A stretch of 63,990 nucleotides of DNA from Gemmatimonadota bacterium (GTDB taxonomy: Bacteria; Gemmatimonadota; Gemmatimonadetes; Gemmatimonadales; Gemmatimonadaceae): NCBI GenBank assembly GCA_016194585.1, contig JACQBG010000008.1, forward strand, positions 1 to 63,990, given 5' to 3'. Within the stretch, counting starts at the first letter, position 1. Each line of letters opens with the position of its first letter. The notes under the pieces are model-generated. The model worked only from the letters and a program-made list of their open reading frames with translations. It searched no databases and was not told the origin of the DNA. Shown in pieces: positions 1 through 63,990 of the stretch. Made by a program: the position numbers and the translations under genes.

Positions 1-537
1 CTCGCCGCGGTGCTCTTCGTGAAGCGGATGTCGGAGGTGACGAACGTGCGCTCGATGACGGGCGACGCGGACGACCTCGACGACCGGTACGCCACCGACC
101 GCAACGCGGCGCACCTGCGCGACGTGCCGAAGGGCGTGGAGATCTACGAGATCAGCGGCCCGTTCTTCTTCGGCGCCGCCGAGGAGTTCAAGGAGCGGCT
201 CGGACAGGTCGCCGGCCGCCCCAAGGTGCTGATCATCCGCATGCGCGACGTGCCCGCGATCGACTCGACGGGGCTCCACGCGCTGCGCGACGTCGTGCAC
301 CGCACCCGGCGCGACGGCACCCTCCTCCTGCTCTCCGACGTGCATTCGCAGCCGCTCGTGGCGATGATGCGCGCGGGGATGCTTGACGAGGTCGGCGAGG
401 ACAACGTGTTCGGGAACCTCGACGACGCGCTGAACCGGGCCCGCGAACAGCTGGGGCTGCCGGCGCGCGCGCGCCTCGCGGGGGCGGAGCCGACGGTCGC
501 CCGCGAGTCGGGGGAGCACAAGGCGGTACCGCGGTAG
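1..537 (+). CDS. SulP-family anion transporter, C-terminal STAS part (5' truncated)
   Basis: The reading frame is open from the first base, so this is the 3' end of a longer gene cut by the window. The visible 178 residues form a STAS domain. They include a GPFFFGAAEEF-type first strand and the RMRDVPAIDSTGLHAL core, the conserved SulP/anti-sigma-antagonist loop with Asp-Ser. The residues before it (LAAVLFVKRMSEVT) look like the end of a last membrane helix, as in SulP sulfate/bicarbonate permeases, where the STAS domain sits in the cytoplasm after the membrane part. About 40 polar C-terminal residues follow the domain. The transported anion cannot be told from this fragment. Confidence 0.85.
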   Translation, partial: LAAVLFVKRMSEVTNVRSMTGDADDLDDRYATDRNAAHLRDVPKGVEIYEISGPFFFGAAEEFKERLGQVAGRPKVLIIRMRDVPAIDSTGLHALRDVVHRTRRDGTLLLLSDVHSQPLVAMMRAGMLDEVGEDNVFGNLDDALNRAREQLGLPARARLAGAEPTVARESGEHKAVPR

Positions 538-573
538 GCAGGGAGCGGCGGCGTACCCATCGACCGTTCGACG

Positions 574-603
574 TTGGGACGACGTCGAAGAGGCGCTTAT
601 ACT
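574..603 (+). promoter_or_regulatory. Predicted promoter of the 609 gene, leaderless
   Basis: TTGGGA (574-579) and TATACT (598-603) are separated by 18 bases. The -10 box ends only five bases before the ATG at 609, so transcription would begin at or next to the start codon. No Shine-Dalgarno sequence is present. Confidence 0.6.
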
Positions 604-608
604 TCGGG

Positions 609-1100
609 ATGCGCCGCATCCTCCTCACGCTCGCCTGCGCCGCCTGGGTCCCGCTCACCGCGAACGTCGCCTCGGCGTCGGTGGCCGACCCGGGCACGGG
701 CAGCTACGTCTCGTCGCGGCTCAACGGCAAGCCGCTCCCGGTGTCGGACCTCGCCACCGACGACAAGGGCGTCCAGTTCCTGATCGAGTTCGATGAGCTC
801 GTGCTCACGATCCGTCCGAACCACGAGTTCCGTGCCGCGCTGCGGTATCGGCAGACGCTCGCCGCGAAGGGCGACCGCATCGGTCGCGACCCGATCCAGA
901 AGATGACGGTCTACGGGACCTACGCGACGACGGGGAACGCGATCCGGTTCGTCCCCGACCCGAAGCGTGGGGGGCAAGGGCTGCGCATCCTCGACGGCAC
1001 CTTCGCCGGCCGCTCCATCGACGTGCCGTTCGACTACCGCAACGGCAGCGTTCAGCGACGGGCGCAGGTGTCGCTCGTCCTGAACCCGAACATCTTCTGA
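609..1100 (+). CDS. Exported protein of unknown function
   Basis: A 163-residue protein with an N-terminal signal peptide (MRRILLTLACAAWVPLTANVASA, cleavage expected near residue 23). The mature part is about 140 residues with many beta-prone segments, ends in LVLNPNIF and contains no cysteine. A lipocalin-like beta fold is possible, but I recognise no family. The ATG is five bases after a good -10 box. The stop codon overlaps the next ATG by one base (TGATG), so the two genes are co-transcribed and probably translationally coupled. Confidence 0.7.
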   Translation: MRRILLTLACAAWVPLTANVASASVADPGTGSYVSSRLNGKPLPVSDLATDDKGVQFLIEFDELVLTIRPNHEFRAALRYRQTLAAKGDRIGRDPIQKMTVYGTYATTGNAIRFVPDPKRGGQGLRILDGTFAGRSIDVPFDYRNGSVQRRAQVSLVLNPNIF

Positions 1101-1954
1101 TGACCGCGCGCCTCGCCGCGCTCTTCGACGCGATCGAGCGCCGCTCGGAGCGCGCCTCGAGCCGCCGCTTCGCGAGCGCGGCCCTCATCATCGTGTTCCT
1201 TGGCATGGTGGCGCTCGTCGAGGCCGCGCGCGGAGGATTGCTCCCCGAGCCGTGGGCGGCGCGGGTCCCGCGCAGCCAGTTCGCCGCCGTGTGGGTGGTG
1301 TTCACCGCGCTCCTTGCGCTCGAGGTGGCGGGGCTCGTCTTCGCGCTGGCCCGGTCGGTGGCGGCGAGCGTGGGCAAGCAGCTCGAGCTGATCGCGCTCA
1401 TCCTCATGCGCGAGGCGTTCATCGCGCTCCTGCCGACCGGCGGCGACGCCGGCGCGTGGGACGCGGTGCGCGGCGGCGTGCCGCACGCGCTCTCGCAGAT
1501 GGCCGGGTCGCTGCTCGTCTTCGCGCTCCTCGTGCCGTTCCATCGGATGCAGCGGCACCGCGCCATCACGACCGACGCCGCGGAGCAGGAGAGCTTCGTC
1601 CGGGCCAAGAAAGTGGTCGCGCTACTGCTGCTCGGCGTGTTCGTCACGCTCGCCGGGGTATGGGGCGTGCGGACGCTGCAGGGTGGCGAGGCGGGCGATT
1701 TCTACGCCGTCTTCTTCACGGTCCTGGTGCTCTCCGACGTGCTGCTCATCCTGCTCTCGCTGCGGCACAGCGCGACGTTCCACGTGGTGTACCGCAATGC
1801 CGGGTTCGCCGCGGCGACGCTCATGATGCGCCTCGCGCTGGGGGCGCCACCGTACGTGAGTGCCGCGCTGGCCGTCGCCGCGGCCGTCTTCTCGCTCGGC
1901 ATGGTGTACGCGTACAACGCCTGGTCGGACCTCGACCCCGCCGAGCGGGCATGA
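1100..1954 (+). CDS. Multi-pass membrane protein of unknown function
   Basis: A 284-residue protein with about seven hydrophobic segments (roughly residues 28-48, 58-82, 92-110, 130-150, 172-192, 205-222 and 252-275). The intervening loops are short and charged. No transporter or enzyme motif is recognised. It starts inside the stop codon of the upstream exported protein, so the two may work together at the envelope. It ends just before a strong hairpin shared with the convergent minus-strand operon. Confidence 0.7.
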   Translation: MTARLAALFDAIERRSERASSRRFASAALIIVFLGMVALVEAARGGLLPEPWAARVPRSQFAAVWVVFTALLALEVAGLVFALARSVAASVGKQLELIALILMREAFIALLPTGGDAGAWDAVRGGVPHALSQMAGSLLVFALLVPFHRMQRHRAITTDAAEQESFVRAKKVVALLLLGVFVTLAGVWGVRTLQGGEAGDFYAVFFTVLVLSDVLLILLSLRHSATFHVVYRNAGFAAATLMMRLALGAPPYVSAALAVAAAVFSLGMVYAYNAWSDLDPAERA

Positions 1955-1963
1955 GCGGGCCGC

Positions 1964-1991
1964 GCGGGCACGCCCGTCAGGGCGCGCCCGC
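1964..1991. terminator. GC-rich hairpin between convergent genes
   Basis: A 12-base arm (1964-1975) pairs with 1980-1991 around a GTCA loop, with one mismatch. It lies in the 45-base gap between two convergent stop codons. There is no T-run, so it could stop transcription from both sides only in a factor-assisted way. Confidence 0.5.
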
Positions 1992-1999
1992 ACCGCGCG

Positions 2000-2356
2000 T
2001 TACGAGAGCGGCTCCGCGTGCCGCATCACCCAGCGCGCCGGCGTGCCGCACACCGTGCAGGCGGCGTGCCCCTCGCCGTAGAGCACCATCTCCGTCTCGA
2101 GGTCGCACGCCGGGCAGGTCGCCCGCACGGTGCGCATGCCGTCGAGCGGGAGCCCGTTGCGGATGAGCCGCGCCACCATCGCGTCGGGCTCGGCGTGACC
2201 GAGCGGGCAGAGCCCGCCGGTACACTGCTCGCCCACGTCGAGGCAGATGATCTCGGCGTCGTGGAGGTTGGCCGGCCCGTCGATCTCGTGCGGCGCGGTG
2301 ACGATGATGCGGACGGGGCGCGCGCAGGCGCTGCACAACAGCTGGTGAGCACTCAT
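2000..2356 (-). CDS. Small CxxC zinc-ribbon protein
   Basis: A 118-residue soluble protein with several metal-binding cysteine pairs: CSACARP near the N-terminus, CLDVGEQC and CPLG in the middle, and CPACD plus CTVCGTP near the C-terminus. These suggest one or two zinc ribbons or a small Fe-S site. The ATG is preceded by GGAGG five bases upstream. It is the last gene of the Kor/Rnf block, 58 bases after apbE. A role in metal or redox handling for that operon is only an inference. Confidence 0.65.
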   Translation of the reverse strand: MSAHQLLCSACARPVRIIVTAPHEIDGPANLHDAEIICLDVGEQCTGGLCPLGHAEPDAMVARLIRNGLPLDGMRTVRATCPACDLETEMVLYGEGHAACTVCGTPARWVMRHAEPLS

Positions 2357-2414
2357 CTCTGCCTCCGTGACGCCGCGCGACGCCCTCGTCGCGCGGCGAG
2401 CGTTCGACTCGCCC

Positions 2415-3410
2415 TCAGGCCAGCGGGATCACATCCACGTCGTGCGCATGCCGGCGCGCGATGGCCATCGCCGCGATGCGCGGCAGGCCGAACACACTCG
2501 TCGACGCGCCGTCGGCGTCCATCGCGCGGCTCGCCAGCACCGTCGCGCTGTGGTACATCGTGCGCCGCGGCGCCGCGGTCTCCGGATCCATGAGGTGGTG
2601 GTAGCGCACGCCGTGGAAGCGGAAAAAGCGTTCGTAGTCACCCGACGTCGCGACCGCGCGGTCCTCGACCTCGAGCGTCTGCACGATCCCCTTCAGGTCG
2701 TGCGGATCGCGGATCCCCACCGACCACGGCCCGCCCTCGGGCGAGCCGCCGAGCGCGTACAGGTCGCCCCCCACGGTGACGATGGCGTGAGCGATCTTCC
2801 GATCGCGCAGCAACTGCGTGGCGCGGTCGATGCCGTACCCCTTGGCGATGGCGCCAAGGTCGAGGTGCAGGTCGTCGGAGGCGAAGCGGATGGCGGGTGC
2901 GCCGCCGAACGTCGAGACGTCGAGCTGGCGCCAGAAGCCCCGCTTCGCCAGCGGCCGCACGGCGTCGGCGGGAGGCGGCTCGTGGCGGTTGAGCACGTCC
3001 CATACCTCGCTCACGCGACCGACCGCGGGATCGAAGCGGCCGTTGCTGGCCTCCGACCACGCGAGCGCGGCGCGGATGACCTCCGCCGTCTCGGCGGTGA
3101 TGGTGACGCCGTCGCTCGCCGCCCCGAGGTTGGCCCGGCCGATGTCCGACGTCGGCAGGAAGCGCGACATCATCGCCTCGACGCGCTGCAGCTCGGCGAT
3201 GGCGGCGTCGATCGCCGCTTCGGCGTAGCGCTCGTCGCGATGCGCGACCTGCAGCTCGGCGATCGTCCCCATGAGCGGGAAGGTGCGCCGGGCGAGCGTG
3301 GTGCGGCGGAGGAGCGCGGCCGGGAGCGCGGCGGCGGCGAACAGCCCGACGCCGAGGGTCACGAAGTCGCGGCGCGTCGTGACGCGGCCGAGGAAGGGAT
3401 CAATGCGCAT
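2415..3410 (-). CDS. apbE: FAD:protein FMN transferase
   Basis: ApbE moves FMN from FAD onto a threonine of target proteins, classically RnfG/RnfD and NqrC/NqrB, outside the cytoplasmic membrane. The 331-residue product has a twin-arginine-type signal (TTRRDF, Arg13-Arg14, then a hydrophobic stretch) and the family motifs LDLGAIAKGYGID, TVGGDLYA, TSGDYERFF and HHLMDPETA. I chose the ATG at 3410 because GGAG lies six bases upstream. An in-frame ATG at 3431 would overlap the small upstream gene more. Its place directly after the rnf genes fits its expected substrates RnfG and RnfD, encoded in the same operon. Confidence 0.92.
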   Translation of the reverse strand: MRIDPFLGRVTTRRDFVTLGVGLFAAAALPAALLRRTTLARRTFPLMGTIAELQVAHRDERYAEAAIDAAIAELQRVEAMMSRFLPTSDIGRANLGAASDGVTITAETAEVIRAALAWSEASNGRFDPAVGRVSEVWDVLNRHEPPPADAVRPLAKRGFWRQLDVSTFGGAPAIRFASDDLHLDLGAIAKGYGIDRATQLLRDRKIAHAIVTVGGDLYALGGSPEGGPWSVGIRDPHDLKGIVQTLEVEDRAVATSGDYERFFRFHGVRYHHLMDPETAAPRRTMYHSATVLASRAMDADGASTSVFGLPRIAAMAIARRHAHDVDVIPLA

Positions 3411-3555
3411 GCGAATCTCCATCATGGTCATTGCGCTGGCACGCGCCCTGCCCCGTGCATCCGGCGCAGTGGCCCGTGCAGCCGCGATGCGGCAACAGCC
3501 CGTGCAGGGCGAACAACAGAGCGGTGATGGCCACCGCGAGGAGGATCTGGATCAC
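3400..3555 (-). CDS. 51-aa Cys/His-rich single-span membrane peptide
   Basis: This small gene starts with GTG overlapping the rnfA stop codon (GTGA) and ends inside the apbE start region. The peptide has one membrane helix (about residues 2-20), then a cysteine cluster, CTGHCAGCTGQGAC (C-x3-C-x2-C-x5-C), and a tail HDGDSHAH. The layout resembles the small FeoB-associated Cys-rich membrane proteins, but that is a comparison by architecture only. It could bind Fe-S or another metal close to RnfA/RnfB. Translational coupling on both sides argues that it is a real gene. Confidence 0.7.
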   Translation of the reverse strand: MIQILLAVAITALLFALHGLLPHRGCTGHCAGCTGQGACQRNDHDGDSHAH

Positions 3556-4130
3556 TCGGCGCTCCCCATCCCCGCGAAGCCCATGAAGGCCATCGACAGG
3601 CAGGAGGCGATGACGAGCACGAGCCCCATGCGCCGCGCCACGACGGGCGGGTCGGTGAGCTCGGTGCGCTCGCGGATGCTCGCCATGAGCGAGAGCGCGA
3701 GCGTGAGCCCGAGTCCCGCGCCGACGGCGAACACGAGCGCCTCGACGAGCGTGTAGTTGCGACTCGTCTGGAACAGCGCGAGCCCGAGGATCGCGCAGTT
3801 GGTGGTGATGAGCGGCAGGTAGATGCCGAGCTGCCGGAAGAGCACCGGCAGGTACTTCTTCACCGCCATCTCGACGATCTGCACCGCGCTGGCGATGACG
3901 ACGATGAACGCGATCGTGCGCAGGAACGGCGTCTGCTTCAGCACGTAGGCGTTGAGGAACCAGGCGCTGACCGCCGTGAGGAGCAGCACGAAGGTGTTGG
4001 CGAGCCCGAGGCGCCAGGCGGTCTCGATCTTCCCCGTGACGCCGAAGAACGAGCACAGCCCGAGGAACATCACGAGCGTGAAGTTGTTGACGAGCACCGT
4101 CGACACGAAGATCCAGCTGAGATGGCCCAT
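3552..4130 (-). CDS. rnfA: Electron transport complex subunit RnfA
   Basis: RnfA is one of two related six-helix membrane subunits of the Rnf complex. Together with RnfE it holds a [2Fe-2S] cluster inside the membrane and passes electrons across it. The 192-residue length is exactly usual. Characteristic parts are VLVNNFTLVMFLGLCSFFG, with the cluster cysteine in the first half, and LITTNCAILGLALF, with the second cysteine. The stop codon of rnfE overlaps this ATG by one base (TGATG). It is followed by the 51-aa peptide and apbE. Confidence 0.95.
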   Translation of the reverse strand: MGHLSWIFVSTVLVNNFTLVMFLGLCSFFGVTGKIETAWRLGLANTFVLLLTAVSAWFLNAYVLKQTPFLRTIAFIVVIASAVQIVEMAVKKYLPVLFRQLGIYLPLITTNCAILGLALFQTSRNYTLVEALVFAVGAGLGLTLALSLMASIRERTELTDPPVVARRMGLVLVIASCLSMAFMGFAGMGSAE

Positions 4131-4813
4131 CACACCCTCCGTACCGCGTGCTTCTTGCGCCACTCGATCGCGAACGCCACCACGAGGCAGGCGACGCCGA
4201 GCGTGAAGAACCCGCCCGGTGGCATCATCAGGAACACCCACGGCTCGAAGCGCGGCCCGAACAGCGGGTGGCCGAGGAGCGTGCCCCGGCCGAGGATCTC
4301 GCGGAACGACGCGAGCGCCGACAGCGAGAGGGTGAAGCCGAGTCCCATCCCGAGGCCATCGGCGACGGCGCGCACCGGCCCGACCTTCGCCGCAAACGCC
4401 TCGGCGCGGCCGAGCAGCAGGCAGTTCGCGACGATGAGCGGGATGAACGGCCCGAGCGCCTTGCTGATGTCGGGGAAGCTCGCCGCCAGCAGCAGATCGG
4501 CGAGCGTGACGAACGTCGCGATGATGAGGATGTACGAGGTGATGCGCACCTCGTGGGCGACGTACTTGCGGAAGAGCGACACGAACAGCCCCGAGCCGGT
4601 GAGCACGAACGTCGTGGCGACCCCCATCGCGAAACCGTTCGCGAGGATGTTGGTCACGGCCATCGTGGGACACATGCCGAGGAACTGCACGAGCACCGGA
4701 TTCTCCTTGCCGATGCCGCGCCAGATGTCCTGGATCAGCGTGGCCGGCGGGGGCGCGCCCGGCTCGAACGGCGGAGTGTCGGCCTTCGTGGGAGCGGTGG
4801 CGACAGCGGTCAC
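4130..4813 (-). CDS. rnfE: Electron transport complex subunit RnfE
   Basis: The 227-residue product is homologous to RnfA and carries the matching motifs VLVQFLGMCPTMAVTN and LIVANCLLLGRAEAFA, each with a cysteine placed to ligate the intramembrane [2Fe-2S] cluster. An N-terminal Ala/Pro-rich cytoplasmic stretch of about 25 residues precedes the first helix. The start is GTG inside the rnfG stop codon (GTGA), with GGGAG upstream. It ends at the rnfA start codon. Membrane subunit of the Rnf ion-translocating ferredoxin:NAD+ oxidoreductase. Confidence 0.95.
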   Translation of the reverse strand: MTAVATAPTKADTPPFEPGAPPPATLIQDIWRGIGKENPVLVQFLGMCPTMAVTNILANGFAMGVATTFVLTGSGLFVSLFRKYVAHEVRITSYILIIATFVTLADLLLAASFPDISKALGPFIPLIVANCLLLGRAEAFAAKVGPVRAVADGLGMGLGFTLSLSALASFREILGRGTLLGHPLFGPRFEPWVFLMMPPGGFFTLGVACLVVAFAIEWRKKHAVRRV

Positions 4814-5484
4814 GGGGTCTCTCCCTTGTCGTAGCGGCGCATCAGCTCCTGCCAGCGCGCCACGGTCGTGTTCACGACTTTGATCACGGCGCGCGACGAG
4901 ATCGTCGCGCCGGTGATGGTCTGCACCTGGTTGGGCGGCACGCCCGCGCGGTCCTTCACGCCGATCACCGGCGCGATGCGGGCGGCGAACTGCCCCAGGA
5001 ACGTCGGGTCGTTCTCGATCTTGTCGCCGAGCCCCGGCGTCTCCTTCTGGTCCACCACCTTGATGCCGATGAGCGCGCCAGTCGCGGGATCGAATCCGAT
5101 CATCAACTGCATGATCTCCTGGAACCCGGGTCCCTCGCCGACGACGGCGATGCCGATGCGCTTGCCGAACTGGTCCTTGCCCACGTATGCCTTCGGCAGC
5201 TCGCCCGGGTCGGTGCCGGCGGGCGGCTTCGCGGCGAGCGCGTCGTTCACGAGGTAGAGCGTGTCCCACGACGCGGGCGCCTTGAGCACCTCGCGCACCG
5301 CGCCGGCGACCTTCGCGGCGGCGGCCTTCTGGATGGCCGGGAGCGTCGCGCGATAGACGGCGACGACGAGCAGCCCTGACAGGGCGCCGGCGACGAACAG
5401 CGTCGCGAGCAGCCGCCACGCGGGGGTCATCTTCCCCGGCACCGGCGCGGCACCGCCGCCATGGACGTGTGCGGGTGCGCTCAT
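4810..5484 (-). CDS. rnfG: Electron transport complex subunit RnfG
   Basis: RnfG is anchored by one N-terminal helix (about residues 22-44) and has a periplasmic FMN domain. The FMN is bound covalently by the phosphoester-threonine motif; here TGATISS at 181-187 puts the flavin on Thr184. The residues around it (QVQTI before, RAVIKVV after) are typical. The length of 224 is usual. It starts within the rnfD stop (ATGA) and ends within the rnfE start. The FMN should be attached by the ApbE encoded downstream in the same operon. Confidence 0.93.
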   Translation of the reverse strand: MSAPAHVHGGGAAPVPGKMTPAWRLLATLFVAGALSGLLVVAVYRATLPAIQKAAAAKVAGAVREVLKAPASWDTLYLVNDALAAKPPAGTDPGELPKAYVGKDQFGKRIGIAVVGEGPGFQEIMQLMIGFDPATGALIGIKVVDQKETPGLGDKIENDPTFLGQFAARIAPVIGVKDRAGVPPNQVQTITGATISSRAVIKVVNTTVARWQELMRRYDKGETP

Positions 5485-6485
5485 CGGGCGAGCCTCGTCG
5501 CCGAGCCGAACACCGCCGGCTGCGTCGCGCGGTTGATGAACGGCGTCAGCGCGTTCATGAAGAGGATGGCGTACATCACGCCCTCGGGAAGGCCGCCCCA
5601 CACCCGGATGAGCACGACGAGCACCCCGATGCCGAAGCCGAACACCCACTTCCCCTTGTTGGTCACCGGGGAAGTGACCATGTCGGTCGCCATGTAGATG
5701 GCGCCGAGCATCAGCCCGCCCGAGAACAGCATGAAGAGCGCATCGGGCTTCTTCGGGTCGACGAGGTGCAGGATGCTGCTGAACAGGGCGACCGTGATGA
5801 AGATGCTCACCGGGATCCGCCAGTTGAGATACTGCCGGAGCGCGAGATAGAGTCCGCCGGCGAGGATCACGAGCGCGGCGGTCTCGCCCACGGAGCCGCC
5901 CGTGTTGCCGATCACGAGCCCCATGAGCTCGGTCCCCTTCCCCTCGAACTTGAGGAGGCCGAGCGGCGTCGCCGAGGTGATGGCGTTCGTCACGGGATGG
6001 AGGAAGGGCATCGCGAACAGGTCCCCCTTCAATTCCATGAACGGTCCGCCGACCCGCGGCCATGTCGTGATCGCCACCGGGAATGCCGCCTGCAGGAAGG
6101 CGCGTCCGACGAGCGCCGGGTTGAACACGTTCTGCCCGAGTCCCCCCCACACCGCCTTGCCGAAGGCGATGGCGAAGGCGGCGCCGAGTCCGACCATCCA
6201 GAGCGCCATGCCGGCGGGGAGCGTGAGCCCGAGGAGTAACCCCGTGATCATCGCCGAGCCGTCGCCGAGCGTGCCCCCCTTGCCGACGGCACGCTCGGTG
6301 ATGAGCGCCGCCACCGTCGACGTCGCGATCACGAGCAGCGCGCTGATGCCGAAGAACCAGGCGCTCGCCACGATCACCGGCACGAGGCTGAGCACCACGT
6401 GCCACATGATCTTGGGCGTGCTGTCGGCCGCCTTCACGTGCGGCGACGCGGTGACGATCAGTCGGGGAGGAGTCACGGCCGTCAT
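5481..6485 (-). CDS. rnfD: Electron transport complex subunit RnfD
   Basis: A 334-residue multi-pass membrane protein of the RnfD/NqrB family. It contains GQNVFNPALVGRAF and the covalent-FMN region TSATPLGLL with Thr173 as the likely flavin attachment site. The C-terminal half has DMVTSPVTNKGKW and GGLPEGVMYAILFMNALTP, both typical. RnfD is part of the electron path and the proposed ion channel. It overlaps rnfC upstream and rnfG downstream by four bases each (ATGA). Confidence 0.95.
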   Translation of the reverse strand: MTAVTPPRLIVTASPHVKAADSTPKIMWHVVLSLVPVIVASAWFFGISALLVIATSTVAALITERAVGKGGTLGDGSAMITGLLLGLTLPAGMALWMVGLGAAFAIAFGKAVWGGLGQNVFNPALVGRAFLQAAFPVAITTWPRVGGPFMELKGDLFAMPFLHPVTNAITSATPLGLLKFEGKGTELMGLVIGNTGGSVGETAALVILAGGLYLALRQYLNWRIPVSIFITVALFSSILHLVDPKKPDALFMLFSGGLMLGAIYMATDMVTSPVTNKGKWVFGFGIGVLVVLIRVWGGLPEGVMYAILFMNALTPFINRATQPAVFGSATRLAR

Positions 6486-7810
6486 GTGGTCACCGCCGGT
6501 ACGCGGCGCAGCGCCGCCTTGCTCGCCTGGAACAGCTGGGCGAGCGGGATGTTCGAAGGACAGACGAACGCGCACGAGCCGCAGAGCATGCAGTCCGCGA
6601 GGTGCGCGTCGGTCATCTCGTCGTAACGCCCCACGCGGGCGAGGTCGCCGAGATGCGACGGATTCAGGAACACCGGGCACGCGTCGAGACAGCGTCCACA
6701 GTGGATGCACGGGTACACGGTCTCGCCGCGCGTCTCGTGCTTCGCGAGCACGACGACTCCCGTCGTCCCCTTCACCACGGGGGCGTCGAGGTTGGCGACC
6801 GCCGTCCCCATCATCGGGCCGCCGAGGATCACCTCGGCCGCGTCGGGCGTGACGCCGCCGCAGTAGGCGATGAGGTCACGCAGCTTCGTGCCGACCGGCA
6901 CGATGAGATTCTGCGGCTTGTTCAGCCCGTGACCGGTGACGGTGACGATGCGCTCGATGAGCGGCAACCCGGTCTCGAACACCTCGGCGATCGCCGCCAC
7001 CGAGCCGACGTTCTGCACCACGACGCCCACCGTCACCGGCAGCTTGCCCGACGGCACTTCGACACCGGTCACCGCCTTGATGAGCATCTTCTCCGCGCCC
7101 TGCGGATACTTCACGGTGAGCGGCAGGATCTCGACGTCGAGGTCCTTCGGCACCGCGCGCTGCATCGCCGCGATCGCGTCGGGCTTGTTCTTCTCGATGC
7201 CGACCACGCACTTCTTCACGCCCATGGCATGCATCATCACGCGTATGCCGAATAACACGCGATCGGGATACTCCGCCATCGTGCGGTGGTCGCTCGTGAG
7301 GTACGGCTCGCACTCGGCGCCGTTGATGATGAGCGTGTGGACGGCGTATTCCTTGGGCGGCGCGAGCTTCACGTGGGTGGGGAACGCCGCGCCGCCGAGT
7401 CCGACGACACCGGCCTGTTGCACCGCCTTCACGACCTGCTCGGTGGTGAGTCCTTCCCACTTCGGCACGATGCGCGGACGTGGCACCTGCGCCGCGTACT
7501 TGTCGACCGCGATGCGCACCGCCTCGGCGTAGCTGCCGTCCGGATGCGGCCAGAACTCGACGGCGGTCACCGTCCCGGCCGCCGACGCGTGGATGGGTAC
7601 GGAGATGAACCCGTCGGCTTCGGCGATCGTGTCGCCCCGCTCGACGTGGTCGCCGACCTTCACGCAGAGCTTCGCCGGCTTGCCGGCGTGCTGCCGCAGC
7701 GGCAGCACCAGCTCGTCGGGGTACGGCATCCTTCGGATGGGGAGCTCACGGGTGAGCTCCTTCTCCTCCGGCGGATGCACGCCGTGACGGAAATCGAAGG
7801 CGAGTGGCAT
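6482..7810 (-). CDS. rnfC: Electron transport complex subunit RnfC
   Basis: RnfC is the peripheral NADH/FMN and Fe-S subunit, related to the NuoF/Nqo1 flavoprotein. The 442-residue product has the Rossmann-like NADH/FMN region (VVGLGGAAFPTHVKL and INGAECEPYLT, about residues 130-165) and a SLBB-type segment. Two [4Fe-4S] motifs lie near the C-terminus: CIHCGRCLDACP and CMLCGSCAFVCP, at roughly residues 365 and 403. It starts one base inside the stop codon of the upstream pyruvate oxidoreductase gene (TGATG), which ties the two enzymes together. The rnf order here is unusual: B, then a nifJ-type gene, then C, D, G, E, A. Confidence 0.95.
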   Translation of the reverse strand: MPLAFDFRHGVHPPEEKELTRELPIRRMPYPDELVLPLRQHAGKPAKLCVKVGDHVERGDTIAEADGFISVPIHASAAGTVTAVEFWPHPDGSYAEAVRIAVDKYAAQVPRPRIVPKWEGLTTEQVVKAVQQAGVVGLGGAAFPTHVKLAPPKEYAVHTLIINGAECEPYLTSDHRTMAEYPDRVLFGIRVMMHAMGVKKCVVGIEKNKPDAIAAMQRAVPKDLDVEILPLTVKYPQGAEKMLIKAVTGVEVPSGKLPVTVGVVVQNVGSVAAIAEVFETGLPLIERIVTVTGHGLNKPQNLIVPVGTKLRDLIAYCGGVTPDAAEVILGGPMMGTAVANLDAPVVKGTTGVVVLAKHETRGETVYPCIHCGRCLDACPVFLNPSHLGDLARVGRYDEMTDAHLADCMLCGSCAFVCPSNIPLAQLFQASKAALRRVPAVTT

Positions 7811-10800
7811 CAGTTGAACTTCTCGCCGCGCTTCACCCACTTCTCGAGGTCCTTCTCCTTCGGATCGAGCGGCGTCCCCGGGTGGATGATCGAGACCGGG
7901 CACCGTTCGGCGGCGGTCACGAGTTGCTGGAAGGTGCCGGCATGGGCGTCCTTGACGTACGCCTGCTTGTCGGCGTTATAGGCGAACATCTTCTTGTTGA
8001 GGTTGATGCACTCGTTGCAGCTCGTGCAGCGCGAGGAGTCGATGTAGGGCTCCATCGCGAGGTCGCCGTCGTCCTCGGCCGAGGCGGTGGCGGAGCCGGC
8101 GACGGCTGCGTCCGGTGCGGCTATGGGCGCGACTGCCACTGCCTTCACCGCGGCGGACGGCTGAACGACTCCTGCTACCACGGAGGACACGGAGGGCACG
8201 GAGGACTGCTGAACGGGCGCGGCTGCCGCACTCTTCTTGAACTCGGCCGTCACCGGGGGCAACGAGGCCAGCAGCTCAGCGATCGCCGTCGAGCCACCCG
8301 CCGTGTGCATCAGCCCTTCGGCGAGCCGACGCGCGATCTGCACCGGGTAGTTCGCCTTGAGGTCGGTGAGCTTCGCCTCGTACTCCGCGCGCAGGGCGGC
8401 TTCACGCGTCTGATATTCGGCGTCCACTTCCGCCGCGACCAGGTCGTGCACCGAGCCCGACACCTCGAGACCGGCCAGCTGGCGCAGTTGCGACCAGAAC
8501 TGCAGTCGCTCCTCGGCGAGCGCCGCGATCTCCGTCGTCACGCGCAGGCGGCGGAGCGTGCGGTCGGGCGCCGTGGCCCAGATGAACGGCGTCAGCCCGT
8601 CACGCTCGGCGTGCGGCTTGAGCAGGTATTCGTGGAACAGCACCATGGAGTCGTCCCACTTCGTCGCGGGGACCTCCTTGAAGTGCTTCTTGAACCGGGC
8701 CTCGGTGGCGGCCCAGTCGGCGATGGTGAGCGGGAGCTCCATCTCCTGCTCGGCGCCGGCGGCGTCGACGTACGTCAGCTGGTACGTCGGCCACGGCGTG
8801 TCGAGCGCCGGATTCCCCTCGAGCGTGAGGCAGTCGGCGATGTTCGAGCCGGCGTCGGGATCGTACGTAAGGAACGGGAAGGCACGGCTCTCGAGCGCCA
8901 ATCGCGCGGCGTGCTGCGACCAGTCGTCGGCGAGCCCATGCTCCACCGGGCACGGCGTGTAGACGTTGATAAGCACCGGACGCCGCTTCTTCAGCCCCTT
9001 GAGTACGCCGGCGATGAGGTGCGACGCCGAGGCCTGCGATGACTGGTGCACGTACACGCCGCGGTGCGCGATGGCGATATAGGCGAGTTCCTTGCGCACT
9101 TCCTTCTTGCCGTGCTGCGCCTTGCCCCACGCCGCCATGTCGGAAACCTGCCCCGTGTACCCCGACGTGCAGCTCTGGCCGCCGGTGTTCGAGTACACCT
9201 GCGTGTCGAGCACCACCACGCGCAGCGGCTTGCCGCTCGCGAGCAGGCGGGAGAGGTTCTGGAAGCCGATGTCGAGCATCGCGCCGTCGCCGCCCATCGA
9301 GAGGATGGGCGGGCAGAGCGCGAACTCCTCGTCGGTGAAGCCCTGCCAGTCGAGGTTGGCGAGTTGCGGCTCGTGCGCCGCGGCGTCGTAGGTGCCGTCG
9401 CGCAGCAACGTCGCGCGCCGCACGGCCACGAAGCCGTCGGCCATCTTGCGCATGTGCGCCTCGAACACGCCGATCGCGACGCTCGGGGCGTCCTGGAACA
9501 GGTGGTTCACCCAGGGGAACGGATATGGATTGTACGGATACGTGCTCCCCCACACCGAGCTGCACCCGGTGCTGTTGGCCATGCCGAGCGAGGCGCGCCC
9601 CTTGCCGCTGGGCCCCTCGAGATAGCGCCACTTGAGGTCCTTCAGTTCGTGCACCGACTTGGTGATGAGCGAGATGCGCAGGTGCGCGTCGCTCGAGACG
9701 TTCACCTTCACGGCGCCGTTGGACTTCGCGGCGGCCTCGATGTCGGCGCCCTTGGCGAGCAGCGTGCGCGCCTGCTCCTCGAGGTCGGCGATGAGCTGGT
9801 CGATGTAGGCGACCCGCTGGTCGACGTGCGGCTGCATCCAGGCGTAGACCGACGAGACGATGAGGTGCACGGCCGTCTTCTCGCCGCACCCCATGCAGGC
9901 GCCGTCGCCGCCCACCATCGAGCGGTAGGTGTGCTTCTTGAGCAGCAGCGACGAGAGCACGCCGATGCCGTCGTCCACGTCGGAGACGTTCACGAACCGG
10001 TCGTCGGTGTCGGGGAGGCGCGTCCAGAACGACCAGTTGCGGCGCAGCCTCGCGAGGTTGGTGTCGTCCTGCTTCACCGTCTTCAGCGCGCCGTCGGGGC
10101 ACACCGCGACGCACAGGTTGCATCCCTTGCACGCCTCGGGGTTGATCGTGACGGAGAGCAGCCCGCCGTTCCCCTTGAGCTTCGCCTCGCGGGCGTCGAA
10201 GAACGCCTTCGTGCGCGCCACCGGGAACTCGGCGATGCGTGCCTGCACCGCCGCGAACTCAACGTCGGTCTCGGCGCGGCGCGTGGCGTCCCAGTTCATC
10301 TTGCCGGCGACGCCGGCGTACGCCGTCGCGAACGCGTCGCTCACCTTGAGCGCCGGCTCCTTGGCGAGCAGCCGGTGCGTCTCCTTCGCCCACGGCTTCA
10401 CCACCGGACGCAGCCGGTCGATCACGCGCGACTGCGCCGCCTCGGCGAGCGCCGCGTTGATGATCTCCTCTTCGGTGTTCACGAGTCCCGGGATGGCGGC
10501 GTCGGGACACTGCGTCCAGCACTGCGCGCACCCCGTGCAGTTCTCGGCGAGGAACTCCGGCACTTCGAGGCGCACGCCGCTCATGTCACGCACCGCGCCC
10601 GTCGCGGCCGGGATCGCGCTGAACGCGGCGAACGGGTCGGCGATCGGGTCCTGGCCGAGCGCGCAGAGCGTGCACACCTGTTCCCAGAAGCGTCCCGGGT
10701 TCCCCGGGCCCTGCTCGGCGTTGTCGGACGCCATCGTCGACGGCTGGTGCGGCACGGCCGTGTTGACCGTCACCCCTTCGTCGCCGCCGACCGGCACCAT

Positions 10801-12918
10801 CCGGACTTCGTCGTAGCCACGCCGGATGACGCGGATGTTGTCCTCGACGACCTGCGCGCCCTTGCCGCCGAACTTCTTCTGCAGCTGCGTGGCGATCCCC
10901 TCGAACAACCGCGCCTCCGTGACCTCCTCCTGCTCGAGGAGCGGCGTCGTGCGGAAGAATGCGCCCATGAAGGCGGCGCCCTGCATGCGGTAACGCAACT
11001 CGATGTCGGTCGCCTCTTCGCGCGCGACCTTGAAAGCGTCGATGAGGAACACCTTGATCTTGCGGTCGCGGATGGCCGCGCGCGCCGTCGCCGGCAACGT
11101 CTGCCAGTACGCCTCCGGGGAGAGGTCGCTCTGCGCGACGAACACGCCGCCCTCGGCGAGCCCGTCGAGCGGATCGCTGTGGCGGAAGACGTTCGGATCG
11201 GGCGAGAGCACCACGGTCACGTGCTTGAGCTCGCAGTTGAGCCGGATGGGCTCGTGCGCGAGCACGGCGTAGAACGTCGTCGGCTGCCCCTTCTTCTCGG
11301 AACCGTATTTCGGGTTCGCCTTGATGTGCAGGCCGAACAGCTCGAACGCCGTCATCGCGAGGTTCTTCCCCATCGTGATGGCGCCCCAGCCGCCCACCGA
11401 ATGGATGCGCAGCGAGGTTGCTCCCTCGGGGAGCAGATTCACCAGTCCGTCGCTCGCCAGCGAGAGTGCGCCGACGTGCGGGTAGCTGTCGGTGAGCTGT
11501 TCCTGCCAGATCTGGAGCTTCGGCAGGCGCGTGCCTTCGCGCACGAAGTCGATGCCGAGGTAGAACTGGCGGCGCTGGTCGGCGCCGGGGAGCATGTTCG
11601 TCACCGCGGCGATGATGTCGCCCGGCTGCAGGTCGCGGCTGCCGAGGCCGAAGCAAGCCGAGTAGAAGTCGGGGATGTCCTCGGGGCGGATGGCGGCGAC
11701 GCCTTCGTGCGGCAGGTCGCGCCCGTTGGCGCGACCGCTCGCGCGGCCGTTCTCCACGGCCTGCCCCATCGCGGCGCGGATCTCGCGCAGCAGCGGCGGG
11801 TCGACGGCGAGCGGCTGGTCGGTGCGCTCCATCACCACGACGCCCTTCTTGCCGGCGAGCAGCTTCGTCACGCGGTCGGCGGGGAACGGGCGGAACATCG
11901 TGAGATTGAGCACACCCACCTTCATGCCACGCGTCTTGCGCAGGTGGTCGGCCACCGCCTCTGCGTTCGAGACGACGGAGCCCTGCCCGACGATCACCCA
12001 CTCGGCGTCGTCGAGGAGGTAGCCGCTGGCGCGCTCGTACTTGCGCCCCGTCAGCACGGCGTACTCTTCCATGGCGCGGTCGGTGAGCGCCGCGACGTGG
12101 TCGAAGTAGAAGGGCCGCTGCGCGGCCACTCCCTGCGCGTAGCTCTCCTGGTTCTGCACGACGCCGAGCATCGCCGGGTAATCCACATCGAACATCTCGG
12201 GGATGCGGCGCCGCTTGGCGCCAAACACGAGCCGCTGCGCCGGCGTCGGCGCCTCGATCAGGTCGGCCGGATCGCCGAGGTACCGCTTGATGAGGTCGTC
12301 CTCGGGGAGCCGTAGCGTCTCGATGACGTGGCTGGTGAGGAAGCCGTCCTGCGCGCAGATGCCCGGGTTGAGCGACAGCTCGGCGATGCGGTGCGCGATG
12401 AGGTTGAGGTCGGCGGTCTCCTGCACGTCCTTGGCGAACAGCTGGAAGAAGCCGGTGTCGTCGACGGCGTGGTAGTCGTCGTGCCCCGCGTGCACGTTGA
12501 GCGCGTGCTTGGTGATGGCGCGCGCCGCGACGTTCAGCACGTAGGTGAGGCGCTTGCCGACCGCGGCGTAGAGCGACTCGTGCATGTAGGCGATCCCCTG
12601 CCCGCTCGAGAAGTTCGTCGCGCGCAGCCCGCTCATGCTCATGCCGGCCGTCACGGCCGCGGCGGCGTGCTCGCCCTCGGGCTCGAAGAACAGCAGGCGG
12701 CGTCCGTTCACGTTCACCTTGCCTTCGGCGACCGCGGCGGCCCATCCCTCGCCCATCTGCGTGCTCGGCGTGATCGGATACGCGCCGGCCGCTTCGCCCG
12801 CGGCCGTCTCCATCGCGACGACGGCGGCGCTGCCGTCGAGCGACTCGAGCGTGCCGGGGAACTCGGGCGCCGGCACCACCGGCGCCACCTCGGACTTCGT
12901 CTCACCGAACAGTCTCAT
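7810..12918 (-). CDS. nifJ: Pyruvate:ferredoxin (flavodoxin) oxidoreductase with extra C-terminal ferredoxin domain
   Basis: This enzyme family oxidises pyruvate (or a related 2-oxoacid) with CoA to acetyl-CoA, CO2 and reduced ferredoxin. The product has 1702 residues, about 500 more than usual. In order it shows: the pyrimidine/alpha domain (AYPITPSTQMGEGWA near residue 60), the gamma domain, two ferredoxin motifs (CTGCAQCWTQCP near 790; CKGCNLCVAVCP near 928), the ThDP/cluster domain (GACMGCGE near 1004, GGDGAMLDIGFQ near 1206, YSNTGGQSC), a helical region, an Ala/Val/Ser/Pro linker (about 1560-1615), and a third Fe-S motif (CTSCNEC ... RCP near 1628-1675). ATG at 12918 overlaps the rnfB stop (ATGA). 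Part of the linker is encoded by a repeat sequence at 8172-8211. Confidence 0.92.
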   Translation of the reverse strand: MRLFGETKSEVAPVVPAPEFPGTLESLDGSAAVVAMETAAGEAAGAYPITPSTQMGEGWAAAVAEGKVNVNGRRLLFFEPEGEHAAAAVTAGMSMSGLRATNFSSGQGIAYMHESLYAAVGKRLTYVLNVAARAITKHALNVHAGHDDYHAVDDTGFFQLFAKDVQETADLNLIAHRIAELSLNPGICAQDGFLTSHVIETLRLPEDDLIKRYLGDPADLIEAPTPAQRLVFGAKRRRIPEMFDVDYPAMLGVVQNQESYAQGVAAQRPFYFDHVAALTDRAMEEYAVLTGRKYERASGYLLDDAEWVIVGQGSVVSNAEAVADHLRKTRGMKVGVLNLTMFRPFPADRVTKLLAGKKGVVVMERTDQPLAVDPPLLREIRAAMGQAVENGRASGRANGRDLPHEGVAAIRPEDIPDFYSACFGLGSRDLQPGDIIAAVTNMLPGADQRRQFYLGIDFVREGTRLPKLQIWQEQLTDSYPHVGALSLASDGLVNLLPEGATSLRIHSVGGWGAITMGKNLAMTAFELFGLHIKANPKYGSEKKGQPTTFYAVLAHEPIRLNCELKHVTVVLSPDPNVFRHSDPLDGLAEGGVFVAQSDLSPEAYWQTLPATARAAIRDRKIKVFLIDAFKVAREEATDIELRYRMQGAAFMGAFFRTTPLLEQEEVTEARLFEGIATQLQKKFGGKGAQVVEDNIRVIRRGYDEVRMVPVGGDEGVTVNTAVPHQPSTMASDNAEQGPGNPGRFWEQVCTLCALGQDPIADPFAAFSAIPAATGAVRDMSGVRLEVPEFLAENCTGCAQCWTQCPDAAIPGLVNTEEEIINAALAEAAQSRVIDRLRPVVKPWAKETHRLLAKEPALKVSDAFATAYAGVAGKMNWDATRRAETDVEFAAVQARIAEFPVARTKAFFDAREAKLKGNGGLLSVTINPEACKGCNLCVAVCPDGALKTVKQDDTNLARLRRNWSFWTRLPDTDDRFVNVSDVDDGIGVLSSLLLKKHTYRSMVGGDGACMGCGEKTAVHLIVSSVYAWMQPHVDQRVAYIDQLIADLEEQARTLLAKGADIEAAAKSNGAVKVNVSSDAHLRISLITKSVHELKDLKWRYLEGPSGKGRASLGMANSTGCSSVWGSTYPYNPYPFPWVNHLFQDAPSVAIGVFEAHMRKMADGFVAVRRATLLRDGTYDAAAHEPQLANLDWQGFTDEEFALCPPILSMGGDGAMLDIGFQNLSRLLASGKPLRVVVLDTQVYSNTGGQSCTSGYTGQVSDMAAWGKAQHGKKEVRKELAYIAIAHRGVYVHQSSQASASHLIAGVLKGLKKRRPVLINVYTPCPVEHGLADDWSQHAARLALESRAFPFLTYDPDAGSNIADCLTLEGNPALDTPWPTYQLTYVDAAGAEQEMELPLTIADWAATEARFKKHFKEVPATKWDDSMVLFHEYLLKPHAERDGLTPFIWATAPDRTLRRLRVTTEIAALAEERLQFWSQLRQLAGLEVSGSVHDLVAAEVDAEYQTREAALRAEYEAKLTDLKANYPVQIARRLAEGLMHTAGGSTAIAELLASLPPVTAEFKKSAAAAPVQQSSVPSVSSVVAGVVQPSAAVKAVAVAPIAAPDAAVAGSATASAEDDGDLAMEPYIDSSRCTSCNECINLNKKMFAYNADKQAYVKDAHAGTFQQLVTAAERCPVSIIHPGTPLDPKEKDLEKWVKRGEKFN
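8172..8211. repeat. ACGGAGG repeat inside the nifJ linker
   Basis: Three copies of CACGGAGG in tandem (within 8178-8204) are flanked by CTGCT on the left and ACTGCT on the right. The left edge, CTGCTACCACGGAGGACACGG, resembles the left end of the intergenic ACGGAT repeats elsewhere in the window. It is read in frame on the minus strand as a Ser/Val-rich stretch of the interdomain linker. Confidence 0.6.
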
Positions 12919-13751
12919 CGATTGCTCCGTTGCATCACCGGCACGCCCGCGAATTGCGCTCCGTTCAGCCACGCGATGGCGCCCGACGGGCACCGCTCCA
13001 CGGCCTTCGGCGCTTCGAGCGCGATCTTGTCGTAGTCGACCACCGCCACGCCGCTCGCGATGCTGATCAGCCCGTCAGCGGCGTCCATCACGCACTTGCC
13101 ACACGTCGTGCACGCGACCTTGCAGTTCTCCAGCGCGTCGTCGCCCTGCACGAGGTTCTTGCACTGCACCAGCAGGTGTCCGTCGAGCGGGAGGAGGGTG
13201 AAGAGCCCCTTCGGGCAGGCCTCCACGCAATCGCCGCACGCCGTGCACAGGTCGGGGTCGACCTTGGGCAGCCCCGTCACCGTCATCTGGATGGCGCCGA
13301 ACGAGCAGGCGCTCTCGCAATCGGCGAGCCCGAGGCAGCCCCACGCGCATCCCTTGCCGCCGCCGGCCACGGCGGCCGCGGCGCTGCACGTGGGGAGGCC
13401 GCGATACTCGGCCTGCTGCACGGCCAGGTCGGTGCCGCCCGCGCAGAGCAGCCGCGCGACGCGCTTGCGCTCCTCGCCGGCATCGACGCCCAGATAGTTG
13501 GCGATCGCCTCGCGCGCCGCCTCGCCGCTCACCGTGCACTGCGCGGGGCTCACCTTGCCGTCCACCGCCTGCTCGGCGAAGGCGCGGCACCCCGGGAGCC
13601 CGCAGGCTCCGCAGTTCGCCTGCGGCAGCATCGACGCGACGGCGTCGATGCGCGGATCCTCCCACACCCAGAGCTTGCGGTTCGCGAGCGCGATGAACAC
13701 CGCGAACACGAGCCCCGTCCCGCCCAGGATCATCACCGCCTGCAACATCAT
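12915..13751 (-). CDS. rnfB: Electron transport complex subunit RnfB
   Basis: RnfB receives electrons from ferredoxin. The 278-residue product has an N-terminal membrane helix (residues 3-22). The Fe-S domain has the NCGACGLPGC motif (Cys47, Cys50, Cys55, plus Cys72). Several ferredoxin motifs follow: CAWGCLGLADCESAC, CTACGDCVEACP and CKVACTTCGKC. A last segment contains VERCPSGAIAW. It starts 19 bases after the upstream orphan gene; ATG at 13748 is an alternative. Its stop codon overlaps the start of the large pyruvate oxidoreductase, a likely source of the reduced ferredoxin that RnfB would oxidise. Confidence 0.95.
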   Translation of the reverse strand: MMLQAVMILGGTGLVFAVFIALANRKLWVWEDPRIDAVASMLPQANCGACGLPGCRAFAEQAVDGKVSPAQCTVSGEAAREAIANYLGVDAGEERKRVARLLCAGGTDLAVQQAEYRGLPTCSAAAAVAGGGKGCAWGCLGLADCESACSFGAIQMTVTGLPKVDPDLCTACGDCVEACPKGLFTLLPLDGHLLVQCKNLVQGDDALENCKVACTTCGKCVMDAADGLISIASGVAVVDYDKIALEAPKAVERCPSGAIAWLNGAQFAGVPVMQRSNR

Positions 13752-13770
13752 CGGAGGTCGCCTCGCTCGG

Positions 13771-14775
13771 TCACGTCGTGCCGCCGAGACCGCTCTGCGC
13801 GAGCAGCCAGCTCGCGATGCGGTCGGCGGCGTCGGAGGCGCCCATCGCCGGCGCGCCCGCGCCACCCGCGGCGGGCACGACGAACGGAGTGCGGGCGAGA
13901 TCGGCGAGCTGCTTCAACTCCTCGAGCATCTGCCACGTGCTCATCGCCCCGATCGCCTTCTTGGGCGCCTCGGGGATGTGCGTGACAGTGAGCCGCTGCC
14001 ACGGCTCGCGGCCGAGCACCGGATCGTGCACGAACGTCGCCGCACCCGGCGGAAGGACGGCCGCGAAGGCCGGGCCGTCGAAGCGCGCCACCCGATCGAG
14101 CCCGGCGCCGTCCGTCGTCTGCAGCACGAACGTCCCCGGCGTGATGAGCCGCGCCAGCGGCGCCGGCGCGCAGGCACCGTCGACGATGAGCACGAGCTTC
14201 ACGTGGCCGTCGGCGTAGCTGGCGAGGTCGGTGGCGCGCACCGCGTGTCCGGCGACCCGCACGATGACCGGAGGCGCCGCGCGGCGTTCGCTGCGGCTCC
14301 ACCCGCCGAAGCCGAGCGGGTCGAGCAGCGATTCGTGCTCCGCCGGCACGTACCGCCCGCCGCGCACGAGATCCGTCACGATGATCGCGCCGAACGCCCA
14401 GCCGATGAACGAGAGCGCCGACTCGACGACCGCGCCGAGCTTGGCGCCCTCCACGACCTCGGCGACGAACAGCCCGTCGCCGCGGGCATGCATCTGATGG
14501 AGCACGTCGAGCGCGCGCCGGAGCGCGTCGAGCGACGTCTTATCGGCGCGGCTGGCGCCCGGCTGCAGCGCGGCGAACCGCGTCGCGTCGATGCGGGCCG
14601 CGCCAAACTGGCCGAGCGTCGCCGCGGCGCGAGCGACGCGCGCCGGCTCGTCGGCCTGCTGCTCGGCGAGGAACAGTTCGGCCTGCCGCAGCGCCCCCTC
14701 GAGGAGGGCGCGGAACTCGGCGATCGGGCGGTCGAGCGCCGCGAGCGCCTGCTGGACCCGGGGATCAGACTGCAT
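13771..14775 (-). CDS. Unknown 334-aa protein in the Kor/Rnf operon
   Basis: I do not recognise the family. The first 100 residues are helical and charged. Residues 110-135 (VESALSFIGWAFGAIIVTDLV) are moderately hydrophobic. The rest is mixed alpha/beta with segments such as VIVRVAGHAVRA, HVKLVLIVDG and ATFVHDPV. A short Gly/Ala linker and a final helix (ADRIASWLLAQSGL) close it. There is one cysteine and no visible cofactor motif. The start ATG overlaps the korB stop by 11 bases and the end is 19 bases before rnfB. It may be an assembly factor or an adaptor between the oxidoreductases and Rnf, but this rests on position only. Confidence 0.7.
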   Translation of the reverse strand: MQSDPRVQQALAALDRPIAEFRALLEGALRQAELFLAEQQADEPARVARAAATLGQFGAARIDATRFAALQPGASRADKTSLDALRRALDVLHQMHARGDGLFVAEVVEGAKLGAVVESALSFIGWAFGAIIVTDLVRGGRYVPAEHESLLDPLGFGGWSRSERRAAPPVIVRVAGHAVRATDLASYADGHVKLVLIVDGACAPAPLARLITPGTFVLQTTDGAGLDRVARFDGPAFAAVLPPGAATFVHDPVLGREPWQRLTVTHIPEAPKKAIGAMSTWQMLEELKQLADLARTPFVVPAAGGAGAPAMGASDAADRIASWLLAQSGLGGTT

Positions 14776-15721
14776 AACGATCGAGCTCCGCTTCGAGCAG
14801 GGTGAGGCGCTCCTCGGCCGTGCGCGGCGCCACGCGGCGCAGGTCCTCGTAACGCGGGCGCGAGGGATCGGCGAACAGCACGCCGAGGTGCACGTGATCC
14901 ATGTTGTCGGCCACGCGACGCGCCGCGGCGAGATCGTGCGGATCGTGCGCGACGACGTTCTTGTAGACCTTCTCCAGCTCCGGCACGACCACGCCGTCGT
15001 CGTGCACGAGCAGCGCGATGCGGTTCGGGTCCTGCACCGCCTTCATGTACACGGCGCTCGAGTAGACCGGGCACCGCTGGAGGATCCGCACGAAGCTCAG
15101 CCCCTTGTGCCGTCGCGCGGCGCGCAGCGTCGCGTACAGGTGCGCCGGCACCCACTCCGCCGTCTGGGCCACGAACGACGCGTTCGTGACGCCCAGCGCG
15201 GTCGAGAGCGGGTTCAGCGACGGGAGCCAGCTGCCGTGCGGCTGGGTGTTGCTCGGATGGCCCTGCGGCGTGGTCGGCGAAGTTTGGTTCTTCGTGAGAC
15301 CATAGATGCCATTGTCCAGCAGCATCACAACGATGTCGAGGTTGTACCGCAGGGCGTGTATCCAATGGCCGGCGCCGATCGACGTGCAATCGCCGTCGCC
15401 CATCACCACGAAGATGTCGAGGTCGGGACGGTTCAACTTGATCCCCGTCGCGACCGGCAACGCACGGCCGTGGATGCCGTGGAAGCCGTACGTCTTGAGA
15501 TAGTGCGGGAACCGGCTCGAACACCCGATGCCCGACACGAACATCGTGCGCTCGGGCGGGAGCTGTTCGGCGGCGAGCAGCTTCTGCACCGCGGCGAGGA
15601 TCGAGTGGTCGCCGCAGCCGGGACACCAGCGGGCGCGCGCTCCCTCGTAATCGCTCATCTCATATGAATGGTCCTGCTCCTCGGGCTCGAGGACGGGCAG
15701 CAGTCCACAGGTGATGGTCAC
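14765..15721 (-). CDS. korB: 2-oxoacid:ferredoxin oxidoreductase beta subunit (KorB type)
   Basis: The beta subunit carries the ThDP and one [4Fe-4S] cluster. The 318-residue product shows RWCPGCGDHSILAA (CxxC for the cluster), GIGCSSRFPHYL (third cysteine), GRALPVATGIKLNRP and the ThDP motif MGDGDCTSIGAGHWIHAL, then LDNGIYGLTKNQTSPTT. This is the pattern of 2-oxoglutarate or general 2-oxoacid:ferredoxin oxidoreductase beta chains. It starts with GTG overlapping the korA stop (GTGA). Substrate choice (2-oxoglutarate or pyruvate) cannot be settled from sequence; 2-oxoglutarate is likely because a separate pyruvate enzyme is encoded in the same operon. Confidence 0.92.
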   Translation of the reverse strand: MTITCGLLPVLEPEEQDHSYEMSDYEGARARWCPGCGDHSILAAVQKLLAAEQLPPERTMFVSGIGCSSRFPHYLKTYGFHGIHGRALPVATGIKLNRPDLDIFVVMGDGDCTSIGAGHWIHALRYNLDIVVMLLDNGIYGLTKNQTSPTTPQGHPSNTQPHGSWLPSLNPLSTALGVTNASFVAQTAEWVPAHLYATLRAARRHKGLSFVRILQRCPVYSSAVYMKAVQDPNRIALLVHDDGVVVPELEKVYKNVVAHDPHDLAAARRVADNMDHVHLGVLFADPSRPRYEDLRRVAPRTAEERLTLLEAELDRYAV

Positions 15722-17622
15722 TTGGCGCCTCCCTTCGGCATCCGGTCCTTGATGGCGTCGACGATCGAGCCGGGGCGCAACGGCTCGCCCGGCACGCGCG
15801 TCCAGCAATCCACGTCGACGAGCGTCGAGGCGCGCAGCAGCCACGCGAGCTGGCCGCGCCGCCGGTTCTCGTCGGTCACGTAGGGATCGCCCACTTCGTC
15901 GCTGTAGTTGAGCTCGACCGTCACGACCTTCTTGAACTTCTGGAAGATCGGCTTGAGCCCGGGCTCCATCGGCGACAGGAACCGCAGGTGCAGCGAACTC
16001 ACCTTCAGCCCGTCGGCACGGAGGCGATCCACCGCCTCCTCGATCGCCCCCTTCGTGCTCCCCCATCCCACCACCAGCAGGTCGCCGCTCGCCTCGCCGT
16101 ACACGGGCGGCGGCGAGAGCAGCGACTGCAGCACGGCCAGCTTGCGGCTGCGCGCCGCGGAGCTGCGCTGGTGCACCCCCGAGCTGTACGCGACCTTGCT
16201 CCCCTCGTCGTGCGAGAGCGTCGTCAGCGTATACATCCCGTTCGCCTGTCCCGGCAGGATGCGGCGGGAGAGCCCCGTCTGCGCGTCCCACTGATAGGCC
16301 TTCGTGCCCTCGGGCACGGCGGAGAGGTCGAGCGGCGCCGCCTGCCACGCCGCGTCGGGCGCGGGACGCTTGAAGGGCGTCATCCCCGTCGCCAGGTTCG
16401 CGTCGCTCAGCACCATCACCACCGTGCGGAACGTCTCGGCGAGGCGGCGCGCCGTGACCATCACGTGGAAGCACTCCTCGATCGTCGCCGGCGCGATGAC
16501 GATGTGCGGCGCGTCGCCGGGCGAGGCGTAGAGCGCCGCCCAGAGGTCGCTCTGCTCCACCTTCGTCGGCAACCCGGTGCTCGGGCCGCCGCGCTGCACG
16601 TCCACCAGCACGAGCGGGATCTCGGTCATGATCGCCGCGCCGAGGAACTCGGTCTTGAGCGCGAGGCCGGGGCCCGACGTGACGGTGAACGCCACCTTCC
16701 CCGCGTACGACGCCCCGATCGCCACGCCGCACGCCGCGATCTCGTCCTCCGCCTGGTGCACGATGCCGCCGAACTTCTCGAACACCTCGCTGAGGAGGTG
16801 CGACACCGACGTCGCCGGCGTGATGGGATACATCGCGCACAGGTCCATGCCGGAGGCGATCGCGCCGAGCGCGATCGCCTCGTTGCCGTTCATGACGACG
16901 AGCGCGTCGGCCGACTGCTGCGGCGCCACGTCGATGCGCACGTCGACGTTGTGTTCGGCCCACGCGAAGCCGCGCTCGAACAGCTCCACGTTCGTCTTAT
17001 AGACGTCCTCGCTCTTCTTGCGGAAGGTGAAGGCGATCTGGTCCTTGATGCGGTCGGTGTCGCGCCCGTAGATGCGCGCCAGCATGCCGAGGGCGAACAT
17101 GTTCTTCCCCTTGCGGGGATTGTCGACGAGGCGGAGGCACTCGACCTCCATCGGCACCGGGATGATGCGGTAGTGCCGGGTGGAGAGTTCCTCCATCGCG
17201 GCCACCCAGGCGGCGCGGATGTCGGCGTCCTCGTGCGTCGCCCACTTGTCCTCGACGAGCAGGATCGCGTCGTCGGCGAGCGCGTTCAGCCGGTGGCGCG
17301 CGAGCAGGACCTGTTCATTGAAGGCGAGGGCGAGGTTCGTGGCGTCGCCCCAGTTCGTGACGGGGCCGGTCCCCACGCGGATGCGGTAGCCGCTCGCTCC
17401 CTCGGGGATGCGCGCCGGCGGCTGGATCTCGGCGGGGATGATCTCCACCGTCCAGACGCCGTTCCCCATCTTGGCCGAGACGGCGCCGAAGATCTGGCCG
17501 CATCGCTGCGCCCCTTCGCCCGAATCGGAGACGATCTCGACGGTGTGCTCGCGCTTCTTGAGCACGGTGGGCCGCACCCGGGAGGCGGCCCCGGTGGGCG
17601 CTTCGACAGTATCGGTCAGCAT
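15718..17622 (-). CDS. korA: 2-oxoacid:ferredoxin oxidoreductase, fused gamma-alpha subunit (KorA type)
   Basis: The 634-residue product joins a gamma domain (about residues 20-200, with SDSGEGAQRCGQIFG) to an alpha domain that begins near residue 235 (DALVVMNGNEAIALGAIASG, then MYPITPATSVSHLL). The pyrimidine-domain signatures HQAEDEIAACGVAIGASYAG and TSGPGLALKTEF and the C-terminal VVGWGSTKGAIEEAVDRL are typical. It pairs with KorB downstream. It is the first gene of the 13-gene block. ATG at 17622 was chosen, but GTG at 17628 has GAGG at better spacing and could be the true start. Confidence 0.92.
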   Translation of the reverse strand: MLTDTVEAPTGAASRVRPTVLKKREHTVEIVSDSGEGAQRCGQIFGAVSAKMGNGVWTVEIIPAEIQPPARIPEGASGYRIRVGTGPVTNWGDATNLALAFNEQVLLARHRLNALADDAILLVEDKWATHEDADIRAAWVAAMEELSTRHYRIIPVPMEVECLRLVDNPRKGKNMFALGMLARIYGRDTDRIKDQIAFTFRKKSEDVYKTNVELFERGFAWAEHNVDVRIDVAPQQSADALVVMNGNEAIALGAIASGMDLCAMYPITPATSVSHLLSEVFEKFGGIVHQAEDEIAACGVAIGASYAGKVAFTVTSGPGLALKTEFLGAAIMTEIPLVLVDVQRGGPSTGLPTKVEQSDLWAALYASPGDAPHIVIAPATIEECFHVMVTARRLAETFRTVVMVLSDANLATGMTPFKRPAPDAAWQAAPLDLSAVPEGTKAYQWDAQTGLSRRILPGQANGMYTLTTLSHDEGSKVAYSSGVHQRSSAARSRKLAVLQSLLSPPPVYGEASGDLLVVGWGSTKGAIEEAVDRLRADGLKVSSLHLRFLSPMEPGLKPIFQKFKKVVTVELNYSDEVGDPYVTDENRRRGQLAWLLRASTLVDVDCWTRVPGEPLRPGSIVDAIKDRMPKGGAK

Positions 17623-17872
17623 CGGCACGCGCGTCCTCGCTCGTTTCGGAGCGGCGCGGGCGAGGTCGACAGTGAGCACGACACGAAGATCGCCCGGCAC
17701 CATCTCGACACATACGTTCGAGATTGGTTTCCGGGCGACCGAAACGTTCCGGGCGCTCGTGCCAACTGCGCTTCATCGCGCAACCCAACCTCGACAACCT
17801 CAATTGCGGTTGCCACGGTTCGGATGTCTGTCGGGTGTTGCTGGCCGTCGTGCGCGGTTTTCCCTGACCGGA

Positions 17873-17878
17873 TAGGTT
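17873..17878 (+). promoter_or_regulatory. -10-like hexamer before the M28 peptidase gene
   Basis: TAGGTT ends seven bases before the ATG at 17886. There is no clear -35 and no Shine-Dalgarno sequence. It fits the leaderless pattern seen at other first genes in the window. Confidence 0.35.
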
Positions 17879-17885
17879 ACCACGC

Positions 17886-19658
17886 ATGAGATTCCCCGCC
17901 CTCGGCGGCGCTGCCGCGCTGCTCGTCGTCCCACACTTCCTCGCCGCGCAACCGGCCGCACCGACCGCGCCGGTACGCCTCGAACGCGTCCGTTCCCTCT
18001 ATTCCGCGGCGCGCGCCTACGAGACCGTGGCGTATCTCGATCGCTTCGTGCGGTGGCCCGGGAACGCCGGCTTCGACTCGAGCATCATGCATATCGCCGG
18101 CCAGCTGGCCGCCGCCGGTTACGTCGAGCAGTCGAAAGCCCATCCGGACGACCGTCTGACGTACCGCATCGAGCGGTATCCGATGGCCACGCCGGCCTGG
18201 GAGCCGCTCGACGCGAGCGTCTCCATCATCGGGCCGAGCGGCACCCGGACGCTGGTGTACGCGTTCGCCACCAACCGCAACATGCTGGCGACGAACTCCT
18301 TCTCGACCCCCGGCGGCGGCATCGGCGCGGAGTTGGTGCGCGTCGGCGCGACCGACGCCACGACCCTCGACGCGGCGCGGGTTCGGGGAAAGTTCGTGCT
18401 CCTCGACGCCGCCCCCGGCGCGCGGCGCGGTGGCGGACTCGCACAACTCTTCACCGAGGCGGTGAGCAAGCGCGGCGCGCTCGGCGTGTTCGCCTACTCG
18501 ATGCCGGCGTACACGCAGCCGGCGAAGAACCGCACGAGCATCCAGTTCACGGGGGTGCCCTACGACTCGCTCGCCCGCGGATTCGGCATGCCGCTCTCCT
18601 TTGCCGCGCGCGAGCAGCTGCTCGCCGCGCTCGCGGCCGGCCCCGTGCGGCTGCACGTCGAGACGCGCACGCGCTTCACGTGGCCGGCCACCGAGCTCAC
18701 GGTCGTCGCCGAGATACGCGGCGCGCGCGAGCCCGACGTTCGGTTCGTGTACAGCGCGCACGTGCAGGAGCCGGGGACGAACGATAACGCGACCGGCGTC
18801 GGCTCACTGCTCGAGGCGGCCCGGGTCGCCGCGGCGCTCGTCCGCACCGGCAAGGAGGACCCGGCGCGCACGATCACCTTCCTCTGGGGGCAGGAGATCC
18901 GGAGCACGGCGCGCTACCTGCAGCAGGACTCCGTGCGCGCGCGCGGCGTCCGCTGGGGGATGAGCCTCGACATGACCGGCGAGGACACGAAGAAGACCGG
19001 CGGCACTTTCCTCATCGAGAAGATGCCCGACCCCTCGGCCGTATGGACGCGCGGCGACGACCACCACACCGAGTGGGGCGGCTCCGCCATCCCCGAGCAG
19101 GCGGTGCGTCCGCACTACTTCAACGATTTCGTGCTGCGCCGCGCCCTCGACGAGGCGCAGGGGACGGGATGGGTCGTGCGCACGAATCCCTTCGAGGGCG
19201 GGAGCGACCACACGCCGTTCCTGCAGGCGAACAAGCCGGGGCTCCTGCTCTGGCACTTCACCGACCAGTACTACCACACCGACGGCGACCGCCTCGCGAT
19301 GGTGAGCGCGGAGGAACTGCGGCACTCAGGGATCACGGCGCTCACGAGCGGACTCATGCTCGCCAGTGCCGACGGCGCGACGGCGCGGGCGATCGTGGGC
19401 GAGGTCGAGCGGGCGGCGCTCGATCGCATCGCCGTGGAGCGCACCATCTCCGCCGATTCCATCTCGCGCGGCGGCAACCCGGCGTTCGAGCGGCACATCC
19501 TCGAGGCGTGGGGCGACTACTACCGCGGCGCGCTCGCCGCGGCCGAGGAGGTCGAAGTGGGCGGATCGAGCGCCGCGACCCGCGCGGCCATCGCCGACGC
19601 GCAGGCGCGCGTGGCGCAGGCGGCGGCGAAGGCGAGGACGTCGCTCAAGCCGGAGTGA
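17886..19658 (+). CDS. Secreted M28-family metallopeptidase
   Basis: A 590-residue exported zinc aminopeptidase-type enzyme. A signal peptide (residues 1-20, ending LAAQ) is followed by a PA-like insert domain (about 100-250) and the M28 catalytic domain. Likely metal ligands are the His in YSAHVQEPG, the Asp in TNDNATGVGS, the Glu in WGQEIRST, the Asp in GMSLDMTGED and the His in QYYHTDGDR. EGGSDHTPF is also typical of the fold. The usual Glu-Glu pair reads Gln-Glu here. A C-terminal helical region of about 110 residues may be a separate domain. It probably acts in the periplasm or outside the cell on peptides. Confidence 0.85.
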   Translation: MRFPALGGAAALLVVPHFLAAQPAAPTAPVRLERVRSLYSAARAYETVAYLDRFVRWPGNAGFDSSIMHIAGQLAAAGYVEQSKAHPDDRLTYRIERYPMATPAWEPLDASVSIIGPSGTRTLVYAFATNRNMLATNSFSTPGGGIGAELVRVGATDATTLDAARVRGKFVLLDAAPGARRGGGLAQLFTEAVSKRGALGVFAYSMPAYTQPAKNRTSIQFTGVPYDSLARGFGMPLSFAAREQLLAALAAGPVRLHVETRTRFTWPATELTVVAEIRGAREPDVRFVYSAHVQEPGTNDNATGVGSLLEAARVAAALVRTGKEDPARTITFLWGQEIRSTARYLQQDSVRARGVRWGMSLDMTGEDTKKTGGTFLIEKMPDPSAVWTRGDDHHTEWGGSAIPEQAVRPHYFNDFVLRRALDEAQGTGWVVRTNPFEGGSDHTPFLQANKPGLLLWHFTDQYYHTDGDRLAMVSAEELRHSGITALTSGLMLASADGATARAIVGEVERAALDRIAVERTISADSISRGGNPAFERHILEAWGDYYRGALAAAEEVEVGGSSAATRAAIADAQARVAQAAAKARTSLKPE

Positions 19659-19684
19659 GCGCCGTCGCGGGTCGAGCGCGGCAT

Positions 19685-19711
19685 GCGGCGCCGGCCGGAG
19701 GCCGGCGCCGC
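19685..19711. terminator. Hairpin between convergent genes
   Basis: GCGGCGCCGGC (19685-19695) pairs perfectly with 19701-19711 around a five-base loop. It sits in the 57-base gap between the M28 gene and the convergent DinB gene. There is no T-run. Confidence 0.5.
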
Positions 19712-19715
19712 GTCG

Positions 19716-20255
19716 TCACTTGGGGAACCCGGGATCGCCTTTGACCCGCTCGATCTGCGCGACGTGCCGCTCGATGTGGAAGCGCAGGAACTCGAGCCGC
19801 TGGCGCGCATCGAGCGGACCGCACAGGAAGTGCGGGTAGACGATCGCCGAGAGGTCGTAGGGATCGAGTTCGCGGCCGAGGTCGGCGAGGACGTCGCCCA
19901 GCGTGCGCGTGGCCGACACCCAGTATGCGAGCGGTCCGCCGATGTTCGGCGTCGCGATCGGCGGCGCCTTCTCCTTCGGCTTCCACGTCGACGCGATGAT
20001 GTCCTCGATCGACCGGCCGCGATTGGGGTTCTGCTCGGTCCATCGCTTGCCGGCGCGGACGTCCTCGAGGGCCACCCAGATCTTGGAGACGCCGGAGAAC
20101 TCGGCGAGGAAGAGATGTTCCACGATCTCGGCCACCGACCATTCGTCGGCCGACGGCTTCCACGCCCCTTGGGCGGTCGAGAGGCCGTCGACGTTGTCGA
20201 GCAGCACCTGCCGGGCGTCGTCGACCGCCGACACCAGTCGCACCACCGTCGTCAT
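19716..20255 (-). CDS. DinB-like four-helix metal-binding protein
   Basis: A 179-residue protein of the DinB/YfiT superfamily. It has the typical phrase AWKPSADEWSVAEIVEHLFLAEF, with a conserved metal-ligand His after the WS/E stretch, and a second histidine region LEFLRFHIERHVAQIERV near the end. Members are small metal-dependent helical bundles, some acting as thiol transferases; the exact reaction here is unknown. It has its own promoter and a GGGGA ribosome site, so it is a single-gene unit. Confidence 0.85.
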   Translation of the reverse strand: MTTVVRLVSAVDDARQVLLDNVDGLSTAQGAWKPSADEWSVAEIVEHLFLAEFSGVSKIWVALEDVRAGKRWTEQNPNRGRSIEDIIASTWKPKEKAPPIATPNIGGPLAYWVSATRTLGDVLADLGRELDPYDLSAIVYPHFLCGPLDARQRLEFLRFHIERHVAQIERVKGDPGFPK

Positions 20256-20285
20256 CGCGTCCCCGAAGAAAGGAGTTCCTTTTCG

Positions 20286-20315
20286 AAGTTACGGCTCGCG
20301 GGCGCCGATACTCAA
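20286..20315 (-). promoter_or_regulatory. Predicted promoter of the DinB gene
   Basis: Read on the minus strand: TTGAGT (20315-20310), an 18-base spacer, and TAACTT (20291-20286). A short leader with the palindromic AAAGGAACTCCTTT and then GGGGA lies before the ATG at 20255. Confidence 0.55.
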
Positions 20316-20337
20316 GCCGGCAGCCGCGCGGCGGCGC

Positions 20338-21267
20338 TCAGCCCCGGAATTCCTTCGGCACCAGGAGCGCCTCGATCCCCTCGTACACGGCGATGAGGTG
20401 CCGCACGTTCGACACGAAGTCGATGCGGCTCACGTCGATCTCCAGCACGGGACCGCGATACCAGCCGCTCGCGCGCAGGTTCGCGACGAAGTCGTCGTAG
20501 CGCGGGTTGAGCGCGTTCACCAGCCGCAGCAGCCCCTCGGGGATCTCGGCGTCGGCCGACGCCTCCTCGGCGCGCTGGCGGTCGCGGATGTTGCGCACGA
20601 GGTAGTCGACGGGGCTCTTGAGCAGCACGAGCAGCCCCGGGCGCACGAGCGGGCGGAACTCGGCGTCGAGTCGCGCGTCGATCACCGCGAGCGACTCGGC
20701 GGTGAGGTACGGCACGTCCATGTCGCGGTGCAGCACCTCGCAGAACGCGTAGCGGTCGGCGAGCGGCGAGCCGTCGATGCAGGTGCTCGCCTGCAGGTGC
20801 GGCATCGCCTGCAGCTGCATCTTGCGCAGGTCGAGGTAGGCGTGCTGGATGTCGAGCGCCGCCTGCTCGAGATGCTTCTTCGCCGCGAGGAGGGGCGCGC
20901 TCCCCGCCGGCTCGCGCTGCTGGCAGGCGATGAACTCGTTGATGGCGCCGTAGTAGCGGCCGAGCGTGCGCTTGGCCGACTGCTTCGCCGTGGCGAGCAG
21001 GGGGAAGAGCGACGCGTTCGACGCGACGTGGTCCTCGAACCCCTCGTCGGGGAGTTCGAAGAGCGCGTTCATCCCCGTGCTGTAGGCGAGCAGCTTCACG
21101 AGCGAACTCTTCCCGGCCCCGATGTTCCCGACGCAGGCGATGAGCGTCTGGTGCCTGGCGAGGTAGGTGAGGAGCCGCCGCTCGACGTTGGTGAGGCGGT
21201 TGGCGATCTCGTGCCGCCGGATCGTCGGGTCCTCGACGACCGCGAGCACGCGTTCGTCGACGGTCAC
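20338..21267 (-). CDS. Deoxynucleoside kinase-like P-loop protein, copy 1
   Basis: A 309-residue P-loop kinase. After about 30 N-terminal residues it has the Walker A motif CVGNIGAGKSSLVKLLA and then ELPDEGFEDH. DGSPLADRYAFCEVLHRD resembles the ERS/DR region of deoxynucleoside kinases, and LVLLKSPVDYLVRNIRDRQR carries the arginine-rich lid. This suggests phosphorylation of deoxynucleosides in salvage. The GTG start overlaps the stop of the next-upstream kinase (GTGA). It is longer than the usual ~215 residues, mostly at the N-terminus and in the helical insert. The substrate is not predictable. Confidence 0.8.
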   Translation of the reverse strand: MTVDERVLAVVEDPTIRRHEIANRLTNVERRLLTYLARHQTLIACVGNIGAGKSSLVKLLAYSTGMNALFELPDEGFEDHVASNASLFPLLATAKQSAKRTLGRYYGAINEFIACQQREPAGSAPLLAAKKHLEQAALDIQHAYLDLRKMQLQAMPHLQASTCIDGSPLADRYAFCEVLHRDMDVPYLTAESLAVIDARLDAEFRPLVRPGLLVLLKSPVDYLVRNIRDRQRAEEASADAEIPEGLLRLVNALNPRYDDFVANLRASGWYRGPVLEIDVSRIDFVSNVRHLIAVYEGIEALLVPKEFRG

Positions 21268-22037
21268 GCCGAGAGCTTCCGGGCCGCGACCATGCGGCGC
21301 ACCTTCTCGCGGATCGTCCCCGCGGCGACGTGCACGTAGTCGGGGTGGTCGAACATGTCGATCTCGGCGGGGAGGATCACGATGTCGCTGTCGGGAGGCA
21401 CGATGGCGAGCTCCTGGTACTTCCGGAGTGTGCCACGCCAGTTCGACGACAGCGTCTCGTAGCACTCGTGGATCTCGCGCAGGTACTTCTCGGTGATCGT
21501 CGCCGCGTATGCGTCGCCCGACGCCGCGCGCGCGGCGCGGCGCTTCTCGAGCAGGTCGGGCTCGGTGCGCAGGTACACGGTGAGGTCGGGGAGGCGGATG
21601 CGCTCATGCTGCAGCGTCTGGTGGAAGAGCGTGTAGTAGAGCCGCGCGTGCGCGGCCGGCATCTCGCCCGCCTCGATCATGCGTTTGACGAACACCTCGG
21701 GGCCGTCGAGGAACGGACGGTCCTCGATGATGAGCACCCCCGACTTCTGTTCGCGCGTCATGAGGTGGCGGATCTCGCGCTGCTGCAGCACGCGCATGTG
21801 CAGGAACGCCGTCTCGGTGGGGAAGATGTTCGCGACGCGATCCTGGTAGAACAGCGAGAGGCACTCGTCGGTGAGCGACCCCTTCTCCACCCGCTCGCTG
21901 AACGAGTAGGTCTCGGCGCCGTCGAGCAGTCCCTGCAGCTCGGCGCGGTACGGGTCGCTGGCGAGGGCGTTCATGAGCGTCGTCTTCCCGGAGAAGAGGT
22001 TGCCCATGATGCCGATGTGGAAGTTGCCGGTGGCCAT
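21264..22037 (-). CDS. Deoxynucleoside kinase-like P-loop protein, copy 2
   Basis: A 257-residue relative of the downstream kinase. Walker A is IGIMGNLFSGKTTLMNAL; IIEDRPFLDGPEVFVKRM corresponds to the catalytic Glu-Asp-Arg region; the strand DLTVYLRTEPDLLEKRRAAR carries lid arginines. The ATG overlaps the glnS stop codon by one base (TGATG), and its own stop overlaps the start of the sister kinase. Two adjacent non-identical kinases recall the dAK/dGK heterodimer genes of lactobacilli, so a heteromeric enzyme is possible. Confidence 0.8.
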   Translation of the reverse strand: MATGNFHIGIMGNLFSGKTTLMNALASDPYRAELQGLLDGAETYSFSERVEKGSLTDECLSLFYQDRVANIFPTETAFLHMRVLQQREIRHLMTREQKSGVLIIEDRPFLDGPEVFVKRMIEAGEMPAAHARLYYTLFHQTLQHERIRLPDLTVYLRTEPDLLEKRRAARAASGDAYAATITEKYLREIHECYETLSSNWRGTLRKYQELAIVPPDSDIVILPAEIDMFDHPDYVHVAAGTIREKVRRMVAARKLSA

Positions 22038-23719
22038 CAGGACTTCCCCTTCTCCTTCGCCCACGAGTCGCGCAGCGTCACCGTGCGGTTGAACACGAGC
22101 GCGCCGGGCTTCGAGTCGTCGTCGGAGACGAAGTAGCCGGTGCGCTCGAACTGATAGCGCGAGCCGATCGGATCGGCCGCGACGCTCGGCTCCACCTTCG
22201 CGCCGCGCACGACGGTGAGCGAGTTCGGATTGAGCACGGAGGTGAAGTCCTGGCCGTCGGGCACGTCGTCCGGGTCGGGGACGGTGAACAGCGTCTCGTA
22301 GAGGCGCAGCTCGCAGTCCACGGCGTGCGCGGCGGAGACCCAGTGGATCGTCCCCTGCACTTTGCGCCCGTCGGGCGAGTCGCCGCCACGCGTGGCCGGG
22401 TCGTAGGTGCAGCGCAGTTCGACCACCTCGCCCGCGGCGTCCTTCACGACGTCGGTGCAGGTGATGAAGTAGCCGTACCGCAGCCGCACTTCACGTCCGG
22501 GCCCGAGCCGGTAGAACTTCTTCGGCGGGTCCTCCATGAAGTCGTCACGGTCGATGTAGAGCTCGCGCGAGAAGGGCACCATCCGCGAGCCGGTCTTCGG
22601 CACGTCGTGCGGGTAGTAGCTCGCCTCGAGCTGCTCGACCTGCCCTTCGGGGTAGTTCGTGATCACGACCTTGAGCGGCTTCACGACGCAGAGCACGCGC
22701 GGCACGCGCATGTTGAGGTCGTTGCGCACGGCGTGCTCGTAGGCGGCCATCTCGGTGCGCGCCGGCTTGCGCGCCACGCCCACGCCGTCCGCGAAGGCGC
22801 GGATCGCCTCGGGAGTCACGCCGCGCCGCCGGATGCCGGAGAGCGTGTGCAGCCGCGGGTCGTCCCAGCCGGTCACGTGCCCCTCGTTCACCAACCGGAG
22901 CAGCTTCCGCTTGCTGACCACGGTGTAGTCAAGCACGAGGCGCGCGAACTCGGTCTGCTCGGGGGGCGGCGTGAACCCCGCCTCGCGCACGAGCCAGTCG
23001 TAGATGTCCTTGTTGTCCTTGAACTCGAGCGTGCAGAGCGAGTGGGTGATCCCCTCGATCGCGTCGCTGAGGCCGTGCGCGTAGTCGTAGAGCGGATAGA
23101 TGCACCAGGCGTCGCCGCGGCGATAGTGCGTCGCGTGCCGGATGCGATAGAGCAGCGGGTCGCGCATGATCATGTTCGGGTGCGCGAGGTCGATCTTCGC
23201 CCGCAGCACGTGCGCGCCGTCGGGGAACTCCCCCGCCTTCATCCGCGCGAGCAGGTCGAGGTTCTCCTCCACGGAGCGGTCGCGGTAGCGGCTCGGCGTG
23301 CCGGCGACGGTGACCGTGCCGCGGTGCTCGCGGATCTCCTCCTCGTTCTCGCTGTCGACGTACGCCTTCCCCTTCCGCACGAGGGCGACGGCAATTTCGT
23401 ACAAGCGTTCGAAATAGTCGCTGGCGTAGAACTCCTCGTCCCATTCGAAGCCGAGCCACCGGATGTCGCGCTTGATGGCCTCGACGTACTTGATGTCCTC
23501 GGTGAACGGGTTCGTGTCGTCGAACCGCAGGTGCACCTTGCCGCCGAACTCCCTGGCGATGCCGAAGTTCAGGCAGATGGACTTGGCGTGGCCGATGTGC
23601 GGGTACCCGTTCGGCTCGGGGGGGAAGCGCGTGCAGATCGGGCGGCCGAACCGGCCGCTGGCCGCGTCCTCCGCGACCATCTCTCGTATGAAATCCCGTC
23701 GGGGTGTGTCGTTGCTCAC
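22037..23719 (-). CDS. glnS: Glutaminyl-tRNA synthetase
   Basis: Class I aminoacyl-tRNA synthetase that charges tRNA-Gln. The 560-residue length matches the usual ~555. The HIGH-type motif is in [16 protein letters not shown] (about residues 33-48) and the KMSKS-type motif is VVSKRKLL. GlnRS-specific parts include [19 protein letters not shown] and the C-terminal anticodon-binding beta-barrels with [20 protein letters not shown]. The start is GTG with AGG upstream. A direct GlnRS implies that this organism may not depend on the GatCAB route for Gln-tRNA, though that was not visible here. Confidence 0.97.
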
Positions 23720-23771
23720 CGGCGTACCTGTGTCGATGGAAAGGCGTGATACGCAATCTATTAAGATAGCC

Positions 23772-23800
23772 GGACGGGGCGGGCGGCGACGCCCCCGTCC
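23772..23800 (-). terminator. Hairpin after the ribokinase gene
   Basis: GGACGGGG and CCCCCGTCC arms with one bulge lie seven bases after the ribokinase stop. On the minus strand the sequence beyond is AT-richer (TATCTTAATAG), although there is no pure T-run. Confidence 0.5.
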
Positions 23801-23806
23801 GAGGGG

Positions 23807-24739
23807 CTAGGCGCGCGCCCTCCGGTCGACCTCGGCGCGGGTGGGTATCGACGCCGACGTCCCGGCGCGCGTCACCGAGAGGCCGGCCGCCACGCAGGCG
23901 AAACGCGCCGCCTCGGCCACCGGTCGCCCTTCCGAGAGGGCGACCGCCAGCGCCCCGTTGAACGCGTCCCCGGCGCCGGTGGTCTCGACCACCGGACCGG
24001 CATCGACCGCCGGCACGTGCACCGTCTCGCCCGTCCGCTTCACGAGCGCGCCGTTCGCGCCGAGCGTGACGATGACGCATCCGGCGCCGCGCTCGAGCAG
24101 CGCCGCGGCGGCGCGATCGGCGCTCGCGACGTCCGTCACGGCGATCCCCGTGAGCGTGCTGGCCTCGTGCTCGTTCGGCGTGAGATAATCGCAGAGCGCG
24201 AGGAGCGCCGGTGGCAGCGGCAGCGCCGGCGCGGGATTGAGCACCGTCGTCACGCCGGCACCGTGGGCGATGGCGAGCGCCCGGCTGACGACCGGGAGCG
24301 GGACCTCGAGCTGGGTCACGAAGACGGCGGAGGCCATGATGCGGCCGGCCGCGGCCTCGAGGTCGTCGACCGTGAGCTGCATCCCCGAGCCCGGGTCGAC
24401 GACGATCGCGTTCTCGCCGCGCCCTTCGTGCACGATCACCGCGGCGGCGCCGGTGCCGTGCGTCGCCGACTCGGTGCAGAACTCGGTGTCGACCCCTTCG
24501 CGGCGCCAGGTGGCGCGGGCGAGGTCGCCGAAGGCGTCGCGCCCGACGCGCGTGATGAAGCCGGCGCGCGCGCCGAGCCGTGCGGCGGCCACCGCCTGGT
24601 TCGACCCCTTCCCGCCGGCGCCGACGGTGAAGCCCGTGCCGAGCACGCTCTCCCCCCATGCAGGGAGCTGCGGCGCGCGCACGGTGAGGTCGGCGATGAA
24701 GCTGCCGAGGAAGGTGAGCCAGGGGCGGTGGATTCGCAC
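23807..24739 (-). CDS. rbsK: Ribokinase (PfkB family sugar kinase)
   Basis: Phosphorylates D-ribose, or a closely related sugar, with ATP. The 310-residue product has the PfkB N-terminal signature region (GAGGKGSNQAVAAARLGA) and the C-terminal ATP/anion-hole motif ETTGAGDAFNGALAVAL with the catalytic Asp. GSGMQLTVDDL and LTPNEHEASTLTG are typical of ribokinases. The start is GTG, six bases after a -10-like box and with no Shine-Dalgarno sequence. No ribose transporter is nearby. Confidence 0.88.
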   Translation of the reverse strand: MRIHRPWLTFLGSFIADLTVRAPQLPAWGESVLGTGFTVGAGGKGSNQAVAAARLGARAGFITRVGRDAFGDLARATWRREGVDTEFCTESATHGTGAAAVIVHEGRGENAIVVDPGSGMQLTVDDLEAAAGRIMASAVFVTQLEVPLPVVSRALAIAHGAGVTTVLNPAPALPLPPALLALCDYLTPNEHEASTLTGIAVTDVASADRAAAALLERGAGCVIVTLGANGALVKRTGETVHVPAVDAGPVVETTGAGDAFNGALAVALSEGRPVAEAARFACVAAGLSVTRAGTSASIPTRAEVDRRARA

Positions 24740-24745
24740 GCCCAG

Positions 24746-24774
24746 AGGATGCTCGCTGCGCGCGGCCGTGTAAA
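24746..24774 (-). promoter_or_regulatory. Predicted leaderless promoter of the ribokinase gene
   Basis: On the minus strand: TTTACA (24774-24769), a 17-base spacer, and CATCCT (24751-24746), then six bases to the GTG at 24739. This is the clearest complete example of the leaderless arrangement. Confidence 0.6.
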
Positions 24775-24808
24775 GCGCGGTGGGACGCGCTGTCAGGATT
24801 TCGCCCGA

Positions 24809-24836
24809 TTGCGCGCACCGTCGGGCCGGGTATGCT
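24809..24836 (+). promoter_or_regulatory. Predicted promoter of the HMA protein gene
   Basis: TTGCGC (24809-24814) and TATGCT (24831-24836) are separated by 16 bases. A short leader with GGGAG follows before the ATG at 24868. Confidence 0.5.
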
Positions 24837-24867
24837 ACGCGAGAAGGGTCAATCCACGGGAGCAATG

Positions 24868-25071
24868 ATGCAACAATTGACGACGGCCATCACGGGGATG
24901 AGCTGCGGACATTGCGTGATGCACGTGCGCAAGGAACTCGAGAAGGTGCCGGGGGCGAAGGTCGACTCGGTGACGATCGGCTCGGCGACGGTGAGCTACG
25001 ACGAAGCGCAGACCACGGCGGCGGCGATCCTGCAGGCCGTGCGCAACGCCGGGTACGAGCCGGTCGCCTAG
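24868..25071 (+). CDS. Heavy-metal-associated (HMA) domain protein, CopZ-like
   Basis: A 67-residue single HMA domain with the metal-binding motif GMSCGHCVMHV (CxxC after Met). The rest follows the beta-alpha-beta-beta-alpha-beta pattern (VTIGSATVSYD, then AILQAVRNAGYEPV). It probably carries Cu(I) or a similar soft metal in the cytoplasm. The second ATG (24868) is preferred because GGGAG lies five bases upstream; the first ATG at 24865 is too close to it. No copper ATPase gene is adjacent. Confidence 0.88.
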   Translation: MQQLTTAITGMSCGHCVMHVRKELEKVPGAKVDSVTIGSATVSYDEAQTTAAAILQAVRNAGYEPVA

Positions 25072-25110
25072 GCGCAACGGCGCGCCGCCGGTCGCGGCAC
25101 AGACGCGTGG

Positions 25111-25695
25111 CTAGCGTCCCGGCGGGAGCGGGACGACTCCCGCGGTGCCCGGGACGAGCGGGTCGTCGTCGCCCGGGCCGTTCGATCCGCCGGTGCGGGT
25201 CTTGGCGCTCATCGCGGTGATGCGCATGGCGACGAACGCGGTCGCCTTGAGGTGTTTCTCGGGGATCACGTCGTAGTCGACCCCCGCGGTGCGCCCCGGC
25301 ACGTAGCGCGCGATCATGGCCTGGAGCAGCTCGCGCTGGCGCTCCATCGACGGCTGGGCCTCCGCGGCGCGACAGAAGCAGACCACGCTCCGGTAGTTCA
25401 CGGAGTGGTCGAGCGCCGTCTTGGAGAGGACGATGCCATCGGTCATCGTGACGGTGACGCAGACCGGTTCCCCGCTCGCGACGGCCTTCATCAACCGGCT
25501 GTAGTGCGCGCCGTGCAGATAGAGCGACTCCGGCTCGGCGGGGTCGTAGTGGTACGTCATCGGGATCACCACGGGTCCCGCGGCGTCGGCGATGCCGACA
25601 TGGGCGACGATCCCTTCGGCGAGGAACGACGCGGCGCGGTCGGGCACGCCGCGTTCGCGGTGCACCTTGAGGGTCGTGCGATCGGGGGCGTTCAT
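25111..25695 (-). CDS. Pyridoxamine 5'-phosphate oxidase-like flavin-binding protein
   Basis: A 194-residue protein of the PNPOx-like split-barrel superfamily, related to FMN-binding NimA-type proteins. Residues 28-60 (GIVAHVGIADAAGPVVIPMTYHYD) and SLYLHGAHYSRLMKAVASG are typical for the FMN site, followed by VCVTVTMTDGIVLSKTALDHSVNYRSVVCFC. The C-terminal 30 residues are low-complexity Gly/Pro/Asp. It lies head-to-tail with the HMA gene end and back-to-back with the cyclophilin gene. The substrate is unknown. Confidence 0.8.
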   Translation of the reverse strand: MNAPDRTTLKVHRERGVPDRAASFLAEGIVAHVGIADAAGPVVIPMTYHYDPAEPESLYLHGAHYSRLMKAVASGEPVCVTVTMTDGIVLSKTALDHSVNYRSVVCFCRAAEAQPSMERQRELLQAMIARYVPGRTAGVDYDVIPEKHLKATAFVAMRITAMSAKTRTGGSNGPGDDDPLVPGTAGVVPLPPGR

Positions 25696-25786
25696 GGGCG
25701 CGAACGATGCGCGGTGTGGCGGCGCGTATCAAGAGACGACCGAGGGCGCTTGCCGCGGAGGCCCGCGCGCCGCATCGTTAGCGCCC

Positions 25787-26437
25787 ATGCGAGCACGGAC
25801 CCTCCTCGCGCTGGCCGCTCTCGCGGGTGGCGCCTGCGCGAGCCCCCCATCCCTGCTGAAGCCCGACGCGGCGCGACTCGCCGCGGTGGCTCCGGACAGT
25901 TTCCTCGTCTCCTTCGAGACCACGCGCGGCGACTTCCTGCTGAAGGTGCACCGCGACTGGTCGCCGCTCGGCGCCGACCGCCTCTATTACCTGTTCCAGG
26001 CGCATTTCTACGACGGCGCGCGGTTCTTCCGCACCGTCGACCACTTCGTCACGCAGTTCGGCCTGAGCGGCGACCCGGCGGTGGACGCGGCGTGGAAGGA
26101 GCGCCGCATCCCCGATGACCCCGTGCTGCGGAGCAACGTGCGCGGCACGTTGAGTTTCGCGAAGGGCGGGAAGGACTCGCGCACGACGCAACTCTACATC
26201 AGCTACAAGGACAACAGCCGCCTCGACGCGCTCGGCTTCTCGGTGGTCGCGCAGGTCGTCGACGGGATGGCCGTGGTCGATTCGCTCTATCACGGCTACG
26301 GCGAGGGGCCGCCCCGCGGCGCGGGGCCGAGCCAGGAGCGCATCGCGAAGGAAGGGAACGCGTATCTGGTCAAGGAATTCCCGAAGCTGGACCACATCGT
26401 CACGACTCAAGTGACCAACGAATGGAGGCACAGGTGA
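25787..26437 (+). CDS. Exported cyclophilin-type peptidyl-prolyl isomerase
   Basis: A 216-residue protein with an N-terminal signal (residues 1-19, ending LAGGACASP; Cys18 could be a lipoprotein site, although the lipobox is imperfect). The cyclophilin domain follows: FETTRGDFLLKVHRDWSP, FYDGARFFRTVDHFVTQFG (with the catalytic-loop Arg/Phe), RGTLSFAKGG and SRTTQLYISY. It would fold proteins in the periplasm. The stop codon overlaps the next gene's GTG (GTGA), so it leads the acetate-transport operon. Confidence 0.85.
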   Translation: MRARTLLALAALAGGACASPPSLLKPDAARLAAVAPDSFLVSFETTRGDFLLKVHRDWSPLGADRLYYLFQAHFYDGARFFRTVDHFVTQFGLSGDPAVDAAWKERRIPDDPVLRSNVRGTLSFAKGGKDSRTTQLYISYKDNSRLDALGFSVVAQVVDGMAVVDSLYHGYGEGPPRGAGPSQERIAKEGNAYLVKEFPKLDHIVTTQVTNEWRHR

Positions 26438-26706
26438 GTGCAGCCCACCATGCGCTCGCGGCGCGCCGCTGGCGCATCGCGATCGTCCTCACGGCGCTCG
26501 TGATGGTGATCTACTTCGGCTTCATCCTGCTGATCGCGTACGGCAAGGGGTTCGTCGGTTCGCTCCTCATGCCGGGGCTCTCGGTGGGCATCCTGCTCGG
26601 CGCCGTCGTCATCGTGGCGAGCTGGCTGCTCACGTGGGGATACGTGAAGTGGGCCAATGACCACTACGACCCGGCACTGCAGGCGCTGAAGGAGAGCGGC
26701 GAATGA
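26434..26706 (+). CDS. DUF485 small membrane protein
   Basis: A 90-residue protein with two membrane helices (about residues 17-40 and 48-75). DUF485 proteins such as YjcH are regularly encoded just before ActP-type acetate symporters. I prefer GTG at 26434 (GGAGG five bases upstream, overlapping the previous stop) over ATG at 26422. Its own stop overlaps the actP start by four bases (ATGA). Confidence 0.88.
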   Translation: MSAAHHALAARRWRIAIVLTALVMVIYFGFILLIAYGKGFVGSLLMPGLSVGILLGAVVIVASWLLTWGYVKWANDHYDPALQALKESGE

Positions 26707-28310
26707 CCTCCCTTCCGTTCTTCCAGACCGCCGCCGGGGCTGCACCGCAGGCGGCCGCCGCGACCGCGGCGCCCGCGACCGCGATCGGGCAGCCCAACGC
26801 CGTCGCCATGGGGTTCTTCTTCCTCTTCATCGCGATCACGCTCGCCATCACGTACTGGGCGGCGCGGCGCACGCGCACCACCGAGCACTTCTACGCCGCG
26901 GGGCGCAGCATCAGCGCCGCACAGAACGGCTTCGCGCTCGCCGGCGACTACATGAGCGCGGCGAGCTTCCTCGGCATCGCCGGGCTCGTCTCGACGACCG
27001 GGTTCGACGGCCTCATCTACTCGACGGGGTGGCTCGTCGGCTGGCCGGTGGTGCTCTTCCTCGTCGCCGAGCCGCTGCGCAACCTCGGCAAGTACACGTT
27101 CGCCGACGTCGTGGCGACGCGGCTCAAGCACACGCCGGTGCGGCTCGCCGCGGCGCTGGGCACGCTGTCGACGGTCGTGTTCTACCTGATCGCGCAGATG
27201 GTCGGCGCCGGTTCGCTCATCAAGCTGATGTTCGGTCTCTCGTACGAGACGGCGGTGATCATCGTCGGCATCGCGATGATCGCGTACGTGCTGTTCGGCG
27301 GGATGATCGCGACGACGTGGGTGCAGATCGTGAAGGCCGCGCTCCTGCTCGGCGGCGCCCTGCTCCTCGCGCTCCTGGTACTCGCCAAGTTCGGCTTCAA
27401 CCCGGTGGCGCTGTTCGCGGCGGCGAGCGCGAAGTACGGGAGCGGGGTGCTCGCGCCCGGCAAGCTCGTCACGAACCCGCTCGACACCATCTCGCTCGGG
27501 ATGGCGCTGATGTTCGGCACGGCCGGCCTGCCGCACATCCTCATGCGGTTCTACACGGTACCCGACGCGAAGGCGGCACGGAAATCGGTGTTCTACGCCA
27601 CCGGGCTCATCGGCTTCTTCTACCTGCTCACCTTCGTGCTCGGCTTCGGGGCGATGGTGTTCGTGGGGCCGGCCGCGATCACGGCGATCGACAAGGGCGG
27701 GAACATGGCGGCGCCGTTGCTCGCCGAGTTCCTCGGTGGGACGCCGTTCCTCGGCTTCATCGCGGCGGTGGCGTTCGCGACGATCCTCGCCGTGGTGGCG
27801 GGGCTCACGCTGAGCGGCGCGGCCGCGCTCTCGCACGACCTGTGGACGAGCGTCGTCCGCGGCGGCCACGCGAAACCGGGCGAGGAGCTGAAGGTGGCGC
27901 GCGGCGCGACGTTCCTGCTCGGCGTCGTGGCGGTGCTGCTGGGCATCACGTTCAAGGGGCAGAACGTGGCGTTCATGGTGAGTCTCGCCTTCGCGATCGC
28001 GGCGAGCGCCAACTTCCCGGCCCTCGTGCTCTCGATCTTCTGGCGCCGCTGCACGACGCAGGGCGCGGTGTCGTCGATGCTCTTCGGCACGGTGGCGACG
28101 CTGCTCCTGATCTATCTTTCGCCCGTGATCCAGGTCGACATCTTCAAGCACCAGAGCGCGTGGTTCGCGCTCAAGAACCCGGCGATCGTGACGATCCCCG
28201 GGTCGTTCCTCGTGGGCATCGTCGTCTCGCTCGTCACGCGCGACCGGCTGGCGGTGGAGGCGTACGACGGCGCGGTGCGCGACATGATCGACGGCGCGAA
28301 GGCGCACTAG
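26703..28310 (+). CDS. actP: Cation/acetate symporter
   Basis: A 535-residue sodium:solute symporter (SSS) family protein with about 13 membrane helices. Typical parts are FYAAGRSISAAQNGFALAGDYMSAASFLG near residue 62, TAGLPHILMRFYTVPDAKAARKS and FATILAVVAGLTLSGAAALSHDLW. It matches ActP, which takes up acetate and other short monocarboxylates with a cation. It is preceded by DUF485 and followed without gap by a ThDP enzyme gene, so imported acids may be used by the downstream enzyme. Confidence 0.92.
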   Translation: MTSLPFFQTAAGAAPQAAAATAAPATAIGQPNAVAMGFFFLFIAITLAITYWAARRTRTTEHFYAAGRSISAAQNGFALAGDYMSAASFLGIAGLVSTTGFDGLIYSTGWLVGWPVVLFLVAEPLRNLGKYTFADVVATRLKHTPVRLAAALGTLSTVVFYLIAQMVGAGSLIKLMFGLSYETAVIIVGIAMIAYVLFGGMIATTWVQIVKAALLLGGALLLALLVLAKFGFNPVALFAAASAKYGSGVLAPGKLVTNPLDTISLGMALMFGTAGLPHILMRFYTVPDAKAARKSVFYATGLIGFFYLLTFVLGFGAMVFVGPAAITAIDKGGNMAAPLLAEFLGGTPFLGFIAAVAFATILAVVAGLTLSGAAALSHDLWTSVVRGGHAKPGEELKVARGATFLLGVVAVLLGITFKGQNVAFMVSLAFAIAASANFPALVLSIFWRRCTTQGAVSSMLFGTVATLLLIYLSPVIQVDIFKHQSAWFALKNPAIVTIPGSFLVGIVVSLVTRDRLAVEAYDGAVRDMIDGAKAH

Positions 28311-30062
28311 ATGGCCGGCGACCCGCGTCCGACGGGTGGCGAGCGGCTCGCCGCGGCGCTCGTGCGCCACGGCGTGCGGACGATGTTCACGCTGGCCGGC
28401 GGGCACATCTCCCCGATCTTCGTCGCGGCGAAGCGGCAGGGGATCCGCGTCGTGGACGTGCGCGACGAGGCGAACGCCGTGTTCGCCGCCGATGCGACGG
28501 CGCGGCTCACCGGCACGATCGGCGTCGCGGCGGTGACCGCGGGTCCCGGACTGACGAATTCACTCACCCCGCTCCGCAACGCGCTCATGGCGCGCTCGCC
28601 GGTCGTGCTGCTCTGCGGCGCGACGGCGACGGTGCTGCGCGGCCGCGGCTCGCTGCAGGACATCGACCAGATGGCCGCCGTGCGCCCCCATGTGAAATGG
28701 GCCGGACAGGTGAACGGCGCCGACGAGTTGATCCCGATGTTCGAGCGCGCCGTGGCGACGGCGCGCGAGGGCGTCTGCGGCCCGGTCGCGCTCGAGTGCC
28801 CGGTGGACCTTCTCTACGACGCCGCGCTCGTGCGCGAGATGTACGGCGTCACGAAGCCCCTCCCCGCGGGCGCCCCGTGGGGGAAGCGCCTCGAACGCTG
28901 GTACCTCGAACGGCACCTGCGCCGGGCGCTCGGCACCGGCGGCGCCGCCGACGACGAGTCCCCGCCGCGCGCGGTGAAGCGATGCAAGCCGGCGCCGCGC
29001 GCCGTCGCCAAGGCGCGCGCGCTGCTCGAGCGCGCCGAACGCCCGCTGTTGCTCGTCGGCAGCCAGGCGATGGAGTCGCCGCGCGAAGCCGCCGCGCTCG
29101 CCGAGGCGATCGGCGCGCTCGGCGTGCCGACCTACCTCGCGGGGATGGCCCGCGGCCTGCTCGGCGCGGCGCATCCGCTGCAGCTGCGCCACGAGCGGAA
29201 GGTCGCGCTGCGCGAAGCCGACTGCGTGTTGCTCGCCGGCTCGCCGATGGACTTCCGGCTCGACTACGGCCGGCACATGCCGCACGGCGCGACCGTCATC
29301 ACGGCCAACGCCGACCCGACGGAGTTGCGGCGCAATCGCGCGCCGACGCTCGGCGTGCACGGCGACGCCGACCTGTTCGTGCGCGCGCTCGCGAGTGCGG
29401 CGCCCCGCCAGGCATGGGGCGCGTGGGCGGAATCGCTTCGGGCACGCGATGCCGTGCGCGAGGCAGAGATCGCGAAGCGGGGCGCCGACGACGTGCGGCC
29501 GGTGAATCCGATCGCGCTGTGCAAGGCGATCGACGCGCTCCTCACCGACGACGCGATGATCGTGGCCGACGGCGGCGACTTCGTGGCGACGGCGAGCTAC
29601 GTGCTGCGCCCGCGCGCGCCGCTCTCCTGGCTCGACCCCGGCGTGTTCGGCACGCTCGGCGTGGGCGCCGGGTTCGCGATGGGCGCGAAGCTGCACCGGC
29701 CGGACGCCGACGTGTGGCTCCTCTACGGCGACGGTGCGGCCGGATTCAGCGTGATCGAGTTCGACACGATGGTGCGCCACGGGATTCCCGTGATCGCCGT
29801 CGTCGGCAACGACGGCGCGTGGGCGCAGATCATGCGCGACCAGGTGCCGATGCTCGGCGACGACGTCGCGACGGTGCTGGGACGCACGGCGTTCGACCGG
29901 GTCGCGGAGGCGCTCGGCGCGCGGGGGTTCGTCGTCGACCATCCCGAAGGGATGCGCGCGACGCTCGAAGCCGCGCGCGACGCCGCACGCGCGGGCACCC
30001 CCGCGCTCGTGAACGTGCACATCGGGCTGACGGACTTCCGGAAAGGTTCGATCTCCCTCTAG
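28311..30062 (+). CDS. Thiamine-diphosphate enzyme of the acetolactate synthase / 2-hydroxyacyl-CoA lyase family
   Basis: A 583-residue three-domain ThDP enzyme. The N-terminal pyrimidine domain has GHISPIF and DVRDEANAVFAADATARLTG, with the catalytic glutamate, and VTAGPGLTNSLTPL. The middle domain begins near residue 230. The C-terminal domain has the ThDP/Mg motif YGDGAAGFSVIEFDTMVRHG, completed by VVGNDGAW. It resembles ILVBL/HACL-type and acetolactate-synthase-like proteins; the true reaction is open. It follows actP directly and precedes an MBL hydrolase gene, which suggests a small carboxylate pathway. Confidence 0.85.
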   Translation: MAGDPRPTGGERLAAALVRHGVRTMFTLAGGHISPIFVAAKRQGIRVVDVRDEANAVFAADATARLTGTIGVAAVTAGPGLTNSLTPLRNALMARSPVVLLCGATATVLRGRGSLQDIDQMAAVRPHVKWAGQVNGADELIPMFERAVATAREGVCGPVALECPVDLLYDAALVREMYGVTKPLPAGAPWGKRLERWYLERHLRRALGTGGAADDESPPRAVKRCKPAPRAVAKARALLERAERPLLLVGSQAMESPREAAALAEAIGALGVPTYLAGMARGLLGAAHPLQLRHERKVALREADCVLLAGSPMDFRLDYGRHMPHGATVITANADPTELRRNRAPTLGVHGDADLFVRALASAAPRQAWGAWAESLRARDAVREAEIAKRGADDVRPVNPIALCKAIDALLTDDAMIVADGGDFVATASYVLRPRAPLSWLDPGVFGTLGVGAGFAMGAKLHRPDADVWLLYGDGAAGFSVIEFDTMVRHGIPVIAVVGNDGAWAQIMRDQVPMLGDDVATVLGRTAFDRVAEALGARGFVVDHPEGMRATLEAARDAARAGTPALVNVHIGLTDFRKGSISL

Positions 30063-30064
30063 CC

Positions 30065-30661
30065 GTGCGCGCCGTGCCCGCCAGCATCGTCAACGTGGGG
30101 TATCGCTCCACGAACTTCTGGGTGGTGAGCGCGGGGCGCAGCCGGTTCCTCGTCGACCTCGGGTGGATGGGGATGTTCGGCGCGCTTGAGGCGAACCTCC
30201 GGCGCATGGACATCCCGCTCCGCGAGATCACGCACGGGTTCGCGACGCACTACCACGGCGACCACGCCGGGGCGGCGCAGGACCTCAAGCTCGCCGGGAT
30301 GCGGCTCGTGCTGTTCGACGTGCAGCTGCCGTTCGTCGCGTCGATGGCGCAATGGATGAAGCCGGCGGACCGCTACACGCCGATCACGCTCGACGACAAC
30401 CTGGTGATCCCCATCGCCGAGGGGCGCGCGCTGCTCGCGACGCTCGGCCTCGAGGGCGAGTTCGTGCACACGCCGGGGCATTCCGACGACAGCGTGTCGC
30501 TGCTCCTCGACGACGGCTCGGCGTTCACGGGCGACCTCACGTGGCCGGGGTTCGCGGAGGAGAAGGACCTCGCGACCGTCACCCGCAGCTGGGAGCTGCT
30601 CCGCTCGAAAGGGGCACGACGCGTGTATGCGGGGCACGGGCCGATCCGGGCGATGCCGTAG
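30065..30661 (+). CDS. Metallo-beta-lactamase-fold hydrolase
   Basis: A 198-residue MBL-fold protein. Metal ligands are visible in order: THYHGDHAGA (HxHxDH), the His in HTPGHSDDS, the Asp in FTGDLTWPG and the His in VYAGHGPI. The fold covers glyoxalase II-like thioesterases, lactonases and others. GTG at 30065 was chosen two bases after the previous stop; GTG at 30074 is also possible. As last gene of the actP operon it may hydrolyse a thioester or lactone formed by the ThDP enzyme (inference). Confidence 0.85.
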   Translation: MRAVPASIVNVGYRSTNFWVVSAGRSRFLVDLGWMGMFGALEANLRRMDIPLREITHGFATHYHGDHAGAAQDLKLAGMRLVLFDVQLPFVASMAQWMKPADRYTPITLDDNLVIPIAEGRALLATLGLEGEFVHTPGHSDDSVSLLLDDGSAFTGDLTWPGFAEEKDLATVTRSWELLRSKGARRVYAGHGPIRAMP

Positions 30662-30700
30662 GCGCTCGTTCGGCACGTCCGGCCACGTTTCGATGCCGAG

Positions 30701-31203
30701 TCTTACTGCTTTGCCACGGATGTTCACGGATGACCGCCGGATCTTCACGGAGGACATCTTGGGAACATCGGTCGCGGAGGCACGGCTCCTTGCCGGCGAC
30801 GTCACGCGCGAGATCATCGGAGCGTTCTTCGATGTATACAACGAACTCGGTTACGGGTTTCTCGAGAACGTTTATCAGCGGGCGCTGCCGGTCGCCCTCG
30901 CGGCACGCGGGATCCGCCTCGAGCGAGAGGTGCCGATGCGCATCTCGTTTCGCGGCGAGTCGGTCGGTGATTACCGGGCGGATCTCATCGTCGACGGGCG
31001 AGTCGTGGTAGAGATCAAGGCCGTGGAGAGGCTCGTCTCGGCGCACGAGGCGCAGCTCTTGAACTACCTCCGCGCGACCGGCCTGCGCGTGGGCCTAATT
31101 CTGAACTTCGGCCCCCAAGCGACGTTCCGCCGGCTCATGCGCTGAGCGTCGCTGGAATCTCGTCGGATCCGCCGTCCATCCGTGTGATCCGTGGCCAGCA
31201 GTC
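30701..31203. mobile_element. Inverted-repeat element carrying the GxxExxY gene
   Basis: The left end, CCACGGATGTTCACGGATG (30714-30732), and the right end, CATCCGTGTGATCCGTGG (31177-31194), are inverted copies with one gap. Outside them are ACTGCT (30705-30710) and its complement AGCAGT (31197-31202). The unit of about 0.5 kb contains just one gene, and its ribosome-binding site lies near the left end. Four gene-less intergenic copies with the same ends occur in this window. Confidence 0.65.
30759..31145 (+). CDS. GxxExxY protein (PD-(D/E)xK nuclease-like)
   Basis: The 128-residue product has the naming motif GFLENVY at residues 33-39. A nuclease-like core follows: YRADLIVDGRVVVEIKA, with Asp75 and Glu85-Ile-Lys87 placed as in PD-(D/E)xK enzymes, and then LLNYLRATGLRVGLILNFG. 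The family (TIGR04256) is known for many paralogues per genome and no settled function. I chose TTG at 30759 because GGAGG lies five bases upstream and the length then matches the family. In-frame ATGs at 30693 and 30720 would translate through the left inverted repeat. Confidence 0.8.
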   Translation: MGTSVAEARLLAGDVTREIIGAFFDVYNELGYGFLENVYQRALPVALAARGIRLEREVPMRISFRGESVGDYRADLIVDGRVVVEIKAVERLVSAHEAQLLNYLRATGLRVGLILNFGPQATFRRLMR

Positions 31204-31224
31204 AGGCCCGGCCACACCACGAGA

Positions 31225-32004
31225 TCAGGACATCGGCTTCCGGTCGTCCGGCGGGACGAAGTGCATCAGGAACGTCCGCTCCTGCGGCGTGAGACTCCCG
31301 AGCCCCGTCGAGTTGATCTTGTCGAGGATCCGGTTCAGTTCGTCGCGGTTCACTTCGTGCGCCGTGCTCGGGTCGACCTTCCGCCAGTTGCCGATCAGGC
31401 GGTCGGCCTCCGGGGGCGCCGCCTGCACCGCGCGCTTGAACCGCGCGGCGCCCGACGCGCGCTCCATCCACTTGAGGAAGAGGAACGCTCCCGCGAAGCC
31501 GCCGAGGTGCGCGAAGTCGGCGACCCCGCCGCGGCTCCCCGAGAGCCCGCTGAACAGCGAGAACCCCGTGACGAGCAGCACCATGATCCGCGATGGGATG
31601 GGGAGGATCCCCCAGATGTAGATGCGCTCGTGCGGCCAGTACCAGGCGAACCCCATCATCACGCCGTACACCGCGGCCGACGCGCCGACGATCGGCGACC
31701 CGAACGCCAGCAGGAAGCTCAGCAGCGCGCCCGAGACGCCGCTGATGAAGTACAGCTGCGCGAAGCGCGTCCCGCCGAGGCGCATCTCGACGCGCGGGCC
31801 GAAGAAGTAGAGCCCGATCATGTTGAACAGGATGTGCATGATCGAGTTCGGGTCGTGCACGAACATGTACGTAACGATCGACCACGGCCGCAGCAGCACG
31901 AGCGCCGGCACGAACACCAGCGGGTCGATGAGCCGCGGCATCGTCATCTCGACGAAGTACACGAGCACGTTCGCGATGATGAGGCGCGTCACCCAGGGCG
32001 TCAT
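31225..32004 (-). CDS. Rhomboid-family intramembrane serine protease
   Basis: A 259-residue membrane protein with six helices. The catalytic serine is in GASAAVYGVMMG (the GxSxxxY pattern), and the histidine is in ADFAHLGGFAGAFLF. The FVHDPNSIMHILFNMIGLYFFG region, with conserved His and Asn, is also typical. After the membrane part, a C-terminal tail of about 65 residues (DRLIGNWRKVDP, then ELNRILDKINSTGLGSL) recalls the DUF6576-type extension found on many rhomboids. The ATG overlaps the stop of the upstream aldolase gene (ATGA). Confidence 0.92.
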   Translation of the reverse strand: MTPWVTRLIIANVLVYFVEMTMPRLIDPLVFVPALVLLRPWSIVTYMFVHDPNSIMHILFNMIGLYFFGPRVEMRLGGTRFAQLYFISGVSGALLSFLLAFGSPIVGASAAVYGVMMGFAWYWPHERIYIWGILPIPSRIMVLLVTGFSLFSGLSGSRGGVADFAHLGGFAGAFLFLKWMERASGAARFKRAVQAAPPEADRLIGNWRKVDPSTAHEVNRDELNRILDKINSTGLGSLTPQERTFLMHFVPPDDRKPMS

Positions 32005-33134
32005 GCGGCGCTCCCCGCGGCGACGGCCGGCTGCGTGCGGCCGCGCGCGTCCACCGGCCAACTGTTCGCCACGGCGCCGTCGCGCACGCCGTACATCACG
32101 TCGTTCAGGTGCACGACGATGCACACGTGGTTCGGCACCACGCGCACCTGCTCGCCCACCTCGGGACGCCAGTCCGTGCGCGACAGGTCGAGGATGCCGT
32201 GCTCCTCGCTCATCCGGCTCACGACCACCTCCGGCCGGTCGAGCAGCGCGCCCCACCCTTCCCCCTCGGCGCCGCGCATCGGTTCGCGCCCCAGCGCCTT
32301 CGCTCCCGCGTCGATCACAGCCTGGCCCGGCACGCTCGTGCTCACCACCGTCGCGAGCACGCTGAACGCGCAGTCGTCCCAGGCGCAGGCGCCGATCTCG
32401 GCGGTCGTGCGGTCGTTGTACACGTACGTCCCCGGCCGGAACTCCGTGACTCCCGCGATCTCGTGCGTGTGCCACACGGTGGGGGTCGAGCCGCCACTGA
32501 CCACGCCGGGCGCGAATCCGGCGCGCGACACCGCCTCGATGGCGCCGCCGAGCGCCGTCGAGAGCGCGGCGAGCTTCGCCTCCTGCGAGCCCTCGGCCTC
32601 GCGGATGTGCCCCGGATAGAAGGCGATGCCTGCGTATTCGAGGGGTGCGCGCGCCGCGACGAGGCGCGCCAGCGCGATCGCCTCGTCCCACGCCGTCACT
32701 CCCACCCGGTGCATCCCCACGTCGAGCTCGACGTACACGCGCACGGGGCGGCCGGCCGCGCGCGCGGCGGCGGCGAGCTCCTCGACGGCACGGGCCGAAT
32801 CGAGCGCCACGGTGAGGCGCACGTCGCCCGGGAGCGCCATGAGGCGCGCGAGTTTGGGCCCCACGGCCGGATAGGCGAGCAGGAGGTCTCGCCCGACGGT
32901 GCTCATCACTCGCGCCTCGGCGGGGGTCGCGACGGTGAGCCCCGCGGCGCCGTGCGCGAGCTGCGCCGCGGCGATCGCCGTCGCCTTGTGCGTCTTGATG
33001 TGCGGCCGCAGCACGAGGCGGTGCCCCGAGGCGTACGCGGCCATGCCGGTGAGGTTGCGCTCGAGCCGGTCGAGGTCGACGAGCGCCGCCGGTGTCTCGA
33101 GCGCCGCGAACGGCGCGCCTGCGGGGATGGTCAC
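32001..33134 (-). CDS. D-threonine aldolase / D-serine dehydratase-like PLP enzyme
   Basis: A 377-residue fold-type III PLP enzyme. RPHIKTHK near residue 44 contains the PLP lysine. ELDVGMHRVGV and the C-terminal metal-site region EEHGILDL and PNHVCIVVHL (His and Cys ligands) match D-threonine aldolase and DSD1-type D-serine dehydratases. It would cleave or dehydrate D-hydroxyamino acids. It lies between the rhomboid gene (four-base overlap) and the DUF5916 gene (about one base apart). Confidence 0.88.
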   Translation of the reverse strand: MTIPAGAPFAALETPAALVDLDRLERNLTGMAAYASGHRLVLRPHIKTHKATAIAAAQLAHGAAGLTVATPAEARVMSTVGRDLLLAYPAVGPKLARLMALPGDVRLTVALDSARAVEELAAAARAAGRPVRVYVELDVGMHRVGVTAWDEAIALARLVAARAPLEYAGIAFYPGHIREAEGSQEAKLAALSTALGGAIEAVSRAGFAPGVVSGGSTPTVWHTHEIAGVTEFRPGTYVYNDRTTAEIGACAWDDCAFSVLATVVSTSVPGQAVIDAGAKALGREPMRGAEGEGWGALLDRPEVVVSRMSEEHGILDLSRTDWRPEVGEQVRVVPNHVCIVVHLNDVMYGVRDGAVANSWPVDARGRTQPAVAAGSAA

Positions 33135-33135
33135 G

Positions 33136-35496
33136 TCAGAGTCTGAACAGGTAGGAAGCCTTCACGAAGAACGCGTCGCTGCTCCGCTGCAGCTGCCGGA
33201 AGTCGAACGGTGTCGGTTCCGCCATCGACGCGCCGTATCCGAGGTAAAGTACCGTGCCCGGCACCGGTTTGTACGAGAACAGGAAGTCGCCCCGGAACGC
33301 GTTCACCGTAGTCCGCGCCGGCCGCACCCACCGGGCCGACGGCTGGTCATACACCAGCAGCGGCAGGTTGGTGCGCGTGTCGTCGCGGAGCGAGTCCGTG
33401 TAGGTGCTCACGTATTCCCCGATGAGGCGCACGAAGACGCTCGGCGTCACCTGGTACTCGAGCTTGAGCCGCGGATCCCGGACTCGCGCCGTGCGCGTGT
33501 GGTCGTCGGGGCGGACGAAGTCCTGCAGTTGGTAAGTGAAGCCGATGCGCAGCTGCTCCGACGCGCGGATGTCGGCGGCGATGTTCGCGTAGGTGATGAG
33601 CGAGGAGGCCCACTCGTAGAAGTTCTCGTCCTGTCCCCACAGGTACAGCACGCTCAGCGTCAAGTTCTTGAACTGCGGCGTGGCGGCGGAGAGCACCCAG
33701 TCACGGTTGGGGAGGCGCGCCGTGCCCGTGAACGGCAGGGTGTCGGACGCGGCGCCCGGATGCGGCCGCTCGATGCGGTAGAGGCCGTTGTAATACGCCG
33801 GGTCGAAGCCGAACGTCTCGAGCAGCAGCGACGCGCCGACCTGCCAGCCTCCGCGCAACTGCGCGTGCAGGTCGTAGTGGTTCTTCTTGTCGCGGGCGTC
33901 GCCGGAATGGAAGAAGTTGTGGTACGCCCAGATGTCGTCGAGGAGGATGTCGCCCGTCGCCTGCTCGACGAACGCGCCCGCCTCGCCGAACCAGGTGTAG
34001 GTCGGTTGGATGTTCGCGTGCACCTCCCCCACCCGGGAGAGGAATCCGCTCTTCGTCACGAACTGGTCGTCGAGCCCGTTGTAGAGCGCGTTGAGGCCGA
34101 AGTTGTGCCCCTGCCGGCGGAAACGGATGTCCCACATCGGCGCCGTCGTGCTCACGCCGGCCTGCCGGGTCGCGCTGCCGGCGGCCTGAAGTTGGAGCGA
34201 ATAGATCTGGTCCCACACGACGCGACTGTCGACCTCGAGCACCCGGTTGTAGTCGTCACCGTCGACGCGGTCGGTGTACATCATGCCGAGCCGCGACTGC
34301 GCGCCGACGTCCCGCTGCAGCCGCACGATGTTGAACACCGGGTCGTTCCGCCCGCTCGCCGACGCCGATGCGGCGTCGACGGCGGAGAGGAGCGCGATCT
34401 CGGTGTTCCCCACCTTCCCCGTGAGCTTCGCGGCGCCCACGGGCTGCACGATGCGGCGGGTGTAGATCAGGTTGTTCGGCACGGTGAACTGCTCGAGGCC
34501 ATCGAGGAAGAAGGGACGCTTCTCGGCGAAATACAGCGCCGCGCGCGGATCGAAACTGATCTGCCCCGCGTCGGCCTCCACCTGCGAGAAATCGGGGTTG
34601 ACGGTGCCGTTGAGCGTGAGGTTGTTCGTGACCCCCCAGCGGACGTTCGCCCCCACCGTCGGCTGCTTGCCCACGTAGCTCCAGGCGCCGGCGGCGGGCG
34701 GCGCGCCATCGGTGTGCTGCGTCACCTCGGGGGTGATGTCGACGACGAGCCCGCGGCGCAGTTCCGTGAGTCCGACCAGATGTCCGGATTGGCCGAGGAA
34801 GCTCGCCGCGGCGCGCAGCGCCGGCGCCCACGAGTACTCATACCCCCGGTACTGCGCCACGCGCGTGACGTTGATCCCCCATGTCTGCACGTCGGCCGAC
34901 TGGTAGCGCAGGCTCTTGAAGGGGATGCGGATCTCGACCTCGTAGCCGTAGTCGGTGACGCGTCCCTTCGACTGGTACACGAAGTCCGGACTCAGGTCGA
35001 CGGCCTCGCGCGACTGCAGCGCCGACGTGAACGACGCGTCCGACTGGCTCCCCCGTTCGACGAGCATCCCGTCGGCCTGCTGCCCGAGCGGGTTCACGCC
35101 GAACACGGCGGCCTGCCGGCCGTCGTTGAACGTCGAGAGGAAGAGCGTGACGTTGTCGTCCTGCGAGATATGGTCGCGGTCGGCGAGCGTGGCGCGGACC
35201 GTGCCGGCGGGCTGGAAGGCGCGGATGCCGAAATGGATGGCCGTCGCGGAATACCAGACGAGCACCTCGGTCGAGTCGGCCGCCGCGAGCCCGTCGGTGG
35301 GGGCGTACTGTGAGAATCCCCTGAGCACGGCGGCGCTCCGCCACACCGGCTCGTCGAGGCGTCCGTCGATGGTCACCGGCTGGTCGCTGCGCGGGATCCG
35401 GACGTCCAGCTGGTGGGCGAGACCGCTATAAGAGGTATCGGCGACCGGCGGGTGGTCCGGGGCGAGCGCGAGCGCGGCGAGCAGGAGCGTCAGCAT
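33136..35496 (-). CDS. DUF5916 outer-membrane protein with CBM9-like N-terminal domain
   Basis: A 786-residue exported protein. After a short signal peptide (1-19), a CBM9-like beta-sandwich (about residues 30-220, DGRLDEPVWRSAAVLRGFSQ and IRIPFKSLRYQS) is followed by the DUF5916 barrel region (FAEKRPFFLDGLEQF, VNPDFSQVEADAG and others). It ends in ASYLFRL with an aromatic/Leu terminus expected for an outer-membrane beta-barrel. The function is not known; such proteins are common in Gemmatimonadota and Bacteroidota and may handle envelope or glycan substrates. Confidence 0.85.
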   Translation of the reverse strand: MLTLLLAALALAPDHPPVADTSYSGLAHQLDVRIPRSDQPVTIDGRLDEPVWRSAAVLRGFSQYAPTDGLAAADSTEVLVWYSATAIHFGIRAFQPAGTVRATLADRDHISQDDNVTLFLSTFNDGRQAAVFGVNPLGQQADGMLVERGSQSDASFTSALQSREAVDLSPDFVYQSKGRVTDYGYEVEIRIPFKSLRYQSADVQTWGINVTRVAQYRGYEYSWAPALRAAASFLGQSGHLVGLTELRRGLVVDITPEVTQHTDGAPPAAGAWSYVGKQPTVGANVRWGVTNNLTLNGTVNPDFSQVEADAGQISFDPRAALYFAEKRPFFLDGLEQFTVPNNLIYTRRIVQPVGAAKLTGKVGNTEIALLSAVDAASASASGRNDPVFNIVRLQRDVGAQSRLGMMYTDRVDGDDYNRVLEVDSRVVWDQIYSLQLQAAGSATRQAGVSTTAPMWDIRFRRQGHNFGLNALYNGLDDQFVTKSGFLSRVGEVHANIQPTYTWFGEAGAFVEQATGDILLDDIWAYHNFFHSGDARDKKNHYDLHAQLRGGWQVGASLLLETFGFDPAYYNGLYRIERPHPGAASDTLPFTGTARLPNRDWVLSAATPQFKNLTLSVLYLWGQDENFYEWASSLITYANIAADIRASEQLRIGFTYQLQDFVRPDDHTRTARVRDPRLKLEYQVTPSVFVRLIGEYVSTYTDSLRDDTRTNLPLLVYDQPSARWVRPARTTVNAFRGDFLFSYKPVPGTVLYLGYGASMAEPTPFDFRQLQRSSDAFFVKASYLFRL

Positions 35497-35562
35497 CGGC
35501 GTGGGCGAATCGTCAGTCTGTCTTGGCGGACAGGGAAGATGCGCCGAAGGCGCCGACAGCGC

Positions 35563-35568
35563 TACATT
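35563..35568 (+). promoter_or_regulatory. -10-like hexamer before the Kir channel gene
   Basis: TACATT ends eight bases before the ATG at 35577. No Shine-Dalgarno sequence follows and no clear -35 is seen. Confidence 0.35.
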
Positions 35569-35576
35569 CTCCGCCG

Positions 35577-36563
35577 ATGACCGAGACCATCAACTACCCC
35601 ACCGTCCCCGGCGCCGCCGGCCGCGTCGAGGACAAGGGCGACCTGGGCTTCGGCTCGGTGGTCGCGACCGACAGCGAGCAGCGCCTTCTGAACAAGGACG
35701 GCACCTTCAACGTGCGGCGCCGCGGCATCGGCTGGCTCGAGTCGCAGAGCTTCTACCATCTCGCGCTCTCGATGAGCTGGCCGAAGTTCCTCTGGGCCTG
35801 CGGCGTCTGGTACCTCGGCCTGAACGTGCTGTTCGCCACCGCCTTCGCGCTCTGCGGCCCGGGCGCCCTGGTCGGCACGGGGGCGCGCGAGATGGGGGGC
35901 GTCGCGTGGCGGGCGTTCTTCTTCTCCGTCGAGACGTTCGCCACCATCGGCTACGGCGAGATCAGCCCGGTGGGACTCGTGCCGCACGCGGTGATGGTGC
36001 TCGAGTCGTTCGTGGCCCTCCTCAGCCAGGCGCTCATCACGGGACTTCTCTTCGCGCGCTTCTCGCGGCCGACGGCCGCGCTCGCGTTCAGCCACAACCT
36101 GCTCGTCGCCCCCTTCCGCGGGCGCCGCGCGCTGATGTTCCGCATCGCGAACAAGCGCGAGAACCAGCTCATCGACCTCGAAGCGCGCGTCACCTGCAGC
36201 TGGGTCGAGCGCGGCCCCACGGGGATCGGCCGCAAGTTCCAGCAGCTCACCCTCGACCGCGCACGCGTGCTGTTCTTCCCGCTCGCCTGGACGATCGTGC
36301 ACCCCATCACCGAGGAGAGTCCGCTGTTCGGCCTCACCGACGCCGACCTCCGCGGCCGCAATTTCGAGTTCCTCATCGTCGTCTCGGGCGTGGACGAGAC
36401 CTTCTCCCAGCAGGTGCACGCCCGCACGTCGTACCGCCCCGAGGAAGTCGCGTGGGGCGCGAAGTTCCGCAACATCTTCCGTCCCCCCGACGCGCACGGC
36501 TCGCTCAGCGTCGACGTCGGACGCATCGACGAATACGATCTCGTCGAACTGCCGCCGGCGTGA
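35577..36563 (+). CDS. Inward-rectifier (Kir-type) potassium channel
   Basis: A 328-residue KirBac-like channel. An amphipathic slide-helix region (SFYHLALSMSWPKFLW) precedes TM1 (about 75-98). The pore helix and selectivity filter follow, FFFSVETFATIGYGEISP with TIGYG, then TM2 (about 150-175). The C-terminal cytoplasmic immunoglobulin-like domain begins with RPTAALAFSHNLLVAPF and RRALMFRIANKRENQL. It passes K+ across the cytoplasmic membrane as a tetramer. ATG at 35577 gives the usual length; TTG at 35523 would add 18 residues. It is divergent from the DUF5916 gene. Confidence 0.92.
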   Translation: MTETINYPTVPGAAGRVEDKGDLGFGSVVATDSEQRLLNKDGTFNVRRRGIGWLESQSFYHLALSMSWPKFLWACGVWYLGLNVLFATAFALCGPGALVGTGAREMGGVAWRAFFFSVETFATIGYGEISPVGLVPHAVMVLESFVALLSQALITGLLFARFSRPTAALAFSHNLLVAPFRGRRALMFRIANKRENQLIDLEARVTCSWVERGPTGIGRKFQQLTLDRARVLFFPLAWTIVHPITEESPLFGLTDADLRGRNFEFLIVVSGVDETFSQQVHARTSYRPEEVAWGAKFRNIFRPPDAHGSLSVDVGRIDEYDLVELPPA

Positions 36564-36590
36564 ACTCATGGATCGTCGTCCGGTGAGTCG

Positions 36591-36712
36591 CACTGCAGAA
36601 CCACGGATGTTCGCAGAGCACGGTCCGATCCATTCGGATCCTTCGCGCGGTATGGCGTCGCAGCGATCGGTGCCGATCCGGCCAGATCCGCGAAGATCCG
36701 TGGTTCTGCTTT
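36591..36712. repeat. ACGGAT inverted-repeat copy B
   Basis: GCAGAACCACGGAT (36595-36608) and ATCCGTGGTTCTGC (36696-36709) form a perfect 14-base inverted repeat about 115 bases across. The interior contains further GATCC/CGGATC pieces but no gene. It lies between the Kir gene and the serine hydrolase gene. Confidence 0.65.
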
Positions 36713-36766
36713 GAGACTGCCCCAGCACCCACCCCTCGAGACTATCGAGTCGCCGGAGTCACTCCC

Positions 36767-38287
36767 ATGCGCCGCCCACTCGTCCTGCTGCTGACCCTCG
36801 CCCTCACCGCGCACGCCGCCGCCGCGCAGGACCGCGGCGCGCAGGTCAGGGAACTCGACGCCTTCATCCAGAAGGGGATGAAGGACTGGCACCTCCCCGG
36901 GCTCTCCGTCGCCGTCGTCGTGAACGACTCGGTGCTGCTCGCCAAGGGGTACGGCGTGCGCTCCATCGCCGCGCCCGCGCCCGTCGACGCGCAGACCGAG
37001 TTCGGCATCATGAGCACCACCAAGGCGATGACCACGATGGCCCTCGCCATGCTCGTCGATGAGGGCAAGCTCTCGTGGAACGACCGCGTCACGCGCTGGC
37101 TCCCCGGCTTCGAGTTCTCCGAGCCCTTCATCACGAAGGAGGCCACCGTCCGCGACCTCCTCACCCACGACCTCGGCGTTCCAAACGCCGACCTGCTCTG
37201 GGCGCGCGGCGACCTCTCGCGCGACGAGATCCTGCGCCGCGTGCGCTACCTCCCGCAGGCCTACCCGCTGCGAGGCGGCTTCACCTACCAGAACGTGATG
37301 TACGGCGCCGCCGGCGAGATCGTGGCGAGAGCCAGCGGCATGTCGTGGGAGGACTTCGTCACGGCGCGCATCTTCCGGCCGCTCGGCATGGCGCATACGT
37401 ACCCCTCGTACGCCCGCATGCACGCCGCCGAGCGCAACGTCAGCGCCGCGCACTACCGCATCCGCGACACGCTGCGCGTCATCGACGACGAGACCGTCGA
37501 CGTGCTCCCCTCCGCGGGCGCCGTGTGGAGCACGGCCGACGACATCGCGAAGTGGGTGCGCTTCCTGCTCGACAGCGCGCGAGTCGACGGCAAGCGGCTC
37601 GTGTCCGAGCGGAACTTCCGGCTCCTGCTCAAGCCGCAGAGCTTCGTCACGGCGGAGGAGTTCTACCCGACGGCGCAACTCACCAAGCCCCACTGGACGA
37701 CGTACGGGCTCGGTTGGTTCGAGCAGGACTTCCGCGGCCGTTTCCTCGCCTTCCACACCGGCTCGCTCGACGGACGCACCGCGATCATCGGGCTCCTCCC
37801 TGACTCGCGCGTGGGCGTCTACGTGTTCGGCAACGCCGACCACGTCGAATTCCGCCACGCGGTGATGCTCAAGACGCTCGACCTCTTCGCGGGGACGAAC
37901 GGCCAGCCGGCGCGCGATTGGAGCGCCGACTTCCTCGCGCTCTACGACGGCATCCGCGCCAAGGGCGATTCGGCGCGCGCCGCGGCGGCGAAGCAGCGCA
38001 TCCCCGGCACGAGGCCGTCGCTGCCGCTCGAGGGCTACGTGGGCACCTACACGCATCCGGCGTGGGGCACGCTCGTCGTCACGCTCGAGAAGGGCACGCT
38101 GCACGTGCAGCTCGGCACCGCCGCGAACGCGCGTGGCCCGCTGGAGCACTGGCACTACGACACCTTCCACGCCACGCTCGGCGACGGCCGCGATGGACCG
38201 GCGACGGTGCAGTTCGTGCTCGGCCCCGACGGCAAGGTCGCGAAGGCGCTGTTCGGCGGGAGCGAGGACTACGCGTTCGTGCGCTGA
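36767..38287 (+). CDS. Exported serine hydrolase, class C beta-lactamase family
   Basis: A 506-residue protein with a signal peptide (1-20, ending AAAQ). The beta-lactamase-like domain has the SxxK motif in GIMSTTKAMT (serine nucleophile and lysine near residues 83-86), the YxN motif in FTYQNVMYG, and HTGSLDG near the position of the KTG-like motif. The C-terminal 120 residues (LEGYVGTYTHPAWGTLVV) are a DUF3471-type beta-barrel. It probably acts on peptides or esters in the periplasm rather than on antibiotics. GGAG lies eight bases before the ATG. Confidence 0.88.
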   Translation: MRRPLVLLLTLALTAHAAAAQDRGAQVRELDAFIQKGMKDWHLPGLSVAVVVNDSVLLAKGYGVRSIAAPAPVDAQTEFGIMSTTKAMTTMALAMLVDEGKLSWNDRVTRWLPGFEFSEPFITKEATVRDLLTHDLGVPNADLLWARGDLSRDEILRRVRYLPQAYPLRGGFTYQNVMYGAAGEIVARASGMSWEDFVTARIFRPLGMAHTYPSYARMHAAERNVSAAHYRIRDTLRVIDDETVDVLPSAGAVWSTADDIAKWVRFLLDSARVDGKRLVSERNFRLLLKPQSFVTAEEFYPTAQLTKPHWTTYGLGWFEQDFRGRFLAFHTGSLDGRTAIIGLLPDSRVGVYVFGNADHVEFRHAVMLKTLDLFAGTNGQPARDWSADFLALYDGIRAKGDSARAAAAKQRIPGTRPSLPLEGYVGTYTHPAWGTLVVTLEKGTLHVQLGTAANARGPLEHWHYDTFHATLGDGRDGPATVQFVLGPDGKVAKALFGGSEDYAFVR

Positions 38288-38315
38288 TCCTCGGGTCGGG
38301 TCGCTGGGCTGGGGC

Positions 38316-38354
38316 TTACTGCGTTGCCTCGAATCCGTGAGATCCGTGGCCAGC
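38316..38354. repeat. ACGGAT repeat copy C, collapsed
   Basis: TTACTGCGTTGCC (38316-38328), which matches a left outer end, is followed within a few bases by a right end, ATCCGTGAGATCCGTGG (38333-38349). The interior is missing, so this looks like a deletion remnant. It lies between two convergent genes. Confidence 0.5.
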
Positions 38355-38370
38355 CGTAGAGGCGGACGAC

Positions 38371-38940
38371 TCAGCCCTCGTGCCCCGTCCTCGCCACGGC
38401 GTGCCGCGGATGGTGGCGCTTCTTCGCTGCGGCGGCCCGCTTCTTCAGTTCCGCCGGCGTGAGCGGCGCGAGGATCGTCCCGCGGCATTTCTTCGTCCCA
38501 CACCGGCAGCCGTAGAGGGTGTACTCCTCCTCTTCCGTCTCCGAGCCGTCGCGCGTGTACGCGTAGTCGTACACCAGCTCCTCCCCCTTCGCGATCGGCT
38601 TGAGGGCGACGATGAAGACGCGCGAACGCTCGATCACCGCCTCGCAGTTCGGATCGCACGAATGGTTGAGGAAGCGCGCGTCGTTGCCGTCGACGGCCGC
38701 GTCGATCACCGTCTGGCGGCTCACCGCGAAGAGGAACGTGTGGTGCGTCGCGCTCGCGTAGTCGTCGTAGCGCGCGTCGGCCACGGCGTGGGTCACCCGC
38801 TCGCCGAGGTACTCGATGATGCGTTCCCCCGTCTCGATGGCGCGCGTGGCGAATCCGCCCCGCCCCGCGATGCGGGAGTTCTTCACGACGAACGGCTGCC
38901 CGGCGCGATCCGCGGCCGGCTTCACTTTGCGACGTGCCAT
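38371..38940 (-). CDS. SET-domain protein lysine methyltransferase with post-SET motif
   Basis: A 189-residue SET protein. The core runs from SRIAGRGGFATRAI (SAM-binding) through FLNHSCDPNCEAVI (the NHS SAM-binding motif) to KGEELVYDYAY (catalytic tyrosine region). It is followed by YGCRCGTKKCRG, a CxCx4C post-SET motif that with the cysteine of NHSC can bind zinc. A Lys/Ala/His-rich tail ends the protein. It would methylate lysine side chains using S-adenosylmethionine; the target is unknown. Its ATG lies 19 bases inside the end of the TonB receptor gene, so the two are co-expressed. Confidence 0.9.
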   Translation of the reverse strand: MARRKVKPAADRAGQPFVVKNSRIAGRGGFATRAIETGERIIEYLGERVTHAVADARYDDYASATHHTFLFAVSRQTVIDAAVDGNDARFLNHSCDPNCEAVIERSRVFIVALKPIAKGEELVYDYAYTRDGSETEEEEYTLYGCRCGTKKCRGTILAPLTPAELKKRAAAAKKRHHPRHAVARTGHEG

Positions 38941-41087
38941 CCCACATCCATTCCGAGGTACCAGTTGCGCAGCGGCGCGGGCTCGAGCACCCGTCCCTGC
39001 GCGCCGTTCAACGTCACGGACGCGACGTACGGCGTATCGAGTAAGTTGTCCACGGCGACGAACGGATGGAACTGCAGCCGCGCGAATTCCCCCGACCAGG
39101 CGGCGCGCACATCGAGCACGCCCCGCCCCCACCCGTCCACCGGCTGCGTGTTCCGGTCGTCGGCGAAGAGCGACGCAGCGGTGGAATGGTCGGCGTCGAG
39201 CGTCCACGCCCCCCACCGCGCACGAAGCCCGAGCCGGACGAACCGCCCCGGCACCCCGGCCTCGCGCTTGCCGTCGAGCGTGTCGGTCTTCGCAGCGTTC
39301 GGGACTCGGTAGCGCACGAACCGGTAGTCGCTCTCCGTCCACGCCGCCGTCGCGGCGAGCCAGGGCGCGAGCCGCGCCTCGACGCCCAGCTCGAGCCCGT
39401 CGTTGCGCGTCTCTCCCGCGTTGCGGAACCAGGCGCGCCCGTTCGTCTCGAGGTACTGCACGATCGCCCCCGTCGCCTGCGCCCGGAACAGCGAGAGCGT
39501 GTACGTGACGGCGTCACCGAAGCGTCCGCGTGCGCCGACTTCGACCGTGTGCACCGTCTGCGGCCCGAGGTCCTGATTGAAACCGCCGAGTCCGTCGGGC
39601 CGGCTGTTCAGTTCGGTCGTCGTCGGCGTCTCGAACGCCGTCGACACGTTCACGTAGGGCGCGAAGGCGTCGTGCAGCGCCCACGTCGCGCCGGCATGCC
39701 CGCTCGCCGCGCTCATCGTGCGCGAGCCGCTGTTGTCGGCGCCGTCGGCGAGGAAGTGGTCGTGCACGTCGAACGTGATCTGGTCCCACCGCGCGCCCGC
39801 GCTCAGCGTCACCGCCGGCACGGGCGACCACGTCGCGAGCGCGAACGGCCCCAGCGAGCCGACCAGTTCGCGCTGGTCGAGCAACAGCGTGTCGGTCGGC
39901 ACCGACGGGTGGCCACCGGTCGCGCGCCAGTTGCGACGCCGGTCGTCGGAACGCTGCGCGTCGAGTCCGGCACTCAGGCGCGGACCGTCGCTGCACCCGC
40001 AGGGCGTCCACGCGGCGTCGAGCCGGAGCCCCTCGATCCACCGTCCGAGACCGCTCAGCGTCCCGACCCTCGCACCGCCCGTGCCCGGCGGCGGAGTGGC
40101 GAGCGGGTTGTCGACCAGTCGCCGCTGCAGATATGCCGCCACGGACCAATCGAACGTTCGTTCGACATGCGCCGCCCGCACCGAGAACTGCGTCTGCGAG
40201 ACGGTGCGGCTCGCGCCGCGCGCGATGTTCGTCGCCGCCGCCGAATCGCGGTTCGCCGCGTACTCGGCGAAGGTGAGCGCGCCCGGGTTCTGGGCGAACG
40301 GAGTCGCCGCCGCGCTCGCGCGGAACTGCACGGTCGTCGCGTCGCTCGCCGACCAGTCGGCCCCCGCCATCGCCTGCCGCAACTCGGCGCCGCTGTACTG
40401 CCGGAAGCCGTCCGTCGTCGTGCGCGACAACGAGAGCGCCCCCACCCAGTCGCCGGCGCGTCCCGCCGTGCGCAGCTGTTCCTTGCGCATGCCGAACGCA
40501 CCGGCCGTCACGCGCGCCGTCGGCGTGAACGGCTCCGGCGACGACAAGTCGCTGGTGAACGCGATGACGCCCCCCGAGCCATTCCCGTACAGCGTCGACG
40601 CCGAGCCGCGCAGCACTTCCACGCGCGAGACATCGCCGAGGTCGACGTTCGTGAGCTGGCTCTGCCCGTCGGGTGACGACTGCGGGATGCCGTCGAGCAG
40701 CACCTTCACGCCCCGCAGCCCGAAGTTCGCGCGCGCGCCCGCGCCGCGGATGCTCAGTCGCTGGTCGAGCGCGTAGTTGTAGCGGTTGGCGACGAACACG
40801 CCGGGGATCGCCGGCAGCGCCTCGTCGATGCCGAGCGTGGCTAGCGCGCCGGCGAGCGATGCCTTGTCGACGACCCCGATCGCCCAGGGCGCGCGCGTCA
40901 CCGCGCTCGGCGTGCGCGTCACGGTGATGGTCGTCGCATCGAGCCGTCGAGGGGCGAGCGAGTCGGCGACCTGTGCGGAGTCGGTGGCGGCGCGCGCCGG
41001 AGGCGCCGGCCGCTGCGCGCCAGCGGCGACGGGCGCCGCGAGGGCGCCCGCCATCGCGAGCAGGGTACCGCGCCAGCGTGTCAGCAT
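38922..41087 (-). CDS. TonB-dependent outer-membrane receptor
   Basis: A 721-residue receptor. A signal peptide (1-24, ending AGAQ) is followed by a plug domain (about 50-170: TITVTRTPSAV as a TonB-box-like start, IPGVFVANRYNYALDQRLSIRGAG, VEVLRGSASTLYGNGSGGVI). A 22-strand-type barrel follows, ending with WYLGMDVGWHVAK. It is of the size used for siderophores, cobalamin or metal chelates. The substrate is not predictable; no transporter genes are adjacent. The start codon is six bases after TACCGT with no Shine-Dalgarno sequence. Its end overlaps the SET gene. Confidence 0.9.
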   Translation of the reverse strand: MLTRWRGTLLAMAGALAAPVAAGAQRPAPPARAATDSAQVADSLAPRRLDATTITVTRTPSAVTRAPWAIGVVDKASLAGALATLGIDEALPAIPGVFVANRYNYALDQRLSIRGAGARANFGLRGVKVLLDGIPQSSPDGQSQLTNVDLGDVSRVEVLRGSASTLYGNGSGGVIAFTSDLSSPEPFTPTARVTAGAFGMRKEQLRTAGRAGDWVGALSLSRTTTDGFRQYSGAELRQAMAGADWSASDATTVQFRASAAATPFAQNPGALTFAEYAANRDSAAATNIARGASRTVSQTQFSVRAAHVERTFDWSVAAYLQRRLVDNPLATPPPGTGGARVGTLSGLGRWIEGLRLDAAWTPCGCSDGPRLSAGLDAQRSDDRRRNWRATGGHPSVPTDTLLLDQRELVGSLGPFALATWSPVPAVTLSAGARWDQITFDVHDHFLADGADNSGSRTMSAASGHAGATWALHDAFAPYVNVSTAFETPTTTELNSRPDGLGGFNQDLGPQTVHTVEVGARGRFGDAVTYTLSLFRAQATGAIVQYLETNGRAWFRNAGETRNDGLELGVEARLAPWLAATAAWTESDYRFVRYRVPNAAKTDTLDGKREAGVPGRFVRLGLRARWGAWTLDADHSTAASLFADDRNTQPVDGWGRGVLDVRAAWSGEFARLQFHPFVAVDNLLDTPYVASVTLNGAQGRVLEPAPLRNWYLGMDVGWHVAK

Positions 41088-41093
41088 CGCGGT

Positions 41094-41099
41094 ACGGTA
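41094..41099 (-). promoter_or_regulatory. -10-like hexamer before the TonB receptor gene
   Basis: TACCGT on the minus strand ends six bases before the ATG at 41087. No Shine-Dalgarno sequence is present. Confidence 0.4.
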
Positions 41100-41165
41100 G
41101 CGGGTCTCGCGCTCAGCGGCCACCGAGGCGCGAAGCGTCGACGACGGCCGCGCGACGACCGTCGT

Positions 41166-41171
41166 TACCTT
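41166..41171 (+). promoter_or_regulatory. -10-like hexamer before yaeQ
   Basis: TACCTT ends six bases before the ATG at 41178. There is no Shine-Dalgarno sequence and no clear -35. Confidence 0.4.
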
Positions 41172-41177
41172 TGTCCG

Positions 41178-41726
41178 ATGGCCCTCACCGCGACCATGTA
41201 CACCTTCGACATCGATCTCTCCGATGTCGACCGCAACGTCTACGAATCGCTCGCGCTGAAGGTCGCGCGCCATCCGTCGGAGACCGAGGCGTATCTCCTC
41301 ACGCGCGTCCTCGCGTACTGCCTCGAGTACGCCGAGGGGATCGGCTTCTCCAAGGGACTCGCCGACCCCGAGGATCCGCCCGTCGCGGTGCGCGACCTCA
41401 CGGGCGCGATCACCGCGTGGATCGAGATCGGCTTCCCCGACGCGGCGCGCGTGCACAAGGCGAGCAAGGCCGCGCCGCGCGTCGCCATCTACACGCACAA
41501 GGAACCGCGGTTGCTCCTGCGCCAGTGGGAGGGACAGCGCATCCATCGCGCCGAGTCGGTGGAGTTGTACGAGGTGGACCGGTCGCTGCTCGCCGACCTG
41601 GCGACGCATCTCGACCGGCGCGTGAAGCTCACGCTCTCGGTCAGCGACGGGCAGCTCTACGTCGACGTCGGCGGGCGCACGCTGCACGGCGCCGTCACGC
41701 GCCATCCGTTGGTCGTGCCGGGGTGA
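41178..41726 (+). CDS. yaeQ: YaeQ family protein
   Basis: A 182-residue protein that matches YaeQ along its whole length. It has DIDLSDVDRNVYESLALKVARHPSET, LLTRVLAYCLEYAEGIGFSKGL and EIGFPDAARVHKASKAA. The core is thought to be PD-(D/E)xK-like. The cellular role of YaeQ is not established. It is divergent from the TonB receptor gene and appears to be leaderless. Confidence 0.9.
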   Translation: MALTATMYTFDIDLSDVDRNVYESLALKVARHPSETEAYLLTRVLAYCLEYAEGIGFSKGLADPEDPPVAVRDLTGAITAWIEIGFPDAARVHKASKAAPRVAIYTHKEPRLLLRQWEGQRIHRAESVELYEVDRSLLADLATHLDRRVKLTLSVSDGQLYVDVGGRTLHGAVTRHPLVVPG

Positions 41727-41868
41727 CCCTCGCGCGCGCCGTCGCGACGGCCGATCTCGCGCGGGGCTCGGCACTTACGGGCTTCGCGGCCGGCCCGGCG
41801 AATCGGTTTCTGCGCTCGATGCCGTAACCGCGGCACCCCCGCAGACCACAGGGCCGCTCCGATTGTGG

Positions 41869-41874
41869 CATATT
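41869..41874 (+). promoter_or_regulatory. -10-like hexamer before the DEAD-box gene
   Basis: CATATT ends six bases before the ATG at 41881. No Shine-Dalgarno sequence. Confidence 0.4.
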
Positions 41875-41880
41875 GCATGG

Positions 41881-43653
41881 ATGCCTGAGATCACGACCGC
41901 CACAATTGCACCCGCCGGATTCGCCGCCCTCGGCCTCGACGCTCGCGTCCTCGCGACGCTCACCGCGCTTGGCTACGAGGAGCCCACGTCCGTGCAGGAG
42001 GCGGCGATCCCGCCGATGCTGGCCGGGCGCGACGTGCTCGCGCAGGCCGCCACCGGCACCGGCAAGACCGCCGCCTTCGCCCTCCCGCTGCTGCACCGCA
42101 TCACCCCCGAGGCGCCGCCGCGCGAGCGCACGACGGGGCTCATCCTCGTCCCCACGCGCGAACTGGCGATGCAGGTGGCCGAGGCGGTGCACAAGTACGG
42201 GCGCGACCTCGGCGTGAGCGTCGTCGCGATCTACGGCGGCGCGCCGATGGACGGGCAGATCCGCACGCTCAAGCGCGGCGTCGACGTCGTCGTCGCCACG
42301 CCGGGACGGGCGCTCGACCACATCAACCGCAAGACGCTGCACCTCGCGCACGTGAAGGTCGCCGTCCTCGACGAGGCCGACGAGATGCTCGACATGGGGT
42401 TCGCCGAGGACCTTGAGGCGATCCTCGGCGCGACGCCCGCCGAGCGCCAGACGGCGCTGTTCAGCGCGACGATGCCGGCGAAGATCCAGTCGATCGCGCG
42501 CGCGCACCTGAACGACCCCGTCACGGTGACGGTGGATCGCGACGCGCCCGCCGAGGGCGAGGTCGCCAAGGTGCGGCAGGTGGCGTACATCGTCGCGCGC
42601 GCCCACAAGATGGCGGCGCTCGGCCGCATCCTCGACGTCGAGCAGCCCACGGCGACGATCGTCTTCTGCCGCACGCGTGGCGAGGTGGATGAACTCACCG
42701 AGGCGCTCGCCGGGCACGGGATGCGCGCCGAACCGCTGCACGGCGGGATGAGCCAGGACCAGCGCGACCGCGTGATGAAGAAGTTCCGCGCCAAGAAGAC
42801 CGACCTCCTCGTGGCCACCGACGTGGCGGCGCGCGGCCTCGACGTGAAGCACGTCACGCACGTGGTGAACTACGACGTCCCCGCCGACGGCGCGGCGTAC
42901 GTGCACCGCATCGGCCGCACCGGGCGCGCGGGGCGCGAGGGCGTGGCGATCACGCTCGCCGAGCCGCGCGAGCATCGCATGCTGCGCAACATCGAGCGGG
43001 TCACGAAGCAGCCGATCGAGGTCGCGGCGCTGCCGACGGTGGCCGATCTGCACGCGAAGCGGCTGGAGATCACGAAGGCGTCGCTGCGCGACGCGGTGGT
43101 GGCGGGAAGCCTCGACGCCTACCGGAGCGTCGCCGAGGCGCTGGCGACGGAGTTCGACGTGATGGACGTCGCGGCGGCGGCGATCAAGCTGCTCGAGGGG
43201 AAGCGCGGCGACGACGCCGAGGAGATCCCCGGGGCGAGCGCGCCGCGCGAGCGGCCCGCGCGCGGCGAGCATCCGGCGCGCGACCGCGCGCTCATCTCCA
43301 ACACCCGCGGCGCGACGGGGCGTCCGGCACGCGAGTTCACGCCGCGCGAACGCCCCGGAGCGCGCATGACCGCCGTCGGCGAACGCGCGTCGGCGCTCAA
43401 GCCCTCGTGGGAGGTGGCGCGCATCTTCATCGGCGGCGGACGGAAGGGGAAGGTCCGCCCGACCGACCTCGTCGGCGCGATCATCGGCGAGGCGAACGTG
43501 CCGGCCGACAAGATCGGCGCCGTGGTGATCTCCGACCGGTTCGCGACGGTGGAAGTGCCGGCCGCGCTCGCCGCGACGATCATCACGAAGCTCCAGGCGA
43601 CGACCATCAAGGGGAAGAAGCTCCTCGTGAAGCTGGACCGGGCGGGACGCTGA
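41881..43653 (+). CDS. DEAD-box ATP-dependent RNA helicase with DbpA-type RNA-binding domain
   Basis: A 590-residue helicase of the DeaD/CsdA type. Motifs in order: Q motif GYEEPTSVQEAAIP, motif I ATGTGKTAA, Ia PTRELA, Ib TPGRALD, II VLDEADEML, III SAT, IV VFCRTR, and VI HRIGRTGR. After about residue 440 comes a charged linker. A C-terminal RRM-like DbpA domain ends it (ARIFIGGGRKGKVRPTDLVG to KGKKLLVKLD). It probably remodels ribosomal or messenger RNA, perhaps in the cold. It starts with ATG six bases after a -10-like box and ends one base before the DUF486 gene. Confidence 0.93.
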   Translation: MPEITTATIAPAGFAALGLDARVLATLTALGYEEPTSVQEAAIPPMLAGRDVLAQAATGTGKTAAFALPLLHRITPEAPPRERTTGLILVPTRELAMQVAEAVHKYGRDLGVSVVAIYGGAPMDGQIRTLKRGVDVVVATPGRALDHINRKTLHLAHVKVAVLDEADEMLDMGFAEDLEAILGATPAERQTALFSATMPAKIQSIARAHLNDPVTVTVDRDAPAEGEVAKVRQVAYIVARAHKMAALGRILDVEQPTATIVFCRTRGEVDELTEALAGHGMRAEPLHGGMSQDQRDRVMKKFRAKKTDLLVATDVAARGLDVKHVTHVVNYDVPADGAAYVHRIGRTGRAGREGVAITLAEPREHRMLRNIERVTKQPIEVAALPTVADLHAKRLEITKASLRDAVVAGSLDAYRSVAEALATEFDVMDVAAAAIKLLEGKRGDDAEEIPGASAPRERPARGEHPARDRALISNTRGATGRPAREFTPRERPGARMTAVGERASALKPSWEVARIFIGGGRKGKVRPTDLVGAIIGEANVPADKIGAVVISDRFATVEVPAALAATIITKLQATTIKGKKLLVKLDRAGR

Positions 43654-43654
43654 C

Positions 43655-44023
43655 ATGCAGCCGTTGAAGGCGATCGCGGCCATGCCGCCGTTGGTGCGCA
43701 CGGCGTTGTTGCTCGTGGCGTCGAACGTGTTCATGACCTTCGCGTGGTACGCGCACCTGCGGAACCTGCGCGATCGGCCGCTCGTCATCGCGATCCTCGC
43801 CAGCTGGGGGATCGCGTTCTTCGAGTACGCGCTGCAGGTCCCGGCCAACCGGCTGGGGTTCGGCTCGATGTCGCTGCCGCAGTTGAAGGTGCTGCAGGAG
43901 GTCGTGACGCTGCTGGTGTTCGTGCCGTTCGCGATCCTGTACATGAAGCAGCCCATCAAGACCGATTTCCTCTGGGCGGGGCTGTGCCTGGTGGGCGCGG
44001 TGTATTTCGTGTTCCGGGCGTGA
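43655..44023 (+). CDS. DMT-like DUF486 small membrane protein
   Basis: A 122-residue protein with four membrane helices of the DUF486 family. VFMTFAWYAHLRN and SWGIAFFEYALQVPANRLGF are typical, with KQPIKTDFLWAGLCLVGAVYFVF at the end. It belongs to the drug/metabolite-transporter-like fold as a half-size protein and may work as a dimer. The transported compound is unknown. It follows the helicase gene by one base. Confidence 0.88.
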   Translation: MQPLKAIAAMPPLVRTALLLVASNVFMTFAWYAHLRNLRDRPLVIAILASWGIAFFEYALQVPANRLGFGSMSLPQLKVLQEVVTLLVFVPFAILYMKQPIKTDFLWAGLCLVGAVYFVFRA

Positions 44024-44185
44024 ACTACAACGGCCTTGCCACGGATCGCACGGATCGTGGGTACAGATCGGCACGGATGAACTGAACGGGGGAACGACAC
44101 CGCGCGACGTGCGCCGTCGTTCCCCCGTTTCTTGATCCCGGCGCATCCGGCAGTTGGATCCGTGAGATCCGTGGCAAAGTCGTTC
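44024..44185. repeat. ACGGAT inverted-repeat copy D with internal hairpin
   Basis: The left end, CCACGGATCGCACGGATCG (44039-44057), and the right end (44156-44174) match as inverted repeats at 17 of 19 positions. Inside is a 12-base stem, CGGGGGAACGAC (44087-44098) with its complement (44116-44127), and a 17-base loop that has its own GCGC pair. There is no gene inside. The element lies between the DUF486 gene and the GNAT gene. Confidence 0.7.
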
Positions 44186-44244
44186 CGTCCCTCGGCCGGA
44201 CTTCGTCGAGGCACACGGAGCCCTACCCCTCCGGAAACGAAACC

Positions 44245-44287
44245 TTGCGCCCGGTGCGCTGACTGTTTATGCATTGAAGGTGCATAA
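44245..44287 (+). promoter_or_regulatory. Promoter with overlapping inverted-repeat operator before the GNAT gene
   Basis: TTGCGC (44245-44250), a 17-base spacer and TATGCA (44268-44273) form a likely promoter. The inverted repeat TTATGCA-N7-TGCATAA (44267-44287) covers the -10 box and start, a typical place for a repressor. The shape resembles ARG boxes, which would fit if the gene makes N-acetylglutamate; this is a guess. Confidence 0.45.
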
Positions 44288-44819
44288 TTTGGCAACCGTC
44301 CACACCCCCGGGACCGCGGAGCTCCACCCCCGCCCAAGTCTCGTCGCAGAGCCCGCGATCACCATCCGCCGGGCCCAGCTCGTCGACGTGCTCCAGCTCG
44401 CCGCGCTCGTGAACGGATATGCAGCGCAGCGGCTCCTCCTCCCACGCACCACCGAACAGGTTGCACTCGCCCTCGACAACTACGTCGTCGCCGTCGACGC
44501 CGGCGGACGCGTGCTCGCCTGCGCCGCCCTCGAGGAGTACTCCCCCTCCGTCGCCGAGATCGCGTCGGTCGCCGTCGACCGCGCCTTCCAGGGACACGGA
44601 CTCGGTTCGCAGGTCGTGGCCGCCGCCGAACAGGTCGCGCGCCAGCGCGGCTTCGTGCAGGTCTTCGCGATGAGTCTCGCCGAACGCTTCTTCCGCGCGC
44701 TCGGCTACGACACGATCCCGATCGAGGCGTACCCGGAGAAGATGGCGCGCTACGAACGGCTCGTCGCCGAGGGCGTCGACATCGTGCCGAAGGACTGCTT
44801 CGCGAAATCGATCGCCTGA
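44280..44819 (+). CDS. GNAT N-acetyltransferase, possible ArgA-like N-acetylglutamate synthase
   Basis: A 179-residue GNAT protein. ITIRRAQLVDVLQLAALVNGYA begins the domain, and the acetyl-CoA site is in SVAVDRAFQGHGLGSQVVAAAEQVARQ. The C-terminal part, FRALGYDTIPIEAYPEK, resembles short N-acetylglutamate synthases of arginine synthesis. The start is uncertain: GTG 44280 fits the promoter as leaderless; TTG 44289 has GAAGG upstream; TTG 44274 is also open. No other arginine genes are nearby. Confidence 0.75.
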   Translation: MHNLATVHTPGTAELHPRPSLVAEPAITIRRAQLVDVLQLAALVNGYAAQRLLLPRTTEQVALALDNYVVAVDAGGRVLACAALEEYSPSVAEIASVAVDRAFQGHGLGSQVVAAAEQVARQRGFVQVFAMSLAERFFRALGYDTIPIEAYPEKMARYERLVAEGVDIVPKDCFAKSIA

Positions 44820-44843
44820 CGCCGCCCGCCCGCTGACGTTCCG

Positions 44844-44873
44844 ACGCGCGCCCACTCGGCGCGCGTTTCTTTT
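44844..44873 (+). terminator. Intrinsic terminator after the GNAT gene
   Basis: A perfect nine-base stem, ACGCGCGCC / GGCGCGCGT, with a five-base loop is followed by TTTCTTTT. It is the only hairpin with a clear T-run in the window. Confidence 0.8.
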
Positions 44874-44880
44874 CGCGCGA

Positions 44881-44886
44881 TATCTT
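44881..44886 (+). promoter_or_regulatory. -10-like hexamer before the aldehyde dehydrogenase gene
   Basis: TATCTT ends six bases before the ATG at 44893 and directly follows the terminator. No Shine-Dalgarno sequence. Confidence 0.4.
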
Positions 44887-44892
44887 TCGCCC

Positions 44893-46260
44893 ATGCCCAT
44901 CGCGACGGTGAACCCCACGACGGGCGCGCTCGTGCGCTCGTTCGACGAACACGACGACGCGCACGTCGACCGCGCGCTCTCCCGCGCCCGCGACGCGGCC
45001 GCCACGTGGCGCCGCGCGACGATCGCCGAGCGCACGGCCCTCCTGCACGGCGTGGCCGACGCCCTCGAGCGCGACCGCGAACGGCTCGCCGCGCTCGCCA
45101 CGCTCGAGATGGGAAAGACCGTGCAGGCGGCGCGCGACGAGGTCGCCAAGTGCGCGTTCGCCTGCCGCTACTACGCGGCGCACGCCGAGCCGCTGCTCGC
45201 CCCCGAGCCGCTGCACATCGACGGCGCCGACGCGGTGCTCCACTTCCAGCCCCTCGGCGTGCTGCTCGCGGTGATGCCCTGGAACTTCCCCTTCTGGCAG
45301 GTCGTGCGCGCCGCGGCGCCGGCGATCCTCGCCGGCAACGTCGTCGTGCTCAAGCACGCGTCGAACGTGCCGCAGTGCGCGCTCGCGCTCGAGGCGCTGG
45401 TCGCCGGCGCCGGCGCGCCGCCCGGGGTGTTCCAGACGCTGCTCGTGAGCGCGGCGCGCACCGGCGCGATCGTCGAGGACGCGCGCGTCGCCGCCGTCAC
45501 GCTCACGGGGAGCGAAGCGGCGGGGCGCGACGTGGCCGCGCACGCCGGACGCGCCATCAAGAAGACCGTGCTCGAACTCGGCGGGAGCGACCCGTTCGTC
45601 GTCCTCGCCGACGCCGACCTCGCGCTCGCTGCCTCCAACGCCGTGAAGGGGCGGATGATCAACAACGGGCAGTCGTGCATCGCCGCGAAACGGTTCATCG
45701 TGGTCGAGGCCGTTGCCGACGAGTTCGAGTCACGCTTCATCGAGTTCGTGCGCGCGCTCCGCGTCGGCGATCCGATGGACCCGGCGACCGACGTCGGGCC
45801 GCTCGCGACGCGGCAGATCCGCGACGAGCTCGCGTCGCAGGTCGAACGCAGCGTGCGCGCCGGCGCGCGACTCGCCGTGGGCGGCGGTCCGGTCGCCGGT
45901 CCGGGCTTCTTCTACGCGCCGACGGTGCTCACCGGCGTGCCGCTCGACGCGCCCGCGCTCACCGAGGAACTGTTCGGCCCCGTCGCGCCGGTGGTGCGCG
46001 TGCGTGACACCGACGAGGCGATCGCGCGCGCGAACGCGACCGCGTTCGGGCTCGGCGCGAGCGTGTGGACGCGCAGCGGCGCGCTCGCCGACCGCGCCAC
46101 CGACGAGATCGACGCCGGGATGGTGTTCGTGAACACGATCGTCGCGAGCGACCCGCGCTTCCCGTTCGGCGGCGTGAAGGCCTCGGGCTACGGCCGCGAG
46201 GTGGGACTGCAGGGGCTGCGGGAGTTCGTCAACGTCAAGACGGTGCGCGGAAGCGCGTGA
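44893..46260 (+). CDS. NAD(P)-dependent aldehyde dehydrogenase, succinate-semialdehyde dehydrogenase type
   Basis: A 455-residue aldehyde dehydrogenase. LLAVMPWNFPFWQVVRAAAPA, VTLTGSEAAGR, the catalytic-Glu motif KTVLELGGSDPFVVL and the catalytic-Cys motif NNGQSCIAAKRF are all present, with FGPVAPVVRV near the end. Its length and the ELGGSDPF variant fit the Sad/GabD-like group that oxidises succinic semialdehyde to succinate. No GABA transaminase gene is adjacent. Confidence 0.9.
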   Translation: MPIATVNPTTGALVRSFDEHDDAHVDRALSRARDAAATWRRATIAERTALLHGVADALERDRERLAALATLEMGKTVQAARDEVAKCAFACRYYAAHAEPLLAPEPLHIDGADAVLHFQPLGVLLAVMPWNFPFWQVVRAAAPAILAGNVVVLKHASNVPQCALALEALVAGAGAPPGVFQTLLVSAARTGAIVEDARVAAVTLTGSEAAGRDVAAHAGRAIKKTVLELGGSDPFVVLADADLALAASNAVKGRMINNGQSCIAAKRFIVVEAVADEFESRFIEFVRALRVGDPMDPATDVGPLATRQIRDELASQVERSVRAGARLAVGGGPVAGPGFFYAPTVLTGVPLDAPALTEELFGPVAPVVRVRDTDEAIARANATAFGLGASVWTRSGALADRATDEIDAGMVFVNTIVASDPRFPFGGVKASGYGREVGLQGLREFVNVKTVRGSA

Positions 46261-46309
46261 TCGGGCGAGTACTTCCGTGTGGCAATCGAATCTCGTGGCC
46301 CGGTGAGTA

Positions 46310-46463
46310 TTACGGCGTTCCCACGGATCGCACGGATCGACAGCAAGATCGGCACGGATGAATGAGTGGGGGAACGACGGCGAGATCCGCCGGCTGTCGT
46401 TCCCCCTGGTGCTTCTCCGTGAAGATCCGTGCTCTCGATCCGTGTGATCCGTGGCCAGCAGTT
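46310..46463. repeat. ACGGAT inverted-repeat copy E with internal hairpin
   Basis: Ends CCACGGATCGCACGGATCG (46321-46339) and its inverted partner (46436-46454) agree at 18 of 19 positions. The inner stem GGGGGAACGAC (46368-46378) / GTCGTTCCCCC (46396-46406) is the same sequence as in copy D. The outer right edge GGCCAGCAGT matches that of the GxxExxY-bearing copy. It lies between two convergent genes. Confidence 0.7.
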
Positions 46464-46492
46464 GCCCCTTCCACGTCGCGAACCCGGAACGC

Positions 46493-48265
46493 TCAGCCGT
46501 CGATCGGCCGGCTCGCGCGCCCCATCAGCGCCTGGAACGCCCGCGTCACGCGGCGGCCGAGCGGGAGCAGCGAGGCGTCCTGCTGCACCTCGCCCATCAC
46601 CTTGTTCCACTCGTCGTGCATCTGCGCCGCGTCGGTGAATCGCGCGTCGGGATCCGCGAGCAGCGCCTTGTGCAGCCACGCGGCGACGGCGGGATGGAAG
46701 CCGTCGAGGTCGACCTTGCCGGCGAGCTGCTGCGCGAGGATCGTGCGTCCGTCGGCGCCCGCGAACGGCGCGCGCCCCTTGAGGGCGAAGTAGACGATCG
46801 CCCCCACCGCGAAGAGGTCGGCCGCCGCGCCCTGCTGCTCGCCGAGCAGTTGTTCGGGGGGCGCGAACGCCGGCGTGCCGCTCGACCCCGCCCACTCTTC
46901 GCCCATCGCGTTGGCGATGCCGAAGTCGGCGATGCGCCATTGCCGGTAGCGGTCGATGAGGATGTTCTCGGGCTTGAGGTCGCGGTGGATGATCCCCGCC
47001 TCGTGCGCGACCTTGAGTCCGTCGAGCACGCGCTCGACCTGCGGGCCCACCTCGGAGAGCGGGCGCGGCCCCGAGCGGCGCACGAGGTCGGCGACGGAAC
47101 CTTCGTCCTGCAGCTCCATCGAGTACCAGTGCACGTCCCCCTTCTGGTCCCAGTCGTACACCGGCACGATCGCCGGATGCTGCAGGCGGGCCGCCATCTG
47201 CGCCTCGCGGCGGAACCGCGCGACCGCCTCGTCGCTGCGCGCCACCGACGGATGGAGCATCTTGAGCGCCACTTCGCGCTGCAGCGTGAGGTCGCGCACG
47301 CGCCACACCGAGCCGAACGTGCCGGCGCCGAGCGATGAGAGCACTTCGTAATCGTCGCCGGTGGCCCAGCGGAGCCGGTCCTCCTCGCTCACCGCCTTGA
47401 ATTCCCCCGAGGCGATCTCGACGCCCCCGAGCCCCGGCGTGCCGGAGCCGGAGATCTTCTCGACGCCGCGCAGCAGCGACGCGACGGAGTAGAACCGGTT
47501 CGACGGCTCCACCGAGAGCGCGCGGTCGAGGATCTCGGCGACGTTCGTCGGGCAATCGGGACGCACCCAGCGCACGGGAGGGATCTCCGTGCGCGGCGGC
47601 AACTCCCCGGTGAGGATCGCGAAGCAGCTCGCGGCGAGCTGCCACTGATCGCTCTCGGGCGAGGGCTTCCACTCGTTGGCGTTCCACTCGCTGGCGAGCG
47701 GTGTGAGCGCGGGCGCGGGGCGCAGCCCGCCGGGGATCTCGTTCGGCGGCAGCGCCCATTGCCAGCCGAGCAGCCAGACGCGTCCCGTCGGGGTCACGTA
47801 GACCGAATCGGGGGAGATGGCGCCGTGCGTCTGGCCAGCGTCGTGCAGATACGCGATGGCCGAGCCGGCCGCGCGCAGCACGCGCAGCATGTACGGCACG
47901 GTCTCGGTGCCCAGGCGTCGCAGCCGCGCGCCCACGGTCTCGCCGCCGATCCACCGGCGCAGGTATCCGGGGCCGCGGCGGCTCCCGGTGTGCTGCGTCC
48001 AGTAGTGGTACGTGGTGGGGATCGCCGGGTGGTTGCGGTGCGCGAGCGCGCGCGCCTCGGCGAACAGCCACGGCTCGTGCGCGGGGTCGGGCGCGGTGAT
48101 GAGCGCGAGCGACCGGCCGAGCGCATCGACGATCTCCTGCGCGTGGCGATGATTGGCGTGGTAGCCCGAGTCCCCCCACCGCCACCCTGGCGGGAGCTGC
48201 CATCCCTCGAGGTGGGGAGGCACGCCGGTCGTGCGCGTCTGGGGCAACGTGTCGGCGCCGCTCAT
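46493..48265 (-). CDS. Tandem pseudokinase-Ser/Thr protein kinase
   Basis: A 590-residue cytoplasmic protein with two kinase-like domains. The first (about residues 25-265) lacks a glycine loop. Where HRD and DFG would be it has THGAISPDSVYV (near 144) and WLLGWQWAL (near 163), so it cannot be a normal kinase. The second (about 300-560) is complete: LGAGTFGSVW, VALKML, HRDLKPENIL (near 425), ADFGIANA (near 445), GTPAFAPPEQ. There is no membrane helix. The gene starts 13 bases after the stop of a giant histidine kinase gene, so both kinases should be made together. Confidence 0.88.
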   Translation of the reverse strand: MSGADTLPQTRTTGVPPHLEGWQLPPGWRWGDSGYHANHRHAQEIVDALGRSLALITAPDPAHEPWLFAEARALAHRNHPAIPTTYHYWTQHTGSRRGPGYLRRWIGGETVGARLRRLGTETVPYMLRVLRAAGSAIAYLHDAGQTHGAISPDSVYVTPTGRVWLLGWQWALPPNEIPGGLRPAPALTPLASEWNANEWKPSPESDQWQLAASCFAILTGELPPRTEIPPVRWVRPDCPTNVAEILDRALSVEPSNRFYSVASLLRGVEKISGSGTPGLGGVEIASGEFKAVSEEDRLRWATGDDYEVLSSLGAGTFGSVWRVRDLTLQREVALKMLHPSVARSDEAVARFRREAQMAARLQHPAIVPVYDWDQKGDVHWYSMELQDEGSVADLVRRSGPRPLSEVGPQVERVLDGLKVAHEAGIIHRDLKPENILIDRYRQWRIADFGIANAMGEEWAGSSGTPAFAPPEQLLGEQQGAAADLFAVGAIVYFALKGRAPFAGADGRTILAQQLAGKVDLDGFHPAVAAWLHKALLADPDARFTDAAQMHDEWNKVMGEVQQDASLLPLGRRVTRAFQALMGRASRPIDG

Positions 48266-48278
48266 TTAATGAAATGTG

Positions 48279-51200
48279 TCAGGATGCGGGGGCGGGTACC
48301 AGAGCAATGCGCACCGTGGTGCCGCGGCCGATCTCACTCTCCACCGTGACGGTGCCCCCCCAACCTTCGATCAGCCGGCGGCTGATGGCGAGGCCGAGCC
48401 CGCTCCCGCTCGTGCGCGTCGAGAAGTGCGGCTCGAAGATGCGCGGGAGCACGTCGGCGGCGATGCCGCTGCCGTCGTCGGTCACGCGGATCGTGACGGC
48501 ACTCCCCGCGCCCGCTTCGAGCGTGACGCGAACGTGACGCGCGTCGGCGAGTCGCGCGTTCTCGAGCAGGTTGAGCAGCACTTCGCGCAGTTCCGTGGTG
48601 CGGGCCAAGGCGTACCGCGACTCGTCGGCGCCGGCGCTCGTCCACTCGACGCTCCCCGTGCCGGCGCCCAGCTGCTCCAGCTCGACGACGTCGCGCACCG
48701 CCTGCGCCACGTCCACCGGTTCCGCCGCGGCCGATTCGGCCGGCACGGTGCCGTAGCGGCTGAACGCCCGTGCGATCTCGTCGAGCCGGTCGATCTCCTT
48801 GAGAAGGCGCGCGACGTTCTGCTCGAGCACCTCGTCGAAGTCCACGCGCGGATCGTGCCGCGCGCGCCGCAGGTGCTGCACGCCGAGCCGCATGGGCGTG
48901 AGCGGGTTCTTGATCTCGTGCGCCACCTGTCGCGCCATCTCGCCCCACGCGAGCACGCGCTGCGCCTTCGCCTCCTGGGCGCGCCCCGCCTCGAGATCGC
49001 GCGCCATGCGGCGGAACGCGCTGAACACCGGCTCGAATTCCGCGGGCGGGTTCCGCTCGAGCACCGGCTCGTGCTCTCCCGCCGCGAGCGCGAGGGCGCC
49101 GCGCTGCAGCTCTCCGATCGGGCGCGAGAACTGCCGCGCCGCCCGCCCCGAGAGCCAGAGCGCGGCGAGCGCGCCGAGCGCCATCGAGAAGAGGAGATAC
49201 ACGCCGAGGTCGCGGCGCCGCCGGTCGAGCGCGAGGTCGTCGGTGCGGGCCGGCGCGGCGAGCACGAGGCGCATCGTCGTGTCGGTGCCCGCCGTGCCGG
49301 CGCGGAACCCGAAGCGGAAGGGGGACGTGCCGACCAGCACCTCCGCGCTCACCGCCGTCTCGTCCCCCTCGGCGAGCGCGCGGCCGGCCTCCTCCGGGAG
49401 CAGGCGCCCCGTGGGCGCGAGCACTTCGAGCATCGCGTCGCTCGCGCGCACGAGCACGCCGTTGGCGAAGAGGAAGAGCGGCGTGTCGAAGCGCGCCGCG
49501 AGCTCCGCCAGCTGCGTGCTGTCGCCCGCCGCGGCCGCCACGCCGCGCAGCGTCTCGCGCACGAGCAGGTCGCGCGACTGCTGGTCGTCGTCGGCGAGCC
49601 TGCGGTAGCTGAAGAGCACGAACGCGCCCGCCGGGATGGCGAAGAAGGCGAACAGCACGACCGTGAGCTGTCCCCGGTAGCTGCGCGTCCACCGGCGGCG
49701 GGTGAGGCGGAACCAGCGTCCGAACGCACCGTCGGCGACGACGAGCAGCACCCAGAGCACGCCGAGCAGCGCAAGATCCATCACCACGAGCAGCGCACCG
49801 CGCGCCGTCACCGCCGAGTACTCGCGCAGCTCGACGTGGGCGTGCACCCGGGCGATGCGCCCGCCGGTGACGGGAAGGTACCAGTCGCGGTGCAGCTCGC
49901 TGTCCTTGATGACCCACTTCTCGCCGCTCGAGATGTAGCTCGCCGGGCTCGCTTCGGTGAGCGACAAGTCGTAGGGCGGCTCCGTCGTCGACGGGGCGCC
50001 GACGCCAACGAGCGCGCCGAACGCGTCGCGCGGCAGCAGCCGCGACCGCGGCGCGACGACGATCGTCGTGACGGTGCTGTCGGCGTGCGGCACCGAGAGC
50101 ACCAGGTTGACCCCCGCCCCGCCGGGCGCCGGACGCAGGATGGGGTTCGGCGCGCCACGCGCCTCGCGCGCGAAGATCGGGAGCCCGGCCGTGAGCGACC
50201 CACCCATCGCGATGCGCAGGTCGGCCATCACCCGCCCACCCTTGTCCCACGTCGTCAGCTCCACGGGATAGCTGCCCGCCGAGAGATCGGACGCCGCGTA
50301 GCGCGCGAGCAGCTCGACGCGGCCGTGCGCCGCGTGCGCCGGGTCGAGCTGCGCGGTGAACCGCGTGAGCAGCGCGACCGCCGCGCTGTCCACGTGCTCG
50401 CCCAGCCCCTCGACGTCGCGTTCGGCGAGCAGGACGCGCGCCCGCACCGACTGCCCCCACACGAGCGTCACGGCGCCGCACGCCGCCACGAACGCCGTGG
50501 CGAGCATCGCGCGGCGCGTGCGCTCGCCGAGCGCGAGCGCGGCGATGGCGAGCACCCAGAGCACGGGATACCAGGGCGGGAAGGCCCCCGGCGCCTCGAC
50601 GAGCACCGGCGCGAGCAGCGAGGCGATGAGCGCGATCACCACGGGGATCCATGGCGGCATGCCGCGCAGCCGGCCGAGCGCCGCGCGACCAGCCGCGATG
50701 CCGGCGATGAGCACCGTGACGGCGGCGAGGAAGATCGCGCTCTCCCACCCGATCCAGAGCGACGTCGGCGCGCCGTTCTGCGGGAACTGGATGCCGCGCG
50801 CGAGGTCGCGCAGCACGAACGGCCCGATCCCCGCCACCACCAGCACGGCGAACGCCGCCTGACGGCGCGACCCCTGGCCGACGCGCGAACGGATCGTCGC
50901 CAGCAGCGCCGCGAGGACGATCGCGCTCGAGAGCGTGAGCGCGGCGATGCTCGTCGTGAACGGCCCACCCTCGGGCACGTAGAACGCGGCCGGGTCGAAC
51001 AGTGGCGACGCGTTGGAGAACGCCGTCAGCGGCACGACGGCCACGGCGACGAGCGCGACGACGAGCGCGCCGAGCCGGAGCCGCACGTCGCGTCCCGCGC
51101 CCCAGGTCGCCGAGAGGAGGAAGGCGATCGCGACCGCGAGCGCGAGCCCACCCAGCGTGCGCCCGTGCTCCACCGCGCGCGCGCCAATCACCGCGGCCGG

Positions 51201-51983
51201 TGGCGCGACGGCCCGCACGCCCAGCAGCGGCACGCCGGCGACCTTCACCACCGCGAAGCTGTCGCTCGGCGCGGAGTTCGGGTCGCGGAACTCGAAACCC
51301 TCGACGCCGAGGTCGGCGGCGAGCGGGGCGTCCATGGCCGGCGCGATGTCGTCGGCCGGCCGCTCGACGTGCAGCAGCGACGCCGCGATGGCGCGCTGGT
51401 CGCCCCGCCCCGCGATCGCGTAGACCGCGAGGTAGAATGGGGTTCCCACGACGCCGACGGGTCCGGCGAGCGAATCCATCGGCACCATCATCCGCCCCGA
51501 CCACGCGACGGGCGAGGCCAACCCCGGCGCGATCGTGCGCACCAGCGCGAGGGCGCGCGTGGGCTCGCCGCGCCGCAGCCCGTCGAGGTACGTGAACGCG
51601 TCCGCTGGCTTGGCGGGCGCGTCGAGCGACGCGCTGGCGATGCGCTGCAGCTCGGCCGTCTCGCGGTCGATCGCCTCGACCATCCGCGCCGTGGCGCGCC
51701 GCTCGACCGCCGTTCGCGCGTCAGTGGCGGCGGTGCCGAGCACGGTGTCGGCGGCGCGGTCGCGCTCGGCGCGCGCCGCGATGCCGAGGAAGGCGAGCAT
51801 CGCCCCGAGCAGCGCGAGGCGATGCCAGGTGCGGGCGCTGCGGAGGGTGAGGACGGCGCACCAGAGCGTCGCCGCCGCCGACGCCGCCAGCGGCGCCGGC
51901 GCCGGCAGGCGCAACCAGAGCGCGGCCGACAGCACCGCGGCGGTCGCCGCGGCACCCCACCAGTAGTTCGGGCGAGGGTTCAC
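48279..51983 (-). CDS. Giant NtrY-like membrane histidine kinase
   Basis: A 1234-residue sensor kinase. The N-terminal ~780 residues have about 12-14 membrane helices in two groups with large extracytoplasmic parts between them. Then come two helices around a smaller sensor domain, a HAMP-like region, and the dimerisation domain with the phospho-accepting His in VAHEIKNPLTPMRLGVQ (near residue 1020). The ATPase domain follows (VLLNLLENARLA, RVTDDGSGIAAD, FSTRTSGSGLGLAISRRL). NtrY, the nitrogen-related kinase, has this HEIKNPLTP pattern. There is no response-regulator gene next to it; instead a Ser/Thr kinase follows. The start GTG is six bases from a perfect TATAAT. Confidence 0.9.
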   Translation of the reverse strand: MNPRPNYWWGAAATAAVLSAALWLRLPAPAPLAASAAATLWCAVLTLRSARTWHRLALLGAMLAFLGIAARAERDRAADTVLGTAATDARTAVERRATARMVEAIDRETAELQRIASASLDAPAKPADAFTYLDGLRRGEPTRALALVRTIAPGLASPVAWSGRMMVPMDSLAGPVGVVGTPFYLAVYAIAGRGDQRAIAASLLHVERPADDIAPAMDAPLAADLGVEGFEFRDPNSAPSDSFAVVKVAGVPLLGVRAVAPPAAVIGARAVEHGRTLGGLALAVAIAFLLSATWGAGRDVRLRLGALVVALVAVAVVPLTAFSNASPLFDPAAFYVPEGGPFTTSIAALTLSSAIVLAALLATIRSRVGQGSRRQAAFAVLVVAGIGPFVLRDLARGIQFPQNGAPTSLWIGWESAIFLAAVTVLIAGIAAGRAALGRLRGMPPWIPVVIALIASLLAPVLVEAPGAFPPWYPVLWVLAIAALALGERTRRAMLATAFVAACGAVTLVWGQSVRARVLLAERDVEGLGEHVDSAAVALLTRFTAQLDPAHAAHGRVELLARYAASDLSAGSYPVELTTWDKGGRVMADLRIAMGGSLTAGLPIFAREARGAPNPILRPAPGGAGVNLVLSVPHADSTVTTIVVAPRSRLLPRDAFGALVGVGAPSTTEPPYDLSLTEASPASYISSGEKWVIKDSELHRDWYLPVTGGRIARVHAHVELREYSAVTARGALLVVMDLALLGVLWVLLVVADGAFGRWFRLTRRRWTRSYRGQLTVVLFAFFAIPAGAFVLFSYRRLADDDQQSRDLLVRETLRGVAAAAGDSTQLAELAARFDTPLFLFANGVLVRASDAMLEVLAPTGRLLPEEAGRALAEGDETAVSAEVLVGTSPFRFGFRAGTAGTDTTMRLVLAAPARTDDLALDRRRRDLGVYLLFSMALGALAALWLSGRAARQFSRPIGELQRGALALAAGEHEPVLERNPPAEFEPVFSAFRRMARDLEAGRAQEAKAQRVLAWGEMARQVAHEIKNPLTPMRLGVQHLRRARHDPRVDFDEVLEQNVARLLKEIDRLDEIARAFSRYGTVPAESAAAEPVDVAQAVRDVVELEQLGAGTGSVEWTSAGADESRYALARTTELREVLLNLLENARLADARHVRVTLEAGAGSAVTIRVTDDGSGIAADVLPRIFEPHFSTRTSGSGLGLAISRRLIEGWGGTVTVESEIGRGTTVRIALVPAPAS

Positions 51984-51989
51984 GGACTC

Positions 51990-51995
51990 ATTATA
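51990..51995 (-). promoter_or_regulatory. Consensus -10 box of the histidine kinase operon, leaderless
   Basis: TATAAT on the minus strand ends six bases before the GTG at 51983. No Shine-Dalgarno sequence and no clear -35 are seen; TG two bases before the box may act as an extended -10. Confidence 0.5.
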
Positions 51996-52024
51996 TCCAC
52001 GGCTCGCTTTCGCCGCCCCCCGGC

Positions 52025-52030
52025 TATGTT
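52025..52030 (+). promoter_or_regulatory. -10-like hexamer before the 52037 gene
   Basis: TATGTT ends six bases before the ATG at 52037. There is no Shine-Dalgarno sequence. Confidence 0.4.
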
Positions 52031-52036
52031 TCATGG

Positions 52037-52717
52037 ATGTTCCGGACCCTGGCCATCTTGCACGTGGCCCTGCTCGCGACGAGTGCGGGCGCACAGGTGA
52101 TCTCCGTCGACGAGGGGAGCTTCGCCCTCGTGCGCGACGGCGAGCGCGTCGGACGCGAGGACTTCTCCATCCGGAGCGCCCCGTCGGCCGGCGGCCGCAT
52201 GTACGTGGCGCAGGGCACGGTCGTCCTCGGCGCCCACCGGCTCGCGCCGGGACTCAACGCCGACACGTCCGGCTTCCCGGAGCGCTACGAGATCGAGGTC
52301 CGCGACGACCGGCAGGTGACCGAGACCTACTCGGCGCAGACGGCGCGCGATCACTACACGTCGCGCGCGCAGCGGGAGGACGGCGAGTCGGCGCGCGAGT
52401 TCCGGCTCCCTCCCGGCACCGTCGCGGCCGAGGACGACGTCATCCACCAGTTGTGGTTCATCGTGCGGCGGGGCCCCGGGGCGACCGTCCCCGTGCTCGT
52501 GCCGCGCCGCGGCGTGATCGACACCGCGCGCGTCGAACTCGTCGGCCGCGAGCGCCTCACGATCGACGTGCGGGGCTTCGACGCCCAGCACCTTCGGGTG
52601 CGGCGCGTAAAGGAGGGCGTGGTGGATGACGTGTGGGTGGATCAGGCGGGCCGGCTGCTGAAGGTGGTCGAGCCGTCGCGCCGCCTGGTGGCGGTGCGCG
52701 AAGAGGGCCCCCGCTGA
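52037..52717 (+). CDS. Exported protein of unknown function
   Basis: A 226-residue protein with a signal peptide (1-19, ending SAGAQ). The mature part is rich in beta strands (GSFALVRDGERVGREDFSI, MYVAQGTVVLG, RYEIEVRDDRQV) and resembles DUF6134/DUF3108-type periplasmic beta-barrel proteins only in general shape. A late part, VWVDQAGRLLKVV, is repeat-like. It has no cysteine. It is divergent from the histidine kinase operon and 102 bases before the exporter genes. Confidence 0.7.
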   Translation: MFRTLAILHVALLATSAGAQVISVDEGSFALVRDGERVGREDFSIRSAPSAGGRMYVAQGTVVLGAHRLAPGLNADTSGFPERYEIEVRDDRQVTETYSAQTARDHYTSRAQREDGESAREFRLPPGTVAAEDDVIHQLWFIVRRGPGATVPVLVPRRGVIDTARVELVGRERLTIDVRGFDAQHLRVRRVKEGVVDDVWVDQAGRLLKVVEPSRRLVAVREEGPR

Positions 52718-52819
52718 GGGAGCGGTCCCGCCCGCCGATCCGATCCGGGCGGCGCCCCTGAAACCACCGAAGCCCATCCACCGTAAGACCCTCCGTAAAC
52801 CATCCAGGATCCCTTCCCG

Positions 52820-54289
52820 ATGCGAAAGCTGTGGTGTGCCCTCCTCGTGCTTGGCTCCGCCGGGCCGGTCGCCGCGCAAAGCGCCGCCAGCACGGCGCTG
52901 ACCGTGGACGAGGCCCTCGATATCGCCCGGCACAACAATCCGGGCTATCAGATCGCCCGCAACAACCGGACGCGCGCCGAGCTCCAGCTGCGCTCCGCGT
53001 TCGGCGCGATGCTCCCCCAGGCGAGCACGAACCTCGGCGCCTCGTACCGCCAGGGCAAGCAGCAGTTCTTCGGCGGCGTCGCGTTCGGCGCCACGAGCGA
53101 CGTGCTCTCGTCGTCGTGGGGGCTGAACTTCAACGCCGCCATCAGCGCGCGGTCGATCGAGACGGTCCGGTCGTCCCGCGCCGCGCTCGACGCCTCCGAC
53201 GCCACGCTGCAGGACACGGAGAACGGGCTGCGCAACACGGTCGTGCAGCAGTACCACTTCGCCCGGCAGATGCAGGCGCAGGCCGAGTTGCAGGACTCGC
53301 TGGTGGGCTCGAACCAGCTCCAGCTCGACCTCGCCAAGGCGAAGGAAGGGGTGGGCTCCGCGACGTCGCTCGACGTCAAGCGGGCCGAAGTCGCGCTCGG
53401 ACAGCAGCAGGTGAACTCGCTCAAGGCGCACAACACCGCCGACGTCGAGCTGCTCCGGCTCTACCAGTTCATCGGCGTGCCGATGCCCGGCCCGGTGACG
53501 CTCACCTCGGCCCCGCCGGTCACCGAACCGACGTTCAACCTGCAGCAGCTGATCGCCACGGCGCGCGCCGAGAACCCGGCGTTGCGCGCCCGGCGGTACC
53601 AGGTGACGCAGGCGAACGCCGACCTGCGCGCGGCGCGCGGCGACTACCTCCCGTCGGTGTCGTTCAACGCCTCACTGGGCGGCTTCACGCAGCAGTACAA
53701 GGACAACAACTACCTCGTGAACCAGGCCTCCAGCTCGGTGGCCAGCTCGCGGGCGAACTGCTTCACGACCGACTCGATCCGTCGTGGCGCGGGGCTCTCG
53801 TCGATCGCGAACCAGTGCTCGCAGATCGTCTTCTCGCCGGCGGCGGCCCAGGCGCTGCGCGACCAGAACAACACGTTCCCGTTCAACTTCACGTCGAACC
53901 CGTATAACCTGTCGCTCGGTATCTCGCTCCCCCTCTTCGACGGCTTCGGCCGCGAGCAGCGGCTGCAGAACCAGGTGGCGACGCGCAACGAGGCGCAGCT
54001 CCAGTCGAAGCAGTACGAGCTGCAACTGGCGACCGACGTCACGGCGGCCTACACGACGCTCGTCGTCGACTACCGCACCGTGAAGCTGCTCGAGAACAAC
54101 TCGCAGGCGGCGCGCGACGCGCTCAAGCTCGCCGAGGAACGGTATCGCGTGGGGCTCAACAGCCTCGTCGACCTGCAGCAGGCCCGCGCCGATTACGAGA
54201 CGGCGCAGGCGAACCTGATCAACGCAAGCTTCGAATTCCACCGGGCGTACTCGGCGTTGGAAACCGCCGTGGGCCGCCCCCTTCGCTGA
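52820..54289 (+). CDS. TolC-family outer-membrane efflux protein
   Basis: A 489-residue outer-membrane channel. A signal peptide (1-20) precedes two repeats of the OEP family. LTVDEALDIARHNNPGYQIARNNR and the later LIATARAENPALRARRYQV mark the start of each half. Long helices follow, ending in LKLAEERYRVGLNSLVDLQQARADYETAQANL. It would form the trimeric outer-membrane exit of the exporter encoded downstream. It is 12 bases before the adaptor gene. Confidence 0.92.
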   Translation: MRKLWCALLVLGSAGPVAAQSAASTALTVDEALDIARHNNPGYQIARNNRTRAELQLRSAFGAMLPQASTNLGASYRQGKQQFFGGVAFGATSDVLSSSWGLNFNAAISARSIETVRSSRAALDASDATLQDTENGLRNTVVQQYHFARQMQAQAELQDSLVGSNQLQLDLAKAKEGVGSATSLDVKRAEVALGQQQVNSLKAHNTADVELLRLYQFIGVPMPGPVTLTSAPPVTEPTFNLQQLIATARAENPALRARRYQVTQANADLRAARGDYLPSVSFNASLGGFTQQYKDNNYLVNQASSSVASSRANCFTTDSIRRGAGLSSIANQCSQIVFSPAAAQALRDQNNTFPFNFTSNPYNLSLGISLPLFDGFGREQRLQNQVATRNEAQLQSKQYELQLATDVTAAYTTLVVDYRTVKLLENNSQAARDALKLAEERYRVGLNSLVDLQQARADYETAQANLINASFEFHRAYSALETAVGRPLR

Positions 54290-54301
54290 ACGAGGACCGA
54301 C

Positions 54302-55584
54302 ATGAGCAAGGGCATGAAATACGGCATCGGCGCCGTCGTGATCCTCGGGATCGGCGCGGTCGTCACGACGACGGCGATGAAGAGCAGCAACAAGGCGACC
54401 GAGGTGCGCATCGAGGCGGTGCAGAAGCGCGACCTCGTCTCGTCGGTGACGGCGAGCGGGCAGGTGACGCCGCACACCAAGGCCGACCTCTCGGCCGACA
54501 TCTCCGGCCGGATCGTGAAGCTGTCGGTGAAGGAGGGCGACTGGGTGAAGGCGGGGCAGTTCCTGCTCCAGATCGACCCGCAGTCGTATGAGGCCGCCGT
54601 GCAGCGGGCCGACGCGGCGCTCTCGAACGCCAAGGCGTCGCAGGCGCAGGCGCAGGCCAACCTCGTGCAGGCCGAGAACACGTACCGGCGCTCGCAGGAG
54701 ATCCGGAAGAGCAACCCGAACCTGCTCGCCGCCGACCAGCTCGAGCAGCTCAAGACCGCCGTCGAGGTCAACACGGCGCTGCTCGAGGCCGCCAAGCACA
54801 ACGTCGAACAGGCGCAGGCCTCGGTGCGCGACGCCAAGGTGCAGCTGGAGAAGACGACGATCCTCGCGCCGATGTCGGGGCGCGTGACGCGCCTCGTCGT
54901 CGAGAACGGCGAGACGGCGATCCAGGGCACGTTCAACAAGGACGCCGCGACGCTGCTCACGATCTCGGACATGAGCGTGCTCGAGACGAAGGTGAAGGTC
55001 GACGAGACCGACGTGAGCCGCATCCACATCGGCGATTCGACGGTCGTGCAGCTCGACGCGTTCCCCGACACGACGTTCATCGGCAAGGTGGTCGAGATCT
55101 CGAACAGCTCGGTCAAGGCCGCGGCGACGACGTCGACGGGGGACCAGGCGATCGACTACGAAGTGACGGTGCAGCTCCTGAACCCGCCCAAGGACACCAA
55201 GCCGGACTTCTCGGCCACGGCCAAGATCGTGACGGATACCCGCAAGCAGGTGCTGTCGATCCCGATCATCGCGCTGACGGTGCGCGAGAACGAGGCGCTG
55301 GCGAACAGCGACACGGCCCAGCGCCCCGGGTCCAAGCAGCAGAACACCAAGCAGGTCGGGAAGAAGGACGTCGAGGGGGTGTTCGTGGTGGGCGCGGACA
55401 ACAAAGTGACCTTCAAGCCCGTAAAGGTAGGGATCGCGGGCGAGAAGCACTTCGAGGTGCTCGACGGCCTGAAGGAGGGCGACAAGATCGTCGCCGGGAC
55501 GTACCAGGCGATCCGCGAACTCAAGGACGGCACGCTCGTGCGCGAAGCCAAGCAGGCTGACAAGAAGACGGGGAGCCCCAAGCC

Positions 55585-55588
<4 letters not shown>
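54302..55588 (+). CDS. HlyD/MacA-type periplasmic adaptor
   Basis: A 428-residue membrane-fusion protein. One membrane helix (residues 5-24) is followed by a lipoyl-like domain ([21 protein letters not shown], and [17 protein letters not shown]). A helical hairpin (about 85-190, rich in Gln/Ala) comes next, then a beta-barrel domain ([20 protein letters not shown]) and a membrane-proximal end. It links the MacB-type transporter to TolC. A GAGG ribosome site precedes the ATG. Its stop overlaps the ATPase start (GTGA). Confidence 0.92.
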
Positions 55589-56382
<794 letters not shown>

Positions 56383-56417
56383 GGCAGTGGGAGGGCAAGG
56401 CGCCAGCGGCGGAGGTC

Positions 56418-56448
56418 GAGTGGGAGTGGGAGCCGAGTGGGAGTGGGA
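56418..56448 (+). repeat. GAGTGGGA direct repeat, possible G-quadruplex
   Basis: GAGTGGGAGTGGGA occurs twice (56418-56431 and 56435-56448), separated by GCC. It supplies four GGG runs on the plus strand. Confidence 0.5.
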
Positions 56449-56465
56449 CGACTACTGAGGGAGAG

Positions 56466-56500
56466 CGACGGGGGGCACGGTTTAACCGGGCCCTCCGTCG
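56466..56500 (+). terminator. Strong hairpin between the ATPase and the first permease gene
   Basis: CGACGGGGGG (56466-56475) pairs with CCCTCCGTCG (56491-56500), with one G-U pair and an inner CGG/CCG. It is followed by ATTCGTTTC, not a pure T-run, so it may be a terminator or a partial attenuator inside the operon. Confidence 0.45.
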
Positions 56501-56562
56501 ATTCGTTTCGGTCTCGCCCGTGCGCCCTGATCCGTCTTTCCTCATCGCTCGCCCTGCCGTAG

Positions 56563-56599
56563 CCCCCTCCCCCTCCCCCTTTCCCTCCCCCTCCCCCTC
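56563..56599 (+). other. 37-base pyrimidine tract touching the permease start codon
   Basis: Only C and T occur from 56563 to the ATG at 56600, mostly as CCCCCT repeats. The minus strand therefore holds at least five runs of GGGGG, a strong G-quadruplex candidate. There is no Shine-Dalgarno sequence in this tract. Confidence 0.7.
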
Positions 56600-57844
56600 A
56601 TGCTTTTCTTCGAAGCCGTCCGCATCGCGCTGAACACGATCCGTGTGCAGAAGCTCAAGAGCTTCTTCACCGCGCTCGGCGTGTGCATCGGCGTCATGTT
56701 CCTCATCACCGTCGTGTCGATCGTCGACGGGATGGGGCGCTACATGGAGACGGAGCTGGTCGGGAAGCTCATCGCGCTCAACTCGTTCGAACTGCGGCAC
56801 CGGCCGAACATCAACATCGGCGACGTGAGCCGCGAGACGTGGATGGAGTACAACCGGCGCCCGCGCATCCTCGAGAGCGACGTGCAGCCGGTGGTGGACG
56901 CCCTCGGCGAAGGGACGCTCTGGGCCATGTATTCCCAGGACCAGATGCAGGTGTCGTCGCTGTACTCGCGGCCGCGTTCGGCGCAGATCACCGCCATCGA
57001 CGGCGACTACTTCGAGATCAAGAAGCTCGACGTGACGAGCGGGCGTCGGTTCACGCCCTCGGAATTGACGACCGGCGCGAGCGTCGTGGTGATCGGACCC
57101 GACCTCGTGAAGCGGCTCTTCCCGACCGTCGACCCGGTGGACCGCCAGGTGAAGATGGGCGGCAAGATGTACCAGGTGATCGGCGTCGGCGAGTCGCTGG
57201 GCAGCGCGTTCGGGATGAGCTTCGACAACTACATCTACGCGCCCTTCCGCTCGCCGGTGCACCGGCTGCTGAACAAGGAGCCGCACGTCATCGACGGCGT
57301 GATCGTGCAGGTGCCGGTCGCCGACCTCCTCCCCGACGCCGAGGAGCGGGTGCGCACGGTGATGCGCGCGCGCCACAAGCTGCATCCGTGGCAGAAGGAC
57401 AACTTCACGCTCGAGACGTCCGATTCGGCGCTCGAGTTCTGGAACAAGATCAAGCAGTACCTCGTGCTGGCCGGCGTCGCGCTGCCGGCGATCGGGCTCG
57501 TCGTCGGCGCGATCGTGATCATGAACATCATGCTCGTCGCGGTGGCCGAGCGGACGCACGAGATCGGCATCCGCAAGGCGCTCGGCGCCAGGCGGCGCGA
57601 CATCCTGCTGCAGTTCATGATCGAGGCGTCGACGCTCAGCACGTTCGGCGCCGCCATGGGGATCGCGCTCGGCGCGGCGGCGGCGTTGCTGATCCGTTCG
57701 ACGACGCCGATGCCGACCTACGTCGCGCCGTGGTCGATCCTCGTCGGCGTGCTCATCGGCGCCGGCGTGGGGATCGTCTCCGGGGTGTACCCGGCGAGTC
57801 GCGCCTCGCTGCTCGACCCGGTGGCCGCCCTCAGGCAGGAGTAG
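56600..57844 (+). CDS. MacB-type ABC permease, type A, copy 1
   Basis: A 414-residue permease with an N-terminal helix (IRVQKLKSFFTALGVCIGVMF), a periplasmic domain of about 220 residues, and three C-terminal helices with the FtsX/MacB motif IVIMNIMLVAVAERTHEIGIRKALGA. It lacks its own ATPase domain. Type A members in this array share QKLKSFFT, a Pro/Arg-rich start of the periplasmic domain and NIMLVAVAERT. It would pair with the next gene's product. Its start codon directly follows the pyrimidine tract. Confidence 0.9.
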   Translation: MLFFEAVRIALNTIRVQKLKSFFTALGVCIGVMFLITVVSIVDGMGRYMETELVGKLIALNSFELRHRPNINIGDVSRETWMEYNRRPRILESDVQPVVDALGEGTLWAMYSQDQMQVSSLYSRPRSAQITAIDGDYFEIKKLDVTSGRRFTPSELTTGASVVVIGPDLVKRLFPTVDPVDRQVKMGGKMYQVIGVGESLGSAFGMSFDNYIYAPFRSPVHRLLNKEPHVIDGVIVQVPVADLLPDAEERVRTVMRARHKLHPWQKDNFTLETSDSALEFWNKIKQYLVLAGVALPAIGLVVGAIVIMNIMLVAVAERTHEIGIRKALGARRRDILLQFMIEASTLSTFGAAMGIALGAAAALLIRSTTPMPTYVAPWSILVGVLIGAGVGIVSGVYPASRASLLDPVAALRQE

Positions 57845-57847
57845 CCG

Positions 57848-59122
<1,275 letters not shown>

Positions 59123-59204
59123 GGGCGGCCAGGGGGCGCCCAGGCGCCGGCCGGGGACGGCGCGGCCCGCCCCGATCCGGAGGACCGCTCGGGCCTCGAA
59201 CGGC

Positions 59205-59238
59205 GGCGGCCGGGCCTACGAAACCCGGCCCGGCCGCC
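59205..59238 (+). other. Perfect 12-base hairpin between permease pairs
   Basis: GGCGGCCGGGCC (59205-59216) and its exact complement (59227-59238) surround a ten-base loop in the 131-base spacer before the second type A gene. There is no T-run, so it may slow or tune expression, or protect mRNA ends. Confidence 0.55.
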
Positions 59239-59253
59239 TCCCGTAGGGCGGGA

Positions 59254-60491
59254 ATGAAGCTGCTCGAGGCAGTCCGGCTCGCCCTCCAGACCATCCGCGT
59301 GCAGAAGCTGAAAAGCTTCTTCACGCTCCTCGGCGTGATGATCGGCGTGATGTTCCTCATCGCCGTCGTGTCGATCGTCGAGGGGATGAACCGGTACGTG
59401 AAGGAGGACTTCGCCGCGAAGCTGTTCGGCGTGAACACGTTCACCTTCCGGCGCGTACCCGACTTCCAGCCCAACTCGACCGACGCCCAGTGGCGAGAGT
59501 GGATGCGCCGGCCGCGCATCTACCTGCCCGAGGTGCAGCTCGCCCGCAACGCGCTGCCCCCCGGCACGCGGTCGGCCGTGGTGAGCGAGAACTTCATCTA
59601 CGCCATCTCGCAATACGCGCGCCCGCGGCAGGTCGATGCCATCGCGACCGAGTCCGACTACTTCATCATGAAGAAGTTCAACCTCACGGCGGGGCGCGCC
59701 TTCCAGCCGCAGGAGGTGAACGCGGGCAGCCGGGTCGTCGTGATCGGCGTCGAGATCGCCGATCACTTCTTCCCCGACCTCGACCCGATCGGGCGCGAAC
59801 TGCGCATCCGCGGCATGCCGTACACCGTCATCGGCGTGATCGAGAAGCAGGGGACGGTGTTCGGCTACTCGCTCGACCGGCTCGCGATCGTGCCGTACAC
59901 GACGCCGCTCCAGCGCTTCCTCCGTCCGCGCGGCGACGTGGGGGAACTCGACGTGCAGGCGACGTCGCCCGAGATGGTGAGCGAGGCCATCGAGTCGGTG
60001 CGCGAGGTGGTGCGCGCCCAGCGCCGGCTCCCGCCGGGGAAGGCCGACAACTTCAGCCTCGAGACGCCGGAGGCCGGGCTGGCGTTCTTCGCGTCGATCA
60101 CCGGACGCATCCAGACGTTCGGCACCGCCCTCCCCGCGATCGGCCTCCTCGTCGGCGCGATGGTGATCATGAACATCATGCTCGTGGCGGTCGCCGAACG
60201 GACCCGCGAGATCGGCATCCGCAAGGCGCTCGGCGCGCGGCGGCGCGACATCATGGCGCAATTCCTCATCGAGGCGGCGACGCTGAGCGTCGTCGGCGCG
60301 GCGATCGGCATCGCCCTCGGGATCGCCGCGGCGAAGACGGTCGCCGCGTTCTCGCCCCTCCCGGCGGCCGTCGCGCCGTGGAGCATCGGCGTCGCCCTGC
60401 TGCTCGGCGCCGGCGTCGGCATCGCGGCCGGCGCGTATCCCGCGTCGCGCGCCAGCCGACTCGACCCCATCGCCGCGTTGAGGCAGGAATA

Positions 60492-60492
<1 letters not shown>
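59254..60492 (+). CDS. MacB-type ABC permease, type A, copy 2
   Basis: A 412-residue paralogue of the first type A permease: IRVQKLKSFFTLLGVMIGVMFLIAVV at the N-terminus, a periplasmic domain starting NTFTFRRVPD, and VIMNIMLVAVAERTREIGIRKALGARRRDIMAQF. GGGCGGGA lies just before the ATG. It is separated from the first pair by a hairpin. Its TAG stop overlaps the following GTG by one base (TAGTG). Confidence 0.9.
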
Positions 60493-61757
<1,265 letters not shown>

Positions 61758-61802
61758 CCCGCCCTTGCGACGGGCGCTGCCCGCCGAGTGATTTCATCCG
61801 GC

Positions 61803-63044
61803 ATGCGGTTCATCGATGTCCTGTCCACCGCGCTCGGGCAGATCCGGGCGAACAAGCTCCGCTCGTTCTTCACCCTCCTCGGGGTGATCGTGTCGGTCGG
61901 GTTCCTCGTCGCCGTCGTGGCGATCATCCAGGGGATGAACGCGTACGTCAAGGAGAACATCGCCGACGCCATGATCGGCACGAACTCCTTCCAGGTGCGG
62001 CGCACGCCGATCCAGATCGGGTTCTTCGACGACGAGATGTGGAAGCGGGTCGCCCGGCGGCCGAAGATCAGCGACGCCGATGCCGACGCCGTGCGCGGCG
62101 CGCTCCCCGACGCCGCCGAGATCGCCCTCACCTCGGGTTGGCCGACGCCGCAGGCGGACATCGTCTGGCGCGACCGGACGATCGCCGACGTCCTCGTGTT
62201 CGGCGTCACGCCGCCGTACCAGCGCGTGCAGGACTATCGCTTCGAGCGCGGGGTCCCGCTCTCGGACATCGACGTCGCGCAGCGGCGCGCCGTCGTCGTG
62301 ATCGGTCATGACATCGCCGACAAGCTCTTCGAGTCGGTGGACCCGATCGGCCAGGAGGTGCGCATCGGCGGGCAGAAGTTCACCGTCACCGGCGTCACGG
62401 CGACGAAAGGCAAGGTGCTCGGGCAGTCGTTCGACGCGTTCGCGATGATGCCGATCACGCGCTACGAGATGCTCTACGGCCGGCGCCTCACGACGACCAT
62501 CTCGGTGAAGATGCGCGACGCGGCCGACGTGCCGTCGGGGATGCAGCGCGCCGAGGAGGCGATGCGGCTCGCCCACCGCCTCCGGCCGACGCAGGAGAAC
62601 AATTTCTCGGTGGAGACGGCCGACGCGCTCGTCGCCTTCTGGAAGAGCCTCACGGCCGTGCTCTTCAGCGTCATCCCCGCCGTCGTCGCGATCGGCGTGG
62701 TGGTGGGCGGCATCGTGATCATGAACATCATGCTGATGGCGGTGGGCGAGCGCACCCGCGAGATCGGCATCCGCAAGGCCGTCGGCGCGCGGGCCCGCGA
62801 CATCGAACGCCAGTTCCTCACCGAGGCGATCACCCTCTCGCTGCTCGGCGGCATCCTCGGCGTCGCCCTCGGCTGGGGTTTCGCCGAGCTGGTCGCCGCG
62901 GTCTCGCCGCTGCCGGCGCGCATCACGTGGTGGTCGGTGGCCCTCGCCGTCACGCTCGGCGCCACGGTCGGCGTCGCGTTCGGCGTGTACCCGGCGCGGC
63001 GCGCGGCGCGTCTCGACCCCATCACCGCGCTGCGGGCGGAATGA
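61803..63044 (+). CDS. MacB-type ABC permease, type A, copy 3
   Basis: A 413-residue type A permease, more divergent: IRANKLRSFFTLLGVIVSVGFLVAVV, a periplasmic domain starting NSFQVRRTPIQ, and IVIMNIMLMAVGERTREIGIRKAVGARARDI. The ATG at 61803 is preferred; GTG at 61788 would add five residues. It follows copy 2 of type B by 45 bases containing a small GC hairpin, and its stop overlaps the next ATG. Confidence 0.88.
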   Translation: MRFIDVLSTALGQIRANKLRSFFTLLGVIVSVGFLVAVVAIIQGMNAYVKENIADAMIGTNSFQVRRTPIQIGFFDDEMWKRVARRPKISDADADAVRGALPDAAEIALTSGWPTPQADIVWRDRTIADVLVFGVTPPYQRVQDYRFERGVPLSDIDVAQRRAVVVIGHDIADKLFESVDPIGQEVRIGGQKFTVTGVTATKGKVLGQSFDAFAMMPITRYEMLYGRRLTTTISVKMRDAADVPSGMQRAEEAMRLAHRLRPTQENNFSVETADALVAFWKSLTAVLFSVIPAVVAIGVVVGGIVIMNIMLMAVGERTREIGIRKAVGARARDIERQFLTEAITLSLLGGILGVALGWGFAELVAAVSPLPARITWWSVALAVTLGATVGVAFGVYPARRAARLDPITALRAE

Positions 63045-63990
63045 TGCGGCTGTTCACGCCCGACCAGCTGCGGGAGAACGTCGGCATCGCCATCGACGCC
63101 TTGCGGGTGAGCAAGCTGCGGTCGGGGCTCACCATCCTCGGCGTGGTGATCGGCGTCGCGACGGTGATGACGATGGCGTCGATCGTGCAGGGGGTCCGCG
63201 ACCAGATCCTGCACACGATCGAGATCGCGGGGCCGACCACGTTCTACGTCATGAAGGTGTTCTCCAAGACGCCGGTCAATCCCGACCGGCTCCCGAAGTA
63301 CATCCGGGTGCGGCCGGACCTCCGTCCCGAAGAGGCGGAGCGCCTCGCCGCGTTGCCGCAGATCCGCTACGCGAGCATCTGGACGCAGGTGTTCGGGCGG
63401 CTCGAATACGCGGGGAGCCGCACGCAGAACACGGCGATCTTCGGCGCCGACGACCGGTACCAGGAGCTGCAGGGGGGCGAGCTCACCGACGGGCGCTGGT
63501 TCACGAAGTCGGAGCTGCACGCGGGGAGCGCCGTGGTCGTGCTCGACGAGGAGAAGGCGCTCCGCCTGTTCGGCCGCGAACGCGCCATCGGCAAGACGAT
63601 GAGCGTCGCCGGGCGCCCCGTGCAGGTGGTCGGCCTCTACAAGCCACCCGAGAACATCTTCGCGCCCCAGGGCCAGGAGACGGGGGCGATCGTGCCGTTC
63701 GAGTTCGCGTGGCACGCGTATCACATCGACAAGACGAACGCGCTGTTCATCCCCGTCAAGCCGAAGGAGGGCGTGAGCGTGACCGACGCGATGGACGCGG
63801 TGACGGTGGCGCTCCGCGAGATGCGCCGGCTGCGCCCCGGCGACAAGGACAACTTCGACCTCATGAGCCAGGACCAGATTCTCGACACCTTCATGTCCAT
63901 CACCGACATCTTCTTCCTCGTCATGATCGCGCTCGCCTCGGTCGCGCTCATGGTCGGCGGCATCGGCGTGATGGCGATCATGATGGTGTC
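63041..63990 (+). CDS. MacB-type ABC permease, type B, copy 3 (3' truncated by window)
   Basis: The open frame runs off the window after 316 residues. It starts MMRLFTPDQLRENVGIAIDALRVSKLRSGLTILGVVIGV, and its periplasmic domain begins PTTFYVMKVF. The third-helix motif GGIGVMAIMM is just reached at the edge. The CxxxxxxC pair of the other type B copies is absent in the part seen. ATG at 63041 overlaps the previous stop (ATGA); ATG at 63044 is the alternative. Confidence 0.88.
   Translation, partial: MMRLFTPDQLRENVGIAIDALRVSKLRSGLTILGVVIGVATVMTMASIVQGVRDQILHTIEIAGPTTFYVMKVFSKTPVNPDRLPKYIRVRPDLRPEEAERLAALPQIRYASIWTQVFGRLEYAGSRTQNTAIFGADDRYQELQGGELTDGRWFTKSELHAGSAVVVLDEEKALRLFGRERAIGKTMSVAGRPVQVVGLYKPPENIFAPQGQETGAIVPFEFAWHAYHIDKTNALFIPVKPKEGVSVTDAMDAVTVALREMRRLRPGDKDNFDLMSQDQILDTFMSITDIFFLVMIALASVALMVGGIGVMAIMMV

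Follow-up and report, generated by a model that had tools for sequence, protein, structure and literature searches.

The closest described relatives of the arrangement analyzed here are the REP sequences and REPINs with their RAYT genes. The authors of a 2021 paper knew of no sequence population other than REPINs that is stably maintained within prokaryotic genomes (PMC8049555). These systems comprise gene-less, intergenic palindromes made of two inverted repeats and occurring in several flavours per genome, as well as a dedicated enzyme gene beside the same repeats, and they persist for a long time (PMC3116915, PMC8049555). All of these features are held in common with the system described below. 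In the window (the whole stretch of DNA analyzed, i.e., 63,990 nucleotides from a Gemmatimonadota genome), an enzyme gene of the GxxExxY family is flanked by repeats, and gene-less inverted doublets are dispersed. The two systems differ in their enzymes and in their repeats. RAYT (TnpA-REP) is a tyrosine (HUH) transposase, whereas GxxExxY is a predicted PD-(D/E)xK nuclease of the Cas4/RecB/Hjc group; only nuclease families, and no HUH Y1 transposases, matched GxxExxY, and its modeled fold is of the PD-(D/E)xK type. The arms of GxxExxY elements consist of tandem 7-bp words at helical spacing, whereas a REP arm is a single REP palindrome, and the GxxExxY words vary widely between lineages, unlike REP.

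MITEs and their autonomous DDE transposons also have inverted ends common to autonomous and gene-less copies. However, the GxxExxY element holds only the GxxExxY gene, without a DDE transposase, there is no visible target-site duplication, and elements are swapped in place while their sites stay fixed. PD-(D/E)xK homing endonucleases are encoded by small genes embedded in their own recognition site, and replacement is of the conversion type. The GxxExxY gene similarly lies inside its presumed recognition site, and in-place replacement is consistent with homing, but its presumed targets form a family of many dispersed copies, some of them gene-less, whereas homing concerns one intron or intein site. 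The likeness to Cas4, archaeal Hjc and RecB nuclease domains comprises the predicted fold, the E-D-ExK-QxxxY residues and a weak Cas4 profile match, which was the only match given by PADLOC. In contrast to these proteins, GxxExxY is a stand-alone polypeptide of ~110-130 aa, encoded between repeat arms. In the open-access literature, we found GxxExxY, TIGR04256 and PF13366 in passing mentions only, and found no description of these repeats or of palindromic repeats with a nuclease; the link between GxxExxY and repeats is apparently undescribed in that literature.

The gene-bearing element and its gene-less copies

The gene and inverted ends proposed in the initial annotation were both confirmed (Table 1), the ends being CCACGGATGTTCACGGATG at 30714-30732 and CATCCGTGTGATCCGTGG at 31177-31194. 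Outside them lie TTACTGC (30703-30709) on the left and, on the right, a GCAGT ending at 31202. The left arm reads TTACTGCTTTGC-CACGGATGTT-CACGGAT... and the right arm, inverted, reads ...ATCCGTGTG-ATCCGTG-GCCAGCAGT, i.e., the GxxExxY gene is placed between inverted arrays of the 7-bp word CACGGAT, with one repeat per approximately one helical turn. The last repeat word supplies a GGAGGAC that is likely to be the Shine-Dalgarno sequence of the gene. Three gene-less copies that had also been proposed (36595-36709, 44039-44174 and 46321-46454) were found to have the same ends and to fold into strong hairpins, with no shuffled sequence folding equally well. At a fourth (38316-38354), the outer end and the right array were present, but the left array had gone, leaving a deletion derivative. 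In the gene-bearing copy the outer ends are unchanged, and the gene occupies the place of the central GGGGGAACGAC hairpin.

Table 1. Features of the gene-bearing element and of the gene-less copies in the window
Feature	Position	Strand	Remarks
Whole gene-bearing element	30703..31203	+	outer ACTGC/GCAGT ends, inverted CACGGAT arrays, central GxxExxY gene
Left arm: TTACTGCTTTGC + CACGGATGTT CACGGATGACCGCCGGATCTT CACGGA	30703..30751	+	
Likely Shine-Dalgarno sequence GGAGGAC	30749..30755	+	putative, read from the sequence
GxxExxY gene, predicted PD-(D/E)xK nuclease	30759..31145	+	TTG start, 128 aa, TGA stop
Right arm: inverted CACGGATCACACGGAT array plus GCAGT end	31167..31203	-	
Gene-less hairpin element, same ends	36590..36713		fold z -5.6
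Deletion derivative: left outer end TTACTGCGTTGCC joined to right array	38317..38362		fold z -0.9
Gene-less hairpin element, GGGGGAACGAC core hairpin	44025..44186		fold z -6.9
Gene-less hairpin element, GGGGGAACGAC core hairpin	46305..46466		fold z -8.1

The window protein matched the GxxExxY profiles PF13366 and TIGR04256 with E values of 8e-42 and 9e-40, passing the curated cut-offs of both (135.7 bits against 35 for TIGR04256, and 142.7 against 22 for PF13366). In an alignment of 24 diverse members, E36, D75, K87 and Y103 were invariant and E85 and Q99 nearly so, the active-site pattern of the window protein being E36, D75, E85xK87, Q99xxxY103. By a simple pattern search, 151 of 192 loci had all of the catalytic motifs. 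An AF2 model of the protein (pLDDT 92) was matched by Foldseek to Cas4 (4ic1, E 7e-5), Hjc (2wcw, E 5e-4) and also lambda-type exonucleases. The conserved residues and the matching predicted fold bear out the earlier assignment to a PD-(D/E)xK-like family and, as judged from sequence and model, the product is a member of the PD-(D/E)xK nuclease superfamily, within the Cas4/RecB/Hjc group. PHROGs yielded a single weak match, for one of three proteins, and when PDB sequences were searched with a profile, there was no relative at a useful E value. In one close pair of GxxExxY genes the dN/dS ratio was 0.11, indicating purifying selection, i.e., that the gene is maintained in that pair.

A genome-wide search for the repeat, as suggested in the initial annotation, yielded 43 matches to a two-word array in the whole genome, compared with 0 for a reversed-pattern control. 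Using a 17-mer with three mismatches allowed, there was modest enrichment in the window alone (8 matches, with 3.2 expected). Stacking of 36 CACGGAT-type ends gave the consensus AACKGCYKKGC-CACGGATYTCACGGAT...CACGGATgaa..TGGGGGAACGACnGC, which begins at AACKGC, ~12 bases outside the first word. The element borders were taken from this consensus, the flanks at the sites lacking the element in G063, G083 and relatives of G195 being too diverged to give exact borders. Two of the three GxxExxY genes in the source genome are flanked by repeats, one with CACGGAT ends and one with degenerate CGCGGAT ends, but no recognizable flanking arrays were found at the third, on contig 33. A CACGGAG-type array (CCACGGAGGACACGGAGGGCACGGAGGACTGC) at 8178-8203 of the window represents a second array family of the source genome, in which no gene-bearing copy of that family was found. 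An Rfam search gave 0 matches.

Arrays at GxxExxY loci across phyla

The GxxExxY family was present in 96 of 298 genomes of Gemmatimonadota. A scan of named genomes yielded 80 loci in a wide range of phyla, among them cyanobacteria, Bacteroidota, Planctomycetota, Verrucomicrobiota, Proteobacteria, Acidobacteriota and Chloroflexota, as well as the archaeon Methanoculleus; the query was from one subfamily, because the diversity of the 24-sequence alignment made it unsuitable for scanning contigs, and this global set is biased toward that subfamily. Eight plasmid records, all predicted to be non-mobilizable, carried the gene, while no relative was found in phages or in viral contigs; one paper lists a GxxExxY gene for an algal virus. 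Because plasmid records were few and the searches of phages and viral contigs revealed no relatives, the family appears, as far as searched, to be mainly chromosomal. GxxExxY is a common uncharacterized family in many bacterial phyla and one archaeon, and the link with repeats supplies a candidate substrate for it.

Inverted flanking arrays scored above the 95th percentile of shifted controls at 86% of the 80 global loci (p = 2e-29), with a median inverted-flank score of 23.5 compared with 11 in the controls, and at 45% of 109 loci in the phylum (p = 4e-6). When arrays of at least two words were required on both sides, a stricter test, they were found at 43 of 77 global loci and 1 of 135 controls, and at 33 of the 109 phylum loci and 1 of 204 controls, the majority of phylum loci being without a recognized pair. 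The words vary by locus (CACAGAG, CACGAAG, CACGGAA, CGCGGAG, CGCGAAG, ACAGGAT and others in the phylum set). They differ between lineages, yet agree at both ends of any one locus. Word distance grew with protein distance (Mantel r = 0.52, with p = 5e-4, the lowest value that the permutations allow); the correlation was 0.52 as a partial correlation controlling for GC, and 0.50 in the cross-phylum set. It is partly explained by co-inheritance of gene and ends, without specificity, and the words remained similar even between proteins so divergent that neutral flanking DNA would be expected to have lost its similarity. Spacers were 49% identical between the two arms of one locus, but 21% identical between loci with the same word, so that each arm behaves like a copy of the other. 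As the proteins vary in concert with their words, these loci provide a natural data set for the reading of DNA by a PD-(D/E)xK nuclease.

The link between arrays and gene was also evident at the level of whole genomes. The gene was carried by 28 of 31 genomes with at least six CACRRAK arrays, compared with 68 of 267 others (p = 1.5e-12), and CACAGAG arrays were abundant in 10 of 10 genomes whose gene has CACAGAG, and occurred in 6 of 24 with other words and in 0 of 8 without the gene; p values for these counts are optimistic, because related genomes were treated as independent. One genome, G080, has nine GxxExxY genes together with numerous arrays. Across 793 kb of DNA, most of it rich in arrays, tight array pairs enclosed either 10-125 bp or 427 bp, the latter being GxxExxY (two orthologues), and no other gene was found inside a tight pair; two further array pairs were several kb apart. 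Intergenic hairpins of the CACAGAG, CACGAAG, CACGGAT and CGCGGAG types are common, and are now tied to GxxExxY. In two genomes, G250 and G272, CACAGAG and CGCGGAG arrays are very numerous (with 352 CGCGGAG arrays in G272 compared with 55 in G250), and the sole GxxExxY gene found in each has CGCGAAG. In three others (G165, G049 and G027), which hold 46, 17 and 11 CACRRAK arrays, respectively, no GxxExxY match was found; the gene may have been lost, the genome may be incomplete, or another enzyme may be at work.

Exchange of elements between relatives, and its interpretation

At the site in G304 orthologous to that of the gene-bearing element, both ends had changed jointly from CACGGAT to CGCGGAT, and the intergenic regions at this site in G063 and G083 are not long enough to contain the element. 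Elements of G195 were missing from the corresponding sites in relatives. Nested elements were seen as well. G272 and G250 had nine element sites in common over ~50 kb, mostly 90-94% identical. At eight of the nine the word had switched, being CGCGGAG, CGCAGAG or CGCGAAG in G272 and CACAGAG or CACGGAG in G250. At two of these sites (S1 and S3), the outer ends beyond the words were identical in the two genomes, whereas the words were different, and at S3, S5, S6 and S8 new CGCGGAG arms surrounded an older CACAGAG core. GxxExxY genes that share a site may diverge much further than the DNA around them: at one site the proteins were 57% identical and the flanks 91% identical. Point mutation as a simple cause of the word switches was ruled out, because the loops differ too. 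Inspection by eye of paired element ends in G000 and in G272 showed no target-site duplication.

The initial annotation had envisaged that the repeats would vary in position between strains. There was insertion or loss at some sites, but close species mostly kept the positions. Because positions were mostly kept while words and cargo were replaced, plain hopping does not appear to be the main behavior, and these comparisons point to in-place replacement over free hopping. Of all the observations, in-place replacement goes furthest beyond the initial annotation.

Our preferred reading, to which we assign a probability of about 0.6 from the sequence comparisons, is that GxxExxY and the hairpin repeats form one genetic system, similar to REPINs and RAYTs, in which the nuclease acts on the repeats and spread is conversion-like. 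The element is a palindrome. Each arm comprises 2-4 copies of a CRCNRAK-type word of 7 bp, spaced at 8-10 bp or about one turn of DNA and inverted relative to the other arm, and the center is occupied either by a short hairpin, in gene-less copies, or by the gene encoding a small, predicted PD-(D/E)xK nuclease of Cas4/RecB-like type. The nuclease would bind its cognate word array in register, perhaps with one subunit per word, and would cut or nick the element, either as a duplex or as an extruded hairpin. If the break were repaired from another copy, elements would spread and overwrite residents in place, and the outcome would be a homing-like conversion drive, with elements inserting from time to time at intergenic sites that are new. 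The GxxExxY gene would travel as cargo between its own arms. The idea of an autonomous element with MITE-like derivatives, following the logic of REP sequences and RAYTs, had been put forward in the initial annotation; it is partly supported, the association being strong in many phyla, but one of the three GxxExxY genes of the source genome having no recognizable arrays, and plain hopping not being the main behavior seen. Similarly, a nuclease that recognizes or moves the repeats is strongly supported as regards the association, but movement by the nuclease itself is something that we infer. A broader proposal, which we put at slightly short of an even chance, is that this is a second class of system, unrelated to RAYT, i.e., nuclease-maintained palindromic repeat populations in which lineage-specific word recognition would drive in-place conversion, rewriting whole populations without moving them. 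If true, there would be another stably maintained intragenomic sequence population besides REPINs, run by an unrelated enzyme.

The elements might instead be ordinary transposable elements at preferred intergenic or hairpin sites, with word changes at the same site being due to independent insertions or losses at hot spots. While this would account for the absence of the G195 elements at the corresponding sites in relatives, and for nesting, it would not account for S1 and S3 keeping identical outer ends despite their different words. It also seems unlikely because new arms outside an older core, as at S3, S5, S6 and S8, are the reverse of what insertion into a resident element would leave, and because target duplication was not seen. 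The existence of array-rich genomes without GxxExxY, and of arrays without a cognate gene, raises another alternative, in which GxxExxY would be cargo or a parasite that homes into hairpin centers, the arrays being spread by a different enzyme (an HUH/RAYT-type or DDE transposase acting in trans). The gene does occupy the place between the arms where gene-less copies have their hairpin core. However, the word tracks the protein, and GxxExxY was the only gene within tight array pairs in the 793 kb, and we consider this explanation to be unlikely.

We regard as very improbable indeed the proposal that the inverted arrays are regulatory and immobile, acting as bidirectional terminators plus a ribosome-binding sequence, with copies spread by recombination alone. 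The purine-rich words, the last of which gives GGAGG in the window, and the strong hairpins in intergenic DNA would be consistent with it, but it would leave unexplained the matching end words and mirrored spacers, the lineage-specific expansions (such as that of CGCGGAG arrays in G272 relative to G250) and the replacement in place of both words and genes.

Further palindromic elements in other genomes

At an orthologous site, there were AGTGCGTT-word arrays in G272 (L333:3221-3518; contig 73, 83221-83518) and AAGTGCTAAG-word arrays in G250 (L359:7211-7318), the G272 copy additionally containing a GTCATCCTGAGCGAAGC...AGGATCTA repeat. A palindromic element on contig 39 of G195 (L235:4722-4940), with the word AACGAGTA and the ends AACGAGTAACGAGTGAG ... 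CTCGTTACTCGTTACTCGTT, had the same architecture. When G055 and G079 (~95% identical) were compared, one had extra tandem palindromic copies beside the GxxExxY gene. At L133:1300-1640, tandem palindromic GGAGAAGCGGAG-word elements with AACTGAC ends adjoined a GxxExxY gene, and their copy number differed from that in the close relative L135.
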